This document shows positions 1-64,000 of a stretch of 64,000 nt of DNA, piece after piece. Source of the DNA: a virus; the IMG/VR virus record IMGVR_UViG_3300046028_005224, positions 1 to 64,000 of that record, one strand, 5' to 3'. Position 1 is the first letter of the stretch; the number at the start of each line of letters is the position of its first letter. Below the pieces are notes generated by a model, which saw only the letters and a list, made by a program, of their open reading frames with translations, made no database searches and had not been told where the DNA came from. Both the position numbers and the translations under genes were made by a program.

Positions 1-841
1 AGATTGTTAGTTTCTCCGACCCAACTACAATTTTTTCTGATGTAATATCCTTAACGTGTAAAGTTGCGTCGGAATGTTTCCATGCGGTTAATTGAACTGT
101 GATAGAATTTTCATCTACAAGATCTTTCCAATACTCAGGAAGATAGATGATGTGTTCACCTTCAAGTTTCCCTCTATAAAATACAGCAATCTCTGGCCCC
201 TCAATCGCAACATGTCTAAGACGATGATTTGGTTTTGATGGGTGTGGAATATCAAAAGGCTTTGCTGGTAATGCTTTTGCCAGATTAACTTCTGTTGTTA
301 CATCACCAAGTCCAGTAATTGTAATACCAGTGTTAGCTGTGATTCTAGCGTTAGCAGTAATCGCACCATTTGAAGTAATTGTGCCTGTAAAAATTGCATC
401 CTTAAATGTTGCAAACTTCTCAACAAAAGCTACGCCATTAACATTCAATAAAGTCTTAATGTAAGTTGGAGCAAGAACGTCAACAAGACTTCCTTTGATT
501 GTTGTTAAAGGACTTGTTAATGTTGTTGCTGTTGTGGCTAAGATGTTGTGGTTGATGGCACTGGCTTGCAAACCAATTCCAGGAAACGGAGCAACTCCAT
601 CACCTAAGGCGCTGATTTTTAATGCAGCTCCTCCTGGTGTATTCGTTGATGGAATAATATTAACAACTGCAGTCTTAGGGAATGCAGGCCCCATAATTCC
701 ATCAATCAAAGTTCCACCAACAATCAAAGGCCCGTTAATGGTTGCAAGACCTGGAAGAACTGTAGGATTCTTAGGAATAAAAGTTGGATCTGAAAGTCCA
801 ACATGCAAAGTATTTTCTGCTGCTATCGAAGGAAAATTCAT
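1..841 (-). CDS. Virion structural / fiber-like protein (partial, 3' end outside window)
   Basis: A minus-strand reading frame runs from ATG at 841 to the window edge without a stop, about 280 codons. The N-terminal two thirds are rich in Gly, Ala, Thr and Ile in a repetitive beta-type pattern (LGDGVAP, ITANTGITITG) typical of fibrous phage proteins. Near the visible end is a block with HPSKPNHRLRHVAIEGPE, then FYRGKL and YLPEYW. I associate this block with many cyanophage tail-fiber or virion proteins; that is from memory of the family, not a search. It follows the spike-like gene by 4 nt, so it is the last visible member of the baseplate operon. The exact role is unknown. Confidence 0.6.
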   Translation of the reverse strand, partial: MNFPSIAAENTLHVGLSDPTFIPKNPTVLPGLATINGPLIVGGTLIDGIMGPAFPKTAVVNIIPSTNTPGGAALKISALGDGVAPFPGIGLQASAINHNILATTATTLTSPLTTIKGSLVDVLAPTYIKTLLNVNGVAFVEKFATFKDAIFTGTITSNGAITANARITANTGITITGLGDVTTEVNLAKALPAKPFDIPHPSKPNHRLRHVAIEGPEIAVFYRGKLEGEHIIYLPEYWKDLVDENSITVQLTAWKHSDATLHVKDITSEKIVVGSEKLTI

Positions 842-845
842 AATG

Positions 846-1424
846 TTATCCGATTCCAGTTAAACTTTTTAATAATGTTCCAGTGGCTCCAAGTATTCCC
901 TTAGATAAATCTAAAGTCGATCCGCCAGTGGACATACTGCCTGCAATATTTAAAAATGTTTGCCCAGCAATATCCATTGCAAGACTAGCATTCATTGTCA
1001 CATTTGTACCTGAAATTTTAATTGTATCATAAGATGATATATTGATATCATTTGTTGCAAGTATATCTATGTTGCCATTTGATTGATCTTCTGTTTCAGG
1101 ACCTGATGCAGAAATGACTACGTTTCTACCAGACAAATATAGTGTTCCCTGTGGCGCTTCAATAACTACATCACCTTTCTTAGCGCAAATCCATTTGGCT
1201 GGAATGTGTGGCTGTTTAGCATCGGCATTAGCTTGCAGCTCTGTTCCAACAACTTCAACAGAAACACCACTGACAACTTTAACATTTCTACCATCATCCA
1301 TCCCGTAAATTTCACCATCACCATTTTCACAGATCAGTGCATAATTTACTTTACCATGAATAGGCATGGTATTACCACTGTCTATTCTGTAACGCTTTTT
1401 TATTGTAGTTTTTACTTTACTCAT
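846..1424 (-). CDS. Baseplate spike-like beta-structured protein
   Basis: 192 codons. The start is set at 1424 because its ATG overlaps the gene 5 stop (ATGA at 1421-1424); a longer in-frame start at 1436 would lie further inside gene 5. The protein has an N-terminal segment with PIHGKVNYALICENGDGE followed by short alternating strands (GDVVIEAPQGTLYLSGRNVV, INISSYDTIKISGTNVTM). This resembles the repeats of T4 gp5 C-terminal and other phage needle proteins. I infer that the membrane-piercing spike is encoded separately from the gene 5 OB-fold part. No catalytic motif is seen. Confidence 0.55.
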   Translation of the reverse strand: MSKVKTTIKKRYRIDSGNTMPIHGKVNYALICENGDGEIYGMDDGRNVKVVSGVSVEVVGTELQANADAKQPHIPAKWICAKKGDVVIEAPQGTLYLSGRNVVISASGPETEDQSNGNIDILATNDINISSYDTIKISGTNVTMNASLAMDIAGQTFLNIAGSMSTGGSTLDLSKGILGATGTLLKSLTGIG

Positions 1425-3526
1425 CTCTGTACACAATCAACAACTTGAATCACTCTTCCAACTCCTAATGCACCAGCATCTTCTTTATTTACCTCAATAA
1501 AATCAAAGGTTGGTTTGACCTTTGCACCAGCACCAGTCAGACTTACTAATAATAGTTCTGGCAGTTCAGTAAATCCTGATCCAGGTGCAACAACATCAAT
1601 GTTTAAAATAGATCCATTAGGCCCGTAAGTAATTTGGAACTCAGGTAAGGTGACTAAACCAATATCGTTATCACCAGGAATAACTACGATTGAAGTATCC
1701 TCACCATAACCAACACCAATATTATCTACATTAACACCATTGAATTGTGTTACATAAGAATTGGCGTTAGCATCTGTACTGCCATCAGAAGGTGCAGGTG
1801 CAGGCTCCGATCCATAGGTTTGTACGGTTTGAGTATTTAAATAACCAGATCCAGGTTCATCGATAACAATACTTGTTACCTGCCCACCATTAATAATCGC
1901 TCTTCCTCTAGCATTTTGTCCATTATTACATGAATCAATGAACGAAACATAAGGAGGTTCAAAATAACCACCGCCGCCATTAAGAATATTAGCACCAATA
2001 ACTTGCCCAAGATTGTTTACAATCGCAGTTGCTGATGCACCATTACCACCGCCACCTAAGATTGCAATTGATGGAGGCCCGCATCTTAAAACATCTGGAG
2101 TGCAGCTTCCAAAGCTTAAGTCAACATCCTCAAGCCCAAGATCCTTATAAAGATCACTCTTTAAATTCTTAAGACCACCAACACCTGCTTGCTTTAATAT
2201 CTTGTTGAAGTTATCAATTTCTTTTTGTGAGGGGCCATATCTAGTGGTATAGCTTTGTGGAGGTGTGCAATTTCTTGGTTCACAATTAAATAGATTTTTA
2301 ATGAACCCAACAACATTCATTGCCTTGGCAAGAATATCATTTGCATTACCTAGTGCTCCACCTAAGAAATTACTTAACTGTTGAAGTGTAGGGCCAACTG
2401 CATCTGCTAAAGAATTGAACATGCTGTTTAGCATTTGTCCGACAAAATTTTCTACTAAGCAAGTTGCAGTTCCTAAGACTTGACCAACCAACGACTTTAA
2501 TTGATTGACAACATAAGTAAATATCTTTTTGATAAACTTTTTGAACAAACAATATATTGTGGACATGTATGTTCTGATGACTTGTCCAGCAGCATTTTGT
2601 TTTGGTTTTGGAAACAGATCTGCAATCAACTTATCCATTTTCTTGGAATACTCATCAAATAACCATTTCATTCCAAGCTTAACCATGTCAGTGAATAGAG
2701 AAGCAATCTCCATTCCTGTCTCTCTAATTTCACTTTCAATGTTGCCTAACTTATTTGCAATACCACCAACATAAAGATTTGCATAAGCCTGATAGCCTTC
2801 TAATCTTGCTAGGAAATCTTCCAACTTATCTGTAATCTTAGAAATCTTATCTGACTTACATGGATTAGGTGGATTAGATTTAATATCACTCCTCTTGGCA
2901 AAACTTCCTGCTGCCTGGTCAACATTTTTATCAGTGGTTCTGGAGATTTTTTCTATACCAGACTTAGATACGCTCGTGGAAACACCAACGTTAGCAGGAT
3001 TTCCTACACCAGTTCCTACATTCTGTCCACCATTGGCAGGTGGAACTGGAATTTGATGAGCACCTAATTCTCCAGGAGATACTGGTAAAAATTCAGAACT
3101 ATTTTTGGACGCTACTTGTGCAGATGTAATTAAGTCACTAATGTTAGATCCTTTATACAAAGATCCAATGATAACTGGTTGCTGACCATCATCACCATCT
3201 AAAAAGAAGCCAAATACAGTCTCTCCACCTTGATACTCATGAGAATCACCTTGAGACAATACCCCATTGGCAACTCCAGGTGGAACTAATACATGTGCCC
3301 AAGGTAAATCAGCATCTGGTAGTTGACCACCTTCTTTAGTATGATAACCAAATATTCTTACCTTTACTCTGTTATAATATTCTGGTGGTTTTTTGCCGTT
3401 GATGATGTCTTGACCAGACCACTTACCAGTGGTAGGTAAAACAACCACGCCAAGCCACCACACGAAACCATCCCTTCCAAGGTAGTGTGTTCTAATTAGT
3501 TGGTTGGATGATTGATCAAGAAACAT
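1421..3526 (-). CDS. 5: Baseplate central hub protein, gp5-like, without lysozyme domain
   Basis: 701 codons. Residues 10-140 carry the OB-fold hub signature of gp5/VgrG-type proteins (FVWWLGVVV, NRVKVRIFGYHT, LPWAHVLVPPG, GFFLDGDDGQQPVIIGSL). The middle is helical. The C-terminal third has glycine-rich repeats such as GGGYFEPPYVSF, PGSGYLN and PGSGFTELPEL. T4 gp5 has a lysozyme domain between the OB fold and the spike; I see no lysozyme Glu-Asp-Thr pattern here. The missing activity may be supplied by the two hydrolase genes at 5.0-7.3 kb. Start and stop overlap both neighbours, indicating tight translational coupling. Confidence 0.8.
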   Translation of the reverse strand: MFLDQSSNQLIRTHYLGRDGFVWWLGVVVLPTTGKWSGQDIINGKKPPEYYNRVKVRIFGYHTKEGGQLPDADLPWAHVLVPPGVANGVLSQGDSHEYQGGETVFGFFLDGDDGQQPVIIGSLYKGSNISDLITSAQVASKNSSEFLPVSPGELGAHQIPVPPANGGQNVGTGVGNPANVGVSTSVSKSGIEKISRTTDKNVDQAAGSFAKRSDIKSNPPNPCKSDKISKITDKLEDFLARLEGYQAYANLYVGGIANKLGNIESEIRETGMEIASLFTDMVKLGMKWLFDEYSKKMDKLIADLFPKPKQNAAGQVIRTYMSTIYCLFKKFIKKIFTYVVNQLKSLVGQVLGTATCLVENFVGQMLNSMFNSLADAVGPTLQQLSNFLGGALGNANDILAKAMNVVGFIKNLFNCEPRNCTPPQSYTTRYGPSQKEIDNFNKILKQAGVGGLKNLKSDLYKDLGLEDVDLSFGSCTPDVLRCGPPSIAILGGGGNGASATAIVNNLGQVIGANILNGGGGYFEPPYVSFIDSCNNGQNARGRAIINGGQVTSIVIDEPGSGYLNTQTVQTYGSEPAPAPSDGSTDANANSYVTQFNGVNVDNIGVGYGEDTSIVVIPGDNDIGLVTLPEFQITYGPNGSILNIDVVAPGSGFTELPELLLVSLTGAGAKVKPTFDFIEVNKEDAGALGVGRVIQVVDCVQR

Positions 3527-3738
3527 TAGTCTTCGTATACTTTACACTCTAAAGCATTAGGATTAGCGTCACAAAATAATTCTAATGGGGTTGGATCATG
3601 ATCATCTTCAGGATGACGCTCATGATATTTTTGAAGATCTTCTAATTCACCCTCAATATGGCGGCGCATTTGTGGGGAAACTGTGGGATCACTTAAAATT
3701 TCTTTATCCTTTTGGATATGTTGTTGAATGTTTTCCAT
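3526..3738 (-). CDS. cp12: CP12-like small protein
   Basis: 70 codons, stop overlapping the gene 5 start (TAATG). The C-terminus reads TPLELFCDANPNALECKVYE. This follows the C-terminal motif of cyanobacterial CP12 (PLE-x-[YF]-C-x2-NP-x3-EC-[RK]-x-Y-[ED]), whose two cysteines form the redox-controlled loop that inhibits GAPDH and shuts the Calvin cycle. A helix with GELEDLQK lies where CP12 has its AWD-VEELQ core, but the Trp and the N-terminal Cys pair are absent. Phage cp12 genes are known metabolic genes in cyanophages. The odd point is its place between hub genes 27 and 5. The family call is from motif recognition only; a hub chaperone that merely resembles CP12 remains possible. Confidence 0.65.
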   Translation of the reverse strand: MENIQQHIQKDKEILSDPTVSPQMRRHIEGELEDLQKYHERHPEDDHDPTPLELFCDANPNALECKVYED

Positions 3739-3739
3739 T

Positions 3740-5020
3740 TTATGCTAATTGCGTTTTAATGTCATATGAATCTTTAACCAATTCAAGCGCAGTGTAACAA
3801 TCCTTCCCAGAAAACGCATGGTGTAATGCCGTTATCATATAGCGACCAGAACTAATTGATTCGTAATTTTTATTTTGCATTTGGGAAGCTGTCTCGGGTA
3901 TTCTACACTCTATAATTTGACCTGCTCTTAATGAAGGATTACATGGAATAGTAATTTTTAATATCTGAGAGAATAAAAGATTGTACCTTACGACAGCTTC
4001 TGCTTGATATTTAGGTAGGTCTGGATACAAAGAATCTTTGCTTAACTTTCCAGTCTTATCTAATGCACCAACATCTAAAGTTCTAACAAAATATCTAGAT
4101 GGGAAATCTTGCATGTTCCCTGGCAGTGGTGGATATGTATCTGTAAGATTACCTGATGAGGTTACAATCTCACCATTATACTTCTGTTTTAATTGAAAGT
4201 CAACAAACTTAGGTTCATTTGTATACAGATTGTAAAACAAACTTTTGTTTGCATACATTCCCAAACGCAATGAATTCAATACATCATTGTTCTTTTCAAT
4301 ATACGAATTTAATATCCTGTATTTGTTAGCAACACGATTTGCATTTGTAACATCTTCCTGAGTATAGATTGGAACATTAGTTCCGCCTTTTAATAGTGTG
4401 TTAATACTTTTAAATACAAATCCATCTTGTGTTTCAAAGAAAAAATATCCTGGTGATTTTTTGTCAGGCGCTACAGCTTTAGGACATAAGAAGTTAAGTA
4501 AATCAAATGGTCTTTTATTATTTCCTACAAAAGAATAATTATTAGAACTCTTCTCGGTTACAATTGTTTTATTACTTTTTAATTGGCGGAATATTTTTTC
4601 TGCACTGACTCCTACGTTACCATCAAATCGATTTGGAACTCTAACAATTTCATTCATTAGAGTTTCATAACTAGTCAACTCTAAATTGTAAACACTTTTT
4701 GTAGATTCTCTTAAAGATTGTATCGTTCTAATTCTCAATCCTTTTCCTGGAGTAGAAAAATTAATCTCTCCACCTTGAAAATCTGGCACATTAATTGATC
4801 CTAATAGTTCTTCTCCACCATATAATTCAAGTCCAGAACTTTTAGTAATATCAATTATAGCAAAACTAATTCTTGCTGTAACCCCTGGCGATAATACGTT
4901 TTCATAAAAAGAAAAACTCGCAATGGATTTTGCACCTAAATCAATCTCCTTTAAATTAGAACTTGATTTAAGTGGTTTTATTTTAAAGCTGCCATATTCA
5001 AAACTATTTTCTGCAGACAT
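3740..5020 (-). CDS. 27: Baseplate hub protein, gp27-like
   Basis: 426 codons, directly upstream of the CP12-like gene and gene 5, and overlapping the preceding gene by 1 nt. The N-terminal part (KEIDLGAKSIASFSFYENVL, then SINVPDFQGGEINF) and C-terminal part (PCNPSLRAGQIIECRIPE, SSGRYMITALHHAFSG) fit T4 gp27 and related tail-hub proteins, which form the trimeric torus holding gp5. GxY-I-x-H near the end is common in this fold. Position relative to genes 26, 51 and 5 matches the T4 arrangement. I see no enzymatic motif. Confidence 0.75.
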   Translation of the reverse strand: MSAENSFEYGSFKIKPLKSSSNLKEIDLGAKSIASFSFYENVLSPGVTARISFAIIDITKSSGLELYGGEELLGSINVPDFQGGEINFSTPGKGLRIRTIQSLRESTKSVYNLELTSYETLMNEIVRVPNRFDGNVGVSAEKIFRQLKSNKTIVTEKSSNNYSFVGNNKRPFDLLNFLCPKAVAPDKKSPGYFFFETQDGFVFKSINTLLKGGTNVPIYTQEDVTNANRVANKYRILNSYIEKNNDVLNSLRLGMYANKSLFYNLYTNEPKFVDFQLKQKYNGEIVTSSGNLTDTYPPLPGNMQDFPSRYFVRTLDVGALDKTGKLSKDSLYPDLPKYQAEAVVRYNLLFSQILKITIPCNPSLRAGQIIECRIPETASQMQNKNYESISSGRYMITALHHAFSGKDCYTALELVKDSYDIKTQLA

Positions 5021-6003
5021 TAACCAGTGGGGGTGATGAAGAAAGGATTAGCCGTAATCTTATTTAGTGACAGATTTGGAGGTGTCGTGGGTTCATTTTG
5101 CTTTACTGGTGGTGAAACACTAGGATTATCTGGTGGAGCAACTAATGCTAGTAATAAAGATTCAGGTTCTTCTTTCGTATTATATGAAACAAGATTGTTG
5201 TTTTGATTATTAGTTTTTTTAGTTACTGGTTCAACTTTACTTTGAGGTGTATTAATTGCACTTCCTTTCCATTCAAAATGCCAAGGTTCATTTGATACTG
5301 TTGAATACCAACCATACTGACCACCATATCTTCGGATCCATTGTTGTGCTCCTGGTGAACTAATATCAATTGCAATTCCCCAACCATGTGCAGAAGTTCC
5401 TGGTGGTGCAGCTCCTGGATTTGTTGGACTCCATGTTCCAAGTTCTTCCTCTAACTTTGCCTGTTCTTCATAAGTTCTATAAGCACTTGACAATTTAAAA
5501 TATACTTTATTTCTGGCGGCGGCAGCTTTCATTTGCAAGTAAGATTCTGCTGCTGGAGCCCATAGTTTAAACCCATCACCTACATCTCTTAATTGATCTG
5601 GTTTTAATCTTCCATTTGAACCGTCTGGTTTAGTTTCTTGCTGCTCCTGTATCTCTTCACTAATAACCATTGAGGCAACACCAGTTCCCAAAAATGTCTG
5701 GAGAATTTCTTTATTAAAACTTGTTTCTTGAGCAATTTCTGCCTTTTGTTTTTCTTCCTGTTGTCTCCTTTCATCTATTCTTTCAAGATCAGTTTTTTGT
5801 ATTTGATTTGTTCTTTGCAATTCCTTTTCAAGTTCATGAGAACGTTTTTTTAATTGTTTTAATAAAGATAAATTACTTTTAATTAGTTTAGATGTTTTAA
5901 TATAATCATACTTTGTTTTATCAATAAAGACAGTGATATCTTGTACTCTATCTTTTACAATATCAATATCTTTACTAATGGTTTCCGCAGTTATTTTTGC
6001 CAT
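5020..6003 (-). CDS. Hub-associated D-Ala-D-Ala carboxypeptidase (VanY-like)
   Basis: 327 codons. Residues 1-100 are a long charged coiled coil. Residues 130-250 form a VanY/D-alanyl-D-alanine carboxypeptidase domain: SAYRTYEEQAKL, then GTSAHGWGIAIDIS (zinc ligands His and Asp) and EPWHFEWKG (third zinc ligand in WHFEW). The C-terminal 70 residues are Pro/Asn-rich. The domain cleaves peptide stems of peptidoglycan. Its place in the baseplate operon suggests it is carried on the tail to open the wall during injection, in a spot where T4 has no such enzyme. The fold call is strong; tail location is inference from context. Confidence 0.75.
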   Translation of the reverse strand: MAKITAETISKDIDIVKDRVQDITVFIDKTKYDYIKTSKLIKSNLSLLKQLKKRSHELEKELQRTNQIQKTDLERIDERRQQEEKQKAEIAQETSFNKEILQTFLGTGVASMVISEEIQEQQETKPDGSNGRLKPDQLRDVGDGFKLWAPAAESYLQMKAAAARNKVYFKLSSAYRTYEEQAKLEEELGTWSPTNPGAAPPGTSAHGWGIAIDISSPGAQQWIRRYGGQYGWYSTVSNEPWHFEWKGSAINTPQSKVEPVTKKTNNQNNNLVSYNTKEEPESLLLALVAPPDNPSVSPPVKQNEPTTPPNLSLNKITANPFFITPTG

Positions 6004-6005
6004 AT

Positions 6006-7334
6006 CTACGCTTGCTTAACAGCATTGAGATTGATTGCTGTTGCAATTGGATAAGGATCTTTAGGATTTGTTGCTGGAAGAATAGGAGCAGATGCATGAG
6101 ATGTTGTTGGTGCTCCCCCAGTTCCTTCAGGAATTGTTGGTGATTTAGTTGGAGCATTTAATAATGCTATTTGTGGTGACATGGCTTTGCCACCAGTTTC
6201 TTGTGCTAAAACTTGAGCATTTAATTTTTCTTGCTGAACACTAATCATAGTTCCTGGGGAAGATATTTGTGCTACTTGTGGTGGATCACCTGTTGCCCCT
6301 CTGCCTTTCATTTTGCTTGATTGATTACCAAGATCCTTAAATTTATCAAACGTATTAATTGTGTTTAATCTTTCTAATGATTTTTCTTCTTTGTTTGCAG
6401 GGTTTTCAAAATTTATTGTAAAATCCTTTGATGCATCTGCTGGTGTTGCAAAAGATTTTTTCAAATATGTTTTCATCGCTGGCTCAGACAGTGCATAATC
6501 AACCTGACCTTTCCAATCTTTTGCCCAATCTGTGCCTACAGATTTAAACATTGTTTGAGCACGTCCACCACCCAAATTAAATTGAAACAATCCAAAAGAA
6601 TTAGGTTTTCCATTTTCATAATCTCCCATTGCACCAGAATCAAATCCAGATTCATGTTCAATGTTGTTTAATATTCCAACTGCATGTGTATGACTAATGC
6701 CTTTTGAAATTAAATAATGATATATTTCTTGGGCTCGTACTGGATTAGAAATAGGCTCTCCACCAATAAATTGATTTAAATCTTCTTCATCTTTCCCCCG
6801 CATCATTCCAGATATTCCAACACCAAAACCCAAAGCCGAAATTAGCGTACCCATTTGACGCTCTTGTTCCATTTCAGCTTGACGTTGCTGCCCTCTTTCT
6901 TCAGCTGCTTTAATTATGTCTTGTGTTGTTGCTTGCAATGCTTGCAATTTAGTAGCTTTAGAAATCTCAGAGCTTCTTTGTTGTTCTTCTTTTACTGATT
7001 GTCTTGCTTCAATATTTCTACCTTTTATATCACCAAGTATTAGAGAAAATAATCCTGAGAGTTGTGAAGTTAATAAATCAACTCTACCAGTTAATCCATC
7101 AACTAATGATTGCAATCTTATCTTTTCTGGATCTTCTTTTAATTGATCTTCCTCATCATTTATATCTATTTCAGTTTTAATAATTCTAAGAAGTCTAGAT
7201 AAATCATCTCCACCAGAATAGACAGCTCGTGTTCTTTGCACACTTGCAGCTGGAGATGCAGCACCTTCAATTACTGCTTCTCCAGCACCAAAAAACTTAC
7301 TTGCGTCTATAGCCTTTGGGGATTCTTCATCCAT
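6006..7334 (-). CDS. Hub protein with phage tail lysozyme domain
   Basis: 442 codons. Residues 60-170 are helical/coiled coil rich in Glu, Arg and Gln; a Gly-rich segment (ALGFGVGISGMM) follows. Residues 200-320 match the phage tail lysozyme type: SHTHAVGILNNIEHESGFD with the catalytic-type Glu, then NSFGLFQFNLGGGRAQTMF and KGQVDYALSEPAMKTYL. The C-terminal 100 residues are Pro/Thr/Ala-rich. It probably supplies the tail lysozyme missing from gp5. The start overlaps the gene 51 stop (ATGGATGA). It could also have a tape-measure or scaffold part, since no gp29-like gene is seen in this window. Confidence 0.7.
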   Translation of the reverse strand: MDEESPKAIDASKFFGAGEAVIEGAASPAASVQRTRAVYSGGDDLSRLLRIIKTEIDINDEEDQLKEDPEKIRLQSLVDGLTGRVDLLTSQLSGLFSLILGDIKGRNIEARQSVKEEQQRSSEISKATKLQALQATTQDIIKAAEERGQQRQAEMEQERQMGTLISALGFGVGISGMMRGKDEEDLNQFIGGEPISNPVRAQEIYHYLISKGISHTHAVGILNNIEHESGFDSGAMGDYENGKPNSFGLFQFNLGGGRAQTMFKSVGTDWAKDWKGQVDYALSEPAMKTYLKKSFATPADASKDFTINFENPANKEEKSLERLNTINTFDKFKDLGNQSSKMKGRGATGDPPQVAQISSPGTMISVQQEKLNAQVLAQETGGKAMSPQIALLNAPTKSPTIPEGTGGAPTTSHASAPILPATNPKDPYPIATAINLNAVKQA

Positions 7335-7449
7335 TTTGTTTTTCTGCTTCCTTTTCTTCTATGTATTGTTTTAGAAGTTCAAGATAGGTTTCTCTTTCCC
7401 AAGGAATCATATTTTCTATTTCAGTAAGAGAATACTTATGAACTTGCAT
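7327..7449 (-). CDS. 51: gp51-like ORF, likely read by -1 frameshift from gene 26
   Basis: From ATG at 7449 the frame gives 40 residues ending EKEAEKQNG, with SLTEIENMIPWERETYLELL as its core. The same frame is open and protein-like upstream of that ATG (LAKEDLETYFRINFALMQ) back into the end of gene 26, where there is no start codon. That region can be translated only by entering from gene 26 by a -1 shift at 7506-7512, giving a fusion of about 299 residues. T4 places gene 51, the baseplate hub assembly factor, at this spot, but the short length makes the gp51 name tentative. Tail chaperone pairs in other phages use the same frameshift design. Confidence 0.55.
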   Translation of the reverse strand: MQVHKYSLTEIENMIPWERETYLELLKQYIEEKEAEKQNG

Positions 7450-7491
7450 TAGCGCAAAGTTGATCCTGAAATATGTTTCAAGATCTTCTTT

Positions 7492-7512
7492 GGCTAGGGC
7501 TAGCCGAAAAAA
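7492..7512 (-). promoter_or_regulatory. Programmed -1 frameshift site (slippery heptamer plus hairpin)
   Basis: On the minus strand the last codons of gene 26 are GAT TTT TTC GGC TAG. The heptamer T TTT TTC (7512-7506) is a canonical X XXY YYZ site in the gene 26 frame. A -1 slip skips the TAG and enters the gene 51 frame. Immediately 3' the sequence GGCTA-GCCC-TAGCC (7505-7492) can fold into a 5-bp stem. Both elements are seen directly; that frameshifting happens is inference. Confidence 0.6.
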
Positions 7513-8225
7513 TCAGTTAAACCCTCCAGAACGATACTATTCTCTTTTCCAGTGTTAGGATTGACTACTTGTAATGTATGACTCAACTTAGGCATTGTTT
7601 TAAAGAACTGTTCAATTTTTTTATATTGCTTGGGAGTTAACTTCTCAACATAATCAATCAGTTCTTTTTCAGTACAGTCAGAAGCCATCCAACAATCTTC
7701 TTCATTATAAACGCTTTCCATACATGATGCAATAAGTTTTACAGATCGTTCTACATTCTCTGAAGACTTTTCTGAAACATCAAAGTTGTTTTCAATAAAT
7801 TGATTTAAAGATGGATATTTCATTTGCCAATGATATCCATTTTCCATATCAATTTTATTGGTATGTCCCTCTAGATATTGAACTTGAATTTCATCTACAA
7901 ATAATGTAACTGGAACTTCTGTTTCACCATCATCACCACAAGTGATTACAAGTTCAATAGACTCGCCAATAGATTTAGCACGAATATTTAAAAACAAGTA
8001 TTCAATATCAAACGAAGGAAGTTCTTCAATTTTAATTCCTTTAGTGAGAATACAATTAGACAATACTTGTTTAATTGCGTCAGTAATTTGTTTTGGATTT
8101 CTAGATTCTAATGCAATGATTAAAACCTTTTCTTCCTTAACAAGGAATGGTCTATATTTGATCTTCTTTTTATTTGATGGAAGAGTCAAATCATATTGTG
8201 GAACAGTATATTCTGGTAATGGCAT
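7500..8225 (-). CDS. 26: Baseplate hub subunit gp26
   Basis: 241 codons. The N-terminal block YDLTLPSNKKKIKYRPFLVK, then EEKVLIIALESRNPKQI and LPSFDIEYLFLNIRAKSIGE, fits the T4 gp26-type baseplate family (T4_baseplate). Order 26-51-hub genes-27 follows T4. The protein acts in assembly of the central baseplate hub, probably as a chaperone rather than an abundant virion part. A late promoter-like ATAAATA lies 21 nt upstream, in the short gap after gene 54. The 3' end carries a slippery site (see 7492-7512), so two products are possible: 241 and about 299 residues. Confidence 0.8.
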   Translation of the reverse strand: MPLPEYTVPQYDLTLPSNKKKIKYRPFLVKEEKVLIIALESRNPKQITDAIKQVLSNCILTKGIKIEELPSFDIEYLFLNIRAKSIGESIELVITCGDDGETEVPVTLFVDEIQVQYLEGHTNKIDMENGYHWQMKYPSLNQFIENNFDVSEKSSENVERSVKLIASCMESVYNEEDCWMASDCTEKELIDYVEKLTPKQYKKIEQFFKTMPKLSHTLQVVNPNTGKENSIVLEGLTDFFG

Positions 8226-8245
8226 ACTATAAGATCAGTTAAATT

Positions 8246-8252
8246 TATTTAT
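8246..8252 (-). promoter_or_regulatory. T4-type late promoter upstream of gene 26
   Basis: Minus-strand ATAAATA in the 26-nt gap between genes 54 and 26, with the start codon 21 nt downstream of the element. It matches the T4-like late promoter core TATAAATA, read by the gp55/gp33 system. Confidence 0.5.
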
Positions 8253-9211
8253 TAGGCATTACCACGACCAAAATTGGTTGCATCTTGTGATCTTTGTCCA
8301 GGACCTTGTGTTTGTTGTGATGGTGTATTTCCACGTATAATTCCATTATTATAATATTCATTTGTCAATGTTCTGCTAAAAGGACTAGTATCAAATGGCT
8401 GTGCTCCAGAAAATTCTTCAAAACCTTGCAATGCATTTCCAGTTGGAACATCAGGAACTGTGATAGCACTATGATATTGTTTAACTGCGCTTAAGTTTCT
8501 TCTAATGATATATCTACTATAGTTAAAGTTAACAGTAAAAGTTAAAATTTCACTTGCCTGATAGCTTACAGGAGAAACAATAATGTTGGATGGATATGCT
8601 TGAATAAATTCATAGCTTAAATATCCACTATTATAACTTTGAATTGTAGTATCATTAACTCGTGTTGTTGTATTTAAATCTTTCTCAAACTTAGTAACAA
8701 GAATTCTTTGGCAATAAGTATTTGGATATCTAAACTTCATAAAATTATTTTCATTTCCAGCAACAGGATAATCCTGTCCTGCTTCTGAGGATGTAACAAC
8801 TCCATCGCCTGAATACAATGGGTTAATAAAATTAATCCACTCTTCAAAAAATCTAATGATCCTATGATTATTGTCAACGTAAAAAGTCATCGTCAATTCG
8901 GGATACTGACGAAGAATAGGATATTTTTCAATTACTCCTTGCCTATTTCCAATCGTATCTGTTGTTTTAAAATTAGGACCAGGAAGAACTGTTCCAGCAC
9001 ATAACAGTTCAATTGCTTCAATCGGATCTAGACCATTGGTTGATGCAGTATCATATATTCCAGCAGCTCGCAACCAACTAACTAATCCAGCATTCCCTGC
9101 AGCTCTATCGCTTAATGGAAATGCTACCTTGTAGTAACTATTAAGAGATACCTTTGAAAAGGTATTCTTTACACTTTCTATTGGAAAATAAAGTCTTGTA
9201 TTACTAGACAC
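8252..9211 (-). CDS. 54: Baseplate tail-tube initiator gp54
   Basis: 319 codons, close to the 320 of T4 gp54. The start is GTG at 9211. A tail-tube-like fold is suggested by YYKVAFPL, ELTMTFYVDNNHRIIRFFEEW and QASEILTFTVNFNYSRYIIRR, the last being the typical repeat of gp19/gp54-like proteins. gp54 sits on the baseplate hub and nucleates tail-tube polymerisation together with gp48, encoded nearby on the plus strand. The C-terminal 50 residues are Gln/Gly/Arg-rich and probably flexible. The gene is the first of the leftward baseplate operon, divergent from gene 4. Confidence 0.8.
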   Translation of the reverse strand: MSSNTRLYFPIESVKNTFSKVSLNSYYKVAFPLSDRAAGNAGLVSWLRAAGIYDTASTNGLDPIEAIELLCAGTVLPGPNFKTTDTIGNRQGVIEKYPILRQYPELTMTFYVDNNHRIIRFFEEWINFINPLYSGDGVVTSSEAGQDYPVAGNENNFMKFRYPNTYCQRILVTKFEKDLNTTTRVNDTTIQSYNSGYLSYEFIQAYPSNIIVSPVSYQASEILTFTVNFNYSRYIIRRNLSAVKQYHSAITVPDVPTGNALQGFEEFSGAQPFDTSPFSRTLTNEYYNNGIIRGNTPSQQTQGPGQRSQDATNFGRGNA

Positions 9212-9214
9212 AAG

Positions 9215-9221
9215 CTAAATA
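9215..9221 (+). promoter_or_regulatory. Late promoter-like CTAAATA upstream of gene 4
   Basis: CTAAATA lies 17 nt before the gene 4 start in a 27-nt divergent gap. It differs from the T4 late core TATAAATA at the first positions. No clear counterpart for the leftward gene 54 is seen in the same gap. Confidence 0.4.
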
Positions 9222-9238
9222 TTTGGGGTATCTATACT

Positions 9239-9682
9239 ATGTATATGTATTATCAAGGGAAATTTTCGCCCAAGAATTATCAAAAGTATAAAGGAGATCC
9301 TACAAATATATTTTATAGGTCTTCCTGGGAGTTAGTTTTCATGAAATACTGTGATGAGAATTCAAATGTTTTGGAGTGGGGAAGTGAAGAGATTGTAATA
9401 CCTTATCGTTCTCCATTGGACAATAGATATCACAGGTACTTTGTGGATTTTTATATTAAAGTCAAAGAAAAAACTGGAGTTGTAAAAAAATATTTGATTG
9501 AGATTAAACCAAAGAAACAAGTTATTGGCCCTGTCCAAAATCCTAAAAGAAAAACTCAGCACTGGAAAAAAAGTGTTTTTGAGTATGCAAAGAACACTGC
9601 TAAATGGGAGGCTGCAAAAGAGTGGTGTGAGGACAGAATGATGACATTCAAGATTTTGACTGAAGAGGATCTTGGATTATGA
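9239..9682 (+). CDS. 4: Head completion protein gp4
   Basis: 147 codons, close to T4 gp4 (about 150). Typical motifs are GKFSPKNYQKYKGDPTNI, YRSSWELVFMKYCDEN, then YFVDFYIKVKEKTG and LIEIKPKKQ, an endonuclease-like fold with D-x-Y and E-x-K. The protein is needed to finish DNA-filled heads before tail joining. A second in-frame ATG two codons on is an alternative start. The stop overlaps the next gene (ATGA). It begins a plus-strand block of four assembly genes. Confidence 0.85.
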   Translation: MYMYYQGKFSPKNYQKYKGDPTNIFYRSSWELVFMKYCDENSNVLEWGSEEIVIPYRSPLDNRYHRYFVDFYIKVKEKTGVVKKYLIEIKPKKQVIGPVQNPKRKTQHWKKSVFEYAKNTAKWEAAKEWCEDRMMTFKILTEEDLGL

Positions 9683-10185
9683 AGCCATCAGAAATAATCA
9701 AAGATGAAGTTAAAAAAAGATTAAAAGGACAATTTCAAACTCAAGATTGGTATCGAATGAGATTGTTTGAAGAGTTAAATGTTGTTCAAAAAAATTATGA
9801 TGTTAGTGATAATCTAGATACTTTTGGTTTGGAAGTTGGTAAAGTATACTATTTTAATTACGTTGCAAAGTTTCCAAATCGTTATCCATACTATGATAGA
9901 TTTCCTTTAGCTATTATTTTAGGTATTGACACTAAGACTGGTTTGATTCTAGGCGGAAACTTTCATTATTTAAATCCATCTATTCGTGGAACATATGCAC
10001 TGAATGCATTAAAAGCAACAAACGTTTTGCCAGATAAATGTCTTCATTCATATTACCCTCAAGGTATCAATGATATTAACAGAGTTCCTGATGAAGATGT
10101 GAAAGGATGTGCTGAGTTTATAACCGAGTATTTTGTCAATAAATACAATCAACAAGTAAAAAATAGTAGAGTTTGGGCGGCATAA
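9679..10185 (+). CDS. Unrecognised conserved-looking protein between genes 4 and 48
   Basis: 168 codons, coupled to gene 4 by ATGA overlap and 3 nt before gene 48. The N-terminal 35 residues are charged and helical (IIKDEVKKRLKGQFQTQDWY). The core contains YYFNYVAKFPNRYPYYDRFP, then LAIILGIDTKTGLILGGNFH, suggesting a compact beta-barrel. There are no signal peptide or membrane segments. I do not recognise a family. Operon position argues for a role in head-tail or baseplate assembly. Confidence 0.6.
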   Translation: MKPSEIIKDEVKKRLKGQFQTQDWYRMRLFEELNVVQKNYDVSDNLDTFGLEVGKVYYFNYVAKFPNRYPYYDRFPLAIILGIDTKTGLILGGNFHYLNPSIRGTYALNALKATNVLPDKCLHSYYPQGINDINRVPDEDVKGCAEFITEYFVNKYNQQVKNSRVWAA

Positions 10186-10188
10186 TTA

Positions 10189-11583
10189 ATGTCAGTACAA
10201 CAATCTGGTACACAACAATTTATTGTTAGAGATGCGGTAGGACAATACTATACGGTATATACTGATTCAAACACATCTGGTAAAGTTGTATCGGTCATCA
10301 ATAATTCAACAAGTGAAACTTTAACAAGACAGCAAAGTTCATCATTATTAAATAGTTTAATAATTAGTGATTCTTTAAATAAACAGTTTAGAGCTGCTGG
10401 TGGTGTTCATAAAGAATATACAAGCGCAAATAATGTTTTAGCTCCACAGGCACAGTTTGATTCGGAAAGCACTAAGCTTGATAAAGCAATTGCAAATGTT
10501 AGCGCCACAGAAAGATCTAATGGGGCTGAATTCCAAGGAAGAAATTTACAAAATATTAATTCATTAGTTGGTAAAAGTCAACCAAAAACATCTGGTGTAA
10601 TAGTGTTCCCATCAGATTTGATTGTAAAGTCTGAATCTGGAGGAGTAAAATATTCTCAAGACACCATAAGAATCAAAGCATTAAAATATGTTCCTCCGCA
10701 ACAAGATTTCTTAGAAGGTGTTTTTAATACTGGAAGTTTGTTTACTGAAGGAACAGTATCAAATAATCAAGAGTTTGATAGTTATCAGCAATTAAATGCG
10801 TTAATAAAAAATTATGATCAACGTGGAGAGGTTATCTTACCAATGCCATTGGCAGTAAGAGATGCTGTAGGTGCAGAGTGGGGAATTGATACTGTAAATG
10901 CATTAGCACTTGGTCTTTACAGTTCTATTCGGAACAAGTATGAAATGGATCCTACAGGAATGGGGACTCTCTTAAGATCTGGATTTAAACAATCTTCAAA
11001 TTTAGAAGCTTGGGCATCATTAGCATCAGCATATGGAAGTGCTGGAGATGGTGGGCAAATAAGAACTCAAGTATTAAACAATTTAACCCGCGACATTCTT
11101 GCTAGTTTAGGACCAGATTTTAAAGTTGATCCTTTAGCTGCATTAGCAAGATCAACTGGTAGTGTTGTAAATAATAATGCTGAGCTGTTGTTTAGAGGAC
11201 CTAAACTAAGATCATTTGATTGTGCTTGGAAACTTTCACCGAGAAGTGCTGAGGATTCTTTAAGAATTCGTAAAATGATTCGTTGGTTTAAAATAAATAG
11301 TTTACCTTATTTAAGTCAAACGGCAATCTTCATGGAGACACCTAATGTGTTTGCCGTTCAATATACAAAAGCAAACAATGAAAGAAATGAGGCATTACCT
11401 CAATTTAAACTCTGTGCTCTTGTAGACTTTCGTGTTGATTATGCTCCCGATGGAGTTGGTTGGGCAGCATATGAAGATGATTCTCAACCAATCACCAGTT
11501 TAATTATAGCAACTTTCCATGAACTGACTCCACTATTTGCTAATGAATACGCAAAAGTTCCAGAAGGTAGTGTAGGTTACTAA
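10189..11583 (+). CDS. 48: Baseplate tail-tube cap gp48
   Basis: 464 codons. The central and C-terminal regions match gp48-type proteins: VILPMPLAVRDAVGAEWGID, FRGPKLRSFDCAWKLSPRS, RIRKMIRWFKINSLPYLS and FKLCALVDFRVDYAPDGVGW. gp48 caps the hub and carries gp54 to start the tail tube. It is longer than T4 gp48 (364) because of a Ser/Asn/Gln-rich N-terminal extension of about 150 residues. The stop overlaps the gene 53 start (TAATG). Confidence 0.8.
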   Translation: MSVQQSGTQQFIVRDAVGQYYTVYTDSNTSGKVVSVINNSTSETLTRQQSSSLLNSLIISDSLNKQFRAAGGVHKEYTSANNVLAPQAQFDSESTKLDKAIANVSATERSNGAEFQGRNLQNINSLVGKSQPKTSGVIVFPSDLIVKSESGGVKYSQDTIRIKALKYVPPQQDFLEGVFNTGSLFTEGTVSNNQEFDSYQQLNALIKNYDQRGEVILPMPLAVRDAVGAEWGIDTVNALALGLYSSIRNKYEMDPTGMGTLLRSGFKQSSNLEAWASLASAYGSAGDGGQIRTQVLNNLTRDILASLGPDFKVDPLAALARSTGSVVNNNAELLFRGPKLRSFDCAWKLSPRSAEDSLRIRKMIRWFKINSLPYLSQTAIFMETPNVFAVQYTKANNERNEALPQFKLCALVDFRVDYAPDGVGWAAYEDDSQPITSLIIATFHELTPLFANEYAKVPEGSVGY

Positions 11584-12233
11584 TGTCTTACTTCAGATAC
11601 TTACCCAATGTATATTATCCTTCTCTTAGAAATGAGAGGACATCATCTGGTGACTATACACTGATTAAAAACATTTTTAAACGTGCCAAAATTCGTGATG
11701 ATGTAGCCAGTATCTTTACTGCATTTAATCAGTATTCAATTGTTGGAGATGAAAGACCTGATAACATAGCAGAACGAGTTTATGGTAGCGCCAAATATGA
11801 TTGGATTATCTTAGTTACAAACAACATTCAAAACATAAAAGAAGACTGGCCCCTCAGCCAAGCAGATTTAAATTTATATCTTAATCAAAAATACACTCCA
11901 GAAGAACTCGCACAGATTCATCACTACGAAACTACTGAGGTTGTCACAAGTTCTGGTGCAGTAGTCATGCCAGCAGGAGTTGTTGTAGATGCAGACTTTG
12001 TTGTTAGTTATTCTGATCAAGATACATGGAAACAAAATAATGCCTGTGTAATTTCTGTGTCAAACTTTGAATATGAACTTAGAAAAAATGAAGAGAAAAG
12101 AAATATCTATTTACTTAAGCCAGACTACATTAGTGTAATTGAAAGAGATTTAAGATCTGTACTTGCCAATGAACCTTCATCTGAATACGTGGATGCTAAA
12201 ACGTTGAAGACATTCAATCCTAGAAGAGCATAA
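11583..12233 (+). CDS. 53: Baseplate wedge protein gp53
   Basis: 216 codons against 196 in T4. N-terminal FRYLPNVYYPS and then DERPDNIAERVYGSAKYDWI followed by ILVTNNIQ are the hallmark gp53/LysM-like wedge motif. gp53 joins wedges to the hub during baseplate closure. It is the last gene of the plus-strand block and its stop lies in the terminator at 12232-12262. Confidence 0.85.
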   Translation: MSYFRYLPNVYYPSLRNERTSSGDYTLIKNIFKRAKIRDDVASIFTAFNQYSIVGDERPDNIAERVYGSAKYDWIILVTNNIQNIKEDWPLSQADLNLYLNQKYTPEELAQIHHYETTEVVTSSGAVVMPAGVVVDADFVVSYSDQDTWKQNNACVISVSNFEYELRKNEEKRNIYLLKPDYISVIERDLRSVLANEPSSEYVDAKTLKTFNPRRA

Positions 12234-12262
12234 AAAAGGGGGCATAAGCCCCCAATTTTTTT
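12232..12262. terminator. Bidirectional intrinsic terminator between genes 53 and 32
   Basis: GGGGGC-ATAA-GCCCCC (12238-12253) flanked by A6 on the left and T7 on the right. It works in both directions and separates convergent genes 53 and 32, overlapping the stop codons of both. Confidence 0.9.
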
Positions 12263-13187
12263 AGAACTCTTCAGCGAGTCGTTGGAAGTAACTCAGAGCA
12301 TCATCATCGTCATCATCAGAAGAGGACGAAGCACTTCGACTCGGAACTCCACCAGACTTTCCCGCAGACACTTCTTCTTGAGTAGGAGCAGGGCTGCGAT
12401 AATCATCTTCATCTTCAAAAGATTCATCAACTGCAGCAGGAGCAGAAGTGGTCTTTCCAAGAACAACATTCAGACGATCCTTCAGTTGATCGTAGGATTT
12501 GAACTGATCATCTGCAACAATCTGGGCAAGAGAATACTCTTTGTTCCAAATAGCTTCCAGAGCATCATCGTCATCGAGAAGAGCAGAAGGACGAGCAAAC
12601 TCAGAGCTATCGTAGTTCCAATAGCCAGCAACCTTCTTGATCTTCAGTTTGAAGTCAGCACCTTGCCAAAAGTCAAAGGGGTTCAAGGGCTCTTCATCTT
12701 CAAACTCAGGCTTCATTGCGGCTTGGATCTTGTCAAAGATCTTCTTACCGTACTTATACAGGAACACACGACCTTCGTTTTCAGGATTAGCAGGATCCTT
12801 CACGACATAAATGTTGCTATAGTAAGAGAGCTTACGCTTACGACCACGAGCAATTTCTTTGTTGGCATCAGAACCACTGTTCCAAAGGAGGCTGTTTGCT
12901 TCGCAGATGGGGCACTTACCACCAACGCTAGTGAGGCAATTGTCAATCAACCAACCACCAGTTCCTTGGAAGGCATGGTTGTACATTTTCACCCAAGGAA
13001 TATCTTCTCCATTGGGGGCGGGAAGGAAGCGAATAACTGCATAGCCATTACCAGTTTTGTCTACTTCAGGCTTCCAAAGGCGTTCATCAGAATTGGAAGC
13101 ACTGCTATTCAGTTTTTCAACTTCTTTTTGAAGTTTGGCAGTCAAGCTGCCAAGGGAGGATTGTTTCTTAAGATTAGAAAAAGACAT
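12261..13187 (-). CDS. 32: Single-stranded DNA-binding protein gp32
   Basis: 308 codons (T4: 301). It shows the N-terminal LKKQSSLGSLTAKLQKEVEK cooperativity region and a central OB fold with GYAVIRFLPAPNGEDIPWVK. The zinc site is GGKCPICEANSLLW with upstream His in KMYNHAF. The C-terminal tail is acidic (SSSSDDDDDDALSYFQRLAE) and binds partner proteins. Its own sigma-70-type promoter lies at 13223-13251, within the end of the upstream gene. It coats ssDNA during replication, recombination and repair, with gp59 (encoded upstream) loading helicase gp41. Confidence 0.95.
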   Translation of the reverse strand: MSFSNLKKQSSLGSLTAKLQKEVEKLNSSASNSDERLWKPEVDKTGNGYAVIRFLPAPNGEDIPWVKMYNHAFQGTGGWLIDNCLTSVGGKCPICEANSLLWNSGSDANKEIARGRKRKLSYYSNIYVVKDPANPENEGRVFLYKYGKKIFDKIQAAMKPEFEDEEPLNPFDFWQGADFKLKIKKVAGYWNYDSSEFARPSALLDDDDALEAIWNKEYSLAQIVADDQFKSYDQLKDRLNVVLGKTTSAPAAVDESFEDEDDYRSPAPTQEEVSAGKSGGVPSRSASSSSDDDDDDALSYFQRLAEEF

Positions 13188-13222
13188 CGGATAAATCGGA
13201 TAGGTTGGATGTGGTCTTTGTT

Positions 13223-13251
13223 AGTCTAACAGCGTCAGCGTTGTTTGTCAA
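13223..13251 (-). promoter_or_regulatory. Sigma-70-type promoter for gene 32
   Basis: Minus-strand TTGACA (13246-13251), 17-nt spacer, TAGACT (13223-13228). The -35 overlaps the 3' end of the upstream gene, allowing extra gp32 transcription independent of the operon. Confidence 0.65.
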
Positions 13252-13573
13252 GCGACGCTTCCATGTTGTCAATTTTGTTTTGTAGGAATTTAAAAATTTC
13301 CAACATGGTCAGGTTTGCGGGAATGCCCATTCTGACAGCCACAGATTTCATTCTGTCAATCATTGATCTGGCATCGGGATCATCGGACAAAGAAAATCTC
13401 ATGTATAAGATCTTCTGTTTTTCAAAAAGATCTTTTAATAATTGGATGTGATATTTCTTTTGTTCGTAATCATAATTTGGATATGCCAAGGTGCTCTGCA
13501 GAATTCTTTGTTGCAAAGCACCAATGGTTGCAATTTCCTCTTTGACTATTTCAGAGTCAAAGAAATCACTCAT
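13235..13573 (-). CDS. DUF1825-like cyanobacterial-type protein
   Basis: 112 codons. The start FFDSEIVKEE, then KKYHIQLLKDLFEKQKILYM and FSLSDDPDA, closely follow the cyanobacterial DUF1825 family (FFDSEIVxEE, R-x-LS-x-D-x-A), known mainly from cyanobacterial genomes and function unknown. The protein is all-helical and without cysteines. It sits between the gp59/gp33 block and gene 32, a place where T4 has no counterpart. It overlaps the upstream coiled-coil gene by 8 nt. It may mimic a host regulator; that is inference. Confidence 0.6.
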   Translation of the reverse strand: MSDFFDSEIVKEEIATIGALQQRILQSTLAYPNYDYEQKKYHIQLLKDLFEKQKILYMRFSLSDDPDARSMIDRMKSVAVRMGIPANLTMLEIFKFLQNKIDNMEASLDKQR

Positions 13574-13790
13574 CTTCCTTAGCAGCTTCTGCAGGGACTT
13601 CTTCTTGAGGTTGTTCTGCTGGTGCTTCAGGAAGTGTTACACCATTGCTTGTCAGGTACTCAATAATACCTTGAAGCTTAAGAGCAAGTTCTCTCTTCTC
13701 AGTCAGTTGAGTTTGAAGAGTTTGCATATCTTTCAAAAGATCAGCTTGTTGATCAACACAAGCTTTCAAATGTTGTTGTTGGTCATCCAT
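13566..13790 (-). CDS. Small coiled-coil protein
   Basis: 74 codons: residues 1-45 form a Gln/Leu-rich coiled coil (QQADLLKDMQTLQTQLTEKR) and residues 50-74 an acidic Pro/Glu tail. It overlaps gene 59 (8 nt) and the DUF1825-like gene (8 nt), so it is translated as part of the gp33-gp59-gp32 block. No family is recognised. A structural adaptor for the replication machinery is a guess from position only. Confidence 0.55.
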   Translation of the reverse strand: MDDQQQHLKACVDQQADLLKDMQTLQTQLTEKRELALKLQGIIEYLTSNGVTLPEAPAEQPQEEVPAEAAKEDE

Positions 13791-14379
13791 GGATTACTTT
13801 CTCCTTTAGAATAGATTTAAAGTTTGTCGAATCGATGTTTAAGAACGGTCGATATTTTTTGATCTTCATACTATAAAACTCCCAGATGGGATCTGTCAAT
13901 ACCTTATCATAATCCTTAACATAATTTAGAATCATATCAAGAATCACAAGTGTCTCTATGGACACCTTATTTATCATGTGTGATTTGAGGAGACTGGAGT
14001 GATTACCGACATCACATTTAAGAACATCATCAAGTTTATATCCTTCAAACAAATACGCAATGTCTTGTCTGAACTTATAAGTTAAACTTTCAGCTCTTGT
14101 TTTCCAAGCTTCATAATACTCATTGCCAGAATTAATGATTTCTCCAATCCAAAGTTTCTGAGGATTATCACATTCAATAAAACTGGCAAGAAAGTATTCT
14201 TTTATCTCTTGATCATCTTTTTGTCTCGACATCTTTTCAAAAAAATATCGATCCTTTCTTTTGTAAAATGATTCTGCGGTTGCTCTAGTTTTACCGCCGT
14301 ATTTAAAGTAATCAAAACTTGGTTTTGAAAAATGATTTTTGAATGCTAGGTATGTTTTATAGCAATCAATGGGTGTCAT
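13783..14379 (-). CDS. 59: Helicase loader gp59
   Basis: 198 codons (T4: 217). It carries the gp59 pattern YKTYLAFKNHFSKPSFDYFK near the N-terminus, YKRKDRYFFEKMSR, and C-terminal WEFYSMKIKKYRPFLNIDS. gp59 binds gp32-coated forks and loads helicase gp41. Order 33-59-32 is the same as in T4. The start overlaps gene 33 by 4 nt. Confidence 0.85.
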   Translation of the reverse strand: MTPIDCYKTYLAFKNHFSKPSFDYFKYGGKTRATAESFYKRKDRYFFEKMSRQKDDQEIKEYFLASFIECDNPQKLWIGEIINSGNEYYEAWKTRAESLTYKFRQDIAYLFEGYKLDDVLKCDVGNHSSLLKSHMINKVSIETLVILDMILNYVKDYDKVLTDPIWEFYSMKIKKYRPFLNIDSTNFKSILKEKVIHG

Positions 14380-14660
14380 ATAGCAAGTTTTGCTTTAGAA
14401 GAACGGCGAAGATAGTTAAGTTCCATGGCTTCACATCTAATTCTTTCTTTTAAAGGCTTAGATAAAAGCTTTGGAACATTATCAATTTCAATGTTGTGTT
14501 GTTCACAATACTGAACGATAGCCTCAATGTAATTAAGGTTTCCAGTCTGAACAAAGCTTTCAATATCACTAGAAAACTTTGATTGATTTAAGAATTTGTT
14601 TTTTAATTCTAATTGCAAATCATTTGCTACTTCCATATTCGTTAAGTTTGTCGTGTACAA
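14376..14660 (-). CDS. 33: Late transcription co-activator gp33
   Basis: 94 codons (T4: 112). Residues 40-85 (NLNYIEAIVQYCEQHNIEI, then LLSKPLKERIRCEAMELNYL) match the C-terminal part of T4 gp33 in spacing and pattern. T4 has YLEATTAF-EEN-IP, a proline, then an IQSEA-x2-x-NLLR helix. gp33 links RNA polymerase to the sliding clamp and, with gp55, enables transcription from TATAAATA late promoters. The place directly before gene 59 is as in T4. No gp55 is seen in this window. Confidence 0.7.
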   Translation of the reverse strand: MYTTNLTNMEVANDLQLELKNKFLNQSKFSSDIESFVQTGNLNYIEAIVQYCEQHNIEIDNVPKLLSKPLKERIRCEAMELNYLRRSSKAKLAI

Positions 14661-15297
14661 ATTGGTTAATATACTTCTTTAGTAATATAATATACTCCTT
14701 TTTGTCTCGTTTGTCAAACACTTTCGTTTCACCGTCAGGTGTTACCATGATTGTGATTAATTTCTTAACCACATTTTGTGTCATCTCATAATACATGCAA
14801 GCGTAAGCAACCTCTTGCACAAAATACTGTTGGATCCAGGCTTCAGGTTTGATCTTCTTTGATGTTTTGAAATCGATGATTGCAAGCTCTCCTTCATATT
14901 CAGCGATGCAATCTACTCTACCAGCGATACCAAGCACATCACTGTACAAGCATTTTTCAATAGCATGAATATTATTTATCTTATCAAGATAAGGTTTTGC
15001 TGCGTCAAACATGAATTCAATTTCTGAACTTTCATGTTCTACAATTTTATTCTCAAGGTAATCTTGTGCTGATTTATGGAAAGAAGTACCACGAGTTGTT
15101 GATTCTTTAATTACACGATCAGCTTCTTTGTCTCCAACCTTGGCTCGCCAGTCTTTAAAGACTTGACGATTGTAATGAGAAGTAATTGAAGTAATCGATG
15201 GGTATAAGTTCCCTGTAGTTGGAGACGGATAGTAACGATTACCATCCACATAAGTTGTCTCCAACTCAGCAAAATTAATATCAAGATGAGTAAACAT
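14620..15297 (-). CDS. PD-(D/E)XK (RecB/Cas4-type) exonuclease
   Basis: 225 codons. Residues 60-75 contain TTRGTSFHKSAQDYLE (motif with His). Residues 105-150 carry GIAGRVDCIAEYEGELAIID followed by FKTSKK, i.e. the G-x-x-D, then (E)-I-I-D-F-K-T-S-K nuclease core, and QQYFVQEVAYACMY follows (QxxxY motif). This is the typical RecB/Cas4-like order of metal-binding residues. There are no Fe-S cysteines of the Cas4 type. It likely processes DNA ends in recombination or host DNA breakdown. It overlaps gene 33 by 41 nt and touches phoH. Confidence 0.75.
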   Translation of the reverse strand: MFTHLDINFAELETTYVDGNRYYPSPTTGNLYPSITSITSHYNRQVFKDWRAKVGDKEADRVIKESTTRGTSFHKSAQDYLENKIVEHESSEIEFMFDAAKPYLDKINNIHAIEKCLYSDVLGIAGRVDCIAEYEGELAIIDFKTSKKIKPEAWIQQYFVQEVAYACMYYEMTQNVVKKLITIMVTPDGETKVFDKRDKKEYIILLKKYINQFVHDKLNEYGSSK

Positions 15298-16046
15298 TAG
15301 AAACCTAGTGCCAATTTGTTAACGATGTAGGATTTAACGAGACCAGATCTGACAATATCTTCAACCCCAAATTCAATACAATCAAACTCGGGCATAGCCA
15401 TAAGAATTTTGGTGAAATCAATGATACCATTTCTTTCATTTGTCTTAATCAAATCAGATTGAGTTGCATCACCACAGAACATGATCTTACAGTTTTCACC
15501 AACACGGGTGATGATCGAATCAAGTTCATGGAAATTAAGGTTTTGACATTCATCAATTAGAAGAATGGAGTTGTCAAAAGTTGTGCCACGAATAAAGGAA
15601 GTAGACCAAAAAGAAATTGTCTCTTGTGTTTTAAGATTGCCATAGAGCATTTCAAACGAAGGATCGTCTGGCATCTCAAACATATATTTTACCATATTCT
15701 TGTATGGAATTTGGTAAAGAGAAGACTTATCTTCATGATCTCCAGGCAAGAAACCAATCTCTCGGGTTGCAACCAGCGATCTTACGATGTAAAGCTTTTC
15801 ATAAGGTGTTGAAGAATCAAGCACATCACGCAGAGCGAGATACATTGTGATAAATGTTTTACCTGTACCAGCTGCACCGTATGCAAACAGGTTTTGCCCT
15901 TTCTCATAAACATCAAAAAGTTTCTTTTGATTATCTGTGAGGGGTTCAATATCAATCAAGAAGTCATCATTAATGGGCTTCTTGCGACGAAGTTGCTTGG
16001 CGCTCATGCCAATACCAACTTGGGTGATTTGCTTTTTTCTTGCCAT
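15297..16046 (-). CDS. phoH: PhoH-like ATPase
   Basis: 249 codons. Walker A GAAGTGKTF near residue 57, Walker B ILLIDECQN near residue 160, VRSLVATREIGFLPGD and CGDATQSDL are characteristic of the PhoH family, a P-loop ATPase common in cyanophages and regarded as an RNA/nucleotide helicase-like enzyme of unclear role. The N-terminus (ARKKQ and KQLRRKK) is basic. It lies in an operon with thyX upstream and the exonuclease downstream. The classic phosphate-starvation link is weak; function remains unsettled. Confidence 0.9.
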   Translation of the reverse strand: MARKKQITQVGIGMSAKQLRRKKPINDDFLIDIEPLTDNQKKLFDVYEKGQNLFAYGAAGTGKTFITMYLALRDVLDSSTPYEKLYIVRSLVATREIGFLPGDHEDKSSLYQIPYKNMVKYMFEMPDDPSFEMLYGNLKTQETISFWSTSFIRGTTFDNSILLIDECQNLNFHELDSIITRVGENCKIMFCGDATQSDLIKTNERNGIIDFTKILMAMPEFDCIEFGVEDIVRSGLVKSYIVNKLALGF

Positions 16047-16050
16047 GTAA

Positions 16051-16290
16051 TTACTTATAGGGTTTTACTACAGAACCAGGAACTTTAGATACGCGATGAA
16101 GGACTTCATTCCATCCACCATCAGTTTTGTTTTGGAAATCGCCAATGCCACTTACAGCACTAGCAGTTCCAGCAGACCAGTCTTTATCCCAGTCTGGATT
16201 TTCTTTTCTCCACTTATCATATTCAGCCATGGGCATGAATAGTTCTTGTTTTTCACCAGTCACTTTGTTGACTACAGGATACGTTGGCAT
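16051..16290 (-). CDS. Small Trp-rich protein (unknown)
   Basis: 79 codons. The protein has NKVTGEKQELFMPMAEYDKW at the front and RKENPDWDKDWSAGTAS, then TDGGWNEVLHRVSKVPGS. The pattern (PTYP, NPDWDxDW, GWNEVLxxVSKxPG) recalls zinc-ribbon FmdB-like or cyanophage virion-associated small proteins, but there are no cysteines. It lies between thyX and phoH. No confident family; virion or accessory role not decided. Confidence 0.6.
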   Translation of the reverse strand: MPTYPVVNKVTGEKQELFMPMAEYDKWRKENPDWDKDWSAGTASAVSGIGDFQNKTDGGWNEVLHRVSKVPGSVVKPYK

Positions 16291-16298
16291 AAGACCTC

Positions 16299-16994
16299 CT
16301 ATTCAATTAGAATTGCAGATTGATCATTGCAAGTCCAATCAAGTGCTTCTGCAATTGTTGGAAACTTACTCACAAATACACAACGACATTGTTCAGCAAT
16401 CAGCATATGTTCTTTCTGAGTGCCGTGTGAAGAACGTAGATTGATATAATGAATCCACGATCTCACGCTGCCTGTCATGTAAATTTTAGTTGGGGTTGCA
16501 ATAGGAAGTACAAATCTAGCGCACTCCTTTGCCACTCCGTATTCAAGAAGTTTATTATAAAGATCTTGAGATTCCTTAAAGTGCATCTCAATCATACCTT
16601 CCATATATGCTTTGTCACGAGGATTAATATCATCAATTGAATTTTGACGATTCTTGGTATCCTGACGGCGAAGATCTGGAACTTCAATGTTATCAGCTAA
16701 CAGGTTAGTGTCAGCATAACGTTGGGAAAATTCTTGAAAGGTAAAAGATCTGTGGCGGAGAATTTGAGCGGCAATACCTCTGGTGGTATTGATTTCCAGA
16801 GTCATATATGCTTGCTCAAAGATGCTCCAATGCTCATGCTTGATACAGTACTTAAGAAGTCCAGCTGCTGTATCAAAGTTAAGTTGATTATTGGGATTAC
16901 TTACACGAGCAATATAAGAGATAACTTCTTGAGCATTATTATTAACAAGTTCTCCTGCGCCTTGCGTAATTGCAATCAATTTAACATCAGTCAT
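16299..16994 (-). CDS. thyX: FAD-dependent thymidylate synthase ThyX
   Basis: 231 codons from ATG 16994. This start has an AAAGG 8 nt upstream, while the GTG at 17003 lies against that same AAAGG. The ThyX signature RHRSFTFQEFSQRY lies near residue 80. YNKLLEYGVAKECARFVLP and the C-terminal RSSHGTQKEHMLIAEQCR are also typical. ThyX makes dTMP from dUMP using FAD and methylene-THF, feeding phage DNA synthesis together with NrdA/B. It overlaps the upstream 50-codon gene by 8 nt. Confidence 0.9.
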   Translation of the reverse strand: MTDVKLIAITQGAGELVNNNAQEVISYIARVSNPNNQLNFDTAAGLLKYCIKHEHWSIFEQAYMTLEINTTRGIAAQILRHRSFTFQEFSQRYADTNLLADNIEVPDLRRQDTKNRQNSIDDINPRDKAYMEGMIEMHFKESQDLYNKLLEYGVAKECARFVLPIATPTKIYMTGSVRSWIHYINLRSSHGTQKEHMLIAEQCRCVFVSKFPTIAEALDWTCNDQSAILIE

Positions 16995-17139
16995 CTCGTT
17001 CACCTTTCATATGCAGTAGTTTAATAGCTTGGTTTGCAAGTCGTTTAGCTTTCCGTAGATAAGCAAGCTCTTGTTCAGTGTACATCCACGGCTGCTTCAG
17101 AGCTTTCTTTGCTAGTTTTGTTGTATCCTGGAATCTCAT
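16987..17139 (-). CDS. Small basic helical protein (50 aa)
   Basis: ATG at 17139, 50 codons, stop inside the thyX start region. The sequence contains KLAKKALKQPWMYTEQELAY and LRKAKRLANQAIKLLH, i.e. two amphipathic basic helices with a Trp-Met-Tyr link. It is the first gene after the promoter at 17162-17190. Its reading frame ends exactly where thyX translation begins, so coupling is likely. It may bind nucleic acid; no family is recognised. Confidence 0.65.
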   Translation of the reverse strand: MRFQDTTKLAKKALKQPWMYTEQELAYLRKAKRLANQAIKLLHMKGERDD

Positions 17140-17161
17140 AGAGATAAAAATAGACCCTAGT

Positions 17162-17190
17162 ATTATAGCCTAGAGTCTTATAGAAGTCAA
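17162..17190 (-). promoter_or_regulatory. Sigma-70-type promoter for the thyX-phoH operon
   Basis: Minus-strand TTGACT (17185-17190), 17-nt spacer, perfect TATAAT (17162-17167), in the gap after the stop of the MKTF gene. It is expected to give early/middle transcription of the nucleotide and DNA genes downstream. Confidence 0.75.
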
Positions 17191-17191
17191 G

Positions 17192-18244
17192 TTATTTTTT
17201 AGGTGGCTTAGAAACCCCAGTTCCAGTGATGCCAAGTTGCTGTCTATATCTTAAAGTATTTTGCATTGCTTGCTGTCTTTCTCTATTCGTAGCAGCAATA
17301 TCTCTTTCTCTTTGTCCGCCAATGCCAGTGGCTCTAGAGAGTCTAGATAAAACATTAGTATCTCTAGATGCAACTGAAGCTCTTGCAAGATAAGTAGCTT
17401 TGCCACCACGGTATGCAAGATCCCCTACTCTACCACCAGGAAGAATTTGTGTCTTAGGAAGTTGTACGGTTTTACCACTAGTGGTAATAGTATTAGCTGC
17501 CTTATTGAATGTTGTTGGTCTTCCAGTTCCTACAATACCAGATCCTCTTGTTGCTCCATATACTCCAGCTTTTGATGCTTGTTGTCTAGATGTTTGTACA
17601 TCTTGCCTTTGCTTTCTTTGCATTCTGGCTTGATCAATTTTAGCCATTCTTGCTTTGCCGCCAAAAGGATCTTCTATCTTTTTAATTATACTTGATGCTG
17701 CAGTTTCTCCTGCAGCATAACCAGCAATACCAGCTAAAGCACTTCCAGGAACATTAATCCAAGGATTTTTAGGAAGCACTCTTGAAGCAGCAGTAGCAGC
17801 TGCAGTTGAAGCAAGAATGCCAGAACCAGCTTTACCAGTTTCCTTTGGAAGTGCAGTAGCTAATGGCTCTCCTTTTGCTTGCCTTTCTTTTGTGCCCGTG
17901 TAAATATCATATCCAGCAACACCAACATTAAGAGCACCCATTGCACCACGACCTACTTTTCCTGCAAGTCCAGAAGGTTTTGGTGCTGGTGTTGGTGGTT
18001 TGGGGGGTGGTGGAGTTGTTCCTGTTGGTGGTTTGGGGGGTGGTGGAGTACCTGCGCCACTACCCGCCCAACCAGGAGGCTTACCAGTTGATTGGTAAGT
18101 TCTCATGAATTCTTTAGCCGCTTTACTAAGATCTTCACTAGATTTAAATGAAGAAGCCTTTCCAGCAGGAGTATTTAACCAAGCTTGCCACGCTTTTTGC
18201 GCGTCTTCAACACCTTCGTTAATAAATTGACTAAAAGTTTTCAT
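17192..18244 (-). CDS. Putative internal head protein with capsid-targeting-like N-terminus
   Basis: 350 codons. The N-terminus MKTFSQFINEGVED resembles the capsid-targeting sequence of T4 internal proteins (MKTYQEFIAEA type), and I-N-E before Gly fits the gp21 protease rule (L/I-x-E). Residues 65-95 have two Pro-rich runs (TPPPPKPP). The rest is Ala/Gly/Arg/Gln-rich and strongly basic in the second half (RMQRKQRQDVQTSRQQ), as expected of a DNA-packing protein. A late promoter GATAAATA (18264-18271) precedes it. Packaging in the head is inference from these three signs. Confidence 0.55.
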   Translation of the reverse strand: MKTFSQFINEGVEDAQKAWQAWLNTPAGKASSFKSSEDLSKAAKEFMRTYQSTGKPPGWAGSGAGTPPPPKPPTGTTPPPPKPPTPAPKPSGLAGKVGRGAMGALNVGVAGYDIYTGTKERQAKGEPLATALPKETGKAGSGILASTAAATAASRVLPKNPWINVPGSALAGIAGYAAGETAASSIIKKIEDPFGGKARMAKIDQARMQRKQRQDVQTSRQQASKAGVYGATRGSGIVGTGRPTTFNKAANTITTSGKTVQLPKTQILPGGRVGDLAYRGGKATYLARASVASRDTNVLSRLSRATGIGGQRERDIAATNRERQQAMQNTLRYRQQLGITGTGVSKPPKK

Positions 18245-18263
18245 GTATTAATATCTTTTTAGT

Positions 18264-18271
18264 TATTTATC
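18264..18271 (-). promoter_or_regulatory. T4-type late promoter GATAAATA
   Basis: GATAAATA on the minus strand, 20 nt before the ATG of the putative internal head protein gene; it overlaps the stop of the preceding gene. Confidence 0.65.
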
Positions 18272-18632
18272 TACCTCTCTTCTTCGGAGGCTCTGGTTTA
18301 GTTGCACCATAAAGCTTTGGATTAATTGTGCCACTAGTCCATACCATAGACTTCAAAGCACCTGCACCAAACTTATCGTAGTATGCATCAAAGATTTTAA
18401 CTTTTGCACTGCATTGAACAATATCATAAAGAATGTTACCGTTAACTTCATAAGTTACTAGGTAAGAATCAAGAGGAAGTTGTTTTGATTCTGCTATCAA
18501 TCGATCACATTTTTCATGGAGAATTTTAACTCCCCATCTCTTAATTTCTTCTTTCTCCTGTTTTGTCCAAACAGTATCGATACTACGATCTATTTCCCCA
18601 TTCAATTGTTGGGAAGGCTTCTTTGATGACAT
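18267..18632 (-). CDS. Conserved-looking protein, unknown
   Basis: 121 codons from ATG 18632, chosen because AGGA lies 9 nt upstream; a further in-frame ATG at 18659 has no such site. The gene overlaps the previous gene by 50 nt in another frame. The protein has RSIDTVWTKQEKEEIKRWGV near the N-terminus, ILYDIVQCSAKVKIFDAYYD in the middle and a basic Pro-rich end (KPEPPKKRGR). No signal or membrane segment is present. I do not recognise a family; similar small proteins pair with the DUF6433-like gene upstream. Confidence 0.55.
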   Translation of the reverse strand: MSSKKPSQQLNGEIDRSIDTVWTKQEKEEIKRWGVKILHEKCDRLIAESKQLPLDSYLVTYEVNGNILYDIVQCSAKVKIFDAYYDKFGAGALKSMVWTSGTINPKLYGATKPEPPKKRGR

Positions 18633-19029
18633 TGTGCGTAATCCTATATTTTTTTCCAAGATTTTTATCCTTTACTAAACATAAAACTTCAGCCTCATCT
18701 TGATGCAAAGCCTCAATCATTTGAATAAAGAGAACTTCTTTCTTACTTTGGCTCATCTCATAGTCACCACCTTCAATGAAGTGGTAAAATTTTCTATACT
18801 CACTTTGAATACGTGTGTGCTCTGTTCCAGCAGGTGCATCGTTAGCGGTATAAGGAACTTCACCTTCAGGCAAACAGCTCTTAAGTGAAGGATCAAAGTT
18901 CCAGATTAAGAGAGCCTTAAGACCAGGACTCTCATATTGTCTAAGCAAGGAAGTCTTTTCTTCCTTCGTTTTTGCGTTTGATACTTTTTGTAGAATTTCC
19001 GAAATCAACGGGTTATTAGGTAGTTTCAT
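18583..19029 (-). CDS. DUF6433-like phage protein
   Basis: 148 codons. Characteristic stretches are GLKALLIWNFDPSLKSCLPE, then GEVPYTANDAPAGTEHTRIQ and EVLFIQMIEALHQDEAEVLC, ending with YRITHNVIKEAFPTIEWG. This pattern is, to my memory, a family of unknown function (DUF6433) spread among T4-like marine phages. It is a soluble mixed alpha/beta protein without a catalytic motif I can name. It lies in a run of small leftward genes upstream of the late-promoted head gene. Confidence 0.6.
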   Translation of the reverse strand: MKLPNNPLISEILQKVSNAKTKEEKTSLLRQYESPGLKALLIWNFDPSLKSCLPEGEVPYTANDAPAGTEHTRIQSEYRKFYHFIEGGDYEMSQSKKEVLFIQMIEALHQDEAEVLCLVKDKNLGKKYRITHNVIKEAFPTIEWGNRS

Positions 19030-19046
19030 TTCATCTCCTTAACTAG

Positions 19047-19262
19047 TTACTCATCATCGTCATCATCATATTCTTCCATTTCATCAAAACGAAATGCAAT
19101 TACTTCGTCTGGAATTAGGGTTCCATTCTCATCAAACATTTCAGGATGGATACGCTTTTTCTTAAAGTAATCCTTTGCCACCCAACCAACAAGTCCACCA
19201 ACAATCAAAAACATTAATGAAAATAAAACGGTGAACGTTATAGAAAAAGCAATTAATTCCAT
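19047..19262 (-). CDS. Small membrane protein with acidic tail
   Basis: 71 codons. Residues 3-27 form one hydrophobic helix (AFSITFTVLFSLMFLIVGGL), followed by a KKKR stop-transfer patch and a very acidic end (EMEEYDDDDDE). The topology suggests N-out, C-in the host inner or thylakoid membrane. It overlaps the upstream gene by 10 nt. Function is unknown. Confidence 0.6.
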   Translation of the reverse strand: MELIAFSITFTVLFSLMFLIVGGLVGWVAKDYFKKKRIHPEMFDENGTLIPDEVIAFRFDEMEEYDDDDDE

Positions 19263-19408
19263 TTCTTTTCTCCTCTACGTTTGTCCTTTACATCAAAGGA
19301 TAATTCAAAGTAGATGGTTATTTCTTTTCGGAAGAAAGTTACCACCTTTCCAAACTTAATAAAACAACTTTGTGGCTCTGGTGCTTTCCTCCTTTTACGA
19401 CGAAGCAT
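19253..19408 (-). CDS. Small basic protein (51 aa)
   Basis: Start at 19408 (MLRRKRRKAPEP) preferred, because AAAGGTG lies 8 nt upstream; an in-frame ATG at 19438 has no ribosome site. After the basic head the protein reads IKFGKVVTFFRKEITIYFEL, an amphipathic beta pattern. It sits between glutaredoxin and the membrane protein gene. Family unknown. Confidence 0.5.
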   Translation of the reverse strand: MLRRKRRKAPEPQSCFIKFGKVVTFFRKEITIYFELSFDVKDKRRGEKKWN

Positions 19409-19422
19409 TAACTCAACACCTT

Positions 19423-19430
19423 TATTTATT
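19423..19430 (-). promoter_or_regulatory. Late promoter-like AATAAATA
   Basis: Minus-strand AATAAATA 15 nt before the preferred start of the 51-residue gene. It matches 7 of 8 positions of TATAAATA, but it lies close to the ribosome site, so it may be chance in an AT-rich gap. Confidence 0.3.
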
Positions 19431-19439
19431 GATGTCATA

Positions 19440-19694
19440 TTATGATTGTATTTTTAAGTGCCCCTCATTAATTAAGTATGCAATAGTGTCAGCACAGCCT
19501 CCAAGTTGTTTTTCATCAAGAAGAATTTGTGGGAAAGTTGAGCCTTCTCCAAATTCTTTATAGAATTGTTCTCGTGTGAAATGTTCGTCTAATTTATAAA
19601 CTACATGCTCTAGATGTGCTTGTTGAAATAAATCAACAATTTTATCGCAATAAGGGCAGCCAGTTTTTGAATACACAGTAAATTTTTGCTTCAT
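19440..19694 (-). CDS. grx: Glutaredoxin
   Basis: 84 codons. N-terminal VYSKTGCPYCDKIVDLFQ has the CPYC redox pair, STFPQILLDEKQLGGCADTI has the cis-Pro and GSH-binding GGC(A)D motif. It likely reduces the phage ribonucleotide reductase (NrdA/NrdB at 47.6-51.0 kb), as T4 NrdC does. Normal full length. Confidence 0.92.
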   Translation of the reverse strand: MKQKFTVYSKTGCPYCDKIVDLFQQAHLEHVVYKLDEHFTREQFYKEFGEGSTFPQILLDEKQLGGCADTIAYLINEGHLKIQS

Positions 19695-19704
19695 AAGAAT
19701 CTCC

Positions 19705-20367
19705 TTATTTAAATTTAATCAGATGTTCTCCGTGACAGATGTACCAATCGATTCCTTTACCGTCAGTATCACCACTCATGTCAATATCTTCACCATTATA
19801 TCTAGCACCAGTCACAATGGTAAATGCTTCTGCAATTTGACGAACTCTGATTACCAATTTCTTAGAATCAAATTCTTCGTCATCAGGAAGTTCAAAGGTT
19901 CCTTCGTAACTTCCCTTTTCAATTGAATGATAAAGCATCCAAACCCCACTAGGATAGCAAAGTTCATCAACATACTCACAAATAGCAGAATCTTGTTCAT
20001 CATTTACAGGAGCATTTTCTGCAATTTCTTCTGCAGTATAATATGCAAGATTTTCTACTTCAGTAAGCAAAAGAGGTTCATCATCATCGTCAGCATCAGT
20101 CTTACAAACACCTACATACTGATCGGTATAAGCACCCCAACCCATACATCCATCAGTGATGGTGTCCCACGTAGGAAGATCGGTATCTTCAGAAGACCAC
20201 ATATCAGTTTTTTCTGAAAGAAGTTCTTCATCAAACTCAATACCATCTTCAGTAAAGGTAAAATATTTTTTAACTTGTTCTTCGGTCAGTTCTACTGCAC
20301 CAACCTCTCCAAGATAAGTGCGTTGCCAAGAACGTTCTCCGCCAACCCAGATAGTGTATTCAGTCAT
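19705..20367 (-). CDS. Acidic protein, unknown
   Basis: 220 codons with unusually many Asp and Glu (for example KTDADDDDEPLLLTEVEN). It starts with TIWVGGERSWQRTYLGEVGA and ends with DGKGIDWYICHGEHLIKFK. There are no membrane segments and no clear domain. The acidity could indicate DNA mimicry, but many cytosolic proteins are as acidic. It begins downstream of the psbA terminator with no obvious promoter, so it may rely on read-through or an unseen signal. Confidence 0.55.
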   Translation of the reverse strand: MTEYTIWVGGERSWQRTYLGEVGAVELTEEQVKKYFTFTEDGIEFDEELLSEKTDMWSSEDTDLPTWDTITDGCMGWGAYTDQYVGVCKTDADDDDEPLLLTEVENLAYYTAEEIAENAPVNDEQDSAICEYVDELCYPSGVWMLYHSIEKGSYEGTFELPDDEEFDSKKLVIRVRQIAEAFTIVTGARYNGEDIDMSGDTDGKGIDWYICHGEHLIKFK

Positions 20368-20378
20368 GTGTAATAAAA

Positions 20379-20403
20379 AACCACCTAGGTATTCTAGGTG
20401 GTT
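20379..20403 (-). terminator. Intrinsic terminator of the psbA unit
   Basis: AACCACCTAG-5 nt loop-CTAGGTGGTT followed on the minus strand by a T-run. It closes the psbA plus 38-codon transcript. Confidence 0.85.
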
Positions 20404-20408
20404 TAATG

Positions 20409-20525
20409 TTATTTGTCAAGTGGTCGATTAGCTGGCGGTTTATAATCTTTAGATGGTCGATACAAATTAGGAAATGTATCTCGGATTATTTCCGCCAACT
20501 TATACGGCGTATGTGTAGTGATCAC
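20409..20525 (-). CDS. 38-aa protein translationally coupled to psbA
   Basis: A GTG at 20525 overlaps the psbA stop as GTGA. The frame runs 38 codons to a TAA six nt before the terminator stem. The product includes [20 protein letters not shown] and [13 protein letters not shown]; it is soluble, Tyr/Pro-rich and has no membrane segment. It would be made only when ribosomes finish D1. Its co-transcription with psbA and exact fit before the terminator suggest a real gene. No family is known to me. Confidence 0.55.
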
Positions 20526-21601
20526 CCGATAGCTGGAGCAGTAAGAGCAACGGGAGCAGTCTCAGCAGCAGCAAGATCCAGAGGGAAGTTGTGTGCGTTA
20601 CGCTCGTGCATTACTTCAAAACCGAGGTTAGCACGGTTAAGAATATCTGCCCAAGTGTTGATTACACGACCGTTATTATCAAGCAGCGACTGGTTGAAGT
20701 TGAAACCGTTGAGGTTAAATGCCATGGTGCTAACACCAAGAGCAGCAAACCAAATTCCAACGACGGGCCATGCAGCAAGGAAGAAGTGCAGCGAACGTGA
20801 GTTATTGAACGATGCGTATTGGAAGATCAAACGACCGAAATAACCGTGAGCAGCAACGATGTTATAGGTCTCTTCTTCTTGACCGAACTTGTAACCATAG
20901 TTCTGTGACTCGTTCTCGGTGGTTTCACGCACCAGCGAAGAAGTAACCAGAGAACCGTGCATAGCACTGAACAGAGAACCACCGAAGACACCAGCAACTC
21001 CAAGCATATGGAAGGGGTGCATCAGGATGTTGTGCTCAGCCTGGAACACCAGCATGTAGTTAAAAGTACCAGAGATACCCAAAGGCATCGCGTCAGAGAA
21101 AGAACCTTGACCAAAAGGATACACCAGGAACACCGCAGAAGCAGCAGCAACAGGTGCGCTGTAGGCAACACAGATCCAAGGACGCATACCCAGACGGTAG
21201 GAAAGTTCCCACTCACGACCCATATAAGCATAGATGCCGATGAGGAAGTGGAAGACTACCAGTTGGAAAGGCCCACCATTGTAAAGCCATTCATCAAGAG
21301 ATGCAGCTTCCCAGATGGGGTAGAAGTGTAGACCAATGGCGTTACTTGAAGGAACTACAGCGCCAGAGATGATGTTGTTACCATACATGAGTGAACCAGC
21401 AACGGGTTCACGGATACCATCGATGTCCACAGGAGGAGCAGCGATGAAAGCGACGATAAAACAAATTGTTGCGGCGAGCAACGTAGGAATCATCAGAACG
21501 CCGAACCAACCCACATAGAGGCGGTTGTCGGTGCTGGTGACCCACTGACAGAATTGTTCCCAAGTATTTGATTGTCGTTGTTGTGCAATTGAAGCAGTCA
21601 T
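20522..21601 (-). CDS. psbA: Photosystem II reaction-centre protein D1
   Basis: 359 codons, intact, no intron. Five membrane helices and the key ligands are present: His in LVVFHFLIG, Asp170 and Glu189/His190 region ([10 protein letters not shown]), His215, His272, and the C-terminal [16 protein letters not shown] with the Mn ligands. After Ala344 follows a 15-residue extension that host CtpA would remove. Residue 130 is Glu (YMGREWEL), the high-light D1:2 type. The gene keeps photosystem II repair going during infection. It forms its own unit: sigma-70 promoter at 21768-21796, structured leader, terminator at 20379-20403. No psbD is seen in this window. Confidence 0.98.
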
Positions 21602-21767
21602 TTTTGTTAAAAGAGTAGTAAGACCATCAGGGAAATGGTGGAGTTACTATGCTCCCGCCACCCTCAGGCGGGATATGAGAGACGTAATTTAGACACCCAT
21701 AGGTCTCGGTTAACGGGTGTTACAAACATTAAAGAACCGTTACATTCCTTAACGTATTGATCTATTT
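21602..21767 (-). promoter_or_regulatory. Structured 5' leader of psbA
   Basis: About 160 nt lie between promoter and start codon. Three stem-loops can be drawn: ACACCC/GGGTGT (21693-21720), CCCGCC/GGCGGG (21654-21672) and ACCAT/ATGGT (21623-21639). None has a following T-run that would make it an ordinary terminator. The last one lies about 20 nt before the ATG. Light- or stability-linked control of psbA mRNA is plausible; I do not recognise a known riboswitch. Confidence 0.5.
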
Positions 21768-21796
21768 AGTATAGCAGCGATCCATTTTCTTGTCAA
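21768..21796 (-). promoter_or_regulatory. psbA: Strong sigma-70 promoter of psbA
   Basis: Minus-strand TTGACA (21791-21796), 17-nt spacer, TATACT (21768-21773). It is near-consensus for host RNA polymerase. Confidence 0.85.
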
Positions 21797-21808
21797 GGGG
21801 GTCTGTAG

Positions 21809-21816
21809 AATAAATA
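21809..21816 (+). promoter_or_regulatory. Late promoter AATAAATA for the secreted-protein cassette
   Basis: Plus-strand AATAAATA 27 nt before the first gene of the 21.8-23.8 kb cassette, back to back with the psbA promoter. Confidence 0.55.
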
Positions 21817-21843
21817 TCTTTAGCCTCTATTGGTTTAGAAAAA

Positions 21844-22290
21844 ATGAAAAGATTAGCCCTTATCTTTTCGCTATTCTTAGTTACTCCCGTAAGTGCCGCT
21901 GAAATCACATCAAAAATCACTGACTCTGTACAGCTTAAGGTTGACGCTGCCGCTTCACAAGCTCTTCGTGTTGGAGCACAATACTCAGTTTCTGGGACAA
22001 ATATTCAATCATCTACATTTGGTGGTGTAGGTGGTGCTGGAACATATTCAATCAACACTGCTGGTCAGGCATTCACATTCTCGGAAAGTTTAATTGATGC
22101 GGATACTACACCTGCATCTATATCAACTGGAGCAATTGCACCTTATGGAAATATTACCTCTACTGCTGCTGGTGTTGCTGGAAGCCTTGCTGGTACTCTC
22201 TCTGGCACATCAGTTCCCACTGTAACTGCTGGCGGTGCTGGTACAACAGCGACAGGTCAAAGATCTATTGAGTTAAGCGTATTCAAATGA
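21844..22290 (+). CDS. Secreted protein 1 of plus-strand cassette
   Basis: 148 codons. A clear Sec signal peptide (KRLALIFSLFLVTPVSA, cleaved before AEITS) is followed by a low-complexity Thr/Ser/Gly/Ala-rich beta-type protein (FGGVGGAGTYSIN, GVAGSLAGTLSGTSVPT). It has no cysteines after the signal. The late-type promoter at 21809 suggests expression with virion genes. Proteins of this type in cyanophages are sometimes reported in virions; I infer export to the periplasm or outer membrane instead or in addition. Its stop overlaps the next start (ATGA). Confidence 0.6.
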   Translation: MKRLALIFSLFLVTPVSAAEITSKITDSVQLKVDAAASQALRVGAQYSVSGTNIQSSTFGGVGGAGTYSINTAGQAFTFSESLIDADTTPASISTGAIAPYGNITSTAAGVAGSLAGTLSGTSVPTVTAGGAGTTATGQRSIELSVFK

Positions 22291-22652
22291 GACACATAAC
22301 TCCCGTTCTGCTTTTAGCAGCGGGAGTCATTTGTACTCCTGCATATGCTGAAAGTGTTGTGCCTAATTTTACCAGAGGCACGATTACTGCAACCACAGAA
22401 ACAACCACAAAGATAGTAGAAGCAATTCGTCAGATTGAATATACAACTGGCACATCATACACTGTGACTGGAACTAATATTAACATTCCTGGCAATCCTG
22501 CGCCAGGATCAAGTTACACAATTATGAATCAAGGTGCTCCATTCCAGTTCAGTGAAACCCATCTCGGTCCTGGAGTGGCTAAAGAAACATGGATAGATCG
22601 CACCACCGAACAAAAATCTACCACAAACTCTATATCTGTCTTTACGCAATAG
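22287..22652 (+). CDS. Secreted protein 2 of plus-strand cassette
   Basis: 121 codons. The signal peptide is RHITPVLLLAAGVICTPAYA with an A-Y-A cleavage site. The mature part is Thr-rich: RGTITATTETTTKIVEAIRQ, then YTTGTSYTVTGTNINIPGNP. The YSV(T)VSGTN(I)-N motif also occurs in protein 1 (QYSVSGTNIQSS), so the two look like diverged copies. It overlaps the third gene by 64 nt. Function unknown. Confidence 0.6.
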   Translation: MRHITPVLLLAAGVICTPAYAESVVPNFTRGTITATTETTTKIVEAIRQIEYTTGTSYTVTGTNINIPGNPAPGSSYTIMNQGAPFQFSETHLGPGVAKETWIDRTTEQKSTTNSISVFTQ

Positions 22653-23182
22653 GTCTTTATGTATCGCCTGTGCTGGCTCAAACAGCTCCTAGTAATACTA
22701 ATATCGCTGGGCCTTCTGCTAGTGCTACTGGAAACGTTACAAACCAAGCAGTCCAAGTCCTCCAAGGGCCGTATGCTGTTAATACCTACGGAGCAGGGAT
22801 TAGTTGTCAAGGGCCAACTTTAAGCGTTTCCCCATTTGTTTTGGGAAATATGAATGGTGGCAATGATCCTTCAACGTATCAAACTCACAGTGGAAATGGT
22901 GGAGTAAGTATGGGCTTCAATTTCCCCCTTGATGGTGGTTTGACAGAACTATGCAAAGCAAGGGCAAGAGTTGAAATCACTAGACAACAAGCGGAAGCAG
23001 ACAAAGCAAGATTAGATTTTGAATTAGTAAGATTATTAAAGTGTGGGGAAGCAATTAAGTCGGGTATATATTTTCACCCAGAAAGTCCTTATGCAAAAAT
23101 ATGTTCTGATGTTGTAGTAAAGTATCCTAAAGTGCAGGACGTGGTAAATGGAAATAAAACCAATAAGATCAGCAAAAATTGA
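22589..23182 (+). CDS. Secreted protein 3 of plus-strand cassette
   Basis: 197 codons. After a charged n-region (DRSHHRTKIYHK) a hydrophobic core (LYICLYAIGLYVSPVLA) ends in a signal-peptidase-like site before QTAP. The mature part has Asn/Gly-rich segments (GNMNGGNDPSTYQTHSGNGG), then a helix (ARVEITRQQAEADKARLDFE) and four cysteines. The start lies 64 nt inside the previous gene; no later start keeps the signal core, which supports it. Possibly an exported or virion-surface protein. Confidence 0.55.
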   Translation: MDRSHHRTKIYHKLYICLYAIGLYVSPVLAQTAPSNTNIAGPSASATGNVTNQAVQVLQGPYAVNTYGAGISCQGPTLSVSPFVLGNMNGGNDPSTYQTHSGNGGVSMGFNFPLDGGLTELCKARARVEITRQQAEADKARLDFELVRLLKCGEAIKSGIYFHPESPYAKICSDVVVKYPKVQDVVNGNKTNKISKN

Positions 23183-23822
23183 TCCCCCATCAATTATACC
23201 AACTATTGATGTTCCAATAACTCAAGAAGCTCCTCGTCCTATTATAAGAGGATTGGCTGTTCCTGTAATTAATATGCCTAATGGATCTATCAAATATCCA
23301 GTTATAGATGTTCCTACACAAGAAGAGTTTGATGCTGCGGTAAGAGCAGAGCAAAAAGCACAAGAAGAAGAAAAACAAGAAAAGACCAGAGGACTGCCTG
23401 ATACAACCCCTACTCCTCAACTGCCTCCAGTTGTTCAAACCCCCCAGGATAATCGGGTTATTTCCGATGATGCCCCCAAAACTAACCTAGGAGTACCTGT
23501 CATTGAAGTACCAATCGTCGGGGAAGTTCCCATTCCACCTAAAGAGCAAGTTATTCTTGCTGGGACTACTGCTACTGCTTCTGTTGCTGCGGCTCTTGTT
23601 GGGAAATCTTTGGTGGAATGGATGGTAGGTAAAATGAAACCTATCGTTCAGCAGATATTTGTAAGGGGTAAGAAACTCTTGAACAGAGACCTTACCCCAT
23701 ATGAACTTCAAATATATTTTACTTTTGAGAAGAGTCAGTCTCTTAAGAAAGTCAATAAATTACTGAAGAAAGAACAGAAGAATCAAAAGAAAGAACAATA
23801 TAAGAAGTTTCACTCAAAGTGA
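23148..23822 (+). CDS. Virion-associated type protein, Pro/Val-rich with TM segment
   Basis: 224 codons; AGGA lies 8 nt before the ATG, and the gene overlaps the third gene by 35 nt. Residues 1-120 contain repeated Pro-Val/Ile blocks (IIPTIDVPI, YPVIDVPT, GVPVIEVPI). A hydrophobic Ala/Val segment (ILAGTTATASVAAALVG) follows, then a very basic C-terminus (KKVNKLLKKEQKNQKKEQYK). No signal peptide, unlike its three partners. Its stop abuts, convergently, the nuclease gene on the other strand. Function unknown. Confidence 0.55.
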   Translation: MEIKPIRSAKIDPPSIIPTIDVPITQEAPRPIIRGLAVPVINMPNGSIKYPVIDVPTQEEFDAAVRAEQKAQEEEKQEKTRGLPDTTPTPQLPPVVQTPQDNRVISDDAPKTNLGVPVIEVPIVGEVPIPPKEQVILAGTTATASVAAALVGKSLVEWMVGKMKPIVQQIFVRGKKLLNRDLTPYELQIYFTFEKSQSLKKVNKLLKKEQKNQKKEQYKKFHSK

Positions 23823-24236
23823 TTACTTCTTACGCTTCGCATCCAGTTCAGCAAAGTTCTTAACCTTTGTTCCACCATCATAAGTCCAAGCATAACCCTC
23901 AGCAATCATCTGGTTATTCAATGAAGTCTCTTCACCATTGATAAACAGATGACCGATGATACGACCATACTTCTCTGTAGAGTCTGGAAGTTCGGTCTTG
24001 ATAAGAATATCCTTTGCGTTCTCACAACGCTTCTTCAACCATTCTTTTGATTCAAGTCCGTATTTCTTTTCGTTCGCATTTGTTGTACGTGACTCAGGAG
24101 TATCAACCCCAGCGAGGCGAATCCGTTTAGTAAGAGAAATATCGAACCCCAAATCAATATCAGCGTCAATAGTGTCTCCATCGACTACCTTATGGATTTC
24201 TCTGATACGATATATGTATGGATCTTGGTTTGACAT
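23823..24236 (-). CDS. Staphylococcal-type thermonuclease (SNase)
   Basis: 137 codons. The SNase core is complete: VVDGDTIDADIDLGF, RIRLAGVDTPESR (Arg and Glu), then KYGRIIGHLFIN (second Arg) and LNNQMIAEGYAWTYDGG. It has no signal peptide, so it probably acts in the cytoplasm on nucleic acids. The usual length and catalytic residues suggest an active Ca-dependent enzyme. It is coupled to the small membrane gene upstream. Confidence 0.88.
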   Translation of the reverse strand: MSNQDPYIYRIREIHKVVDGDTIDADIDLGFDISLTKRIRLAGVDTPESRTTNANEKKYGLESKEWLKKRCENAKDILIKTELPDSTEKYGRIIGHLFINGEETSLNNQMIAEGYAWTYDGGTKVKNFAELDAKRKK

Positions 24237-24448
24237 CAGAAAGGAAACTTAATACTCCCAGTATTTAGTTTAGGGATAGGTAGTTTCTCAAATGCTTTGT
24301 TGACCTGCTTCTCTACAACAGCACCAACAAATTCTTCTGGATTGTCCAGAATCTTCTGTGCTTTTTGATAAGTTACATAAGCACCATAACAAAGTGCTCC
24401 ACTAATCGCCAGACTTGTCGCTGACAGAATGAGTGCTAGGTTCTTCAT
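24236..24448 (-). CDS. Small membrane protein
   Basis: 70 codons. A hydrophobic N-terminus (NLALILSATSLAISGALCYG) is either a TM anchor or an uncleaved signal. A charged helix follows, then LPIPKLNTGSIKFPF. A GAGGAG site 7 nt upstream supports the start at 24448, which lies inside the previous gene. Function unknown; it lies in the envelope gene run. Confidence 0.6.
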   Translation of the reverse strand: MKNLALILSATSLAISGALCYGAYVTYQKAQKILDNPEEFVGAVVEKQVNKAFEKLPIPKLNTGSIKFPF

Positions 24449-24554
24449 CTTTCATCTCCTCAAATGCTAACTTTAATATGTAGTAAATGATGTATGCTAC
24501 AAAAGTAAGTCCGCAGCTAAGTATAATTAATACTCCCCACGGAAACTCAGACAT
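24402..24554 (-). CDS. Small TM protein (50 aa)
   Basis: ATG at 24554 overlaps the metalloprotease stop (TAATG). The product has one TM helix (WGVLIILSCGLTFVAYIIYY) flanked by a short acidic head and a charged tail (EEMKDEEPSTHSVSDKSGD). Gene overlaps on both sides argue that it is translated. Single-helix proteins of this size near lysis genes can be pinholin- or spanin-like partners, but there is no direct evidence. Confidence 0.6.
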   Translation of the reverse strand: MSEFPWGVLIILSCGLTFVAYIIYYILKLAFEEMKDEEPSTHSVSDKSGD

Positions 24555-25300
24555 TAATATTTACCTTCTACACAATAATTTGACTTTTTGTTTGGTGTAT
24601 ATTCTTTATAACCTTCTTGTGGTTTCATCCATCCACAACCAATTAACCATTCCATTGTCATAGGTGTTGGACGAATCTGTTCCCACAAAGGAGCTTTAAC
24701 ACACATTTCTAAATGCCTTGCAGTTTGACCAGACTGTTCTTCTGCCCAATTAGCATCTGCTTCCCAAGGCACGGCACGACTCTGACCCATAGATTCATAA
24801 GATAGTTTAGTCATCTTCATGACCCAAGCAGGAATCTCTGAGTCCTGATGAACTTGTGCCATAAAGGAAGTTTTTAATCCACCTCCCATACAGTCTTGTA
24901 CAACATGCCACCCTTCATGCCGTAAAGTTCCCAGAAACTCTCTAGGATCTTTTAGAAGTTCTTCGTTGATAAAGAACCGATTATAATCTGGCTTATAAAG
25001 CCCAACTGTTCTTGGAGTAAAATACCTACTAGGAGCAACGTAAACAGGAACGTTTAATTTATTGAGTGTTACTAAAATAGATTTAATTTCAGTTCTAAAG
25101 TTATCAAATTCTTTACCAGATAAAAACGTAGAGTCTGGAGTAAGTTGTTCTACTCCATTTGTACATTCTCTAAGTATCATACAGCCCATTGCAGCAAGAC
25201 TATATGCTGGAACTGTTGGCTGTTTTTTTTCTAAAGAACTAGCAACAGCTGGAAATGTTAAAGTTAATGATAAACCAAATGCTGTAAGGAGTTTTTTCAT
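24554..25300 (-). CDS. Secreted HExxH-type metalloprotease
   Basis: 248 codons from ATG 25300, set by the ATGA overlap with the upstream gene. The Sec signal peptide KKLLTAFGLSLTLTFPAVA is cleaved before SSL. The zinc motif is LRHEGWHVVQDC (H-E-x-x-H), and EADANWAEEQSG downstream offers the third ligand Glu. Five cysteines could form disulfides, consistent with periplasmic action. It probably cleaves a periplasmic or outer-membrane target late in infection; the substrate cannot be told. I know of no T4 counterpart. Confidence 0.7.
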   Translation of the reverse strand: MKKLLTAFGLSLTLTFPAVASSLEKKQPTVPAYSLAAMGCMILRECTNGVEQLTPDSTFLSGKEFDNFRTEIKSILVTLNKLNVPVYVAPSRYFTPRTVGLYKPDYNRFFINEELLKDPREFLGTLRHEGWHVVQDCMGGGLKTSFMAQVHQDSEIPAWVMKMTKLSYESMGQSRAVPWEADANWAEEQSGQTARHLEMCVKAPLWEQIRPTPMTMEWLIGCGWMKPQEGYKEYTPNKKSNYCVEGKY

Positions 25301-25491
25301 CCTCGCCCCTCTTGTTGATGTATCCAAACCTTCAAATTTTTTACATATTTTCTTAATATTTCTGCTTGTGATAAATGCCAGCTGTCTTCAGTTTTGACAT
25401 AGTTCTTGATGTGTTCATCAACAGCATCAAGACACTTCTTAATTACAGGATTCCAAGGCTCCCGAATAGGAGTATTCCATTCTCTTGGCAT
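25297..25491 (-). CDS. Small helical protein (64 aa)
   Basis: The protein has REWNTPIREPWNPVIKKCLD and then KTEDSWHLSQAEILRKYVKN. It is charged, helical and without a signal. It is coupled to the metalloprotease by an ATGA overlap. No family recognised. Confidence 0.55.
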   Translation of the reverse strand: MPREWNTPIREPWNPVIKKCLDAVDEHIKNYVKTEDSWHLSQAEILRKYVKNLKVWIHQQEGRG

Positions 25492-25497
25492 AATACC

Positions 25498-25605
25498 TCA
25501 TTTTTTCTTGCCACCGTTTTTTGCTTTATTCGCAGTTGCATTTCCTTGGTTCTGTTTTTTATTATTTGCAGAACCTTTTTTTCCTTTGTTAGATGACTTA
25601 GCCAT
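25498..25605 (-). CDS. Tiny Lys/Asn-rich protein (35 aa)
   Basis: ATG at 25605 overlaps the stop of the holin-like gene (TGATG), and the stop lies 7 nt before the next start. The product is almost only Lys, Asn, Gly, Ala and Gln (KSSNKGKKGSANNKKQNQ). Its highly basic, disordered nature suggests nucleic-acid binding or a neutralising partner of the acidic tail of the upstream protein. No family recognised. Confidence 0.5.
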   Translation of the reverse strand: MAKSSNKGKKGSANNKKQNQGNATANKAKNGGKKK

Positions 25606-25913
25606 CAAGCTCCTGTGCGTGGTTGAACTTGTCCTTCTTCCAATGCTTCAACTCTTTCTTCAAGAGATGGTGCTACTGCTTCAGGAGCAGGTGGTTCGGG
25701 AGGAGCTTCTACAACTTCTTCTCTACGTGGCTCTTCTTTTTTCTCTTCATCTTCCCCACCTTTCTTCATTGTATTAATACCAAAAGTGGCGGCAGATGCT
25801 GTGAAGACCGTAGCAATAAAGGTAGGATCCATTTTAGATAACATACCAGCATAACTAGCGGTCAGAAGAGCGGCAGACCAACTCAAAATCGCAATACGAA
25901 TCACTTGTCCCAT
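25605..25913 (-). CDS. Holin-like two-TM protein with acidic Pro/Glu tail
   Basis: 102 codons from ATG 25913, chosen because AAGGA lies 7 nt upstream; an in-frame ATG at 25937 has no such site. Residues 5-25 (IRIAILSWSAALLTASYAGM) and 30-48 (FIATVFTASAATFGINTM) are membrane helices joined by a short loop with Asp. Residues 50-102 are a charged Glu/Pro tail ending in a short coiled coil (LEERVEALEEG). Two helices with a charged tail fit a class II holin. Nearby peptidoglycan hydrolases support a lysis role; other membrane functions are possible. Confidence 0.5.
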   Translation of the reverse strand: MGQVIRIAILSWSAALLTASYAGMLSKMDPTFIATVFTASAATFGINTMKKGGEDEEKKEEPRREEVVEAPPEPPAPEAVAPSLEERVEALEEGQVQPRTGA

Positions 25914-25961
25914 AGCTTTTTCCTTTGTGTTTCCCATCAGTCTGTGTGATGAAGTCTCACT

Positions 25962-25968
25962 TATTTAG
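25962..25968 (-). promoter_or_regulatory. Late promoter-like CTAAATA
   Basis: CTAAATA about 49 nt before the holin-like gene, just downstream of the outer-membrane protein stop. Same variant as the one before gene 4. Confidence 0.35.
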
Positions 25969-25972
25969 GTTT

Positions 25973-27838
25973 TTAAAACCTAAATTTGACTTTACCAGCA
26001 ATAGAATTGTTGGTAACTCCATTGTTCACACCATGAGATGCTTCAACAATTAACATCTCTTTATAATCTACTTCTGCAGCAATCCCATAAGAGTTATCAG
26101 TACCATAAGCACCTTCTACACTGACTCCAAACAGATCCTTCTTCTTACCACCAAAACGAGTTTCCAGTTTGAGACCTGCTTCACCAACATGTGTAGTCTG
26201 ATTAAACTCATCGACACTTCTAGCAGATTCTGAAGAACCAGTTTCGGTGTATGCGTTTCTCTTTACATTCTGAACAGTATATCCAACAAATGGTTTTACT
26301 GCCTTATGAAGATGCCAGTATAAACGATTAGAAACCCACCACTCAGAACCAGTTGTTTCACCAGCATTATTAAAGACACCTTCTACATTTCTGTTATACT
26401 TATAGTTGCTGTTCGCAATCGCAGCATTAGTATTCAGAGTCAGTGTGTTTCCTCTGAGTTCACTGAATACACCGAAGTGATCTTTGTTCTGTTGTGTACT
26501 TGAGTCAACACCATTGAGGTTTACGTTAACTCTATTGTACTGTCCACCAAGAGTCCAACCTTTGGTCACATCAAACTCAAATCCACCACCAAAGATCTTG
26601 GAATCAGCAGAATATCCGTCAGCATTATAGGACTGAACAAATCTGTTGTTCTCAAATACTCTTAATCTTTGCTTACCTGCAGTTGGCTCATGGTTGAGAA
26701 GTCCATTGATACCATCATTGATTCCATCAAGAACTTCTAGTTGATCTACACGACCAAAGTAATCTCTGTAAGTGTTAGCAACTTCAACAGTTGCAGCACC
26801 AAATGTAACTTGAGTAGCAGCACCGTTGGTGAATACTCTTGTATACACAGGAGTAGTTGTGGTTGTGGTAGTTGTATGTGCATTAATTTTCTGTCTTCCA
26901 CCACTTTCAGATGCAGTGTGATTTACTGCAGAAACAGGAACAACACTAAAAGTTCTAGTTCTTACCCAATCAGATACAGTTGCTTGAGTTATAACAGAAG
27001 TTCCAGCATTATCATCAGTTGTTACTGTAGTTACAACTGGAGTTCCATTTGTTGTGGTGGTAGAACCATCACTCATTGTTGTAACAGTTGTTGGAGTGGT
27101 GGTTGTAACAGTTGTGGTTGTAGGAATCGTAATGACTTCTGTGTCGGTATAATGGGTTTCAGTTTGATTTCCATTCGCATCAGTTCCCATCACATGTCTG
27201 TGAGGATTATTTGTTACCGTTCTGGTTCCAGTAGTTGTGCTAGTTGTAACAATATTCGCACCAGCAGCAGTTGATACAACTGTTGGTGCTGGTGGAGGTG
27301 TTCCACCAGTTTCGTAAATATCAAGAATACCATTCAGGTTAGCGTCACCAGAAAGAAGACCCGCAGAAAGAGTTACAGTTCCAGTACGAATAACTTGTGA
27401 TGATGGATCCCAATCCATCGTTGGTTGTGCGATTGGGTTATAAGTAAACTGATAATCTCCCGCAGCAAGTCCCGTGAATGTTACACCCTGCCAGGTATAA
27501 CTATCCATTCCATATAATCTGGCAGGATCCCCATAAGGAATAAGATTAGTTCCATCAGACTGGAAATAGTTTGTACCAGAAATTAGTCCGTCTGGTGTTG
27601 TATTTTGGAGAAGTGTCCAGTTGACGGTTGTTGGTGTAAATGCAGTTCCATTGACACCCTGTAAAGTCATAGAACCTTCTGTAAAGGTAGTTCCAGCGTG
27701 CCAAGAACCATACCAGAATGTTACTGTTCCGCCGCTAGCACCAACATAACCGATAGAGTTGGTGTGAGATAATGCTGCTGTTGGCACTCCAAGAAGAAGC
27801 GCAGACGCTGCAGCAAGCGTCCTCGTAGCGTAAGACAT
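25973..27838 (-). CDS. Autotransporter-like outer-membrane beta-barrel protein
   Basis: 621 codons. Signal peptide residues 1-24 (TLAAASALLLGVPTAALS). Residues 25-190 are a beta-rich passenger (VTFWYGSWHAGTTFTEGSMT, DANLNGILDIYETGG). Residues 195-350 form a Thr-rich low-complexity linker. From about 380 alternating strands (FGGGFEFDVTKGWTLGGQYN, LYWHLHKAVKPFVGYTVQNV) end with Phe in SIAGKVKFRF, the usual BAM-recognition end of outer-membrane barrels. This is the layout of type V secreted proteins, unexpected in a phage. The gene has a late-type promoter and a 140-nt leader. Host surface display during infection is inference; a virion protein is the alternative. Confidence 0.65.
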   Translation of the reverse strand: MSYATRTLAAASALLLGVPTAALSHTNSIGYVGASGGTVTFWYGSWHAGTTFTEGSMTLQGVNGTAFTPTTVNWTLLQNTTPDGLISGTNYFQSDGTNLIPYGDPARLYGMDSYTWQGVTFTGLAAGDYQFTYNPIAQPTMDWDPSSQVIRTGTVTLSAGLLSGDANLNGILDIYETGGTPPPAPTVVSTAAGANIVTTSTTTGTRTVTNNPHRHVMGTDANGNQTETHYTDTEVITIPTTTTVTTTTPTTVTTMSDGSTTTTNGTPVVTTVTTDDNAGTSVITQATVSDWVRTRTFSVVPVSAVNHTASESGGRQKINAHTTTTTTTTPVYTRVFTNGAATQVTFGAATVEVANTYRDYFGRVDQLEVLDGINDGINGLLNHEPTAGKQRLRVFENNRFVQSYNADGYSADSKIFGGGFEFDVTKGWTLGGQYNRVNVNLNGVDSSTQQNKDHFGVFSELRGNTLTLNTNAAIANSNYKYNRNVEGVFNNAGETTGSEWWVSNRLYWHLHKAVKPFVGYTVQNVKRNAYTETGSSESARSVDEFNQTTHVGEAGLKLETRFGGKKKDLFGVSVEGAYGTDNSYGIAAEVDYKEMLIVEASHGVNNGVTNNSIAGKVKFRF

Positions 27839-27978
27839 ATAAAAGTCCTCTATGACTTAGTGTGTACTAAACGAAACAGACCGAAGTGTGTTTAAAAGTA
27901 AAGTATTCACCAAGTCCTAGAGGACTCGGACTATGTAGATTCAGATCAGAAGATCAAGAATCAGTAATGATTGTATTT

Positions 27979-27986
27979 TATTTATC
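27979..27986 (-). promoter_or_regulatory. Late promoter GATAAATA for the outer-membrane protein
   Basis: GATAAATA overlaps the stop of the lysozyme gene. The 140-nt leader that follows holds AGTCC-TCTA-GGACT and a similar half-repeat (AGTCCTCTATGACT) near the start codon. Confidence 0.5.
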
Positions 27987-28647
27987 CCTTCTTCCAGGCT
28001 TCACCTTCTGCCTTTCTTCTACGTGCCAAACCTGCTTCTACATTTGAACCAGGATTGCGATAGAGGAATAGAGCATCGGGAACTAAGTCCCACTCTTTAT
28101 TCTTCAGGCGTTTAGTAATAGTATTAAAGTTAGCGCCACCGTAGAAACCAGCACCGAGATTATAAGCAAAGCTGAGAAGAGCCCCTCTTTTTCCATCTGA
28201 CATTTCACTCCAATGTGGGATTTTGCGTAATGCTGGAAGAAATTCCTTCTTGCATTGTTCAATCAAAAGTTCATCTGCTTCCTGTTGTGTAAGTGTATCG
28301 CCAAGTTTGAATGCTGAGCCATCCTTTTTGCGAGTTGAACCCCAACCAATAGTAATTGGGAGACCTCCAGAAAGAGGATCAGGATATGCTTTTAGATGAC
28401 ATCCTTCAAACTCTTTAATTAACTTAATGCCCATTTGTGGAACATCATCACCACCTGTTACTGGAGCTGCGGCAGCAGGGGCTGGCGCAGCACTAGTCTT
28501 TTTTCCTCTGTAGATCTCCGCCCAATCAACGTTGTCCTCAAGGAACTTGACTGGAAGATTATCTTCTAACCACTGAACTGCTTTGACATGGTTAGGATTC
28601 TTCTCCTCATAAAATTTGAAGAAGTTGTGAAGGTCGATTCTTGCCAT
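27982..28647 (-). CDS. GH24 (T4-type) endolysin with N-terminal shared domain
   Basis: 221 codons from ATG 28647, which has AGGAG 8 nt upstream. Residues 1-50 carry the shared domain (DLHNFFKFYEEKNPNHVKAV, WLEDNLP). After an Ala/Pro linker the lysozyme domain starts: IKEFEGCHLKAYPDPLSGG (catalytic Glu), PITIGWGSTRKK (GWG-T), LLSFAYNLGAGFYGG and LYRNPGSNVEAGLARRRKAE. It cleaves the glycan strands of peptidoglycan for lysis. No signal peptide, so a holin is needed. Confidence 0.88.
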   Translation of the reverse strand: MARIDLHNFFKFYEEKNPNHVKAVQWLEDNLPVKFLEDNVDWAEIYRGKKTSAAPAPAAAAPVTGGDDVPQMGIKLIKEFEGCHLKAYPDPLSGGLPITIGWGSTRKKDGSAFKLGDTLTQQEADELLIEQCKKEFLPALRKIPHWSEMSDGKRGALLSFAYNLGAGFYGGANFNTITKRLKNKEWDLVPDALFLYRNPGSNVEAGLARRRKAEGEAWKKG

Positions 28648-28661
28648 TGTTTGTTCTCCTA

Positions 28662-29333
28662 TCAATCGAAAATTCTGCCCCAACCATCGTTGCCACCTGG
28701 GCACCAGCGATGCTTAAGAACTGCTTTGGTGTAAACGGTCTTTTTACCGTTAGTTACAGGACCAGTATAGTTATCATTTAGAGAACCATATGGATCGTTG
28801 ACGTAGTATCCTTTACCGTCTGGTGTCTTACCGATTACAACACACATGTGCCCACCAGTAGGTGCAGAAAGAGAACCCCTATGTAGGATACCAATAACAA
28901 CAGGTTTCCCAGCATCGAGACTTTTATCAACGTCAGCAAAAGAAAGATTGTAACTAAAGTGTGACTTAACTCCATAACCTGCAAGTACCTTCGTTTGTAC
29001 CGCATGGTCTGTAGTATCGCCAATCGCAAATACTTTCTTAACGTATTCGTCATCGCCTTTGATGCTACCTGGCTTGAGGAAAGCGAGGCACATAGCACAC
29101 GATGAACTGTTACAAGTTCTATGTGCATCTCTATAGTTGTCTACTTGGTTGAAGTATGGAACTGCTAGAACTGCTGGGGTTGGTGGCTTAGTTCTAAAAA
29201 TTCCAATCCACTCGGTTTCTGCGTCATCCATGAAGTTAGCAGGTAGGTTGTCTTCCAACCATTGAACTGCTGCTACATGATTTGCATTACCATCATCATA
29301 AAATTTGAAAAAGTTATGAAGGTCTAGGGTCAT
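28662..29333 (-). CDS. C39-type cysteine peptidase / amidase with shared N-terminal domain
   Basis: 223 codons. Residues 1-50 (LDLHNFFKFYDDGNANHVAA, QWLEDNLP) are clearly homologous to the N-terminus of the neighbouring endolysin. The rest is a papain-like peptidase C39-type domain: NSSSCAMCLAFLKPG (Cys nucleophile), GGHMCVVIGKTPDG (His) and YYVNDPYGS (Asn/Asp). It likely cuts peptide cross-links, complementing the lysozyme. A perfect late promoter precedes it; both genes form one late lysis transcript. Confidence 0.8.
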   Translation of the reverse strand: MTLDLHNFFKFYDDGNANHVAAVQWLEDNLPANFMDDAETEWIGIFRTKPPTPAVLAVPYFNQVDNYRDAHRTCNSSSCAMCLAFLKPGSIKGDDEYVKKVFAIGDTTDHAVQTKVLAGYGVKSHFSYNLSFADVDKSLDAGKPVVIGILHRGSLSAPTGGHMCVVIGKTPDGKGYYVNDPYGSLNDNYTGPVTNGKKTVYTKAVLKHRWCPGGNDGWGRIFD

Positions 29334-29358
29334 TTTTATTCTTACAACGACACCCAGG

Positions 29359-29366
29359 TATTTATA
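29359..29366 (-). promoter_or_regulatory. Consensus late promoter TATAAATA of the endolysin pair
   Basis: Exact TATAAATA on the minus strand 25 nt before the start of the cysteine peptidase gene. Confidence 0.75.
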
Positions 29367-29369
29367 AAA

Positions 29370-29996
29370 TTAATGGATAGTCAAGTTTATTCTAGAATAT
29401 CTTAAATCAGAAGTAGTGCTATGATTAGTTTTTCCCTCTGGCAGACTATTAAAACTCATACTCCAACGTTTATCGGTATGATTATTTTTTGTCCCATGGT
29501 GCAACCAGCTTGGAAAAACTAATAACAATCCTCGTTTGGGAGTATGGCACATGTGATATACATCTAACTCATTTTGAACCATTAATTGACTCAATCTCTT
29601 ATCCACTGGATCTTTAAAGCATATATCACCACCATCACCAAAATAAAAAACACCACTTAAAAATGAATTTGGATGATAATGTGTAGGATGATATCCATCC
29701 TTTAATGTTTTATTAACCCACATTTGAGTGAGTGAAAATTTTTCAGTATCAAAACCGTAAGCGGTTCTTATTTCTTCCAAACATAATTCAAAATATTCAA
29801 CAATTCTTTTGTTCTCTACAGTTTTATGCAGCTGTTCATTTAAAGTCTGTTGAATGACTCCATCATCATTCATCATTTCTTTTTCTATATTTTTTTCTAC
29901 TTGATTTACAATGTCTTCTGCGTCAGAAATTCCTGATTCAAAAATATTAAACACAAAAACAGGTGTTGGAAAAACAGTATGAAGTTGATGATGCAT
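29370..29996 (-). CDS. 2OG-Fe(II) oxygenase (TIGR02466-like)
   Basis: 208 codons. It opens with HTVFPTPVFVFNIFES, then has THYHPNSFLSGVFYFGDGGD (first His of the iron site), LLLVFPSWLHHGTKN (second His) and KRWSMSFNSLPEG (2-oxoglutarate-binding Arg). This is the putative 2OG-Fe(II) oxygenase type found often in cyanophages. The substrate is unknown. No partner enzyme sits beside it. Confidence 0.8.
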   Translation of the reverse strand: MHHQLHTVFPTPVFVFNIFESGISDAEDIVNQVEKNIEKEMMNDDGVIQQTLNEQLHKTVENKRIVEYFELCLEEIRTAYGFDTEKFSLTQMWVNKTLKDGYHPTHYHPNSFLSGVFYFGDGGDICFKDPVDKRLSQLMVQNELDVYHMCHTPKRGLLLVFPSWLHHGTKNNHTDKRWSMSFNSLPEGKTNHSTTSDLRYSRINLTIH

Positions 29997-30022
29997 AACG
30001 ATTAATAATACTATGGTATATA

Positions 30023-30187
30023 TTATCTTCCATATTCTTCTATTTTATCTAAAACTTTATTAAGGTATTGATGTGCTAACCATTTAGGATCATGTCCCAA
30101 TTTATTCATCCACTCACTATCTAAATCTCTTTTAAGTTTAAGAACCTCACATCGTATAATATCTTTAGTCAATTCTCCGCTTGGCAT
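30023..30187 (-). CDS. Small helical protein (54 aa)
   Basis: Start at 30187 (MPSGELTKD), because the longer frame up to 30238 would run through the terminator stem at 30202-30229. The protein is charged and helical (IIRCEVLKLKRDLDSEWMNK, then LAHQYLNKVLDKIEEYG). Similar short proteins are common in cyanophages; function unknown. Confidence 0.55.
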   Translation of the reverse strand: MPSGELTKDIIRCEVLKLKRDLDSEWMNKLGHDPKWLAHQYLNKVLDKIEEYGR

Positions 30188-30193
30188 AATACT

Positions 30194-30229
30194 AAAAAAA
30201 AAACTCTGCCCTGTATTTAGGGCAGAGTT
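30194..30229 (-). terminator. Intrinsic terminator of the hli operon
   Basis: An 11-bp stem AACTCTGCCCT / AGGGCAGAGTT with 6-nt loop (30202-30229), followed on the minus strand by eight T. Confidence 0.9.
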
Positions 30230-30249
30230 AAAGAACATTAAGTCTTACA

Positions 30250-30369
30250 TCAAAAGATGCCAGGAATGATTTGTCCAGTAGTAAGATAAGCACCAACACC
30301 AGCAACAAAACCAATCATTGCCAGACGTGCATTGAGGATCTCTGCCTCAGGAGTGAATCCGAATTTCAT
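30250..30369 (-). CDS. hli: High-light-inducible protein (39 aa)
   Basis: 39 codons (TAAGGAG ribosome site 8 nt upstream). The core ExxNARxAMIGF motif is present (PEAEILNARLAMIGFVAGVG), the chlorophyll-binding helix of Hli proteins, followed by TTGQIIPGIF. It protects photosystems against excess light by binding chlorophyll and carotenoid. It is the last gene of the three-gene hli operon. Confidence 0.93.
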   Translation of the reverse strand: MKFGFTPEAEILNARLAMIGFVAGVGAYLTTGQIIPGIF

Positions 30370-30380
30370 AAGTTTTCTCC

Positions 30381-30467
30381 TTAGTAAGTTTCAGCAAGTT
30401 GCTCTACAGCATAGCATAGAGTAACAAAAAAAGCAATAGAGGTTGCAGTAAAAACAACTTCAGTCAT
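30381..30467 (-). CDS. 28-aa single-TM protein between two hli genes
   Basis: ATG at 30467 overlaps the stop of the first hli gene (TGATG); the frame ends with TAA 11 nt before the next hli start, where GGAG follows. The product is one membrane helix (VVFTATSIAFFVTLCYAVEQ, then LAETY). Size and topology resemble the tiny subunits of photosystems or the cytochrome b6f complex, but I recognise none of them. The precise fit in a two-hli operon supports translation. Confidence 0.55.
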   Translation of the reverse strand: MTEVVFTATSIAFFVTLCYAVEQLAETY

Positions 30468-30661
30468 CAGAAGATGCCGAAGAAGAGCTTGCCAGTGCCG
30501 AGATAAGAAATGAGACCAGCAACAATACCGACCATAGCCCAGCGTCCATTATACTTCTCCTTTACTTGGTTGGGAGTGTCCATGCCATAGTTTTCATAGT
30601 ACATGGTAGGCTCTTTGGCAAACATGTTTTGTTGACCACGATCATTAGTTGTTACCGTCAT
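30467..30661 (-). CDS. hli: High-light-inducible protein (64 aa)
   Basis: 64 codons. The N-terminal 30 residues are soluble (EPTMYYENYGMDTPNQVKE). Then KYNGRWAMVGIVAGLISYLG holds the (E/K)xxNGRWAM chlorophyll-binding motif, and the protein ends GKLFFGIF. First gene after a perfect sigma-70 promoter, so expression should be early and strong. It likely dimerises or pairs with the shorter Hli. Confidence 0.93.
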   Translation of the reverse strand: MTVTTNDRGQQNMFAKEPTMYYENYGMDTPNQVKEKYNGRWAMVGIVAGLISYLGTGKLFFGIF

Positions 30662-30688
30662 TTAAGATTTGTAAAGAACTGTTACACA

Positions 30689-30717
30689 ATTATATAGCAA
30701 AAATAAAGGGCTGTCAA
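30689..30717 (-). promoter_or_regulatory. Consensus sigma-70 promoter of the hli operon
   Basis: Minus-strand TTGACA (30712-30717), 17-nt spacer, TATAAT (30689-30694): both hexamers are perfect. Confidence 0.9.
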
Positions 30718-30721
30718 GCCC
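30699..30721 (-). terminator. Terminator of the glycan operon, overlapping the hli promoter
   Basis: Minus-strand GGGCT-TGAC-AGCCC followed by TTTATTTTT. The loop and 3' arm contain the TTGACA of the hli promoter, so end and start signals share the same bases. Confidence 0.65.
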
Positions 30722-30759
30722 CCTTGTTATGAAATACTGACTTTAATAAGTATAAATGC

Positions 30760-31518
30760 TTACAGATTATTGAATTCAAAGTCGAAGAATTGATGAATTT
30801 CCATTTTATTAGATTCATTTTGCCACCAAGAAATAAGTCCGTCACGACTTCCTTTATGGAAAACATCAACATGTTCAGGATGAATCGTAGATCCAAGATC
30901 TAGTTTATACAGAAATACTGGGATAGCATAAGTTTTTCCTGCGTTGTAGATTAGATCGTCAGCAACAGCTCTAGGTCTAACGCCATTGTCAAGCTTATAC
31001 TTTTCTCCACGAACATGCAGTGCCATAAGCTTTTCAGCATAGCGTCGATTGATCATGTATGCTGCTGTAGAAAAATCATCCACAAGTCTTGGATGAAGAT
31101 TACCAAGAAGTTTACGAGGATTAATAACTGCAAGCTGCACCACATCCCAATCATAAGGAATGTAAGAATAAAACTCCTTCCAAGTGAAGGGCCAATACTT
31201 TACAGTCTCCAGATCCAAATCATCTTCACAGAAAATAGCATGGTCGGTATCAGAAGTTTCCAACCAATGCTTCATTCCTTTAAGGTGAGAAGTGACGCAA
31301 CCCACTTCGCCAGACGAAATCTCTGGATATCTCCCAATGAGTATATGGCTAAGATCATCATCCCGACCATCGTAAGCAGAAATTCTTTCATAATTTGTGA
31401 CTTGCCAGTAAGCAAATTGGTCTTCAATGTTTTTTCTTCTTTCTGGTTGCCCATCTAGATTCAGATAATAGATTGGACATATACCATTTAATTTATAAGC
31501 AGATTTATTTGTATCCAT
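30760..31518 (-). CDS. Glycosyltransferase family 25
   Basis: 252 codons. YYLNLDGQPERRKNIEDQF at the N-terminus, YERISAYDG, then SGEVGCVTSHLKGMKHWLE and AIFCEDDLD match GT25 (LPS-type beta-galactosyltransferase) in order and spacing. The EDD motif binds metal/nucleotide sugar. Last gene of the glycan cluster, overlapping the GT4 gene by 14 nt. It likely adds a sugar to a phage- or host-made glycan. Confidence 0.88.
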   Translation of the reverse strand: MDTNKSAYKLNGICPIYYLNLDGQPERRKNIEDQFAYWQVTNYERISAYDGRDDDLSHILIGRYPEISSGEVGCVTSHLKGMKHWLETSDTDHAIFCEDDLDLETVKYWPFTWKEFYSYIPYDWDVVQLAVINPRKLLGNLHPRLVDDFSTAAYMINRRYAEKLMALHVRGEKYKLDNGVRPRAVADDLIYNAGKTYAIPVFLYKLDLGSTIHPEHVDVFHKGSRDGLISWWQNESNKMEIHQFFDFEFNNL

Positions 31519-32455
31519 TGATAATTTCAGTCACACTAGGAATGTAATGTTTTTTAATGACCTTGATCCAATCAAAGTTCTTTGAGTATTCTAGTATATC
31601 TTTGCGATGTTGTAAAGAGTACTCACGGTTTTCTATGATCTTTTGCTCAACATATTCTACATCTGTCACTTTGTCTTCTGGAATTACAGTGATGAATTCC
31701 TTAGTTGTATCTAAATTAGCTTTACCCCATTCACAAACAACTACTCCAAGTCCTGCAGTCAAAGCTTCCATACAAACCAGTGGATGTGCTTCGCCATCAG
31801 ACAGTAATACAAGATTACCATATTGAGTTAAATCTCGATGTAAGGTTTCCTTGTCCCACTCACCTAAGTAATTTTTGTTTGGATTAAATCTAGAGTCTGC
31901 AATATTGCCAGCAAACCAAAGACTATCAATAGATTGAAAAAGATGCTGACGCTTACGATAATCAACCTTAGCAAGGTAAATGCTGCGATCTGCAAACTCT
32001 GGAGTATCAGTGTAATTAAACGCTTCCGAATTGACACCATTTGGAGTTACAAATAATTGCTCTGGCGGAATGCCTAACATTACTTGATAAATTTTGGCAA
32101 TGCCATCAGACAAACAAAAAATGTTTGGCTTGACTTCACCAAATGCATTGAAAATATTTACATATCCATTGAACATTTGTGGACGTTCTAGATATCCAAA
32201 GTGGCTTGTAATTGCTTTTGGATATTGAATATAAGGATAAATTGGAATAAATTCATCATAATGTACATGTACAAAATCTGGACGAAAGCCATTGATTTCA
32301 TCAATGATCTGTCGAGCATCTTTTGTGTTTACAATTTGTACTTCATGTCCAAGTCTTTCTAATGCATTTTTTGTATCCCATATTAGGATTTCAACTGCCC
32401 CCCAACCTGTTGGTGGAATGGGCATAATCCCTGGGCCTACGAGAGTGATTTTCAT
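31505..32455 (-). CDS. Glycosyltransferase family 4 (GT-B fold)
   Basis: 316 codons. GPGIMPIPPTGWGAVEILIW at the start, DFVHVHYDE, FVTPNGVNSEAF and the nucleotide-binding SDGEAHPLVCMEALTAGLGV (E-x7-E region of GT4) are typical. A retaining enzyme acting on NDP-sugars is expected. The neighbour genes are the sugar-type GQPR protein and GT25. Confidence 0.88.
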   Translation of the reverse strand: MKITLVGPGIMPIPPTGWGAVEILIWDTKNALERLGHEVQIVNTKDARQIIDEINGFRPDFVHVHYDEFIPIYPYIQYPKAITSHFGYLERPQMFNGYVNIFNAFGEVKPNIFCLSDGIAKIYQVMLGIPPEQLFVTPNGVNSEAFNYTDTPEFADRSIYLAKVDYRKRQHLFQSIDSLWFAGNIADSRFNPNKNYLGEWDKETLHRDLTQYGNLVLLSDGEAHPLVCMEALTAGLGVVVCEWGKANLDTTKEFITVIPEDKVTDVEYVEQKIIENREYSLQHRKDILEYSKNFDWIKVIKKHYIPSVTEIINGYK

Positions 32456-32459
32456 AAGT

Positions 32460-33215
32460 TTACCAAGTTGGGCCTTTACAATCTACCCCACGAACAAGAC
32501 GTAGTGGTAGGAGAATTCTAACTAAATCGTTTTGACTGTAGTATCGGTTATAGCACGAATACTTAAATGCTTCGGCAACGGGAGCCCAACATTCATCTAA
32601 GTTAACCAATCCATCCATTGTATGAGTATAAGCATTTAAAAATTTCTTATATCTTCTTCCAAATATAAATCCCAAATCAGGAAAATGTGGAGAATGTGAT
32701 GAAAGATAAAACTTATTATTATGTAATTCGTACAGATCTGGATAATCCCAAATATTTATGTCAGTGCGAATAGTGATAATGAAGTCATATGTATAATCTA
32801 ATTTTGTTAGAAGCTTCCCTACCTGCTCTATAGAATATAACTGGGATAGTTGATTGTGAAAGTTTTTGTTATGAAATCTTTCCGAATCAAACTTCTGTTC
32901 AATTTGAGAAAACATTTTTTCATTCTCAAATTGTTTTGGTTTTTCAGTAATTAAATGATGGGGTTTCCATTTCTCAATAAATCGGTTCAAATCATAGCGA
33001 TCCTTGGGACATTTTTCCATCTGAAGCCATGTGGAAAATTCCCAATCGGATGATACATGAGATCGATCCCATTGCTGAGCATCATCTTCATCCCACCAAA
33101 GGTGGGCATAGATGTCGGTATCATATCGATCAAAAATAAATTTTTTATGTGACTCATAGCAATAAGGATTTGCTGTGAATCTTGGCTGCCCGTAATACAA
33201 ACATGCTACTTTCAT
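32460..33215 (-). CDS. GQPR-family protein, copy 3 (glycosyltransferase-like)
   Basis: 251 codons. N-terminal VACLYYGQPRFTANPYCYES, DIYAHLWWDED, NQLSQLYSIEQVGKLL, then YDFIITIRTDINIWDYPDLY. The same order (GQPR, D-x-x-x-H-x-W, SQLYSI, I-x-x-R-x-D) occurs in the genes at 34276 and 36395. I-x-x-R-x-D is similar to the nucleotide-sugar site of capsular or WcaK-type transferases. Three copies alternate with HAD genes. Sugar-transfer function is inferred from the cluster. Confidence 0.65.
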   Translation of the reverse strand: MKVACLYYGQPRFTANPYCYESHKKFIFDRYDTDIYAHLWWDEDDAQQWDRSHVSSDWEFSTWLQMEKCPKDRYDLNRFIEKWKPHHLITEKPKQFENEKMFSQIEQKFDSERFHNKNFHNQLSQLYSIEQVGKLLTKLDYTYDFIITIRTDINIWDYPDLYELHNNKFYLSSHSPHFPDLGFIFGRRYKKFLNAYTHTMDGLVNLDECWAPVAEAFKYSCYNRYYSQNDLVRILLPLRLVRGVDCKGPTW

Positions 33216-33670
33216 TTGAGTTTCTCAACGTAATCACTACAGATACCGTAACAATTTAAAGCCTTTAGATCTCCAATATCATTTACAACCCATTCTGGCA
33301 TTACAACTACTGACATTGGTGTAACAGATTTTCCAGGATAAGTCCAAATATAATTTTTACTTGTCAAAGTATGGTCATCATTTTGATGCCAAAAGAAATT
33401 GAATCCTCCTGTACCATAAGTAAATTGATATAATGCTTGTATATTCTTACAATGAATCCAAAGATTATCTCTTCGTCCACCTAACCAATACCAATTAACT
33501 TCATAGGTAGGTTCATCATGACCTAATAATATTTTTTCAGTTTTTGTATTATACCATGCATCAATTTCTACATCATATCCTTGAGAAATAGCTTCATCAA
33601 TGTAATCTGGACTATTTTCTCTTTCGGAAATAATTCCAGATACATTACCTCGATGTGCAATAAGTTTCAT
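33212..33670 (-). CDS. GDPD-like phosphodiesterase
   Basis: 152 codons. LIAHRGNVSG at the start, QGYDVEIDAWYN and KILLGHDEPTY give the His...Glu-x-Asp...His pattern of glycerophosphodiester phosphodiesterases. It is shorter than most (240 or more), lacking some C-terminal strands. It could release or modify glycerol-phosphate decorations on glycans. Overlaps both neighbours. Confidence 0.7.
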   Translation of the reverse strand: MKLIAHRGNVSGIISERENSPDYIDEAISQGYDVEIDAWYNTKTEKILLGHDEPTYEVNWYWLGGRRDNLWIHCKNIQALYQFTYGTGGFNFFWHQNDDHTLTSKNYIWTYPGKSVTPMSVVVMPEWVVNDIGDLKALNCYGICSDYVEKLK

Positions 33671-34274
33671 TTTCTTTAAATGTTGTTCGCGTTAATTGAT
33701 CAAAACTAGAAACTTCATAAACAAAAGCTCCACTTGCATAAGCTGCTTGCTTTCCAACTTCACTATCTTCAAATATTAAAGTATTTTCTGGAAGAACATT
33801 AAAATATTTCATAGCACTAAAATATATTTCTGGATCTGGTTTAGGAGTAACAGATTGAGCACTAAGAATTAAATCTACATATTCTTCAACTTTTAATTTA
33901 GAAACTACTTTATCTAAAAAACTATACCTAGCATTAGATGCTAGGGCAATTTTAAGATTATTTTCCTTTAAATTTTTAAACAGTGGTCTTATTTCATTAT
34001 TAACCACAATGTTTTTTTCAAATAATTCACATGCATATTCATCTTTAAGATCCCAGATAAAATCAATAGCATCTTTGTTAATTTTCCCTTGCTCAGCTAG
34101 AAGATTTAATTTTTGTCTGGTAGGAATTGTCCCAAAATTTTCATCCTCTTCTCTAGTATAAAGATACCCATAATCTTTTAGAGCAAGCATAGTTGCAGGA
34201 TAGTGGAGGAGTCTACTGTTAACTAAGACTCCATCTACGTCAAATACACAAAGTTTGATTTTATCAAAATTCAT
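33645..34274 (-). CDS. HAD-superfamily phosphatase, copy 2
   Basis: 209 codons. CVFDVDGVLVNSRLLHYPAT (nucleophile Asp-x-Asp), IALASNARYSF (motif II Ser/Asn), Lys in PKPDPEIYFSAMKYF and LIFEDSEVGKQAAYASGAFV (motif IV) form a complete HAD (beta-phosphoglucomutase-like) enzyme. Clearly homologous to the N-terminal half of the 461-codon protein (35013-36398), e.g. TxPTRxKLxLL. Likely acts on a sugar phosphate. Confidence 0.8.
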   Translation of the reverse strand: MNFDKIKLCVFDVDGVLVNSRLLHYPATMLALKDYGYLYTREEDENFGTIPTRQKLNLLAEQGKINKDAIDFIWDLKDEYACELFEKNIVVNNEIRPLFKNLKENNLKIALASNARYSFLDKVVSKLKVEEYVDLILSAQSVTPKPDPEIYFSAMKYFNVLPENTLIFEDSEVGKQAAYASGAFVYEVSSFDQLTRTTFKENETYCTSR

Positions 34275-34275
34275 T

Positions 34276-35013
34276 CTAACCTCTTACGGCATGTGCATTC
34301 ATTGGGCAAGGTGCTAAATCACTATGACTATATCGTCTAAGGAAAGAACCCATTTTAAATGCTTCTGGAGAAGGTTCCCAAATACCTTCATAGACATGAT
34401 CAACATCATCAAATGCATTCTTTGCCCAACCCAAATACTTTGTTCCAAAGAATTGAATCGTATCTGGAAATCTTGGATGATGACCAGGAAGATAGAACTT
34501 GCTTGGATCACATTCTTCAAGATTTGGGAAGTTTTCTAAGATTGTATCATATCTCGCAAGAATAATCCACTCGTAAGATTGATTTGTTTCTGGTGCTCTA
34601 CGATAAGCATCAAAGATTTCAGCCACTCTTTTAATGGAGTATAGCTGAGACATAATGTTACTGTAGTTATGATGATTCCAATGTCCTTCTGGATGACGAT
34701 CTGTGTATCTTGCATCTACCCACTCAAGTGCATTTGGTGGAAGTTCAAATCTTACAGGCTCATCGTGCATTAAAATTAGAGGACTGTATTTTTCACAAAT
34801 TAATTCTAATGCATTCTCTGGGATTGGACATTGTTTAATTTTAGACCAAGTGGAATATTCATACTCCTTTGCCCAATCTTTTTTTTCTTCCCACCATGTA
34901 TGACCAAAAACATCTACGTCATAACGTGATAAGATACTTTCTTTATACACTCGTTCAATTTCTGGATTGTCAATAAAACGAGGTTGCCCAAAAAATAACA
35001 GAGCTACTTTCAT
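34276..35013 (-). CDS. GQPR-family protein, copy 2 (glycosyltransferase-like)
   Basis: 245 codons. VALLFFGQPRFIDNPEIERV, DVFGHTWWEEK, NIMSQLYSIKRVAEIFDAY and YEWIILARYDTILENFPNLE share motif order with the copies at 32460 and 36395. The C-terminus has PSPEAFKMGSFLRRY like copy 3 (APVAEAFKYSCYNRY). Its start overlaps the HAD-nucleotidyltransferase stop (TGATG). Same inferred role as copy 3. Confidence 0.65.
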   Translation of the reverse strand: MKVALLFFGQPRFIDNPEIERVYKESILSRYDVDVFGHTWWEEKKDWAKEYEYSTWSKIKQCPIPENALELICEKYSPLILMHDEPVRFELPPNALEWVDARYTDRHPEGHWNHHNYSNIMSQLYSIKRVAEIFDAYRRAPETNQSYEWIILARYDTILENFPNLEECDPSKFYLPGHHPRFPDTIQFFGTKYLGWAKNAFDDVDHVYEGIWEPSPEAFKMGSFLRRYSHSDLAPCPMNAHAVRG

Positions 35014-36398
35014 CAGACTTCTCCTTTATAGTTCTCCAGGAAGTAATCAAGATCTTCGGGAGTCCCAAGACCCCACATATCTTCTTTTCCAATCTCTTTA
35101 ATACGAATCTTTTTGCCATCTTCAATAGCTTCATTGTAGACTGGACAAACATAGAACTCGTTATTAACACGAATATTCTTTTCGATCATTTGTTCAGCAT
35201 ACTTTACATAATCTGAACCATGCTTCCAATAATAAATTCCTGCAGTTGCGTGTTCAGAAATGGGTTTCTTTTCAGCAACTTCACAAACATAACCGTCATC
35301 CCCAAGCTTAGCAAAAGACCACTTGGGATGTGTGGCAGGGAAAGTAACAATTCCACCATCGGCATTGTCGTTATTAAACGCATACAAAGTTTCATTGGAA
35401 TCCCAAAGAATAAGTTGATCAGAGTTGGTCATGATCAGAGGTTCTTCAGTATTGATAAACTCTTTTGCCAATAGGGTTGTACATGCAGCACCTTCAGTAA
35501 CACCGTCAACTTGAACGATGTTGCAATTAGGAGTGAGAAGATTAAGCAGATATTGAAGATTGTACTTTTCGTAATGACTCTTCTGTACAACATAAGTATA
35601 CTTTGCTTCAACATTTAAAGCTTCAACCACAACTTGAATCATGGGTTTACCACGAACTTCAATCAAAGGTTTGGGAAAGGTGTAACCAGCATTAGCAAAA
35701 CGGCTTCCAGCGCCAGCCATAGGAACAAGAACATTCATTTTTTCAGATCTCCATGCAATTTTTTTCTTAGTTGTATCATTTAAAAGAGATTTAATCTTAT
35801 CAACCTTTTGTTGATTAAAATCTTTACGGTCATCTACAGGCACGAGATGACATTTACTATCGATAGCACCTTGTCTTCCAATATGACTATCTTCTACAAT
35901 CACGGTATCTTTAGGTAAAGCACCTAATCTTATCATACACTTCCAATACATTTCTGGAAATGGTTTGTTGCGATAAACATCTTCATTACTGATGTAGATG
36001 TCTACAAACTCCAATACTCCTAATCTTAATAAAATGATTTTAACAGTATTCCTAATAGAATTTGATGCAACCGCAATGTTGTATCCTTCATCCTTAAGTT
36101 GTTGAAAATAATTCATCAACTCATAATCTTTGCGTACTTGCTCGTCAAAGATTGTAAAAGTTTCTTCCTGCTTATCACGCCAAATTTGTTCGTAATATTC
36201 TGTGGGAAGACCTTTGTTTTTTGTCAACAATTCCAATTTAGGTCTAGTAGGGAGACCATCGTAAATGCTAACATGCTCTTGACGAGTGATAACATATTGT
36301 TCACCAACTTTAGCAAGAGCTTTGTTCAAAGCATCAAAGTGATAATCCTTACTATCAATAAGGACACCATCTAAATCAAAGATTACAAGTTTAGTCAT
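35013..36398 (-). CDS. HAD phosphatase - sugar nucleotidyltransferase fusion
   Basis: 461 codons in two domains. Residues 1-210 form a HAD phosphatase (VIFDLDGVLIDSKDYHFDAL, IAVASNSIRN, NKPFPEMYWK, VIVEDSHIGRQGAIDS). Residues 223-461 form a sugar-1-phosphate nucleotidyltransferase (NVLVPMAGAGSRFANAGYTF, PKPLIEVRGKPMIQVVVEAL, IMTNSDQLILWD, GLGTPEDLDYFLENY). A phosphatase followed by NDP-transferase would finish an activated sugar from a bis-phosphate, as in heptose pathways, but the sugar is unknown. No frameshift at the junction, so it is a genuine fusion. Confidence 0.8.
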   Translation of the reverse strand: MTKLVIFDLDGVLIDSKDYHFDALNKALAKVGEQYVITRQEHVSIYDGLPTRPKLELLTKNKGLPTEYYEQIWRDKQEETFTIFDEQVRKDYELMNYFQQLKDEGYNIAVASNSIRNTVKIILLRLGVLEFVDIYISNEDVYRNKPFPEMYWKCMIRLGALPKDTVIVEDSHIGRQGAIDSKCHLVPVDDRKDFNQQKVDKIKSLLNDTTKKKIAWRSEKMNVLVPMAGAGSRFANAGYTFPKPLIEVRGKPMIQVVVEALNVEAKYTYVVQKSHYEKYNLQYLLNLLTPNCNIVQVDGVTEGAACTTLLAKEFINTEEPLIMTNSDQLILWDSNETLYAFNNDNADGGIVTFPATHPKWSFAKLGDDGYVCEVAEKKPISEHATAGIYYWKHGSDYVKYAEQMIEKNIRVNNEFYVCPVYNEAIEDGKKIRIKEIGKEDMWGLGTPEDLDYFLENYKGEV

Positions 36399-37051
36399 CT
36401 AACATCTCTATAGAGTTTAGGATAAAATGGATGTTTATGAACGATTAAATTATTTCGTTTAACATTCCATCCAAGAATACATTCAGGATTCACAATTACA
36501 CCTTCAGTACAAATATCTTCAAAGTCTGGATACATTCTACAATAAGCCATCATGGTATCATAATCGCCAAAAGCAAATGTATCTCCTAAAGCATAATCTG
36601 TATGGCTCTTAATATCTGTAATATGAAGTCCTTTTGGATCATAATCAGATAACTTACCCAATGGTTCTACGAACCAATTGTCTGTGCGGGTTCTAATAAC
36701 ACAATCAAACTTTTCAATTTCCGCATCCTGAACATATTTATCCATCAATAAAGATGCTTTATATAAACTATATGCCTGAGAAGCAATGTTGTTTAGCGGA
36801 TGATAATATCTTGGATCTGATTCAATTGTTGGATGAGAGAACGTTTTGGCTTCTTCAAAATCTACATCATGAGGATCAACCTCGTCAATAATAAAATCTT
36901 TAGTTTTATAATCACAGTTCCAGAAATGTGCAAAAATAGCAATTTCAGTTGCTGCACAAAAACTAAAAAGATATTGCTGATGGTTGGGCCAACACTCAAT
37001 AAAATCTCTCGGTTGACCAGAATAAAGAATGGCAACAGATTTATTAGACAT
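36395..37051 (-). CDS. GQPR-family protein, copy 1 (glycosyltransferase-like)
   Basis: 218 codons from ATG 37051, which overlaps the GT6 stop by 8 nt; the frame also runs further upstream without need. VAILYSGQPRDFIECWPNHQ, IAIFAHFWNCD, NIASQAYSLYKASLL and FDCVIRTRTDNWFVEP show the family order. The most diverged of the three copies, with a shorter C-terminus. It links the GT6-GT11 pair to the rest of the cluster. Confidence 0.65.
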   Translation of the reverse strand: MSNKSVAILYSGQPRDFIECWPNHQQYLFSFCAATEIAIFAHFWNCDYKTKDFIIDEVDPHDVDFEEAKTFSHPTIESDPRYYHPLNNIASQAYSLYKASLLMDKYVQDAEIEKFDCVIRTRTDNWFVEPLGKLSDYDPKGLHITDIKSHTDYALGDTFAFGDYDTMMAYCRMYPDFEDICTEGVIVNPECILGWNVKRNNLIVHKHPFYPKLYRDVR

Positions 37052-37760
37052 GGAATTGACTATTATCTTTAGATAAGTGTAGCATTTTTGGTTCAAATTC
37101 GCAATAGTTTGCAAACACTTCTGGGAATGCATATTGCGGATGTAAGGTATTTACTTTATCTTTATTCTGAGAGAAAAATTTATTTAAGTGGCTTTCATCA
37201 TGCCATTGTGCAATTATATTATTATCCAAATCTTTATTAACTTGATCTGCAAGATATGAAATTAAAGAACTAACTTCTTCACCCTTTCCTCCCCACAAAC
37301 ATCCTTGATAATAAACAGAAATATCATCACCCTCTTCAACACATGCGCGGGAAAGATTTGTTACGTCAAATGCTCCAGGAGGTTGATTATGAGGAGGCAT
37401 GTCAAGAAAATGACAAGGATGATGTACACCGAAGTAAGGCTTACTATCATCAAAAAATTCTTCAGCAGTAATCTTAGTTACTGGAATGAGGTCTGCGTCA
37501 AGAAAAACATACCAATCACTTTCTTTGATTACATCTCTAGCTTTTTGAAGAATTTCAAATCTCTTTAAAGTGATAAAGGGCCAATCAAGATGTTCTTGTT
37601 TATATGCTTTAACATCCTCTGGAAAATCTCCTTCACCATCAGTAAAAACTAAAAAGGTTTTTTCTGCTTCAGGTAAAAAATTATCGCTAACTTGCTCATA
37701 CCATTTAGGAAGAAAATTAAGATAACGACCAGTGCCAATAAAACTAATTGCAACTTTCAT
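37044..37760 (-). CDS. Glycosyltransferase family 6 (ABO-transferase family)
   Basis: 238 codons from ATG 37760, fixed by the TGATG overlap with the GT11 stop. FLDADLIPVTKITAEEF holds a DAD-type motif (bacterial/phage GT6 often lack the animal DVD). YFGVHHPCH, QPPGAFDVT, YYQGCLWGGKGEEV and IAQWHDESHLNKFF are the defining GT6 blocks of alpha-1,3-GalNAc/Gal transferases. A GT6 in cyanophage P-SSM2 has been noted in the literature. Being small and without a membrane anchor fits prokaryote-type GT6. The acceptor in animals is the Fuc-alpha-1,2-Gal H unit, and the gene just upstream makes that link. Confidence 0.85.
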   Translation of the reverse strand: MKVAISFIGTGRYLNFLPKWYEQVSDNFLPEAEKTFLVFTDGEGDFPEDVKAYKQEHLDWPFITLKRFEILQKARDVIKESDWYVFLDADLIPVTKITAEEFFDDSKPYFGVHHPCHFLDMPPHNQPPGAFDVTNLSRACVEEGDDISVYYQGCLWGGKGEEVSSLISYLADQVNKDLDNNIIAQWHDESHLNKFFSQNKDKVNTLHPQYAFPEVFANYCEFEPKMLHLSKDNSQFHV

Positions 37761-38548
37761 CAAACCAGCTCCCATGCTTTAGGAATTAAATCTTTAGTAT
37801 CTAGGTGAGAATTATTTGAACCTTCAAACCAACCTTTTGGTGCTACGACATGTTCACTATTTGATAACCATGCACCCCACCAACTAAAAGAACTATTTGC
37901 AATGATGTGTCCTTTACACAAAGTCATAAGACACATATCCAAATATTGATTTGTATTTTCTGAAATCATAAAACGATTATCATTAAACATTTCTTGTTCA
38001 AAACACCATTTAGGATCATCAGAAAAAACAAGCACTTGGCGATTAGGGAAAGCCTCCAATGCCTTTTTATAATATTCTAGGGAAAGTGCGGTATGATTTG
38101 TATTGGTTACATAATCAGTTCTTCGTACATGGAGGCTAACTGGATTATTAAATGATGTCATTGCTTCCATTGCTGGTCCTAGAATGTCATCATTGAACAC
38201 AAAGTCACCCTTTATTTCTTCTTTAATAAAAGTAAAATATTTTTCGCTTTGAAAGAACCCTTGTAATGTTACCCAGTCAGGACACTCATTAAAAAGCTTT
38301 TCATTAAAATGAAAAGTCTCTTCAAGAATTGTAGGTCTTCCTTCATCAATATATTGAACGTTTAAGTAATTTGTATTTTTAAGTTTAAACGGGATAAACA
38401 ATTGATGATCATACCATTCATCTTTTTGATAAGATGGGGGAATGCAAAATTGATATCCTCGGTTTCTAGCTATTCCCTTTACTGCGGCAAACTGAAACAT
38501 CTGATTTCCAAGTCTGCCTAATTTGCCCAGGGCATTAAATCCAATCAT
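37760..38548 (-). CDS. GT11 alpha-1,2-fucosyltransferase
   Basis: 262 codons. Motifs GRLGNQMFQFAAVKG at the N-terminus, SLHVRRTDYVTN (HxRRxDY GDP-fucose site), LVFSDDPKWC and IIANSSFSWWGAWLS are all diagnostic of GT11 (FUT1/FUT2, WbsJ type). Predicted reaction: GDP-fucose plus terminal galactoside giving Fuc-alpha-1,2-Gal. First gene after the promoter at 38571-38599 and coupled to GT6. No GDP-fucose synthesis genes are in the window, so host GDP-fucose would be used. Related substrates cannot be excluded. Confidence 0.88.
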   Translation of the reverse strand: MIGFNALGKLGRLGNQMFQFAAVKGIARNRGYQFCIPPSYQKDEWYDHQLFIPFKLKNTNYLNVQYIDEGRPTILEETFHFNEKLFNECPDWVTLQGFFQSEKYFTFIKEEIKGDFVFNDDILGPAMEAMTSFNNPVSLHVRRTDYVTNTNHTALSLEYYKKALEAFPNRQVLVFSDDPKWCFEQEMFNDNRFMISENTNQYLDMCLMTLCKGHIIANSSFSWWGAWLSNSEHVVAPKGWFEGSNNSHLDTKDLIPKAWELV

Positions 38549-38570
38549 GATTAGTAGTTAATTATCGTAT

Positions 38571-38599
38571 ATTATACAAAAAAATAAGTTTAAAGTCAA
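38571..38599 (-). promoter_or_regulatory. Sigma-70-type promoter of the GT11-GT6 glycan operon
   Basis: Minus-strand TTGACT (38594-38599), 17-nt spacer, TATAAT (38571-38576). The -35 overlaps the stop of the HD-2OG gene. It should drive early transcription of the cluster down to the terminator at 30.7 kb. Confidence 0.75.
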
Positions 38600-39630
38600 G
38601 TTTCTTTTTGGATAGATTTAATTTCTATCATTGAACTTCTATCCATTTTATCTACATTTTCTGGATCATTAAAAGATTTTATAGCTAAAGTAAATCTATC
38701 CGCCTGTGCAAATGGTGTTAATGGTAATACTTTATGTTCTATTTGAGAATCGAAAACGACAATTCTACCAGGAATAAAATCTACAACTTTATGTACTGTG
38801 GAATTTTCTTCATATATTTTTAACTCACCTCCCCAAGTTTCATCCCAATACTTATTACAAAAAATAATAATAGTTAGACATCCAGAAAATGCTGCGTCTA
38901 TATGTCTGTTTACATAAGATATTTGTGGATAATGATTAATATAAAAATCATACAGATATAAAGTTTGATTAAGATTATTTACAATTTTTTGTACAGAGGG
39001 TAACACACCTGAGTCTTCAAGTTCTCTGGCAGATAAGTGGCAAGTAAATCTAAGATCTCTTGATGGAAACAATGGATCACTAGTGTGTTCAAACTTATAC
39101 TTAGATTGTATACAATATCGATGTAAGTGATTTAACTCCGCCCTAGTAAGTTTATCATCAAAAACAAATAATTGATCTTTATAAAAATTAGTGCTCATGT
39201 TAATATTATAATGTAAATATAATCTTTTTTTAATTTCTTTAAAGTATTCAAATTCTTTATCATTTAATTCAATAATCTGATCTAATAAATTTGCATACTC
39301 TATAATATATAACTCTTTTTGTAAATCAATATCAAATTTATGTTCTAAGATTTGATCAATACGTTTTTCTAAATTTGAATAAAAATATACAAGTTCTTCG
39401 GCACGAGTTCCTATTATTTTTTTTACATCTTCACGATCAATATTTAAATCAAATTTAAAATAATCAGTTCCATAGATTGCATGATACAATCCAGCATCAA
39501 TTAAATATTGTTCATTGGGAAAATGCTGTTGTATTATTTTAGAAGTATTATATAAATGTTCGTAAAAAGTTTTATTTCCATGCTGAACATTTATAGTCTT
39601 ATCTAATATAAATTTAAGTTTGTTATTCAT
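38596..39630 (-). CDS. Two-domain protein: DUF6817/HD-like plus 2OG-Fe(II) oxygenase
   Basis: 344 codons. Residues 10-150 contain FYEHLYNTSKIIQQHF, QYLIDAGLYHAIYGTDYFKF and IDREDVKKIIGTRAEELVYF, like DUF6817 with HD-type histidines (H, HA, D). Residues 155-330 form a 2OG-Fe(II) oxygenase: VNRHIDAAFSGCLTIIIFCN (H-x-D), WGGELKIYEENS, FIPGRIVVFDSQIEHKVLPL (second His) and DRFTLAIKSF (Arg). The same N-terminal type next to oxygenase domains suggests modification of a small metabolite. Very AT-rich, with many Ile/Asn/Lys codons. Confidence 0.7.
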   Translation of the reverse strand: MNNKLKFILDKTINVQHGNKTFYEHLYNTSKIIQQHFPNEQYLIDAGLYHAIYGTDYFKFDLNIDREDVKKIIGTRAEELVYFYSNLEKRIDQILEHKFDIDLQKELYIIEYANLLDQIIELNDKEFEYFKEIKKRLYLHYNINMSTNFYKDQLFVFDDKLTRAELNHLHRYCIQSKYKFEHTSDPLFPSRDLRFTCHLSARELEDSGVLPSVQKIVNNLNQTLYLYDFYINHYPQISYVNRHIDAAFSGCLTIIIFCNKYWDETWGGELKIYEENSTVHKVVDFIPGRIVVFDSQIEHKVLPLTPFAQADRFTLAIKSFNDPENVDKMDRSSMIEIKSIQKET

Positions 39631-39644
39631 TTAGCATTGAAAGT

Positions 39645-39670
39645 AAAAAAGGTGGGTATGCAACCCACCT
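39645..39670 (-). terminator. Intrinsic terminator after the structured non-coding stretch
   Basis: Minus-strand AGGTGGGT-5 nt-ACCCACCT (39650-39670) followed by T6. It ends the transcript coming from the promoter at 40384-40412. Confidence 0.85.
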
Positions 39671-39854
39671 CATGTAACTCAGGCTCGCCACTTGCCCTTT
39701 GTCTGGAGGCAAGAAACCAGGCGGGGTTACCCCATCCGCACCACCAGTTTTTTAAGGAAACTGGAAACCTCAGGGGTCATTTGACCATCCCGACCAGGGT
39801 TGTTAACGTGTCTCCATCACGGGCATATTGGGGATGACTCCACCAGGATAAGTT
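39671..39854 (-). ncRNA. Candidate structured RNA / 3' untranslated region
   Basis: A 184-nt gene-free stretch with about 54% G+C over 39661-39780, against about 25% in neighbouring sequence. Several hairpins can be drawn: CTTGCC/GGCAAG (39691-39713), GGGG/CCCC (39723-39733), CCAGTTT/AAACTGG (39744-39764) and GGTCA/TGACC (39775-39786). An intrinsic terminator follows. Only short broken frames are found on the minus strand. No match to tRNA, tmRNA or a known ribozyme is evident to me. Confidence 0.45.
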
Positions 39855-40136
39855 TTAAGTCGTTCCAGGACTATTACTTTCTTTATCCCATTTCATTATG
39901 GGGCAAAAAGTCTCTGAGAATTTAACTTTATTAGAAATGTAGCAACCGCAGATTTTACAACGATCATCTTCGGCAACATAAAATTCACATTGTTTACAAA
40001 TTTCAGTTCTATTTTTTTGCGTATTATCACTAGCAAAAACTGATTTGTTTTCAAAAGCACCAACTACAACATCTTTAGCCGAAGATAAAACATTTTTTAG
40101 TTGCTTTATTGCAGGAGGATATTGTGTGTTTTCCAT
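39855..40136 (-). CDS. Zinc-ribbon-like small protein
   Basis: 93 codons. RTEICKQCEFYVAEDDRCKI, then CGCYISNKVKFSETFCPIMK gives CxxC ... CxxCGC plus a further Cys, a compact zinc site typical of DUF6171-like cyanophage proteins. N-terminal 40 residues are helical (IKQLKNVLSSAKDVVVGAFE). Could bind nucleic acid or act as an adaptor; no clear function. Confidence 0.6.
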   Translation of the reverse strand: MENTQYPPAIKQLKNVLSSAKDVVVGAFENKSVFASDNTQKNRTEICKQCEFYVAEDDRCKICGCYISNKVKFSETFCPIMKWDKESNSPGTT

Positions 40137-40141
40137 TGTTT

Positions 40142-40360
40142 TTAAATTTCTACTTCTACATGCTTAAGATCATTATAGATATACTCCATCAAAATTTCAT
40201 AGTCATCAAGTGGGTCTCCTGAAAAAATTACTCCTTCGTTTTCATAAAAACGACGAACTTTTTTATAAAGTTTCGGATTCTTTACATCAAGAAGAATTTC
40301 TCCATGTGCTGCAGCACGAAGAGTACTAACGTCTTTCTTAAATTTAGCAGTGAGTGACAT
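40142..40360 (-). CDS. Small conserved-looking protein
   Basis: 72 codons. LTAKFKKDVSTLRAAAHGEI, then LLDVKNPKLYKKVRRFYENE and DDYEILMEYIYNDLKHVEV. Mixed alpha/beta, soluble. First gene after the promoter at 40384. No family recognised. Confidence 0.55.
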   Translation of the reverse strand: MSLTAKFKKDVSTLRAAAHGEILLDVKNPKLYKKVRRFYENEGVIFSGDPLDDYEILMEYIYNDLKHVEVEI

Positions 40361-40383
40361 TGTTTTGAATGAACTACGAACAA

Positions 40384-40412
40384 ATTATAAAATGAATTTG
40401 AGAGATTGTCAA
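40384..40412 (-). promoter_or_regulatory. Consensus sigma-70 promoter
   Basis: Minus-strand TTGACA (40407-40412), 17-nt spacer, TATAAT (40384-40389), just downstream of tRNA-Met. A GGGCTTAAGCCC palindrome (40415-40426) lies between it and the tRNA. Confidence 0.85.
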
Positions 40413-40427
40413 GAGGGCTTAAGCCCA

Positions 40428-40501
40428 TGCTGGTTGTGGGGAACGATCCCACCTGTGTCCGATTATGAGTCGGGTGCTTTCACCAGATAGCTAAACCAGC
40501 A
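40428..40501 (-). tRNA. tRNA-Met (CAT)
   Basis: 74 nt cloverleaf with 7-bp acceptor TGCTGGT/ACCAGCA, anticodon stem CCGA/TCGG with loop CTCATAA, T stem GTGGG/CCCAC. T-loop is ATCGTTC, not the usual TTCGANT. CAT could be elongator Met or, if modified to lysidine, Ile (AUA). Confidence 0.85.
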
Positions 40502-40506
40502 GCAGG

Positions 40507-40578
40507 TAGGACTGCAGGGAGTTGAACCCCGTTCACTCCGTTATAAGCAGAGGGCTTTAACCGATAAGCAACAGTCCC
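40507..40578 (-). tRNA. tRNA-Ile (TAT)
   Basis: 72 nt, acceptor GGGACTG/CAGTCCT, anticodon stem CTCTG/CGGAG with loop CTTATAA. It reads AUA, a codon rarely used by hosts but expected in AT-rich phage genes. Confidence 0.82.
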
Positions 40579-40587
40579 ATTATAAAA

Positions 40588-40755
40588 TTAATCAGTAAAC
40601 CCGCTACATATTCGCACCATATCCTCATACTCATCTATTGGCATAAGAACACAATCTCCGTTGACACTTTTAATTAAAAAAGTTTCTCCTTCGCCAACGC
40701 GATCAAGGTAATCTTCAAAATACTGTTGCAATTCATCAACTGTAATTTCAGTCAT
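40588..40755 (-). CDS. Orphan Phd/YefM-type antitoxin-like protein
   Basis: 55 codons from ATG 40755 (an upstream in-frame ATG at 40776 adds only KKLIRQ). TEITVDELQQYFEDYLDRVG, then EGETFLIKSVNGDCVLMPID and YEDMVRI give the classic Phd/YefM fold: N-terminal beta-alpha DNA-binding core and a toxin-binding helix start. No toxin (Doc, YoeB, RelE) follows; the neighbours are tRNAs. It may neutralise a host toxin or act as a repressor. Located between tRNA-Pro and tRNA-Ile in one transcript. Confidence 0.6.
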   Translation of the reverse strand: MTEITVDELQQYFEDYLDRVGEGETFLIKSVNGDCVLMPIDEYEDMVRICSGFTD

Positions 40756-40794
40756 TTGTCGTATCAATTTTTTCATTTTATTTATAAAATGATA

Positions 40795-40868
40795 TCGGGG
40801 TGATAGGATTTGAACCTACGGCCCCTCGCTCCCAAAGCGAGTGCTCTACCAAACTGAGCTACACCCCG
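40795..40868 (-). tRNA. tRNA-Pro (TGG)
   Basis: 74 nt, acceptor CGGGGTG/CACCCCG, anticodon loop with TGG in CTTTGGGA, regular D and T arms (GGTTCAAATCC). The consensus promoter at 40891-40919 lies just upstream. Confidence 0.95.
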
Positions 40869-40982
40869 TTATTTTGTTTTATGCACTACCATTATACCCA
40901 TAATTGGTAAGATTGTCAACCCCATTCCACAAAGTCCCAACCAAATCTGACTTGCTGCTAATGCCTCTACAAGATGAAACAT
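40869..40982 (-). CDS. Small membrane protein (37 aa) containing the tRNA promoter
   Basis: ATG at 40982 overlaps the previous stop (TAATG). The product is one long hydrophobic stretch (WLGLCGMGLTILPIMGIMVV) with a short head and HKTK tail. Its codons 22-32 also encode a perfect sigma-70 promoter. The stop directly abuts tRNA-Pro. Confidence 0.5.
   Translation of the reverse strand: MFHLVEALAASQIWLGLCGMGLTILPIMGIMVVHKTK
40891..40919 (-). promoter_or_regulatory. Consensus sigma-70 promoter of tRNA-Pro, antitoxin, tRNA-Ile, tRNA-Met
   Basis: TTGACA (40914-40919), 17-nt spacer, TATAAT (40891-40896), both perfect, lying within a 37-codon frame and about 20 nt before tRNA-Pro. Confidence 0.9.
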
Positions 40983-41176
40983 TAGTATCCCCTCCAAGTC
41001 TTGAACTCATAATAGAAGTATTGATCCATATCACCACTCAACGGTGCGTTAACATCCTTATGAGCCCATTCCATACAAAACTCTTTTATTTTTATATCAC
41101 TCATTGCACCTCTTCCCCACATTCTCACAAATGCAGAAGCAGCAAAGTGATATCTTTGTTTAATGTTGGATTCCAT
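40982..41176 (-). CDS. Small protein (64 aa), unknown
   Basis: The protein has ESNIKQRYHFAASAFVRMWG, then EFCMEWAHKDVNAPLSGDMD and YFYYEFKTWRGY; Tyr/Trp/Phe-rich and soluble. Coupled to the following membrane gene (TAATG). No family recognised. Confidence 0.55.
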   Translation of the reverse strand: MESNIKQRYHFAASAFVRMWGRGAMSDIKIKEFCMEWAHKDVNAPLSGDMDQYFYYEFKTWRGY

Positions 41177-41180
41177 TTAA

Positions 41181-41360
41181 TTACTTGTCTTTTAATAGTT
41201 CTTCTACTCGTTTACGCATGTTGGTACTATCTTGATTGAGATAGTCTCTCAAAGAATAACCACGATGACCTCGTAGGATACATGTTCCTTGATAGAACAT
41301 CGTGGAAGCAAAAACTAATAACAGTATACAACCAATTAGTTCAATGTGATTTTGAGCCAT
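41181..41360 (-). CDS. Small membrane protein (59 aa)
   Basis: ATG at 41360 lies within the end of the previous gene (25-nt overlap). One TM helix (IELIGCILLLVFASTMFY), then a basic/charged tail (NMRKRVEELLKDK). Unknown function; part of a chain of four overlapping small genes. Confidence 0.55.
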   Translation of the reverse strand: MAQNHIELIGCILLLVFASTMFYQGTCILRGHRGYSLRDYLNQDSTNMRKRVEELLKDK

Positions 41361-41539
41361 GGCAGTAAAGGTGGAATGATACCTATGAGTCTGAGGAGAC
41401 CTTCAGCAAATAAAGCAAGAACGAACCAACCGACACACATAGAAATAATTGCAGCATTACGGTTGTGCTTACGAATTGCATCATCGATCATCTCCTGTAC
41501 TTCTGAACGACTGATAAGTTCATCCTGTTCTTGAATCAT
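41336..41539 (-). CDS. Small membrane protein (67 aa)
   Basis: Residues 1-28 are a charged helix (QDELISRSEVQEMIDDAIRK). Residues 30-62 are hydrophobic (AAIISMCVGWFVLALFAEGL, then LLRLIGIIPPLL). The start overlaps the upstream stop (ATGA). No family recognised. Confidence 0.55.
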   Translation of the reverse strand: MIQEQDELISRSEVQEMIDDAIRKHNRNAAIISMCVGWFVLALFAEGLLRLIGIIPPLLPWLKITLN

Positions 41540-41685
41540 TTTTCATCTCCAAGAAATTTTGCCAGTGGATCTTTTCGGGTTTTGACAATTTCACAAGCTC
41601 GATAATAGAACATATTGTCCATATTACCAGACTCTTCAAAAGTGGCTTTTATTTTAAGCCAATTCTCATAAGTATGCTGATCCAT
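41536..41685 (-). CDS. Small soluble protein (49 aa)
   Basis: ATG at 41685; the product (HTYENWLKIKATFEESGNMD, then FYYRACEIVKTRKDPLAKFL) looks like a helical soluble protein. ATGA overlap with the next gene. Likely first gene of the chain driven by the promoter at 41709-41736. Confidence 0.6.
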   Translation of the reverse strand: MDQHTYENWLKIKATFEESGNMDNMFYYRACEIVKTRKDPLAKFLGDEK

Positions 41686-41708
41686 AAACGGATTTCATAA
41701 CATAATAT

Positions 41709-41736
41709 ATAATAGTTCAGACACAAAAAAAGTCAA
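41709..41736 (-). promoter_or_regulatory. Sigma-70-like promoter
   Basis: TTGACT (41731-41736), 16-nt spacer, TATTAT (41709-41714) before the small-gene chain. Weaker than the others. Confidence 0.45.
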
Positions 41737-41780
41737 GAAAGGTTAGACTTTCAAGACTTAGATTAAGAAAATATTAAAAG

Positions 41781-41866
41781 CGGTGAGGGTGGGATTTGAA
41801 CCCACGGAGGCTATTAACCTCGGCGGTTTTCAAGACCGCTGCCATAAACCACTCGACCACCTCACC
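41781..41866 (-). tRNA. tRNA-Ser (TGA)
   Basis: 86 nt with long variable arm, acceptor GGTGAGG/CCTCACC, anticodon loop CTTGAAA. Discriminator G as in serine tRNAs. Confidence 0.95.
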
Positions 41867-42117
41867 TAGCGGATTTCAAAGTCCAATTTACGAACTTTAC
41901 GTTGCCTTCTTGCTTCTTGATAAACAAGATCTTCGGCAGAAAAAATTGTCTTTTTACTAGATTCTTTTACTGAATTTAACATGACAATTTGTGTTAAATC
42001 AACTGCTGAGATTTTATCCCCACGTACAGTTGTCATATTTGAACAACCACAACATCTAGTTTGTGTTGGATGGCTTTCTAATTCTTTATTACAAGTTTTG
42101 CATCTAATTTTTAACAT
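41866..42117 (-). CDS. Zinc-finger-like small protein
   Basis: 83 codons from ATG 42117; the frame upstream of it runs through tRNA-Val and is not coding. IRCKTCNKELESHPTQTRCC then GCSNM gives CxxC-x13-CCxC, a small zinc ribbon. The rest is charged and helical (VYQEARRQRKVRKLDFEIR). Its stop touches tRNA-Ser. Possibly nucleic-acid binding. Confidence 0.6.
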   Translation of the reverse strand: MLKIRCKTCNKELESHPTQTRCCGCSNMTTVRGDKISAVDLTQIVMLNSVKESSKKTIFSAEDLVYQEARRQRKVRKLDFEIR

Positions 42118-42155
42118 GTCACATATTATACTCAATAAAGTATATATGTGACAAA

Positions 42156-42227
42156 TGGGAAATGTCGGATTTGAACCAACGACCGTCTGCGTGTAAAGCA
42201 GCTGCGCTACCACTGCGCCAATCTCCC
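42156..42227 (-). tRNA. tRNA-Val (TAC)
   Basis: 72 nt, acceptor GGGAGAT/ATTTCCC (one G-T pair), anticodon loop with TAC, T arm GGTTCAAATCC. Confidence 0.93.
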
Positions 42228-42231
42228 AGGA

Positions 42232-42273
42232 GTGTTACGGCATTTTGGTTTATCTTTCCAACGCAAGTAACAC
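42232..42273 (-). other. Inter-tRNA hairpin
   Basis: GTGTTAC (42232-42238) pairs with GTAACAC (42267-42273), with an inner TTGG/CCAA stem. It lies between tRNA-Asn and tRNA-Val and may guide tRNA processing or be a relic tRNA acceptor stem. Confidence 0.35.
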
Positions 42274-42314
42274 AACTTGGTCTCTTTCTAGGCTATCTGC
42301 CTAACGAGTACCAA

Positions 42315-42386
42315 CTGCCCAGGCTGGGATCGAACCAGCGACCAGTCGATTAACAGTCGAATGCTCTACCGCTGAGCTACTGGGCA
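42315..42386 (-). tRNA. tRNA-Asn (GTT)
   Basis: 72 nt, acceptor TGCCCAG/CTGGGCA, anticodon loop CTGTTAA, T arm GGTTCGATCCC, discriminator G. Confidence 0.95.
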
Positions 42387-42392
42387 ACAATA

Positions 42393-42563
42393 TTAAGGTT
42401 GTTTAGTTTCCATCATGTATTCTACTGTATTTGCAATGTCATTCATTGCATCACGAAGAAAAGGTTGTTGTCCAGATTCTTGACGAACAACTGGGCGGTG
42501 GTCATCTGTGAGTGACCATCTCCATTGTTTCATGTGAGAGCAATACCACAGATTAATTTTCAT
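42393..42563 (-). CDS. Small protein (56 aa), unknown
   Basis: Start at 42563 (MKINLWYCSHMKQWRWSL) rather than the longer frame, since the previous gene ends just there (overlap of 11 nt). Contains LTDDHRPVVRQESGQQPFLR and NDIANTVEYMMET. I recall this short family from other cyanophages, without a function. Confidence 0.55.
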   Translation of the reverse strand: MKINLWYCSHMKQWRWSLTDDHRPVVRQESGQQPFLRDAMNDIANTVEYMMETKQP

Positions 42564-42711
42564 GTTTGAAATATTCCAGTTCGATCCAATTAAGAAGTGT
42601 TTGGAAGGAATTGATTGCTGCTTGATTACAGTTGTCATCTTTCAATTTTTGAACATAATACTCCAATGCTTCAATCGCCATTTGGCGGTCTGTTTGCGAA
42701 ATAAGTGACAT
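42553..42711 (-). CDS. Small helical protein (52 aa)
   Basis: Start at 42711 (MSLISQTDRQ), because the upstream part of the frame covers tRNA-Leu. The product is helical (AIEALEYYVQKLKDDNCNQA, then FQTLLNWIELEYFK). Overlaps the next gene by 11 nt. Confidence 0.55.
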   Translation of the reverse strand: MSLISQTDRQMAIEALEYYVQKLKDDNCNQAAINSFQTLLNWIELEYFKHEN

Positions 42712-42727
42712 GTGAACCTCCAGTAGG

Positions 42728-42808
42728 TGCCCGAAAGAGGACTTGAACCTCCACTCCTTACGGAACATGATCCTAAGTCATGCGTGGCTACCATTACACC
42801 ATTCGGGC
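42728..42808 (-). tRNA. tRNA-Leu (TAG)
   Basis: 81 nt with long variable arm, acceptor GCCCGAA/TTCGGGC, anticodon loop CTTAGGA, discriminator A. Confidence 0.93.
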
Positions 42809-42852
42809 AAAAACCCCTATAGGGTATATAGCTATTATACACCATATAGGGG
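42809..42852 (-). terminator. Terminator of the porin gene, overlapping the tRNA promoter
   Basis: Minus-strand CCCCTATA ... TATAGGGG (42814-42852) followed by T5. The loop contains the TATAAT of the tRNA promoter. Confidence 0.65.
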
Positions 42853-42863
42853 AAGGCTGTCAA
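42834..42863 (-). promoter_or_regulatory. Sigma-70 promoter of the tRNA-Leu/Asn/Val/Ser group
   Basis: TTGACA (42858-42863), 18-nt spacer, TATAAT (42834-42839), just after the porin stop. Confidence 0.8.
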
Positions 42864-42866
42864 CTA

Positions 42867-44369
42867 TCAGAAACGGAAGGTTGTCTGAATCACACCACCA
42901 TAATTATCCGAAGCTTGCTTCAGACCTTGGTTGTTGGACACATAGAACACAGCAGGAGTTACGCTGATATTATCGCTAACTTTGTAACGATAGAATGCTT
43001 CCCACATAATCGCTTTCTGATCTGCTTTGAGTGAAGAAGCATTACCAGGAGCACCAATGGCGAAACCAGCAGCATTACCCTTAGAAAATACATCGCTCCA
43101 CTGAGTACCAACAAACCAAGTTTGGGAGTCGGTAGCACCATTAGGAGTTGGACGGTTGTTAGAAACACTCACAGTGTTCCAACCATAAGCACCACTCACA
43201 GAAGGAATGATACCAGACTTCTTGGGTTGCCAGTATGCGTTGAAAGCATAACCATTGGAGGTTTGGTTAGCAGCAAGAGCACCAGAACCACCACCGATAG
43301 CGTTGAAGTTACGAACACGAGTTCCTTCAGTACCGTAGCGGTAACCGAAAGCAACACCATACTGAGGAGCACGGTAACCAACCTGTGCCAGAGTGTTCAG
43401 AGAACCATCTTCATCAAACTGACCTTTGGTAGAATCGTTTCCGTTCTGGGCAACATAGTTGATACCAGCAACAAAACCAGGCTTACCTTTCTTGGTAGGT
43501 TGAACCCACTGAGCACCGAAACCAGAACCAGTTGCCTTGTTGTAGACACCAGGAGCACCAGCAACAGAGAAGAAGTCCAGAATGTCTGAACGATAGGCAG
43601 TAGGAACCCAAGCCATCTCAGTGTTACGAACCTGAGCACCAGCAGTCAGAGTCATACCTTTGGTAAGACCAGGGAAGCTATAATACAGACGATCAAGAGT
43701 TACAGTGTTTGCATAAGTTTCTGCCTTGTCCAGTTTGAACAGAGACGAGGAAGAACCAAAGGGTTGACTGGAGAAATTACCAGAACGCAGACGGGTCTTC
43801 AACAGATCCTTACCAGTGAAGGAAGTATCAAAGCTCAGACGAACATCGTAGTTGAAAGCAGTGTTACCGACATTGCTGCTGTTAGCAAGACGAGCACCAT
43901 CTACACCACCCAGAACGAAGGTTGCTTCACCTTTGAGTTTGGTTGTAGTGGAGAATTGAGTTGCTTGGAGAGTCCCAACTTGTTTCTCCAGTTTAGCAAC
44001 ACGACCTCGAATAACTTGCAGTTCGTTAGAGAACTCATTAGCAAGACGCTGGAGTTCATCGGTAACTTCGGTTACACGATCAAGGCAAGCATTCAGAAGT
44101 GCTGCTGCCTCAAAGCGGGTCATTGCCTTTCCACCAAGGAAAGTTCCATTCTCGTAACCAGCAACGCAACCATAACGCTCTACGAGGTTGCTGAGTGCCT
44201 GATATGCCCAATCTGTAGGTTGAACATCAGACAATTTAGTAATACTTGAAACCTGCTCAGCGGAAGTATATTGGTTGACTGCTGCCATATTAAGATCTGC
44301 GGCATTCGCAGCAACAGGAGCAACCATTCCCAGAGCAACAGGTGCAAGCATAAGTTGTTTGAGTTTCAT
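42867..44369 (-). CDS. Cyanobacterial-type SLH-domain porin
   Basis: 500 codons. Signal peptide (KLKQLMLAPVALGMVAPVAANA). Residues 45-95 hold an SLH domain: SDVQPTDWAYQALSNLVERY, GCVAGYENGTFLGGKAMTRF, EAAALLNACLDRV. A short coiled coil follows (ELQVIRGRVAKLEKQVGTLQ). Residues 150-500 form a beta-barrel of the cyanobacterial porin (OprB/SomA, iron-uptake porin) type, ending in Phe (GGVIQTTFRF). It is a full-length, intact host-type outer-membrane channel. It has its own sigma-70 promoter (44439-44467) and terminator and stands between tRNA groups. Base composition is richer in G+C than its neighbours, pointing to recent host origin. Confidence 0.88.
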   Translation of the reverse strand: MKLKQLMLAPVALGMVAPVAANAADLNMAAVNQYTSAEQVSSITKLSDVQPTDWAYQALSNLVERYGCVAGYENGTFLGGKAMTRFEAAALLNACLDRVTEVTDELQRLANEFSNELQVIRGRVAKLEKQVGTLQATQFSTTTKLKGEATFVLGGVDGARLANSSNVGNTAFNYDVRLSFDTSFTGKDLLKTRLRSGNFSSQPFGSSSSLFKLDKAETYANTVTLDRLYYSFPGLTKGMTLTAGAQVRNTEMAWVPTAYRSDILDFFSVAGAPGVYNKATGSGFGAQWVQPTKKGKPGFVAGINYVAQNGNDSTKGQFDEDGSLNTLAQVGYRAPQYGVAFGYRYGTEGTRVRNFNAIGGGSGALAANQTSNGYAFNAYWQPKKSGIIPSVSGAYGWNTVSVSNNRPTPNGATDSQTWFVGTQWSDVFSKGNAAGFAIGAPGNASSLKADQKAIMWEAFYRYKVSDNISVTPAVFYVSNNQGLKQASDNYGGVIQTTFRF

Positions 44370-44438
44370 AAAAGTTTGTATTGTTATTAAACGACAATAG
44401 TGTTTAGAAGTCTTAAAAAAATCTTAAGACACAAGGAT

Positions 44439-44467
44439 ATACTAAGATATTTTCGTGTGTATGTCAA
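44439..44467 (-). promoter_or_regulatory. Sigma-70-type promoter of the porin gene
   Basis: TTGACA (44462-44467), 17-nt spacer, TAGTAT (44439-44444). A GTCTTAA/TTAAGAC hairpin lies in the leader. Confidence 0.65.
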
Positions 44468-44484
44468 CTAAGATTTGGTTAAGA

Positions 44485-44555
44485 AGCGGACAACGGGGAT
44501 CGAACCCGTGACTGGAGCTTGGAAGGCTCAGATGTTACCTCTACACCATGTCCGC
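44485..44555 (-). tRNA. tRNA-Gly (TCC)
   Basis: 71 nt, acceptor GCGGACA/TGTCCGC, anticodon loop CTTCCAA, T arm GGTTCGATCCC. Confidence 0.95.
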
Positions 44556-44559
44556 AAGG

Positions 44560-44632
<73 letters not shown>

Positions 44633-44646
44633 ATGAGAATATTATA

Positions 44647-45060
44647 TCAGATTTTGGGGCAATCGTCAACCCATGGGGCACAGATCCTCATGGGTGGGGC
44701 GAGTGACTTACACTCGTTAGTATAGCACACTTTTTCATCGTTTGCTTCTTCAACATAACGAGGTCGGTACTTCCTGTTTGCTTCTTCTATTATTCTATCA
44801 TACTCTGGGGTTACTTTGTCAATAGCATCCCCAACTGCTTTCTGTGATCTACAAGTTATGATCTCATCAATCTTCAGTTTTACATCCTCTAATACTTCGA
44901 TATTTAGTGGTCGTGTGACTTGATCTACCACACACCAAATTTTTTCTTCTGGCATAGCAACGCAACTAGCTAGTCCAGATACAACAAAAGCAAGAACTCC
45001 AGACACAATCATCATGTCTTTTGTACTTACTTTCTTCTTACCTATTTGAAAATTAAACAT
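44647..45060 (-). CDS. Membrane-anchored Cys-rich protein
   Basis: 137 codons. A short basic head (QIGKKKVSTKD) leads into one TM/signal helix (MIVSGVLAFVVSGLASCVAM). The outer part has paired cysteines (EEKIWCVVDQV, IITCRS, KVCYTNECKSLAP, RICAPWVDDCP), consistent with disulfides in the periplasm. LASC could be a lipobox. Late promoter AATAAATA (45087-45094) precedes it. It pairs with the lysozyme gene upstream. Confidence 0.55.
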   Translation of the reverse strand: MFNFQIGKKKVSTKDMMIVSGVLAFVVSGLASCVAMPEEKIWCVVDQVTRPLNIEVLEDVKLKIDEIITCRSQKAVGDAIDKVTPEYDRIIEEANRKYRPRYVEEANDEKVCYTNECKSLAPPMRICAPWVDDCPKI

Positions 45061-45086
45061 GGTAAGGGGGTGTGATCAGCACCCCC

Positions 45087-45094
45087 TATTTATT
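45087..45094 (-). promoter_or_regulatory. Late promoter AATAAATA, followed by a G/C hairpin
   Basis: AATAAATA 27 nt before the Cys-rich protein gene. The short leader contains AGGGGGTG-CTGATCA-CACCCCCT, which could hide or expose the start region. Confidence 0.5.
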
Positions 45095-45102
45095 CTATTT
45101 TG

Positions 45103-45732
45103 TCAAACTTCTACCTTGATCAGCTTGGAAGCATATTCATATGCATAAGATGTACGAGCACCATGATGCCCCCATCCGATCCAACTATACGCATAGTCCA
45201 TGTAACGGTCAATAGATTTCCCAGGAGTCTTCATACGCTCCTCAATCTTTTGCCATTGGACTTCATTTGTTAGATAACGAAGTTGCGTGTGAAGTGTTGA
45301 TGGTGAACCACCATACTTCTTAGCGAAATCACCCAATCCATAATATCGATTGGCAGATGTCCATTGAATCAGTCCGTAACCGCGTCCACAGTTACCCCAA
45401 CTGGTTCTGCTACCACCTTCACAAATGTTAGGAACAAAAGTTGATTCCTGACGAATATTACCCATGATGGTAGCAAGGGCGTTTCTGTCTTTAATTCCAA
45501 TGTTCTGGAAGTATTCCAGAGCTACATTTTCATTTTCATTACACCCTTTACAAATTAGCCTTTTCTCTTTAGGTTTTTCGGGAGCAACCTCTTTGGTCGC
45601 TGTCAGTGTTTCAAACTCCTTAATAATAGAAAACGGCGGAGGAGCCGTCAAAGGAGGAAACAGGGGCAGTGTTGCCACGTTGGTTGTAACCGTTGCCAAA
45701 AAAGGCAGGGCTACAGTAAAGAATTGTTGCAC
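45103..45732 (-). CDS. Membrane-anchored phage tail lysozyme-like protein
   Basis: 209 codons with GTG start at 45732; no ATG start is available. Residues 1-25 are hydrophobic (FFTVALPFLATVTTNVATL), then a Pro/Lys linker. Residues 70-205 match phage tail lysozyme (Phage_lysozyme2): NALATIMGNIRQESTFVPNI (catalytic Glu), GRGYGLIQWTSANRYYGLGD and AYSWIGWGHHGARTSYAY. It may act in lysis as a signal-anchored endolysin. Second member of this lysozyme type in the window (other at 6.0-7.3 kb). Confidence 0.72.
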   Translation of the reverse strand: MQQFFTVALPFLATVTTNVATLPLFPPLTAPPPFSIIKEFETLTATKEVAPEKPKEKRLICKGCNENENVALEYFQNIGIKDRNALATIMGNIRQESTFVPNICEGGSRTSWGNCGRGYGLIQWTSANRYYGLGDFAKKYGGSPSTLHTQLRYLTNEVQWQKIEERMKTPGKSIDRYMDYAYSWIGWGHHGARTSYAYEYASKLIKVEV

Positions 45733-45834
45733 TAGGTTAAATTGAACTCTACATCCGTATAGGAAAAGCGCACTTCCCCTTTCTCAAGGGGCAGATCCCA
45801 CGGCTCTAATTGTCACATAGAAATGATGTTGGTC

Positions 45835-45842
45835 TATTTATT
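45835..45842 (-). promoter_or_regulatory. Late promoter AATAAATA of the lysozyme-like gene
   Basis: AATAAATA overlaps the stop of the upstream gene. The 100-nt leader contains CCCCTT-GAGA-AAGGGG (45776-45791). Confidence 0.45.
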
Positions 45843-46032
45843 GTTCTAAAAGACACATAATATAGTAGTCTCCATAATCTTCTTGAAACCAAACATCAAA
45901 TTCCCTAGACAAAGCCTCAGCTTCTTTGATCTTCCCACTATCGTAAAGTTCAAAGATTTGATCGATAGCATGTTGAATGCTACCCTTTACAACCTTTTTG
46001 AGGTTTATCTCTTGTGAGTTTGTAAGGGACAT
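45838..46032 (-). CDS. Small helical protein (64 aa)
   Basis: LTNSQEINLKKVVKGSIQHA, then IDQIFELYDSGKIKEAEALS and REFDVWFQEDYGDYYIMCLL. Helical repeat-like, acidic C-terminus. No family recognised. Confidence 0.55.
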   Translation of the reverse strand: MSLTNSQEINLKKVVKGSIQHAIDQIFELYDSGKIKEAEALSREFDVWFQEDYGDYYIMCLLEQ

Positions 46033-46059
46033 TGTTTCTATGTGAACCTACCTACTATA

Positions 46060-46413
46060 TCATATAGGCTCAGTTGTGTCAATCCTTCCAATTAATTTAA
46101 TAAACGTTTCGGCATCAATGACTACCAAAGGTTTCTTGTGATTCTTTTTCATGACCACGATTGGTTCATATGTACCAGCATTTACTTTTGCCTGTTCGTA
46201 TGCTTCCCAAACATTAAGCTTTTCTACATTCTTACATTCAATGCTGAATGGAAATTTTTGCCTAGCAGCTCTAGCCATGATAAGATCTTCTCCACCAGCA
46301 CCCATTGATCTAGATTCAATATCTTCTGGGTGAATGTTTAGTTGTTCAATTAATTGATCCCTAACCCACTTCTGTAGATTCCTACCCTTTGCTTTACACG
46401 ATTGTGGTTTCAT
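46060..46413 (-). CDS. PD-(D/E)XK resolvase/nuclease-like protein
   Basis: 117 codons. KAKGRNLQKWVRDQLIEQL (N-terminal helix), ESRSMGAGGEDLIMARAARQ (GxxD-like with Glu-Asp), FPFSIECKNVEKLNVWEAYE (E-C-K core), QAKVNAGTYEPIVVMKKNHK. This is the Holliday-junction-resolvase/VRR-like nuclease pattern D-x(n)-E-x-K. Phages use such enzymes to resolve branched DNA. No T4 endo VII (gp49) is seen in this window. Confidence 0.65.
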   Translation of the reverse strand: MKPQSCKAKGRNLQKWVRDQLIEQLNIHPEDIESRSMGAGGEDLIMARAARQKFPFSIECKNVEKLNVWEAYEQAKVNAGTYEPIVVMKKNHKKPLVVIDAETFIKLIGRIDTTEPI

Positions 46414-46442
46414 TCATAATCTTATAAGATAATGTATATATT

Positions 46443-46465
46443 AAAAAGGGAGGTGTTACCCTCCC
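46443..46465 (-). terminator. Intrinsic terminator
   Basis: Minus-strand GGGAGG-6 nt-CCTCCC (46448-46465) followed by T5. Ends the small-gene transcript 46.5-46.9 kb. Confidence 0.85.
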
Positions 46466-46471
46466 AATCTA

Positions 46472-46555
46472 TCATTTCATCGCCATTACAAGCTGTGCTG
46501 TATGTAAGCGATTTTGTTTTTGAATTTGTTTACGGATTACATTCAACCAGTTCAT
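46472..46555 (-). CDS. 27-aa peptide gene with strong ribosome site
   Basis: GGAGG lies 7 nt before the ATG at 46555, itself inside the end of the previous gene (ATGA). The peptide is basic (NWLNVIRKQIQKQNRLHTAQ, then LVMAMK) and probably an amphipathic helix. It ends 7 nt before the terminator stem. No relatives are known to me. Confidence 0.5.
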   Translation of the reverse strand: MNWLNVIRKQIQKQNRLHTAQLVMAMK

Positions 46556-46710
46556 TTTGCTACCTCCGAGTTTTTGCAAGGACGATAAGCAACACCGCGA
46601 TAGGTGTTTGTTGGATGTGCTGGTGCATGTGTTTCTGAATACCAGTGCTGATATTCTTGCTTGGCGGTGTCAGTATTATACTGACAACCACGATAGGTTG
46701 CTTGTGACAT
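46552..46710 (-). CDS. DUF4278-like cyanobacterial protein (52 aa)
   Basis: GGAG 7 nt before the ATG. Contains ATYRGCQY at the start and NTYRGVAYRPC near the end; the doubled YRG(V/C)xY motif is that of the cyanobacterial DUF4278 family. Function unknown in hosts. First phage gene pair in this mini-operon with the 27-residue peptide. Confidence 0.55.
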   Translation of the reverse strand: MSQATYRGCQYNTDTAKQEYQHWYSETHAPAHPTNTYRGVAYRPCKNSEVAK

Positions 46711-46749
46711 TAGGTGTCTCCTTAGTTTTTTAGGTTAAAGAGCGTTCCT

Positions 46750-46902
46750 TCAGTCGGCTTTTGCGTCTATGGGGCAATTCTTTGGGGTAATTTGTTTGAT
46801 TTCCCAAATAATATCATTCTTCACATGATTAGGAATGCTGTGTTTAAGAACTCTTCCTGTCATTAATTGTGATTGTAAGCAAGTGAGAATGACTGCTTCC
46901 AT
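46750..46902 (-). CDS. Small protein (50 aa), unknown
   Basis: ATG at 46902. EAVILTCLQSQLMTGRVLKH, then SIPNHVKNDIIWEIKQITP and NCPIDAKAD. Compact helical protein with two cysteines. First gene after the promoter at 46973-47001 and its hairpin leader. Confidence 0.55.
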   Translation of the reverse strand: MEAVILTCLQSQLMTGRVLKHSIPNHVKNDIIWEIKQITPKNCPIDAKAD

Positions 46903-46927
46903 AGATGAACGATCCGTTCCGAGTCGG

Positions 46928-46969
46928 CTTACTTCCGTTCGCTATTCGGAAATAGCGAATGAACGTAAG
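46928..46969 (-). promoter_or_regulatory. Long leader hairpin
   Basis: TTCGCTATT (46938-46946) pairs with AATAGCGAA (46951-46959) around a TCCG-type tetraloop, with outer CTTAC/GTAAG (46928-46969). It begins within a few nt of the expected transcript start, so it would form a stable 5' end on the mRNA. Confidence 0.55.
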
Positions 46970-46972
46970 GTC

Positions 46973-47001
46973 AGTATAGACCTTGTAAGTTATATAGTCA
47001 A
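46973..47001 (-). promoter_or_regulatory. Sigma-70-type promoter
   Basis: TTGACT (46996-47001), 17-nt spacer, TATACT (46973-46978) downstream of the oxygenase gene. Confidence 0.75.
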
Positions 47002-47029
47002 GTAATTTTGTAATTTTTGATACAATTAT

Positions 47030-47554
47030 TTACTTTAGATAATTTAAATTTAATGTTATTCTTGCTTTTTTTGATGGCATTGAACTTGAGTGGAGGGTTT
47101 TTCCATCAAAAAGAACAGTTCTTCCTTTTTTAGGAGTTACTCGTTCTATAATATTTTTATTATCATCAAAGAAAAACGTATCTCCATCACATTCATTAAT
47201 ATAATATAAAACTACATTATGTGGCTCTGCCATATCAACGTGAGGATTGTTATGAAGTTTTGAGTTAGCCAATGGCAGATATAATCCAAATCTTGCACGT
47301 ACTACATTTTCATGTTTTAAATTAAATGCATTACTTATCATCAAGATTGGAATTTTAAAAAATATCCCAACATTACTAAACTGATCAAAGTTATCTATAC
47401 CAAGATGACCGAATGCTGGGTTACCTTTCATTGCAGGAAATGCAGTGTCATTTAGAAAACTCCAAGGAAAGTTTTCTTCAAAACACGATTCCTCTAGATA
47501 GTCTTGAATATAAGACGGGAATACATCATCAATAATTTTTACAAGGTCTGTCAT
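47030..47554 (-). CDS. 2OG-Fe(II) oxygenase
   Basis: 174 codons. NPHVDMAEPHNVVLYYINEC (H-x-D of the iron site), DGDTFFFDDN, GRTVLFDGKTLHSSSMPSKK (second His) and ARITLNLNYL (Arg). It lies 3 nt after nrdB and belongs to its transcript. Small 2OG proteins beside nrdB recur in cyanophages; the substrate is unknown. Confidence 0.75.
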   Translation of the reverse strand: MTDLVKIIDDVFPSYIQDYLEESCFEENFPWSFLNDTAFPAMKGNPAFGHLGIDNFDQFSNVGIFFKIPILMISNAFNLKHENVVRARFGLYLPLANSKLHNNPHVDMAEPHNVVLYYINECDGDTFFFDDNKNIIERVTPKKGRTVLFDGKTLHSSSMPSKKARITLNLNYLK

Positions 47555-47557
47555 AGA

Positions 47558-48748
47558 TTAGAGTTTAAATCCTGCAAACGTATCTTTTTTAACATCTTGC
47601 TTGATGCCCCCAACCACATAAGATTCGACTTCTGTTTCTTGGGGAGCGACTTGTAGACCTTTGGATGAGATCCAGTGTTCTGTCCAGGGTAGCGGATTAT
47701 TTTTGGCAGAGATATCATAAATGGGTTTAATGCCAATGGCTTTCATACGACGATTTGCAATCCACTCAACATAGTTGTTAAGAAGCTTGTCATTCAATCC
47801 TATCATAGATCCGTCTTTAAAAAGGTATTCTGCCCAACTTTTTTCCTGATTGACACAGTTTTCAAAAGCAGCAGCTACCCAAGCTTCTTCTTCTCTAGCA
47901 ATTTGTTGCATTTCTGGATCATCTCCCTCACCCCATTTATTGAGGATGTTTTGAGTAATGACAAGGTGTTGATTTTCGTCTCTGGCGATGAGAGAGATAA
48001 TTTTAGCGGATCCTTCCATAAGCTTGAGTTCACCAAACGCAAAGCTGCAAGCGAACGAGACATAGAAGCGGATGCCTTCAAGAATATTGACATTAGCAAC
48101 GGCTCGATAAAGTTTTCTCTTCAATTCTAGACGAGACTCTTTTGCATAAGGAACACCTTCTTGGGCAAAAACCCAATCATTAGAAGTTCCATACTGCTGT
48201 GCAGAGTTGATAAAATCGTTATAAGCTTCTGTAACAGAAGAAGCTCTCTCTAGAATAGTTTCATTATTTAGAATATTGTCAAACACAATTGAAGGATCTG
48301 AGTAAACATTCTTAATAATATAAGTATAGGAACGACTATGAATCATCTCCATAAATTCCCATGCTTTCATACATGCTTCAAGTTCAGGGAGAGAACAGTA
48401 TGGAGCAAATGCCATACCAGGCCCACGACCTTGAACAGAGTCAAGCATAATCTGATACTTTAAGTTAGAAGTAAAGATGTGCTTCTGTTCAGGGCGAAGA
48501 GTTTGATAATCTGAACGATCTTTCTGCAATGAAATTTCTTCAGGTCTCCAAAAATATCCAAGCTGTTGTTGAGTCAGTTTCTCAAACACTGGATACTTAT
48601 AAGAATCATAACGTTGAATACCTAAAGGTTGACCAAAAAACATATATTGTTTTTTAACATCAACGTCATTAGTATTAAAAACAGTCATGCCTTCTGGTTT
48701 AGTCACGTACTTTGGGGATTCTTGGAAATTAAATTTTGCAGCTTTCAC
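47558..48748 (-). CDS. nrdB: Ribonucleotide reductase class Ia, small subunit NrdB
   Basis: 396 codons with GTG start at 48748, overlapping nrdA by 20 nt. SNLKYQIMLDSVQGRGPGMA holds the radical tyrosine region, MEMIHSRSYTYIIKNVYSD and IARDENQHLVITQ hold the di-iron ligands (E, H, E, H). It makes the tyrosyl radical for dNTP synthesis with NrdA. Glutaredoxin at 19.4 kb probably supplies electrons. Confidence 0.95.
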   Translation of the reverse strand: MKAAKFNFQESPKYVTKPEGMTVFNTNDVDVKKQYMFFGQPLGIQRYDSYKYPVFEKLTQQQLGYFWRPEEISLQKDRSDYQTLRPEQKHIFTSNLKYQIMLDSVQGRGPGMAFAPYCSLPELEACMKAWEFMEMIHSRSYTYIIKNVYSDPSIVFDNILNNETILERASSVTEAYNDFINSAQQYGTSNDWVFAQEGVPYAKESRLELKRKLYRAVANVNILEGIRFYVSFACSFAFGELKLMEGSAKIISLIARDENQHLVITQNILNKWGEGDDPEMQQIAREEEAWVAAAFENCVNQEKSWAEYLFKDGSMIGLNDKLLNNYVEWIANRRMKAIGIKPIYDISAKNNPLPWTEHWISSKGLQVAPQETEVESYVVGGIKQDVKKDTFAGFKL

Positions 48749-51023
48749 AATCGTCTTCTCCTGAATTTAAGAGTTCTTGTACTAAAGAATCGAGAGATGG
48801 TTTATCTTCTTTGATTTCATCAGTCTTATGATCATAAGTATTTTGATAATAAGATGTTTTCCACCCGTACTTATAAGTATTTAATAAGTCCTGTGCCATC
48901 ACTGAGACTGGTACTTCATTGTCGGGATAGTTCTCTGGATTGTACGACCAGTTTCCACTGATGGCTTGGTCGAAGAACTTCTGCATAACAGCAACAACAT
49001 TAATATAACCAGAGTTATTAGGCATGTCCCATAGTAACGTATAATTATTTTTAAGAGTTTGATATTGTGGGACGATTTGTTTAAGAGGACCTTTCTTTGA
49101 TTTTTTAACGGACAGATAGCCTCTAGGAGGTTCGATTCCGTTTGTAGCGTTTGACACCACGGAACTGCTCTCTGATGGCATTTGAGCGGACAAGGTTGAG
49201 TGCCGTAAACCCGAGTCCATAATATCTCGGCGTAGTGTTTCCCAGTCATGTTGATACTCCACTGAGGAAATTTCGTCTACATCTTTCTTGTATGTATCAA
49301 TTGGAAGAATGCCATGAGAATACTTTGTACGTTCAAAATACTGACAAGCTCCTTTTTCTTTAGCCAATTGATTTGATGCTTTCAGCAAATAATACTGGAA
49401 GGATTCAGAAAGTCCATGTACAGCATCCCAAGCTTCTTGTGAATCATACTTAAAGCCAAGTTTAGCTAAGTAATGAGCAAGACCAATATATCCTACTCCA
49501 AGAGATCTACGTGCTTTTGTAGACAGTTCTGCAGCTGCTACAGGATACTTTTGATAGTCAATAATCTCATCAAGACCACGAACAGAAAGATCACAAAGCT
49601 CCTCCAGTTCTTCATCAGACTTAACTTTACCTACGTTAATAGCAGAAAGAATGCAAAGAGCAATCTCTCCAGCACCATCAATATGATGAATAGGATCTGT
49701 TGGTAAAGTAATCTCCTGGCAGAGATTGGACATATTTACTTTATCAACAAATGATGAATGTGAATTACAATGATCAATGTTCATTATATAGACACGACCT
49801 GTCTCAGCACGTTCTTTGAGGAGATTAAGAATGAGTTCTTGTGCTTTAACAGTTTTTTTTGAAATGGACGAATCTTTTTCATATTGAACGTATAGATCAT
49901 CAAATGCGTCTGTTCCGAAAGAATCATATAATCCAGGTACATCATGTGGGGAGAATAATGTGATCTCACCGTCTTGAATAAATCTCTCATAGAACAACTT
50001 ACTAATCTGAATTGAATAGTCAAGTTTACGGACACGATTATCTTCCGTACCCTTGTTGTTTTTAAGAACAATAATGTCTTCTATTTCTTGGTGCCAAATG
50101 GGGAAGTGGACTGTGGCTGATCCGCCGCGAATGCCGTTTTGAGTACAGCATCTGACAGTGCTCTCAAACTTTTTGAGAAATGGTACAACCCCCGTGTGTT
50201 GAACTTCTCCGCCTCTGATTTTAGAATTGATGCCACGGATTCTACCTGCGTTGATACCAATTCCTGCTCTTTGAGCAACATAGCGACCAATTGCCATATC
50301 AGAGCTGAAGATGCTATCAAGGGTGTCATCAACGTCAACAAGAACGCAACTTGCAAATTGGCGAAGTGGGGTTCTAACACCTGCCATGATTGGCGTAGGA
50401 ATGTTGATTTTGTGTTTGGAGATTGCGTCATAATATCTCTTAACGTAGGACAATCTTGTTTCTTTAGGATATTCTGCAAAGATCGTCATAGCAATAAGCA
50501 TATACATGAACTGAGGAGTTTCAAAAACTTTCCCAGTGCTACGATCTTGAACAAGATATTTATCTACTACTTGACGAAGACCAGCATAAGTAAATAGGAA
50601 ATCACGATCATGATCAATGTAACGATCAAGTTCATGGAACTCTGCCATGTTATACTTTTTGATTAAATCAGAATCATAGATTCCACCATCAACTCCAACA
50701 AAAACTTGCTTAGAAAGATTCGGAAGATCTTTCATCTTTCCATAAATGGATTTACGAATAGAAAACAATAACAATCTAGCTGCAACAAATTGATAATTTG
50801 GATTATCCAAATCAATAAGATCGCTAGCAGAACGAATCAAGATCTCTTGAATCTCTGCAGTGGTAATACCATCATAAAATTGAATGCCCGATTGCATCTC
50901 TACTTGAGATGCAGAGACACCTGCAAGACCCTTACAAGCCTCTTCAACCATGATGTGAAGCTTTTCTAGGTTCAATGGCTCTAGAGCGCCATTTCTTTTG
51001 ACTACTTTGGTTCCGTTACTCAT
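48729..51023 (-). CDS. nrdA: Ribonucleotide reductase class Ia, large subunit NrdA
   Basis: 764 codons from ATG 51023 (ATGA overlap with the primase stop). An N-terminal ATP-cone-like region (TKVVKRNGALEPLNLEKLHI) is followed by ACVLVDVDDTLDSIFSSD-type region (here ASCVLVDVDDTLDSI), YIMNIDHCNSHSSFVD (active-site N-x-C-x-x), RRSLGVGYIGLAHYL, and the C-terminal thiol pair in EDDCESCKI. It reduces NDPs to dNDPs. Intact. Confidence 0.95.
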   Translation of the reverse strand: MSNGTKVVKRNGALEPLNLEKLHIMVEEACKGLAGVSASQVEMQSGIQFYDGITTAEIQEILIRSASDLIDLDNPNYQFVAARLLLFSIRKSIYGKMKDLPNLSKQVFVGVDGGIYDSDLIKKYNMAEFHELDRYIDHDRDFLFTYAGLRQVVDKYLVQDRSTGKVFETPQFMYMLIAMTIFAEYPKETRLSYVKRYYDAISKHKINIPTPIMAGVRTPLRQFASCVLVDVDDTLDSIFSSDMAIGRYVAQRAGIGINAGRIRGINSKIRGGEVQHTGVVPFLKKFESTVRCCTQNGIRGGSATVHFPIWHQEIEDIIVLKNNKGTEDNRVRKLDYSIQISKLFYERFIQDGEITLFSPHDVPGLYDSFGTDAFDDLYVQYEKDSSISKKTVKAQELILNLLKERAETGRVYIMNIDHCNSHSSFVDKVNMSNLCQEITLPTDPIHHIDGAGEIALCILSAINVGKVKSDEELEELCDLSVRGLDEIIDYQKYPVAAAELSTKARRSLGVGYIGLAHYLAKLGFKYDSQEAWDAVHGLSESFQYYLLKASNQLAKEKGACQYFERTKYSHGILPIDTYKKDVDEISSVEYQHDWETLRRDIMDSGLRHSTLSAQMPSESSSVVSNATNGIEPPRGYLSVKKSKKGPLKQIVPQYQTLKNNYTLLWDMPNNSGYINVVAVMQKFFDQAISGNWSYNPENYPDNEVPVSVMAQDLLNTYKYGWKTSYYQNTYDHKTDEIKEDKPSLDSLVQELLNSGEDDCESCKI

Positions 51024-51997
51024 ACTTTCTTCCATTGGTACAATTTGATTTTGGCTTCCAAACCCCCAAAAATGTTGCATTGAATTACATGATCGACATT
51101 TCTATTTGCTAAAAACATATCGTTTATATCTTTCTCACAAATTTCTTCGGGCCATATAACTACCTTCTCTCCAGAATTAATCATCTTTTCATAGCGTTTA
51201 ACTATTTCAAGATTTCGTGGTTCATTGTCAAAGATAAAAACTCTGTTTGGATAAATGTCTTTATCTAAAGAAACATCAGCGCCACACATAGCTAATGAAT
51301 TATCAATAAACATAGAATCAAAAGGACCTTCTGTAATAAAGATTCTTTTATCATGATTAATTCGATCTAATCCGTATAGTTTTGGATATCTTTTATCCAG
51401 GATCGTAGTAAGATAACGAAGTTTTGAATTCGGATCCAACGATCTTGCTTGATATCCAAATAGTTTTTTTTGTTTTGATAATAGTGGAATGATGATTCTT
51501 GATTCTCTATTAATATTAGGTATGCCAGCCCAATCATTAAAGTCCTCTGCGAAGTATAATTGAGAAAAAAAATCCTCTGGAATCTTGCGATTAGAAAGGT
51601 ACTCTCTAGCTGGATGTGATGTATTTAGTTTTGATATTGTTGGTAGATCAAAAAGTGGTTTAGTGAAGTTAGGTTTTTCAAACTTAAACTCTGGCTCTGG
51701 AGCTACCATATTTTTCCCAGTCAGCCCATCTTTATATCTTTCAAGCAAGTACTCTTTGTATAAACTTTCGTTTTGATCTTTTAAAAAGTAAGTAAAAGTT
51801 TTAGATACGCCGCAGTTGTGACATTTAAAGTTATGATTGTTCTTAAACTTGTAAATAAATCCTCGTGCTTTATTTTTATTCTTGGTAGAATCTCCACAAT
51901 AAGGACAACGAAAATTATAAAGACCGTCTTTCTTTCTGGAAAATTTACCTAGTTGCGTAGAAAGTAAGCCAATATATTTGGAATCAATAAAACTCAT
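51020..51997 (-). CDS. 61: DNA primase gp61
   Basis: 325 codons (T4: 342). Zinc finger FRCPYCGDSTKNKN ... FKCHNCGVSKTF at residues 29-66, TOPRIM part FITEGPFDSMFIDNS and RVFIFDNEPRNLEI at 215-255. It makes RNA primers together with helicase gp41 (58.4-59.7 kb). Coupled to nrdA downstream. Confidence 0.92.
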   Translation of the reverse strand: MSFIDSKYIGLLSTQLGKFSRKKDGLYNFRCPYCGDSTKNKNKARGFIYKFKNNHNFKCHNCGVSKTFTYFLKDQNESLYKEYLLERYKDGLTGKNMVAPEPEFKFEKPNFTKPLFDLPTISKLNTSHPAREYLSNRKIPEDFFSQLYFAEDFNDWAGIPNINRESRIIIPLLSKQKKLFGYQARSLDPNSKLRYLTTILDKRYPKLYGLDRINHDKRIFITEGPFDSMFIDNSLAMCGADVSLDKDIYPNRVFIFDNEPRNLEIVKRYEKMINSGEKVVIWPEEICEKDINDMFLANRNVDHVIQCNIFGGLEAKIKLYQWKKV

Positions 51998-52425
51998 TAC
52001 CTAGGCGTAACTTGCTGACTTCCTCCATTATAGGGTATCCTTACCACATTGTCAACAAAAGGAGGTATGAGCCCTAAAAGAACCACTGTTACTGCAACAA
52101 TTCCTCCAATTTGCCACCTGAACTTAGAAAGTCCTTCTACTTTTACTTCTACCTTTTCTATTCTTTCTCCCAACTCTCTACTAATTTCATCATGTTGTTC
52201 TTTTGAAGATCTTTTAATATCTTCAATCATTGATACAATTAAATTATCTGTTCTATTGCACTGTTCAATTTTTTCATTATGAACAGCAAGCATTTGACTG
52301 ATATTTTGACTTGTCTCTCCTATTTTTTGAATCGCAGTATCAATACGCTCCATCATCTGCTCATATGCAGTAATACGTTCTTCAAGTATTGCTATTTTTG
52401 TTTCAGTGGATGATGGGGGAAACAT
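51997..52425 (-). CDS. Coiled-coil protein with C-terminal TM segment
   Basis: 142 codons from ATG 52425, the first start after the upstream stop; another in-frame ATG at 52458 lies within the upstream gene. Long coiled coil (TKIAILEERITAYEQMMERI ... EKVEVKVEGLSKFRW) then one TM helix (QIGGIVAVTVVLLGLIPPFV). Resembles XhlA-type or lysis-associated membrane proteins, but also structural coiled coils. Start uncertain. Confidence 0.55.
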   Translation of the reverse strand: MFPPSSTETKIAILEERITAYEQMMERIDTAIQKIGETSQNISQMLAVHNEKIEQCNRTDNLIVSMIEDIKRSSKEQHDEISRELGERIEKVEVKVEGLSKFRWQIGGIVAVTVVLLGLIPPFVDNVVRIPYNGGSQQVTPR

Positions 52426-52427
52426 TT

Positions 52428-52619
52428 TTATACAGGCGGTTTTCTTTTTTGCATCCATGGTGTACGTGATTTAGCACCCAAATATAGATACTTATTTCTT
52501 ACTGGCGGTTGATCTCCAGCTTCAGGTGTTCCTGCTATTTTACCCGCACCCAAACTCATTGTGGGTGCTTCTTCATTTAACGATCTGATGATATTTATTA
52601 TTCTATCGAGTTTGTTCAT
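52428..52619 (-). CDS. Small conserved-looking protein (63 aa)
   Basis: Start at 52619 (MNKLDRIINIIRSLNEEAPT), 4-nt overlap with the upstream gene; the earlier ATG at 52643 is less likely. Contains MSLGAGKIAGTPEAGDQPPV and TPWMQKRKPP. The pattern of a helix, then AGKIAG and a basic Pro end is familiar from cyanophage virion-region genes, role unknown. Confidence 0.55.
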   Translation of the reverse strand: MNKLDRIINIIRSLNEEAPTMSLGAGKIAGTPEAGDQPPVRNKYLYLGAKSRTPWMQKRKPPV

Positions 52620-52987
52620 AGGTTTTGTAGTTGTTGTAAACATTCAAAATCTAATTCAATATCATGCAAAACTGATTTTGGATACTCAGGGAATCTTTGC
52701 AAGAACACCATGAATGTTTTTACAATACCCCATAAGTCTCTGTCAATTTTATAAAACAGTAATGGAGTTGCAGCTTCTCCAAAAATATTATAAAGTATCA
52801 AAAAATGATTGATGAGTAAATGAGTTTTCAATTCTCCACCATTTTTATATTTTCTAAGTAGTCTTTTGACATACTTAAATTTTTTCATGTCCTCAAGAAA
52901 ATCCTCTTGAGTTACTGCTTGTGGGTTTTCATAATGTTTAATTGCAAACATCATGTAATTATTTTCATTCAACTCATCAAACCTCAT
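52616..52987 (-). CDS. Conserved phage protein (123 aa)
   Basis: FDELNENNYMMFAIKHYENP, then EDFLEDMKKFKYVKRLLRKY, THLLINHFLILYNIFGEAAT and LWGIVKTFMVFLQRFPEY. All helical. I recall this as a DUF7207-like family of T4-type marine phages, function unknown. It follows the structural protein gene by 1 nt. Confidence 0.6.
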   Translation of the reverse strand: MRFDELNENNYMMFAIKHYENPQAVTQEDFLEDMKKFKYVKRLLRKYKNGGELKTHLLINHFLILYNIFGEAATPLLFYKIDRDLWGIVKTFMVFLQRFPEYPKSVLHDIELDFECLQQLQNL

Positions 52988-52988
52988 A

Positions 52989-53774
52989 TCATGCTCTGAT
53001 TCTTAATGTAGTTGTTCCGATACCTACTGAAGCTGAAGATCCATTTCCACCAACGTTCTTAATCACACCATCAAGAGTGGTACGAATGCCAACGTTATTT
53101 AAGTCAGTTCCTGTTCCAACAATTCCTCTAGTTGTATTGATTGATAAGAAACTACCAATTCCAGAAAGTGCTGTAGGGGCAGTAAATCTGAACACAACTC
53201 TATTGGTAATTTGACCATTAAAGTTTTGTTTGATGCTACGCTCAGCACCATTAGCAGGTACACCAATAACATTAACAGGAATTGATCTTCCTACCGATGC
53301 TGCAGTCCCCACAATGTCACCAGCTGTAGCTGCCGTTGTAACACCAGCGGCATTGACTTGTCTAATGCCAATAGTAGCACCAGCAGAGACATATACTAAT
53401 TCATTATAGACAACATGGACTTCTCCAACAGTTCCTGTACCAATTCCTGAAGTACCACCAGCACCAATACTAACAGGGCTAGCATTATTAGGATCTGCAA
53501 AGAACACTGCAGTTGGAGTTGCAACAGCTAATCCTTTAGTATTTGCTCCACCACCAGCAGTTGTCAAGCCTGCAATATGAACAAGAATTTCATCATAGAA
53601 AGATGAAGATAGTCCACCATGAGTCTTAGTACCATAATTTCTATATACCCATCCCTGACCGTTTGCAAAACAGTTATGAGGTGTTCTATTTCTATCAGCT
53701 TCCGACAAATGCTTTGGTCTATTAAAAGAATTAGCAGAAGTTTCAGTCGTTGTTGAAATGCCCCAGAGAGCCAT
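52989..53774 (-). CDS. Virion structural protein
   Basis: 261 codons. ALWGISTTTETSANSFNRPK, then RNRTPHNCFANGQGWVYRNY, GTKTHGGLSSSFYDEILVHI are the constant N-terminal blocks of a cyanophage structural family. The rest is Gly/Thr/Val-rich beta (SPVSIGAGGTSGIGTGTVGE). Perfect late promoter TATAAATA (53810-53817) 36 nt upstream. Likely a neck, tail or capsid decoration protein; the exact place in the virion is not known to me. Confidence 0.7.
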   Translation of the reverse strand: MALWGISTTTETSANSFNRPKHLSEADRNRTPHNCFANGQGWVYRNYGTKTHGGLSSSFYDEILVHIAGLTTAGGGANTKGLAVATPTAVFFADPNNASPVSIGAGGTSGIGTGTVGEVHVVYNELVYVSAGATIGIRQVNAAGVTTAATAGDIVGTAASVGRSIPVNVIGVPANGAERSIKQNFNGQITNRVVFRFTAPTALSGIGSFLSINTTRGIVGTGTDLNNVGIRTTLDGVIKNVGGNGSSASVGIGTTTLRIRA

Positions 53775-53809
53775 ATGCTTTACCTATAACTTAAATTTTT
53801 ATCTAAGAA

Positions 53810-53817
53810 TATTTATA
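53810..53817 (-). promoter_or_regulatory. Consensus late promoter TATAAATA
   Basis: Exact TATAAATA directly after the terminator stem and 36 nt before the structural gene. Confidence 0.8.
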
Positions 53818-53852
53818 AAAAAAAGAGATCTCTAGATCTGATCTCTTTAAAT
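53818..53852 (-). terminator. Intrinsic terminator
   Basis: Minus-strand AAAGAGAT-11 nt-ATCTCTTT followed by a T-run that leads straight into the late promoter TATAAATA. Confidence 0.75.
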
Positions 53853-53873
53853 TATAATATTACGTTTTGTTTT

Positions 53874-54053
53874 TTATGGAGTTAAATCCTTTCCACCTCT
53901 TTTCTTCAGTTGCTCTTGAGCCTGAAGAAGTAAGAACGACAAAATACCGTTTGATTTAACTTTTGGATTAGCGCCAAGAAGTTCAGATACTGCAAGCAGT
54001 ACGGTGGCAATAAGAGTTTGGTTTGCTAATGCCCAAGCAATTGCTGCAGACAT
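53874..54053 (-). CDS. Small membrane protein (59 aa)
   Basis: Start at 54053 (MSAAIAWALANQTLIATVLL). One hydrophobic helix (AWALANQTLIATVLLAVSEL), then a Lys-rich tail (QEQLKKRGGKDLTP). Late promoter CATAAATA (54079-54086) upstream. Holin-like or structural-assembly membrane protein; not decided. Confidence 0.55.
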   Translation of the reverse strand: MSAAIAWALANQTLIATVLLAVSELLGANPKVKSNGILSFLLLQAQEQLKKRGGKDLTP

Positions 54054-54078
54054 AGTGACTCCATGCAAATTATGTAAT

Positions 54079-54086
54079 TATTTATG
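54079..54086 (-). promoter_or_regulatory. Late promoter CATAAATA
   Basis: CATAAATA 26 nt before the small membrane gene, overlapping the stop of the 534-codon gene. Confidence 0.5.
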
Positions 54087-55686
54087 CTTTAATTGTCGAA
54101 GCTGGAGCAACGGGATCAGATAAACCTGGACTTGGTTTTACTTTTGGCAATCTGCCAGCTCCTTTACCTGCTTTTGGACCTGGAGCTGGGGGCTTTCCAG
54201 TTGTCGGCGGTGCTGGAGGAGCAGGAGTTGATGTCTGGGTCTGTGTTTGAGTTTGTGTTAATGGTAAAGCTAATGTTTTTGTTTTTGTTTGCGTTTTAAC
54301 TTTTGGATCTGCTACAACAATTTGACCAGTTTTTACATCCACTTTAACAAGTTCACCAGTTTTTGCATCTACTTTAGTAGCTGTTTGCTGCTTTGTTCCA
54401 GGTTTGGTAATTGCAGTGACTTCAGGTTTTGCTTTTGTAATTGCAGTTACTTGAGGTTTGTATTTTACTATTGCCCCTGGAGCTGTTTGACCAAGTTTCA
54501 GTTCTGCAGGCGCAGCTTTAGTTGCGGTTTTTAAAACAGTTTGTAAAATTTTTCTGCCAACATTCTCTGTAATGTTAATAAATTCAGCACCAAGTTCTTG
54601 TGCAAGAAGTTCTGCAGCTTCTTTTACTTCATGTGAACAATCACACTCGGACTCATCGGCATTCTTTTTCCTTTTTTTTTTATCCTCTCCATTTTCATAG
54701 GAGGCGTGGGCTTTTCCTTCTACGCTTTTCTGCGCTTTTGTTGCTTCAGCAATATCTGGACTTTCTGATCTCCAATCGGAGTATTCTTCTTTTCTAGTTT
54801 TCTTCTTTTTCTTAAAGGAACCAGAAACTTCTCCTTTCTCATAACCAACTCCATCACCATCATCATCCCACCAACGTGCTGTCTTTTTCTTTTTCTCTTC
54901 ATTCACATTTGATGTCTTCGCATCTTTACCAGAACCACCTTCAGTGGAACCAACAACAACTACAGTCTTATATCTCTTTCTATAATCTTGAAGTGCCGAA
55001 GCTGGAATCTTTTTCTGGAATACTGATCCATCTTCTTTGGTAACTCTTACAAGAATCTTGGCTTCTTCTTGCAATTCAAATTCTTCGTTTTTAGTTTTTT
55101 CTGCATCTCTACGTGCTTGAAGAACTGCAGCAATGGCTGCTTTTCTTCTTTCATCACTTGATCTACCAGCTAACTGTGGAGATTTTGATGCTCTAAAATC
55201 TCTAATAGCAGTTCCAATATCTGTGCTTGCGGTAATTTTTTCGTCTAATGAATCACCTTCTGGCTCATAAGACATCTTAAGATTAGGATCAACCTGTTTG
55301 ATATCTTTTATTTTTTGTTGTTGAATTTGATTTAATTTATCTCTTATGCCTTTAGCAGCTGGAATAAGTTGAGAACCAGCAGCTGCAGTTCCCGCCATTA
55401 AACCAAGGCGTATTAATTGTGCTGCACTCTCATCTACAAATTCTTCAGTAACACTTACACCCAAAGACCTAGCAAGTCTAGCCTTTCTCTCAGGAGACAT
55501 TTTAGAACGCTTAAGGTATGCAATAACAGCATCCTTACCCATGTTCTTCATTTTATTACGAAGATCGTAAAGTGCTTGAGTTTCTTCTTGATCATCGCCT
55601 TTATGCTGACCATATTTTTCAGCAATATAGGTTTGATCAATTGCGTCTCTATGCGACTCAAATACTTGCTGCCAAGGATTAGACAT
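54082..55686 (-). CDS. Large low-complexity virion-type protein
   Basis: 534 codons. N-terminal 100 residues are helical and charged (QVFESHRDAIDQTYIAEKYG). A basic middle holds ARWWDDDGDGVGYEKGEVSG (Ca-binding-like DxDxDG) and Lys-rich runs. A Cys pair lies in ESECDCSHEV. The C-terminal 150 residues are Thr/Gln/Pro/Lys repeats (TQTQTQTQT, PAPPAPPTTG). The ARWxD-DGDG motif with Lys tails is frequent in cyanophage virion proteins. Late promoter GATAAATA at 55719-55726. Internal head or DNA-associated protein is my best guess. Confidence 0.6.
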   Translation of the reverse strand: MSNPWQQVFESHRDAIDQTYIAEKYGQHKGDDQEETQALYDLRNKMKNMGKDAVIAYLKRSKMSPERKARLARSLGVSVTEEFVDESAAQLIRLGLMAGTAAAGSQLIPAAKGIRDKLNQIQQQKIKDIKQVDPNLKMSYEPEGDSLDEKITASTDIGTAIRDFRASKSPQLAGRSSDERRKAAIAAVLQARRDAEKTKNEEFELQEEAKILVRVTKEDGSVFQKKIPASALQDYRKRYKTVVVVGSTEGGSGKDAKTSNVNEEKKKKTARWWDDDGDGVGYEKGEVSGSFKKKKKTRKEEYSDWRSESPDIAEATKAQKSVEGKAHASYENGEDKKKRKKNADESECDCSHEVKEAAELLAQELGAEFINITENVGRKILQTVLKTATKAAPAELKLGQTAPGAIVKYKPQVTAITKAKPEVTAITKPGTKQQTATKVDAKTGELVKVDVKTGQIVVADPKVKTQTKTKTLALPLTQTQTQTQTSTPAPPAPPTTGKPPAPGPKAGKGAGRLPKVKPSPGLSDPVAPASTIKA

Positions 55687-55718
55687 ATTCCTACGTTGGA
55701 TTTTTACCTATTTTTATT

Positions 55719-55726
55719 TATTTATC
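55719..55726 (-). promoter_or_regulatory. Late promoter GATAAATA
   Basis: GATAAATA 33 nt before the 534-codon gene in an AT-rich divergent gap. Confidence 0.6.
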
Positions 55727-55760
55727 AAAATTCTATATACAATATACTGATTTTATTTAC

Positions 55761-56453
55761 ATGCACTTTGACACTGTTAAAATTTTCCCCACTACAATTT
55801 ATATTGGGGAGTTGCCCAATCATGAAGAAAACAAAAAATATTTTTACAATTTGTACCCAAAATATGATTATGAAGAAACTGAATACATTACAACTGTTAG
55901 CGAAGAATGTGGTAATCCTTTATTACATTTAGAAGCAGACTTAGAACCATTATTTAAAAATATTTCATTACATATAAAAAATTATATTCAAGATACTTTA
56001 CTCTTAAAAGATGTATTTGATATTACAATAACTAAAACTTGGTTGTCAAGAACTAGAAATCCAGAATATCATATTCCAGCACATACACACTCAAGTAGTC
56101 ATATATCATTTGTATACTATATTAATATTCCCAAAAATTCTCATAAACTTAAATTTTTAAATATACATGAACCAAATAGTTTGTTCTCTGATATTTTCCA
56201 TGGAGCTAGAAACAAAGATAGTGCATTTGTAAATTCATACAATGAGCACAATGCTCAATCTTTTTCATTAACTCCTGAAGAAGGTACTATAATAATTTTT
56301 CCAAGTAAGCTTCCACACGGCACAGAAGCTATTGATAAAAATTTTAATGGGGAGAGATTAGCTATAGTTGGTGATTGTATTTTAATTTTAAAAGAAGATC
56401 AATTAAAATATTCAATGGGTTATATCCATGAAAAACATTGGAAAAAATTTTAA
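55761..56453 (+). CDS. 2OG-Fe(II) oxygenase on the plus strand
   Basis: 230 codons. KIFPTTIYIGELPNHEENKK, TITKTWLSRTRNPEYHIPAH (His of the iron site in AHTHSSSHIS), GTIIIFPSKLPHGTEAIDKN (second His) and ERLAIVGDCIL (Arg). Same type as the gene at 29.4 kb (TIGR02466-like). It stands alone on the plus strand, convergent with the next gene by 4 nt. AT-rich codon use (many AAT, TTA) suggests a long phage history. Substrate unknown. Confidence 0.75.
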   Translation: MHFDTVKIFPTTIYIGELPNHEENKKYFYNLYPKYDYEETEYITTVSEECGNPLLHLEADLEPLFKNISLHIKNYIQDTLLLKDVFDITITKTWLSRTRNPEYHIPAHTHSSSHISFVYYINIPKNSHKLKFLNIHEPNSLFSDIFHGARNKDSAFVNSYNEHNAQSFSLTPEEGTIIIFPSKLPHGTEAIDKNFNGERLAIVGDCILILKEDQLKYSMGYIHEKHWKKF

Positions 56454-56686
56454 ACCTCTTTACTATCAGTAATCCATGGTTTAAAAAGTTCACCATCATC
56501 AGTCAAACAAATTAAATAATTTGTTCCTCTTCGCATTACAGTACCAATTCTTCCTGTTGACATTTGTTCAATCAAAGAACCTTCTTTAAAAATTTCCCCA
56601 GCAATATAATGCTCCCGAATATCTTCTGTAGCGATTTCGGGAAGTATATTTTTTACTTCGGTTACAAATTGCAAAAATGTTTTCAT
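56450..56686 (-). CDS. Small protein with capsid-targeting-like N-terminus
   Basis: 78 codons. The start MKTFLQFVTEVKN is like the internal-head-protein leader. The rest (AGEIFKEGSLIEQMSTGRIG, then TVMRRGTNYLICLTDDGELF, KPWITDSKEV) resembles a KOW/SH3-like small barrel frequent in T4-type phages. No late promoter is evident. Whether it enters heads is open. Confidence 0.55.
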   Translation of the reverse strand: MKTFLQFVTEVKNILPEIATEDIREHYIAGEIFKEGSLIEQMSTGRIGTVMRRGTNYLICLTDDGELFKPWITDSKEV

Positions 56687-56687
56687 T

Positions 56688-56927
56688 TTATTTGTGTAAT
56701 TGTTTGATGATTTTTTTGCTGTTTATTTTAATATAATCTAATCCAGCTTTTTTTAATTTGATATATTTATTTTTTTCACGTTTATTTTTTGCAATTAAGT
56801 CATCCATAAAAAAAGAAAAATAGAGATACAAATCAATCATTGCATCCCTATCATTTCTAATTACTTTTTTTTCTGACTTGTATGCATCTAAAAATTCATC
56901 TAGAATAGGAGTCAGAACTGTAAGCAT
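56688..56927 (-). CDS. Small helical protein (79 aa), unknown
   Basis: TPILDEFLDAYKSEKKVIRN, then IDLYLYFSFFMDDLIAKNKR and KAGLDYIKINSKKIIKQLHK. Lys/Ile-rich and helical, without a recognised family. One nt before the MKTF gene. Confidence 0.5.
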   Translation of the reverse strand: MLTVLTPILDEFLDAYKSEKKVIRNDRDAMIDLYLYFSFFMDDLIAKNKREKNKYIKLKKAGLDYIKINSKKIIKQLHK

Positions 56928-56952
56928 TTTAACACATTATTTCTTTTATTTA

Positions 56953-57132
56953 TTATTCTTCCAATGCAGATCCAATTGCATCATCAAGATCTGTAATTAC
57001 ATCTCTCATTTCAAAAATGCGAGGAGGAACACTATTTACATCATATGTGTATCCTTTTTGAGCTTCAAACAAAACTTGACGAACAGCAGCAGCTGCATGA
57101 ACGTTCATTGTAATAGTTACTTCTTTTTTCAC
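56953..57132 (-). CDS. Small protein (59 aa) coupled to mazG
   Basis: GTG at 57132 overlaps the mazG stop as GTGA. The product (KKEVTITMNVHAAAAVRQVL, then FEAQKGYTYDVNSVPPRIFE and RDVITDLDDAIGSALEE) looks like a folded alpha/beta protein. The constant-looking motif NSVPPRI-x-MR-x-VI suggests conservation among cyanophages; function unknown. Confidence 0.6.
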   Translation of the reverse strand: MKKEVTITMNVHAAAAVRQVLFEAQKGYTYDVNSVPPRIFEMRDVITDLDDAIGSALEE

Positions 57133-57539
57133 AGATCATCCTCCGCACGATTTTCAGAATAGTAAGGATCAAAAGATCCACCAGGATAACGCTTCTCAAG
57201 TTTAGTCACATTGCGAGCAATAACTTCATCAATAGAAATTTCTAAAGCCATACATGCTTGAGCAACATACCACATAAGATCACCAAGTTCAATAATCAAA
57301 TGTTCTTTGTTGTCAAGATTCCAAGGCTTTCCTTGGAAAATCATTTTCTTAATAATCTCAAGAAACTCACCACCCTCAGCATTAATACCAACACCAGCAG
57401 TAAGCAGTCGTTCAATATTTGCTCCCTTTCCATCAAGCTCAACGATGCGATCAGAGAATGAAACAAAATCTCTAGATGCATCAGATGTTACAGCATCTAC
57501 AAATTTTTGATATCGGCTAAAATTAATCTGTCGTTCCAT
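57129..57539 (-). CDS. mazG: MazG nucleotide pyrophosphohydrolase
   Basis: 136 codons. AGVGINAEGGEFLEIIKKMI (E-x-x-E), then KEHLIIELGDLMWYVAQACM (E-L-G-D) are the metal-binding helices of the MazG/all-alpha NTP-PPase family. Cyanophage MazG has been reported to act on dGTP/dCTP rather than ppGpp, favouring phage DNA composition. Full-length single-domain type. Confidence 0.9.
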   Translation of the reverse strand: MERQINFSRYQKFVDAVTSDASRDFVSFSDRIVELDGKGANIERLLTAGVGINAEGGEFLEIIKKMIFQGKPWNLDNKEHLIIELGDLMWYVAQACMALEISIDEVIARNVTKLEKRYPGGSFDPYYSENRAEDDL

Positions 57540-57577
57540 AAAATTTTAGTAAGTAATAGTATTATAGAATAAAAAAA

Positions 57578-58357
57578 TTAAAATGTCAAATTAAAAACAT
57601 CTTTCAATCTAAATTTTTTCCAAAGTTCTTCATCAGTAGATGGTGTAAAATTTGGATAAATTTGCAGAAACGCTGCTAGGCTAATTCTATCATAAGTTTC
57701 AAACCAGTTTGTTTCAATATAAGGACTATGTAATGTAGTTGTTGGATAAGCCACTAATGTGTTATATTCCATTGGTATTACTTTTTCCATCTCAAAATTG
57801 TTATCACCCGTAAATTGTTTCCATGGCATAGAATTATTACTGTTGAAAGAATTCATGATGTGATACAATTCATTAATTTGCCCTAAAGACATATCAAACA
57901 AATTCATTTTATTTTTAAATGACCAAAAGCTTGTACCTCCTAACATATTTTCAGTTAAACAAACATTGACAGCTATATGTGTTTGAACTGATAATGGAAA
58001 AATAGAACAGTCTACATGTGGCAATTGATAAGAACAATTCATTTTACCATTAAAACAATTTACATACAAATCATAACATTGAACATCATTGCTTTGAAAA
58101 ATATTAGCAAATTGTTTTGATATAAAAGATCCAAATTTAGGACAATGTGAACTGGGGAATCCTGCAGTTTTTCCTGGTCTCCAAGTTGGTTGTGAATCAA
58201 AGTATGGAAAAGAACGTATAAGATTTTTTAATTTATCTGGATATTTTAAAAAATCTCTAATGACCAAAACATTTTCTGTTCCTGCAGTAAATATCTCGTA
58301 CTGTTTATTATTAACTTCTGTAGAATCTTTCCAAAGATCATCTATAGTTGTAATCAT
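57578..58357 (-). CDS. DUF6445-like (2OG-oxygenase-like) protein
   Basis: 259 codons. NVLVIRDFLKYPDKLKNLIR, FPYFDSQPTWRPGKTAGFP, YQLPHVDCSIFPLSVQTHIA (H-x-D), NVCLTENMLGGTSFW, NTLVAYPTTTLHSPYIETNW (His) and YDRISLAAFLQIYP (Arg). This is the DUF6445 pattern, which keeps 2OG-Fe(II) oxygenase residues. Located between mazG and helicase. Substrate unknown. Confidence 0.7.
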   Translation of the reverse strand: MITTIDDLWKDSTEVNNKQYEIFTAGTENVLVIRDFLKYPDKLKNLIRSFPYFDSQPTWRPGKTAGFPSSHCPKFGSFISKQFANIFQSNDVQCYDLYVNCFNGKMNCSYQLPHVDCSIFPLSVQTHIAVNVCLTENMLGGTSFWSFKNKMNLFDMSLGQINELYHIMNSFNSNNSMPWKQFTGDNNFEMEKVIPMEYNTLVAYPTTTLHSPYIETNWFETYDRISLAAFLQIYPNFTPSTDEELWKKFRLKDVFNLTF

Positions 58358-58359
58358 AA

Positions 58360-59730
58360 TTAAAATTTAAATCCTTCAAATGCTTTAGATTTTGGTTTAG
58401 ATTCAATCTCAACTTCTTCTTGTCCACTATCAAGTATATCTTTTTGAGCAGATTGTTCAATATCATAGAGACGCATTTTTGATCTATCAACTCCAATCAA
58501 AAATTTACGGTTTGCAGTTGGATCATTATAGCGATTCTTTAACTGTTTTACCAATATCTGCCCACGCTGCTCCAACTCTTCTGTGCTAATAAGGGCAAAC
58601 ATAAAATCAGCAGTAGCAGGAAGACCAAAGGACTCACTAGTATCAGTGAGTTCAATATTAGAGCTATTAAAACCTGAACGAGTAGTTTGGGTAGCCGTGA
58701 CAATAGGTACATTATGCTCAACAGCAAGACCACGAAGCTCTTCAGCAATAGCTTTAACATAAGTATAACTATTAACTATGCTACCCTTATATCTAGATGA
58801 GGCACAAATGTTTAAGTAGTCTACAAAAATGATGTCTGGTTTGAAGCTTTTTTTCATGGACAATTCATTCAGCAAAGTTTTGAAATGTCCCACATGTGCA
58901 GATGCAGTTGGATACTCTTTGATGATCAATGTGCCAATACTTCTATTAACCAAACTTTGAATCTTCGTTTCAAACATTCGTTTAGGAAGTTCGGCAATAG
59001 ATTTAATATCTACGTCTAAGAGATTTGCGTCAATTCGTTCAGCAATTTTCTCTTCTGCCATTTCAAGCGTAACGTACAAAACGTTCCGTCCTTGGAGCAA
59101 CACGGAGCTAGCCAAGTGGCACATGAATAAAGATTTCCCGACACCTGTACCAGCAAGTACGACATTGAGAGTCTTGCTAGGTAAACCATCTTTGGTAATT
59201 TTGTTAAAGTATTCAAGATCAAAGGGGATTTTTTCTTCAGTTTTGTGATAGAAATCATATCGTTCTTCAAAGTTTTTTACATAGTCGTGACCAATATTAT
59301 GGTCAAAAGATACTCCAAGTGCCTCACTCAAGATGTGAGGAATAGCATCTTTATTCTTTTTACCAGTGTCATCATCAACAATATGAACTGACTCCATAAG
59401 AGCCAGATAAATTGCTCGATCTTTACACCACTTTTCAGTAGAGTTTAAAAGCCAATCAAAGTCTGCTTCATCATCAGTAAGATTGCTGATGATATCATTA
59501 CATTGTTTAAGTTGATCTTCTGAAAGATCTCTACGATTAGATACCTCAATCGAAAGAACTTCTTTAGTTGCTAGCTTATCATACTTTGCTATGAACTCAT
59601 AAATTTCTTCAAAGATAATACGCTCAGCATACTCTCCAAAATATTCTTGACGAATAAAGGGAATTACCTTTCTACAATAATCTTCATTAAAAATTAAACT
59701 CCTTAAAATTGTGATTTCAATTCTGTCCAT
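58360..59730 (-). CDS. 41: Replicative DNA helicase gp41
   Basis: 456 codons (T4: 475). RecA-type core: VVLAGTGVGKSLFMCHLASS (Walker A), NVLYVTLEMAEEKIAERID, FVDYLNICASSRYKG (Walker B) and IVTATQTTRSGFNSSNIELT. DnaB-family hexamer moving 5'-3' with primase gp61, loaded by gp59. C-terminal KPKSKAFEGFKF tail. Confidence 0.95.
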   Translation of the reverse strand: MDRIEITILRSLIFNEDYCRKVIPFIRQEYFGEYAERIIFEEIYEFIAKYDKLATKEVLSIEVSNRRDLSEDQLKQCNDIISNLTDDEADFDWLLNSTEKWCKDRAIYLALMESVHIVDDDTGKKNKDAIPHILSEALGVSFDHNIGHDYVKNFEERYDFYHKTEEKIPFDLEYFNKITKDGLPSKTLNVVLAGTGVGKSLFMCHLASSVLLQGRNVLYVTLEMAEEKIAERIDANLLDVDIKSIAELPKRMFETKIQSLVNRSIGTLIIKEYPTASAHVGHFKTLLNELSMKKSFKPDIIFVDYLNICASSRYKGSIVNSYTYVKAIAEELRGLAVEHNVPIVTATQTTRSGFNSSNIELTDTSESFGLPATADFMFALISTEELEQRGQILVKQLKNRYNDPTANRKFLIGVDRSKMRLYDIEQSAQKDILDSGQEEVEIESKPKSKAFEGFKF

Positions 59731-59731
59731 G

Positions 59732-60292
59732 TCAAATGTAATGAAGGTATGTGCTCAAAAGATACTTATCGTTACTAATTGGAGGATTACCTTTATGGGG
59801 GAACATCCAAAGAGGCGGGAAGATCACCAGTTTACCAGCTTCAGGCTTAATTGTCAAATCGGTAAACACAGTTTCACCACCCTCATCTACCGTATTCAAA
59901 TACCAAAAGAATGAAAGATATCGTCTAGATGTCATATAATCTTGAACATCTACATGTGTATTAAACATGTCATTGCCATCATTCTTATATTTTTTAATTC
60001 TAAATTGCTCAAACCCATGTTGATGTTCTTTAGGAAAACAACGTCTTTCAACTAAATGGTAGTATTGTTTTAAATATCTACCCATATGAACCAAAGTTTG
60101 CCTTTGCAGTTCAACGGCTTCTGCGTTATGTGTTAATTCTGTAAGATTAAGTTGTGTAAAGGTTGGCTTTTTGTAATTATCAACTCTTTCTTGATTCTCA
60201 GGATTTGTTTCAAAAAAATTAATTAACGCATTGCACAGATCCAAAGGCAATGCATTTTCATGGACTTGGATTAAATCAATTAGAGTTACCAT
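59732..60292 (-). CDS. 2OG-Fe(II) oxygenase (prolyl-4-hydroxylase type)
   Basis: 186 codons from ATG 60292 (MVTLIDLIQVHENAL), overlapping uvsX by 17 nt; the 10-residue longer form would lie deeper in uvsX. FEQFRIKKYKNDGNDMFNTH (HVD iron motif follows), SFFWYLNTVDEGGETVF, LTIKPEAGKLVIFPPLWMFP (then H) and KYLLSTYLHY form a compact P4H-like domain. Adjacent to uvsX/41 as in other cyanophages. Confidence 0.8.
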   Translation of the reverse strand: MVTLIDLIQVHENALPLDLCNALINFFETNPENQERVDNYKKPTFTQLNLTELTHNAEAVELQRQTLVHMGRYLKQYYHLVERRCFPKEHQHGFEQFRIKKYKNDGNDMFNTHVDVQDYMTSRRYLSFFWYLNTVDEGGETVFTDLTIKPEAGKLVIFPPLWMFPHKGNPPISNDKYLLSTYLHYI

Positions 60293-61283
60293 AAGAAAAC
60301 TCCTTCTGAGCGATTTCATCAAGTGCTTGCATTACTTCTGGCGTAAAATATTTTTCAGGTTCTGCAAGAATTTGTTTTGCATAAATTTTCTTACCATCCA
60401 TCTCATAACGCCCCGCAACATTCTTCCAGAGTCCGCCGAGTTCCCCGAGTTCCAGAAGACCATAATAGCGATCAAGACCACGCTCATCATAAAATAAACG
60501 GACTTCAACTTCTTGATTCTCCTTACTCAAACGCGACTTTTGAGTTTTAGCACGAATAATATTTCCAACAACTTCTTTCCCATCCTTTTCCTTTGACTTT
60601 GAAAGATAAATGATAGTTGATGATGCATATTGCAATCCAGAACCACCTGACATTTGTTTTCCACCATACAAACTCATCGATTCGTATGTATGATTCGTCA
60701 CTATCATAGGGATACTTGCCTGCCCCAACTTCAAAGTCAACATACGAAATGCACCTTTTATAAGCTGTGATTTAGTCATATCACGAACTTGTTTATCATT
60801 CAGTGCATCGGTAATTTCTTTCTCAGTTGAAAGCATACCCAAAGAGTCTAACACAAACATACAGGGTTTGCGTTCTGTTTCAGGTTTTTTTAAGTACATG
60901 TCAACCGCTTTTAGTGCTTTAGTGCGAAATTCTTCTACGGTGACAACATTAACCACGACAAGACGAGATGTGTCGATGTCGCGTGACTCCAAGAGTGATT
61001 TGGTAATAGCGGATTCAGTATCAAAGTAGAGACAATAACCATCGGAGTTATTATCAAGAAAATTCTTAACCACAGCGAGAGAAAAGAAAGTCTTTCCAGT
61101 ACTAGACTCTCCAGCAATAGCAGTAATCTTATTCCCAGATACACCACCAAATATGCTACCTGAAACCAGTGCATTAAAAATGTACGAACCTGTGTCAACA
61201 TAAGTCTCCGTCTCGTCAATATCAGAAGCAAGCTTGGTGTACTCGCCACCAACTTCTTTTACAATTTCTTTAAGAAAGTCCAT
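60276..61283 (-). CDS. uvsX: RecA-like recombinase UvsX
   Basis: 335 codons (T4: 391). NKITAIAGESSTGKTFFSLA (Walker A), YCLYFDTESAITKSL, CMFVLDSLGMLSTEKEITDA (Walker B) and IPMIVTNHTYESMSLYGGKQ, then MSGGSGLQYASSTIIYLSK. It drives recombination-dependent replication with gp32. Confidence 0.95.
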   Translation of the reverse strand: MDFLKEIVKEVGGEYTKLASDIDETETYVDTGSYIFNALVSGSIFGGVSGNKITAIAGESSTGKTFFSLAVVKNFLDNNSDGYCLYFDTESAITKSLLESRDIDTSRLVVVNVVTVEEFRTKALKAVDMYLKKPETERKPCMFVLDSLGMLSTEKEITDALNDKQVRDMTKSQLIKGAFRMLTLKLGQASIPMIVTNHTYESMSLYGGKQMSGGSGLQYASSTIIYLSKSKEKDGKEVVGNIIRAKTQKSRLSKENQEVEVRLFYDERGLDRYYGLLELGELGGLWKNVAGRYEMDGKKIYAKQILAEPEKYFTPEVMQALDEIAQKEFSYGNSN

Positions 61284-61289
61284 AATAGT

Positions 61290-63782
61290 TTAAGCAAAAA
61301 AGTCTTCTAGTGAACCGCGTTGTTCTGTTTTCCAACCAATACAATCTAATACAGATTTTAGTGGATCAAGGAATGATTTGTCAAATTGTAGAGAATAATC
61401 AATATAGCTTTCAGCAATGATTTCTTTTGGAAACTGCTGAATAAATGAGATTACATTTTCTCGGATTGGGTTTTGTTTTTTAAGGTAACAGTATTTAATT
61501 TTTTCACCATTGTTAATTATAGCATACTTGTTCGTTAATTTTTTATCTCGGATGTAATGATTAAAAAGCAAAGATCCTCTAACATGAATTGGAGTTGATT
61601 TCTTGTAAATGGTTGACGTGGATTTCCATTTTTCAACATCACTTGCGGTTTTTGGAAATGCAATTTGATCTACAGGTAGAGTCGGAAATTCTTTTTTAAA
61701 TGTTTCAATAAACTTGACTACCTCGTCTTCAGTAGATGTCATGATAAGTTTAAAAGCTTCTTTAATTTTAGCTCTACACGCCGCTGGAGTAGATGATTTA
61801 ATAGCCTCCAGACCCATAATTTTTAATTTAGGAGCTTCATATCTAACTCCTTCACTGTCCCATACGTTGAGCATATATCGTTTTTTGGCTGTCCAAATAC
61901 CACGATTAGCAATGTTCTCACGCTTCATGAACATCTTTTGTTCGTAAGCATTTACATATTGAGATAGCTCTTGATACGATTGATCAATAAATGGTTCAAA
62001 CTTTTCCTTACAAATTTTATCCAAGAAGTTAACAATCTTAGTATCATCTGTTTCATTTGGGAATAACTTTGATACCAAGTTCCCAAGATTCAAATAGATT
62101 GAATCAGTATCAACAGCAATCACATAATCTTTATTTTCACTTTTTAAAATTTTATTCAAATAACCATTCATTTTATTTTCAATCCAACGGATTGAAACTT
62201 GTCCAGACAGTGTAATTGCTTCTGCATTTGCAAGTTTATAGTAACGAAAATATTCATTACCAATAGCACCATAAGCAGAGTTCAACTGGATTTTTCTTGC
62301 CATCTGAATGTTATTGCAGCGGGCAATTTCTTTAATCAAATTTTTATCTTTAGTTTTTTCGTATTGTTGTTTTGCCTCAAGCATTTTTTTCTTATAGATT
62401 ACTCGATCTTGATAAATCTTATCCATAAGTTTTGGTAGAAATCCTCGTTTTGTTGTATCAAAGAATGCTCCGTTTGCACAAACAGTTTGTCCTTTAAGAT
62501 CAGACAAATCCAACTCTTTGTTCAAAATTTTATCAACACTAATACTTGGATGTTTATGATCTTGCAGTGTTTCTGGTGAAATGTTATATTGCATAATCAA
62601 GTGTGGATATAGACTGTTTAAGTCAAAACTTACCACCCAATCATATCTACCAGGAATCGGTTCTTTAACATAAGCTCCTGCATACTGAGCATCTTTTTTA
62701 CCATCCACTTTTGGTGGAATAACAATATCTTGTTTTTTCAAGTAGTTATAAATGATGCTATCCCACATTTTTACTTGAGAAAAAACATCGGTGTAATTAA
62801 CCTTAGCATCATATGCCATGGTAATTGCCAATTCAATTAACTTCATCTTGTCTTCCAAACGGTCAACAAGTTCTACGTCAACGATGTTGTACTCTACAAA
62901 TTTCTGCCAATCTTGAGTATAAAAATCTTTGAAGGTTTCAAACTCAGAGTGATCAAGTTTTTTTTGTCCAAGCTCAACAAAAGCAATATGATCCAGTCGA
63001 TAAGATTCTTGGTTTGAATAAGTAAACTTCTTATACAAATCCAAATAATCTAATACTGTAATACCCCCAACATCATAAACAATATTTGATCTTCCATTAA
63101 GAGTGACTTCATTACGAGTCAAAAGTTTCCATGGAGAGATACGACGAGCATCACGTTCTCCAAACAGTCGATCAATACGTCCACACAAATATGGAATATC
63201 GTACAAAGAACAGTTCCACCCTGTTATAACTTCAGGATAATTATTTTCCCAAAAGTACAAAAATTTAATAAGCAAATCTTGTTCATCTTTACATTGAATG
63301 TAAGTCACATTATCTTGCTTATTGATGAATGTCTTTACACCCCATGTGGTAATTTTTTTGGACGCATAATCTTGCATCGAAATTGTGAGAAGTTCTTCGG
63401 CACAATCTCTAACATTCGGAAATCCGTTTTCTGAGGCTACCTCAATATCAATTGTTGATATTTTAATTTTACTAATATCAAACTTAATTTCATCTTCAGG
63501 ATAGTTATCAGAAATATATTGATAGATGAATCTATTATTGCCGTAGATGTCAAAATTTTCAACATCTTCATATTGACGATAAAACTCTCTACAATCCTTC
63601 ACCAATCCAGGTTGAATTGGTTCTACATACTTACCGTCGAGAGTGGTGTACTTTGTTGGCTTTTGAGATAAGACAAAGAGTGTTGGAGAATATTTTTCTC
63701 TGAACTGAAAGTGATCGCCATTATTATAACCGCGAACGAGAAACTCATTTCCAATCAACTGAACATTAGTATAAAATCTCAT
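61290..63782 (-). CDS. 43: Family B DNA polymerase gp43
   Basis: 830 codons (T4: 898). Exo I (ISTIDIEVASENGFPN), Exo II (ITGWNCSLYDIPYL), Pol A (VSFDLNSLYPHLIMQYN), Pol B (KIQLNSAYGAIGNEYFRYYK) and Pol C (IAVDTDSIYLNLG) are all present, so it is a proofreading replicative polymerase. No split into two genes, as seen in some T4-like phages. Start overlaps the upstream stop (ATGA). Confidence 0.97.
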   Translation of the reverse strand: MRFYTNVQLIGNEFLVRGYNNGDHFQFREKYSPTLFVLSQKPTKYTTLDGKYVEPIQPGLVKDCREFYRQYEDVENFDIYGNNRFIYQYISDNYPEDEIKFDISKIKISTIDIEVASENGFPNVRDCAEELLTISMQDYASKKITTWGVKTFINKQDNVTYIQCKDEQDLLIKFLYFWENNYPEVITGWNCSLYDIPYLCGRIDRLFGERDARRISPWKLLTRNEVTLNGRSNIVYDVGGITVLDYLDLYKKFTYSNQESYRLDHIAFVELGQKKLDHSEFETFKDFYTQDWQKFVEYNIVDVELVDRLEDKMKLIELAITMAYDAKVNYTDVFSQVKMWDSIIYNYLKKQDIVIPPKVDGKKDAQYAGAYVKEPIPGRYDWVVSFDLNSLYPHLIMQYNISPETLQDHKHPSISVDKILNKELDLSDLKGQTVCANGAFFDTTKRGFLPKLMDKIYQDRVIYKKKMLEAKQQYEKTKDKNLIKEIARCNNIQMARKIQLNSAYGAIGNEYFRYYKLANAEAITLSGQVSIRWIENKMNGYLNKILKSENKDYVIAVDTDSIYLNLGNLVSKLFPNETDDTKIVNFLDKICKEKFEPFIDQSYQELSQYVNAYEQKMFMKRENIANRGIWTAKKRYMLNVWDSEGVRYEAPKLKIMGLEAIKSSTPAACRAKIKEAFKLIMTSTEDEVVKFIETFKKEFPTLPVDQIAFPKTASDVEKWKSTSTIYKKSTPIHVRGSLLFNHYIRDKKLTNKYAIINNGEKIKYCYLKKQNPIRENVISFIQQFPKEIIAESYIDYSLQFDKSFLDPLKSVLDCIGWKTEQRGSLEDFFA

Positions 63783-64000
63783 CCAGCAGTGATCCCATCA
63801 TACTTACTCAGTATGTTATCAGAGGGATCGTAAATTGTCAAGAACTTATCCGAAGACATTAAAATTTCTGATTGACCACAATGTTTTGGAAAGGTTTCCA
63901 AATAACCAGTTTCAGTAATTGTGAATGGATTTACCAACTTACAGTTAGGCATTCCATACTCAGCAACAATTTCTTCTATCTCAGAAATTACATACAGACC
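63779..64000 (-). CDS. Partial protein upstream of gene 43 (5' end outside window)
   Basis: The last 73 codons are visible: EEIVAEYGMPNCKLVNPFTI, then TETGYLETFPKHCGQSEILM, and SDKFLTIYDPSDNILSKYDG. The stop overlaps the polymerase start (ATGA). It does not look like T4 RegA or gp62, which sit here in T4; family unknown. Confidence 0.55.
   Translation of the reverse strand, partial: GLYVISEIEEIVAEYGMPNCKLVNPFTITETGYLETFPKHCGQSEILMSSDKFLTIYDPSDNILSKYDGITAG

Follow-up and report, generated by a model that had tools for sequence, protein, structure and literature searches.

Two overlapping glycosyltransferase genes of a phage, one of family GT11 (alpha-1,2-fucosyltransferases) and one of family GT6 (the family of the ABO synthases), probably constitute the conserved core of an operon for building glycans. 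A few gut bacteria are known to have an ABO-like two-step sugar pathway. We propose that the phage GT11 would transfer an L-fuco-configured sugar to an acceptor resembling galactose, the linkage being most likely alpha-1,2, and that GT6 would then extend the branched product by an alpha-1,3-linked sugar of the Gal or GalNAc class, resulting in an ABO-type cap; the most likely substrate would be a host outer-membrane polysaccharide, modified during infection. The sugar added by GT11 would be L-fucose in the phage analyzed here and probably L-galactose in sister lineages bearing a GDP-mannose 3,5-epimerase (GME). We assign this explanation as a whole a probability of about 0.68. The evidence presented here concerns the identity of the genes, their predicted folds, the catalytic residues, the conservation of the coupling and the association with donor-making genes, and from it we infer the order of the reactions, the linkages, the GT6 donor and the target of the pathway.

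The window, as we call the whole analyzed stretch of 64,000 nucleotides, is part of a 91-kb virus record that carries genes for a T4-like DNA polymerase, major capsid protein, portal, terminase and psbA as well as a tRNA cluster, and that we take for part of the genome of a Kyanoviridae cyanomyovirus (T4-like). The two genes of the pair are:

37760..38548, minus strand: GT11 gene, 262 aa, alpha-1,2-fucosyltransferase family, first gene of the predicted operon.
37044..37760, minus strand: GT6 gene (ABO-synthase family), 238 aa, ATG at 37760, with a DxD motif and catalytic Glu189.

The GT11 stop TGA and the GT6 start ATG have one base in common (TGATG). The products match the Pfam profiles corresponding to their CAZy families, PF01531 for GT11 (E=2.4e-23, 83.2 bits, cut-off 23.9) and PF03414 for GT6 (E=1.1e-17, 64.2 bits, cut-off 25), the former belonging also to PHROG 2644 (glycosyltransferase), and the blocks HVRRTDY, SSFSWWGAW, HHP, QPPGAFD, YYQGCLWGG and WHDESHLNKFF were all found in them. 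An earlier note, made from the letters alone, had described adjoining GT11 and GT6 genes with overlapping stop and start and diagnostic motifs, and coordinates, profiles, overlap and motifs all bear it out. By sequence, the window GT6 matches Bacteroides ovatus BoGT6a (4ayj) with E=7e-24 and the human ABO transferases with about 1e-12; its AlphaFold model (pLDDT 93.7) superposes on BoGT6a (4ayj_D) with a TM score of 0.87 and on the human GTA/GTB structures with about 0.8, and so predicts a GT-A fold of the ABO/BoGT6a kind. No close relative of the window GT11 was detected by sequence among solved structures. Its AlphaFold model (pLDDT 95.5) found as best Foldseek matches the fucosyltransferases POFUT1, FUT8, NodZ and plant FUT1, so that the HxRRxD motif of GT11 enzymes (here HVRRTD) would lie within a fucosyltransferase-like GT-B fold. 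The alignments behind the models were made of window loci and loci from IMG/VR or genomes.

We compared the active sites in an alignment to BoGT6a, whose numbering is used here, with 52 GT6 rows of the window clade, 35 of the P-SSM2 clade and 74 cellular ones; the contact residues of BoGT6a were those given in PMC3961637. Y13, T70, R73, H122 and W189-H190-D191-E192 are kept in 52/52 window-clade rows and W66 in nearly all; the catalytic Glu of WHDES (E192 equivalent) is thus present throughout, and the C-terminal Lys (K231 equivalent) in 50/52. Across every phage GT6 clade Tyr13, H122 and the WHDE block are invariant and K231 nearly so. N95/N97 of BoGT6a are replaced by DxD in all 52 window-clade and all 35 P-SSM2-clade rows, which leads us to predict metal dependence for the phage enzymes; cellular rows have NxN in 59/74. 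T134, an acceptor contact of BoGT6a, is replaced by A or S in nearly all window-clade rows, at a place where the alignment is uncertain, and A155/G157/S159 are replaced by Q/C/W without exception. The positions equivalent to 266 and 268 of GTA/GTB are Gln and Cys, invariant; they are Leu and Gly in the A type and Met and Ala in the B type (PMC4202792). Since the Q/C/W region corresponds to the region of donor choice in GTA/GTB, the phage GT6 can be assigned to neither A nor B. Its catalytic residues are intact and its pocket is unlike those of the A/B synthases compared (QGCLWGG; DxD).

These differences raise the possibility of a cap that is not of the ABO type, with the role of GT11 unchanged and GT6 using another donor or acceptor owing to its distinct pocket. 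The invariant Q155/C157/W159 and the loss of T134 in nearly all 52 window-clade rows speak for it, as do the GME-type loci described below, which predict L-galactose instead of L-fucose. However, all catalytic and donor-diphosphate residues are GT6-like and the predicted fold is close to that of BoGT6a, and we consider this reading somewhat unlikely. ABO-like chemistry of the pair, as in the explanation proposed above, is likely.

The association of the two genes is widespread among viruses that infect marine and freshwater cyanobacteria. A tblastn search over phage records detected GT6 in 71 and GT11 in 104 of them (cyanophages, marine viruses and uncultured phages), and the overlapping GT11-GT6 order recurs in DSL-LC02, DSL-LC03, S-CAM9, S-PRM1, B23, Bellamy and SynMITS9220M01; in ACG-2014f and P-SSM2 a methyltransferase or other genes lie between the two. 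From IMG/VR we took the best 80 of 571 relatives of the window GT6, which formed 47 clusters at 90% identity. GT11 is immediately upstream of GT6 in 38/47 and within 1.5 kb in 8 further clusters (46/47 in total, the remaining one being uninformative), figures that refer to the window clade and not to all viral GT6, because they were drawn from the best 80 of 571. As an internal control in the same set, position -1 to GT6 is occupied by GT11 in 39/47 loci, while at any other position around GT6 no family is fixed and none occurs in more than 15/47. The divergences of GT6 and GT11 are correlated (r=0.56 in the window clade and 0.67 among viral pairs; permutation maxima 0.24 and 0.15), and the window GT6 belongs to a group of 52 rows, all of them viral, with SH-aLRT 99. 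Gene coupling across relatives, as expected for a two-step pathway like that of E. coli O86, was therefore found: the survey of cyanophages that the earlier note had proposed shows the pair kept in dozens of divergent genomes, so that adjacency is not a peculiarity of this one. The P-SSM2 clade is looser, with GT11 adjacent in 9/36 clusters and mostly within 4 kb otherwise; 5/36 have no GT11 within 3 kb, and GT6 can thus exist without it. Conversely, 48/133 viral GT11 clusters have no adjoining GT6.

It could be argued that GT11 and GT6 are linked merely by the build-up of glycosyltransferases in cyanophage sugar islands and serve separate acceptors, as there are many such genes per island, with intervening genes in the P-SSM2 and ACG-2014f types. 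We regard this as very improbable given that GT11 holds position -1 in the window clade while the other positions are reshuffled, that the GT6 and GT11 distances co-vary, that the two families also occur together in many unrelated bacteria, and that the characterised bacterial GT6 enzymes use Fuc-alpha1,2-Gal (E. coli O86 and BoGT6a). Conserved adjacency, together with the donor genes before the pair, makes a coupled two-step pathway well supported, and it supports this part of the two-step ABO-like cap proposed in the earlier note, that the genes belong together.

Donor-making genes are frequent in front of the pair. Among 21 pair-bearing records searched, 14 gave strong matches to GDP-mannose 4,6-dehydratase (gmd) and GDP-L-fucose synthase (fcl), and in DSL-LC03 the four genes overlap head to tail (gmd 170347-171513, fcl 171503-172462, GT11 172425-435 across the record start, GT6 435-1154). 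We counted donor genes in 69 non-redundant pair loci: gmd/fcl (GDP-L-fucose) are upstream of the pair in 25, GME (GDP-L-galactose) is immediately upstream in 17, and the two modules are mutually exclusive (0/69 with both); 18 have neither in at least 5 kb, and another 9 are too short to judge. In S-CAM9, S-PRM1 and their relatives, the gene before GT11 is close to plant GDP-mannose 3,5-epimerase (2c59, E=6e-81, versus 3.5e-20 for the best GDP-fucose synthetase). The phage GME alignment retains SSACIYP, YGxEK, EKAPAAxCRK and VRGRNS, which we take to include the catalytic residues of that enzyme. Some S-CAM9 records label the nucleotide-sugar epimerase that precedes the pair as a UDP-glucose 4-epimerase; such an enzyme, which would make the donor of GT6, was rejected for S-CAM9, S-PRM1 and Bellamy alike, GME being by far the best match.

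In the GT11 tree, GME-linked genes cluster (2 label changes versus 15.3 in shuffles) and the window GT11 lies on the side of the loci with Fcl or neither module. The variable residue of HxRRxD is G in 17/17 GME-associated and T in 23/25 Fcl-associated GT11 proteins; we do not read this as a specificity switch, HxRRGD being also the usual form (consensus) in other GT11 proteins. The product of GME is GDP-L-galactose, and transfer of L-galactose by a plant alpha-1,2-fucosyltransferase is on record (PMC8787198, a review, and its reference list), which makes an L-galactose chemotype plausible. The product need not be an A, B or H antigen proper: the Q/C/W pocket is unlike those of the A/B synthases compared, and 17 loci predict GDP-L-galactose as first donor. 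The window phage has neither donor module, no gmd or fcl being found on its contig, and its GDP-L-fucose probably comes from the host cell. In the host family inferred from psbA (G270), of which 300 genomes were searched, fcl homologues are common (well over 100 places with E<1e-90).

Further features surround the pair:

38571..38599, minus strand: sigma-70-type promoter-like site TTGACT-17-TATAAT, 11/12 consensus, ending 23 bases before the GT11 start.
30763..37054, minus strand: downstream genes, same predicted transcription unit.
30705..30724, minus strand: terminator-like hairpin at the cluster end, 8 pairs followed by a T run.
38596..39630, minus strand: gene for a DUF6817 + 2OG-Fe(II) oxygenase protein (Pfam), directly upstream of GT11.

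Promoter-like sites of at least 11/12 number 19 in the window versus 3.6 expected from simulated sequence, an excess of about fivefold, and, as a class, they are therefore probably real promoters; almost all are on the minus strand (e.g. 57589, 52055, 42863, 40919, 40412, 38599 and 30717). Because of the promoter-like site and the closing hairpin, the region from 38548 to about 30760 may be read as one transcription unit with GT11-GT6 first, as judged from gene overlap and consensus sites. The downstream genes encode three phrog_13607 proteins of unknown function, a HAD-nucleotidyltransferase fusion, a HAD phosphatase, a GDPD-like protein, a GT4-like glycosyltransferase and a phrog_2835 glucosyltransferase. 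The phrog_13607 proteins are three diverged 'GQPR' copies (36398-37054, 34276-35013 and 32460-33215, minus strand) without a Pfam match, possibly an undescribed glycosyltransferase-like family. The oxygenase gene at 38596..39630 has a separate promoter-like site, at 40412, and occupies the slot of gmd/fcl or GME in related phages. Other genes resembling 2OG-Fe(II) oxygenases lie at 29370-29996, 47030-47554, 55761-56453, 57578-58357 and 59732-60322, the one at 38596-39630 alone having been tested against Pfam. Within the tRNA cluster we also observed a cyanobacterial-type outer-membrane porin (SLH + OprB, 500 aa; 42867-44369, minus strand), relatives of which (family F11) are found beside other loci of the GT6 set. 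Between tRNA genes lies a 62-aa Phd/prevent-host-death antitoxin-like protein (40588-40776, minus strand) with no obvious toxin; at a similar place Bellamy has an annotated 'Phd-like antitoxin' and DSL-LC03 a 'prevent host death protein'.

The same two-step pathway might instead act on virion proteins such as capsid or tail fibre, which would put the sugars on the phage particle itself. Proteins can be hydroxylated before they are O-glycosylated, and the contig has several oxygenase-like genes, one of them directly upstream of the pair; moreover, tail-fibre or very long genes are near the cluster in ACG-2014f and P-SSM2. The predicted early-type promoter, however, suits host modification at least equally, and the neighbours (nucleotidyltransferase, HAD phosphatases, GT4 and glucosyltransferase) look like those of polysaccharide clusters, for which reasons we hold a virion target to be unlikely and retain the host polysaccharide as the preferred one.

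Within the 300 genomes of the inferred host family GT6 occurs in 3, in a different type (FQNCFQGG), and no GT11 was found beside these in the stretches read; GT11 occurs in 11/121 genomes of the family. Since GT6 is rare in the hosts and differs in type there, and GT11 is infrequent, the cassette appears mainly viral in this setting, and recent capture from the host is unlikely. On plasmids, two distant GT6 relatives were the only ones detected. Of 64 informative GT6 clusters from other bacteria, 46 have a GT11 gene no more than 4 kb away, which agrees with the E. coli O86 pathway. The cellular GT6 rows nearest the phage clade (L110:1013-1720 and L111:7571-8302) come from contigs that carry the labels Omnitrophota and Pacearchaeota (an archaeon), L110 having GT11 36 bases downstream of GT6. 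According to PMC3961637, archaea lack GT6, and an archaeal GT6 would be unexpected unless these contigs belong to viruses or were misbinned.

Cyanophages rank with the most abundant viruses in water, and their genomes often contain sugar-gene clusters whose purpose is not known. For one such cluster, a conserved pair that has a precedent and brings its donor supply along points to a concrete, testable product, and from the donor module one can predict which of the two sugars, L-fucose or L-galactose, a phage should add. If the explanation is true, lytic phages are capable of making branched glycans of the ABO type, and a change of the host surface against rival phages can be tested directly against decoration of their own particles. 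It is tempting to speculate, as a tentative extension, on a self-contained, exchangeable cassette, in which the fixed GT11-GT6 pair with gmd+fcl or GME would give the host either an ABO-like cap or the corresponding L-galactose form, amounting to virus-borne serotype conversion in two chemotypes. Against the explanation we counted the altered pocket, the P-SSM2-clade gaps, the GT11 clusters without GT6 and the window contig without gmd/fcl; in its favor, the precedents of BoGT6a on 2'-fucosyl-lactose and of WbwK with WbnI in E. coli O86.

Single components had been mentioned before. PMC3961637 notes GT6 genes as present in two cyanophages, with neither a GT11 partner nor donor genes in the accessible text, and PMC9602691 reports gmd, fcl, GME and an alpha-1,2-fucosyltransferase in cyanophage S-SCSM1, with no GT6 partner in the part available. 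Our literature search found no description of the GT11-GT6 pair as a pathway in phages; the novelty claimed for it in the earlier note holds to that extent and not for the two-step logic, already known from E. coli O86 (PMC4202792). What is new is the presence of the pair in phages and its exchangeable donor module. BoGT6a, the closest solved structure, has in common with phage GT6 the fold, the WHDE block and the His122/Lys231 equivalents, and acts on 2'-fucosyl-lactose, but it is an NxN, metal-independent enzyme (PMC3961637), whereas the phage enzymes have DxD, and it has AGGLSGG where they have QGCLWGG. In the E. coli O86 O-antigen, WbwK (GT11) makes the H unit, which WbnI (GT6) turns into blood group B with an alpha-1,3-linked Gal (PMC4202792), the same GT11-then-GT6 logic as in the phage pair. 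The O86 genes, however, belong to a chromosomal O-antigen cluster, whereas those of the phages form a virus-borne cassette with overlapping genes, in which GDP-L-galactose appears in some phages to replace GDP-L-fucose.

Follow-up and report, generated by a model that had tools for sequence, protein, structure and literature searches.

An SLH-domain porin of phage lineage with a Pho-box-type promoter element in an exchangeable outer-membrane-barrel slot of a T4-like cyanomyovirus

Results

The DNA analyzed here (the window) is a stretch of 64,000 nucleotides from a 91-kb genome fragment of a T4-like cyanomyovirus (IMG/VR record IMGVR_UViG_3300046028_005224) whose host group is freshwater cyanobacteria. 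Over the nrdA-nrdB-gp61 region, the genome matches Synechococcus phage DSL-LC03, the nearest isolate, at 82% identity. A reading frame of 500 uninterrupted codons (42867–44369, minus strand) starts with ATG and ends in ...QTTFRF. It is bordered upstream by tRNA-Gly(TCC) (44485–44555) and downstream by tRNA-Leu(TAG) (42726–42808), and the ORF and tRNA coordinates, all on the minus strand, confirm the complete porin gene between two tRNAs proposed in the preliminary description. All 19 further phage records that bear the porin have the frame intact and without stops, and the median pairwise dN/dS (omega) of the phage porins is 0.17; therefore, it is not a chance ORF, and the gene is confirmed as real. 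A separate 62-residue ORF among the tRNAs (40588–40776, minus strand) resembles a Phd/YefM-type antitoxin, and DSL-LC03 encodes a 'prevent host death protein' in the corresponding region.

The ORF, profile matches, an AlphaFold2 model, and structure matches all identify the product as an SLH-domain porin. A Sec signal peptide (residues 1–23; 44301–44369) was predicted by eye, with its boundary between VAANA and AD, and A23 is invariant in 64 phage relatives. The SLH domain (residues 47–89; 44103–44231), a peptidoglycan/cell-wall polymer binding module, was assigned by Pfam (33.8 bits, cut-off 20.8) and by a match to the OmpM stalk. It leads into a periplasmic coiled-coil helix (residues 85–137; 43959–44117) in the model and then into a porin barrel that ends in a C-terminal Phe (residues 142–500; 42870–43946), all on the minus strand. 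The Pfam OprB match scores 51 bits (cut-off 22.9). NCBIfam NF033921 (por_somb) matches residues 40–500 over model positions 1–485 of 485 with 292.3 bits against a cut-off of 100, and the whole-model score, SLH domain, coiled coil, 16-strand barrel, and C-terminal Phe together place the protein in this family. An initial model built from close relatives only reached a pLDDT of 50 and was replaced using a more diverse alignment of 64 sequences, which gave a mean pLDDT of 74.5 with the barrel mostly at 80–93. This model has 16 strands within residues 142–499, preceded by the helix at 85–137. Its top match among solved structures is OprB (4gey; Z 25.2, 317 residues). Other 16-strand porins also score high, including the anion porin Omp32 and the phosphate porins OprO (Z 22.2) and OprP (Z 22.0), and many general porins are similar. 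For the amino-terminal part, the match is the SLH stalk of the tethering porin OmpM from Veillonella.

The gene has its own transcription signals on the minus strand. A sigma-70-type promoter, TTGACA-17-TAGTAT, lies at 44439–44468, and a hairpin in the 5'UTR (GTCTTAAGA/TTTTTAAGAC; 44410–44430) has similar counterparts in many relatives. Folding identified a terminator hairpin with a U tract (U5) at 42809–42852; the hairpin itself, at about 42852–42814, has a folding energy of −22.4 kcal/mol and a z of −3.6. With the profiles and the model, these signals support the earlier view of a host-type SLH porin that carries its own promoter and terminator. A perfect match to the sigma-70 promoter consensus (TTGACA-18-TATAAT; 42834–42863, minus strand) overlaps with the stop codon of the porin gene and is directed into tRNA-Leu, with its −10 within the terminator hairpin loop. 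The porin leaders of the window (44370–44440, minus strand) and of related loci L007–L082 share the modular hairpins CTTAAG...CTTAAG and GAGGTTTT...AAAACCTC and a conserved CGTTTAGTAC...AAACTTTTTATG. An Rfam scan of the window gave no hit in the leader of the porin gene; its matches were the tRNAs, wcaG (39677–39772) and PhotoRC-II (21639–21732), the last two on the minus strand and well above their gathering scores. The leader might conceivably be a target of Yfr1.

Comparison with DSL-LC03 delimits the porin slot between the tRNAs. DNA homology ends at 44484, where tRNA-Gly has its 3' end, and is picked up again at 42816, immediately ahead of tRNA-Leu. Between these borders the window carries promoter, porin, and terminator, and DSL-LC03 carries a 122-residue Phage_OMP barrel (PF24653; 82.8 bits versus 27). 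Phage_OMP proteins (122–123 residues) are outer-membrane barrels without an SLH domain, unrelated to the window porin barrel. In S-PM2, the position after tRNA-Gly(TCC) is taken by a 279-residue SLH protein long labeled an S-layer protein. This 'putative S-layer protein' (S-PM2p168) and the 'iron uptake porin' S-CREM1_199 have a signal peptide, SLH domain, coil, and C-terminal Phe, as does the window porin; unlike it, they have only about 150–180 residues after the coil, and no OprB match was found in proteins of this type. All 80 small SLH-barrel relatives have a C-terminal Phe, and tRNA-Gly precedes about half of them. Cyanophage proteins annotated 'S-layer' or 'iron uptake porin' are ~280–294 residues long and combine SLH, coil, and a putative small C-terminal barrel; S-PM2p168 corresponds to L085:5932–6771 and S-CREM1_199 to L084:5935–6813, with related loci at L192–L271. 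In a second neighborhood, with glycosyltransferases upstream and hli, ferredoxin, peroxiredoxin, and C39 peptidase genes downstream, some contigs have a porin and DSL-LC02 has Phage_OMP. No locus carries two of the three barrel types. None of the 22 records with a porin or a small SLH barrel has Phage_OMP, and the porin profile is absent from DSL-LC02, DSL-LC03, and S-SZBM1; many of these records are fragmentary. The slot is exchangeable between different outer-membrane barrels.

A Pho-box-type element, recognized by sequence and conservation, overlaps the −35 of the porin promoter. It consists of two 11-bp direct repeats (CTTAACCAAATCTTAGTTGAC; 44463–44483, minus strand) and contains the repeat CTTAACCNNNNCTTARTTGAC; the stretch upstream of the −35, CTTAACCAAATCTTAGTTGACA, likewise resolves into two 11-bp repeats that overlap TTGACA. 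Read as tandem 8-bp repeats with a 3-bp spacer (CTTAACCA-AAT-CTTAGTTG), again overlapping TTGACA, it has the arrangement used to define Pho-regulon sites, and it also follows the rule CTTA-N7-CTTA of an earlier cyanophage survey (PMC3037559). Its score is 12.3, within the range of 8.7–19.2 for published host Pho boxes (PMC1906773, Table 1). Boxes of positively regulated Synechocystis Pho promoters overlap the −35 or sit further upstream (PMC13226834). Synechocystis PhoB requires three TTAA repeats (PMC11126600), and the window element has only two repeats, the second of which is CTTAG. Pho-box prediction in S-PM2 was described as unreliable (PMC10976474).

Matches of this IUPAC quality are about as frequent in the 64-kb window as chance predicts (29 found, 24.9 expected), and the lone window match was taken as chance until its conservation in relatives was seen. 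Matches at 0–1 mismatch in nine phage records all precede a porin (7/7), the two in G004 among them, and in 1.45 Mb of relatives' loci all 38 distinct copies stand before a porin and none elsewhere. The position of the element relative to the −35 is fixed in relatives whose spacers and leaders differ. Upstream of the other barrels, the element reached threshold at 0 of 54 small SLH barrels and 4 of 37 Phage_OMP genes. Of the 71 basic phage porins, 44 have a high-scoring box; none of the 36 that are acidic or neutral has one. This split is not independent evidence because the charge classes are largely clades. One record (G004) has two porins (C1:62786–64165 and 77589–78953), each with its own element. 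The leaders of L112–L190 and L192–L213 often carry a (C/T)TAAATAA(A/C) motif near the start of acidic porins or small SLH barrels; it resembles the cyanophage late promoter NATAAATA and replaces the Pho-type promoter there.

The gene for the phosphate-binding protein PstS was found directly downstream of 41 of 97 distinct phage porin loci (about 40%). The same position holds pstS at 1 of 51 SLH-tethered small barrels and 2 of 36 Phage_OMP genes that use the same slots. The difference (41/97 versus 3/87) gives a Fisher p of 8e-11, to be read with the caveat that the sequences are related and that neither the pstS nor the Pho-element counts are independent. The phosphate link belongs to the porin and not to the slot, as both pstS and the Pho-type element are rare at the other barrels. 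The neighboring gene was identified by TIGR00975 (262.6 bits versus a cut-off of 205), and the phage pstS genes next to porins have canonical Pho boxes of their own, most scoring 15.8–19.2 and one 10.9. In the 91-kb record of the window, the porin and its Pho-like box were found and pstS was not; the complete S-SRM01 genome has the porin, and again no pstS was found. One pstS beside a porin (G003:C1:215550–216513) is split over two reading frames by a frameshift or a sequencing error. Dps-like genes occur in the vicinity of the porin at 15 of 34 representative loci (downstream in L058, L063, L083, and others), which hints at iron or oxidative-stress functions in this part of the genome.

The barrel of the window porin has a net charge of +11. 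Net charges range from +8 to +13 in its clade versus −18 to +5 in 14 cyanobacterial plasmid homologues. The argument that a basic barrel makes a phosphate porin was weakened by the acidic phage porins, which adjoin pstS just as often (13/32). Because of this equal frequency, charge alone does not decide a phosphate role.

The preliminary description took the porin for a recent host gene, and the distribution of its relatives does not support this reading. Tblastn of phage isolates found a full-length porin in S-SRM01 only, 74% identical to the window porin. Peptide scans of IMG/VR recovered 411 relatives from the window porin and 309 from a more distant porin, two sets that may overlap. The same scan of 84,980 species genomes detected no close host-genome copy; it relies on exact 8-residue matches, which a distant host ancestor would escape. 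Its one hit, contig L002 (CALGUV010000018.1), is filed under a 'Microbacteriaceae' MAG. That contig encodes a phage-like sigma factor and deoxycytidylate-deaminase-like, hli-like, and ribonucleotide-reductase-like proteins beside tRNA-Gly, and because of this phage-like content we read it as a misbinned cyanophage contig. The phage porins have diversified down to 63% identity. These comparisons show that the porin belongs to a large, old phage family spread over hundreds of viral contigs and that it has circulated in phages long enough to reach this divergence; the omega of 0.17 and the scan without a host copy also speak against a recent transfer. The only outgroup for the porin tree is a set of plasmid-borne porins of other cyanobacteria, on very long branches. 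The GC3 of the porin gene (0.36, against a window mean of 0.25, sd 0.08) would be compatible with an older host origin.

Discussion

The closest known counterparts of the window porin are the cyanobacterial SLH-OprB porins (SomA/SomB, Slr1908, Slr1841; NF033921), which share its SLH domain, coiled coil, barrel, and C-terminal Phe. Full-length cyanobacterial plasmid homologues are about 28–36% identical to it and mostly acidic, whereas the window porin is phage encoded with a basic barrel. S-SRM01 carries the 74% identical porin, alike over its full length, between tRNA-Gly and tRNA-Val; its locus differs from that of the window in having no Pho-type element. The gene is annotated 'porin', and the main texts of the S-SRM01 and S-CREM1 papers are silent on it. 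Phosphate-responsive porins are known from hosts. One is the SLH porin gene slr1908, a binding target of PhoB whose expression rises 7.5-fold when phosphate is missing (PMC11126600). Prochlorococcus PMM0709 ('phoE'), an OprB-domain porin, rises 10–700-fold in phosphate starvation (PMC5451487), and by locus number it adjoins the pstS gene PMM0710 (PMC1906773). PMM0709 is a host chromosomal gene, unlike the window porin, and the two are compared here by domain and regulation. Cyanophages carry phosphate genes of their own, pstS and phoA, with predicted Pho boxes (PMC3037559); these act in the periplasm, unlike a porin, and that survey names no outer-membrane porin. The pstS of P-SSM2 is under host PhoBR control, as cited in PMC10976474. 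Phage pstS, the annotation of phage porins, and phosphate-induced host porins are already known. The exchangeable barrel slot, the porin-specific Pho-type element, and the porin-pstS linkage with its slot-matched control appear to be new as far as the sources searched show.

The evidence tips, by a modest amount, toward a host-PhoB-responsive anion or phosphate channel that feeds PstS from an outer-membrane-protein cassette site. In this scheme, the phage-lineage version of the cyanobacterial SLH porin would be exported from the cytoplasm by its signal peptide, the SLH domain and coiled coil would tie it to the cell wall, and the 16-strand barrel would form a pore in the host outer membrane. 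The host-type sigma-70 promoter and the Pho-box-type element would drive its synthesis, which host PhoB probably raises in a phosphate-short infected cell by binding the element. The basic barrel may favor anions, and the pore may admit phosphate or phosphate esters into the periplasm, where the PstS encoded next door in many relatives would capture phosphate to the benefit of the phage. The porin itself would occupy a cassette slot in which cyanophages swap outer-membrane barrels. The suggestion in the preliminary description that the porin alters nutrient uptake gains indirect support in this more specific, phosphate-linked form, from the pstS adjacency and the Pho-type box.

The same description also proposed an effect at the cell surface. 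A barrel in this slot could change or mask the infected cell surface for superinfection exclusion or receptor replacement, with any pore function secondary. Three unrelated barrel types replace one another in the same slots, with no two at one locus, and two of the three are too small for a classical pore. Annotated glycosyltransferases lie just upstream in one of the two neighborhoods (DSL-LC02), the most variable barrel stretches (356–365, 400–411, and 446–454) are loop-like in the model, and the S-PM2 version is reportedly transcribed early and abundantly and has been proposed to be protective (PMC2984593). The omega of 0.17, however, gives no sign of overall diversifying selection, and surface remodeling leaves the porin-specific pstS linkage and Pho-type boxes unexplained. 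As the main function, we consider it unlikely, yet the strongest of the alternatives. The phosphate and surface readings are compatible: the slot may hold surface barrels, one version of which also does nutrient work. The small barrels are unlikely to conduct.

Uptake of iron, as an inorganic cation, is improbable. It would agree with the NCBIfam name 'iron uptake porin', with the Dps-like neighbors, and with slr1908, which is both PhoB controlled and iron linked (PMC11126600, PMC8707739), but the window clade has a positively charged barrel and the specific downstream partner is pstS. We give still less weight to a tether role, in which the barrel would serve just as an anchor while the SLH stalk fastens the outer membrane to the peptidoglycan of the infected cell. 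The SLH domain and coiled coil are conserved in the porin and small SLH-barrel types, loss of Slr1908 leads to hypervesiculation (PMC8707739), and OmpM is a proven tether (PMC10628300); against this, Phage_OMP fills the same slot without an SLH domain. A virion or assembly protein is hardly credible for a product with a signal peptide, SLH domain, porin barrel, and C-terminal Phe whose gene lies among tRNA genes under its own promoter.

The channel that feeds PstS is the reading we modestly favor. A broader proposal is that the genomes of many cyanomyoviruses use either of two fixed slots for a single exchangeable outer-membrane barrel. Its scaffold would be one of three unrelated kinds (bare small barrel, SLH-tethered small barrel, or SLH-tethered 16-strand porin). 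Where the slot holds the porin, PhoB would drive its synthesis, and this phosphate porin and the neighboring PstS would together give the phage its own route for phosphate from outer membrane to periplasm during infection. We regard this wider model as plausible, although it falls slightly short of probable. The phage phosphate genes known so far (pstS and phoA) act in the periplasm. If the proposal is true, a porin wired to the host phosphate switch and paired with PstS would widen viral nutrient capture to include the outer membrane of freshwater picocyanobacteria. Why cyanophages should encode outer-membrane and 'S-layer' proteins has long been asked, and the exchangeable slot makes the question testable through natural swaps in close genomes.
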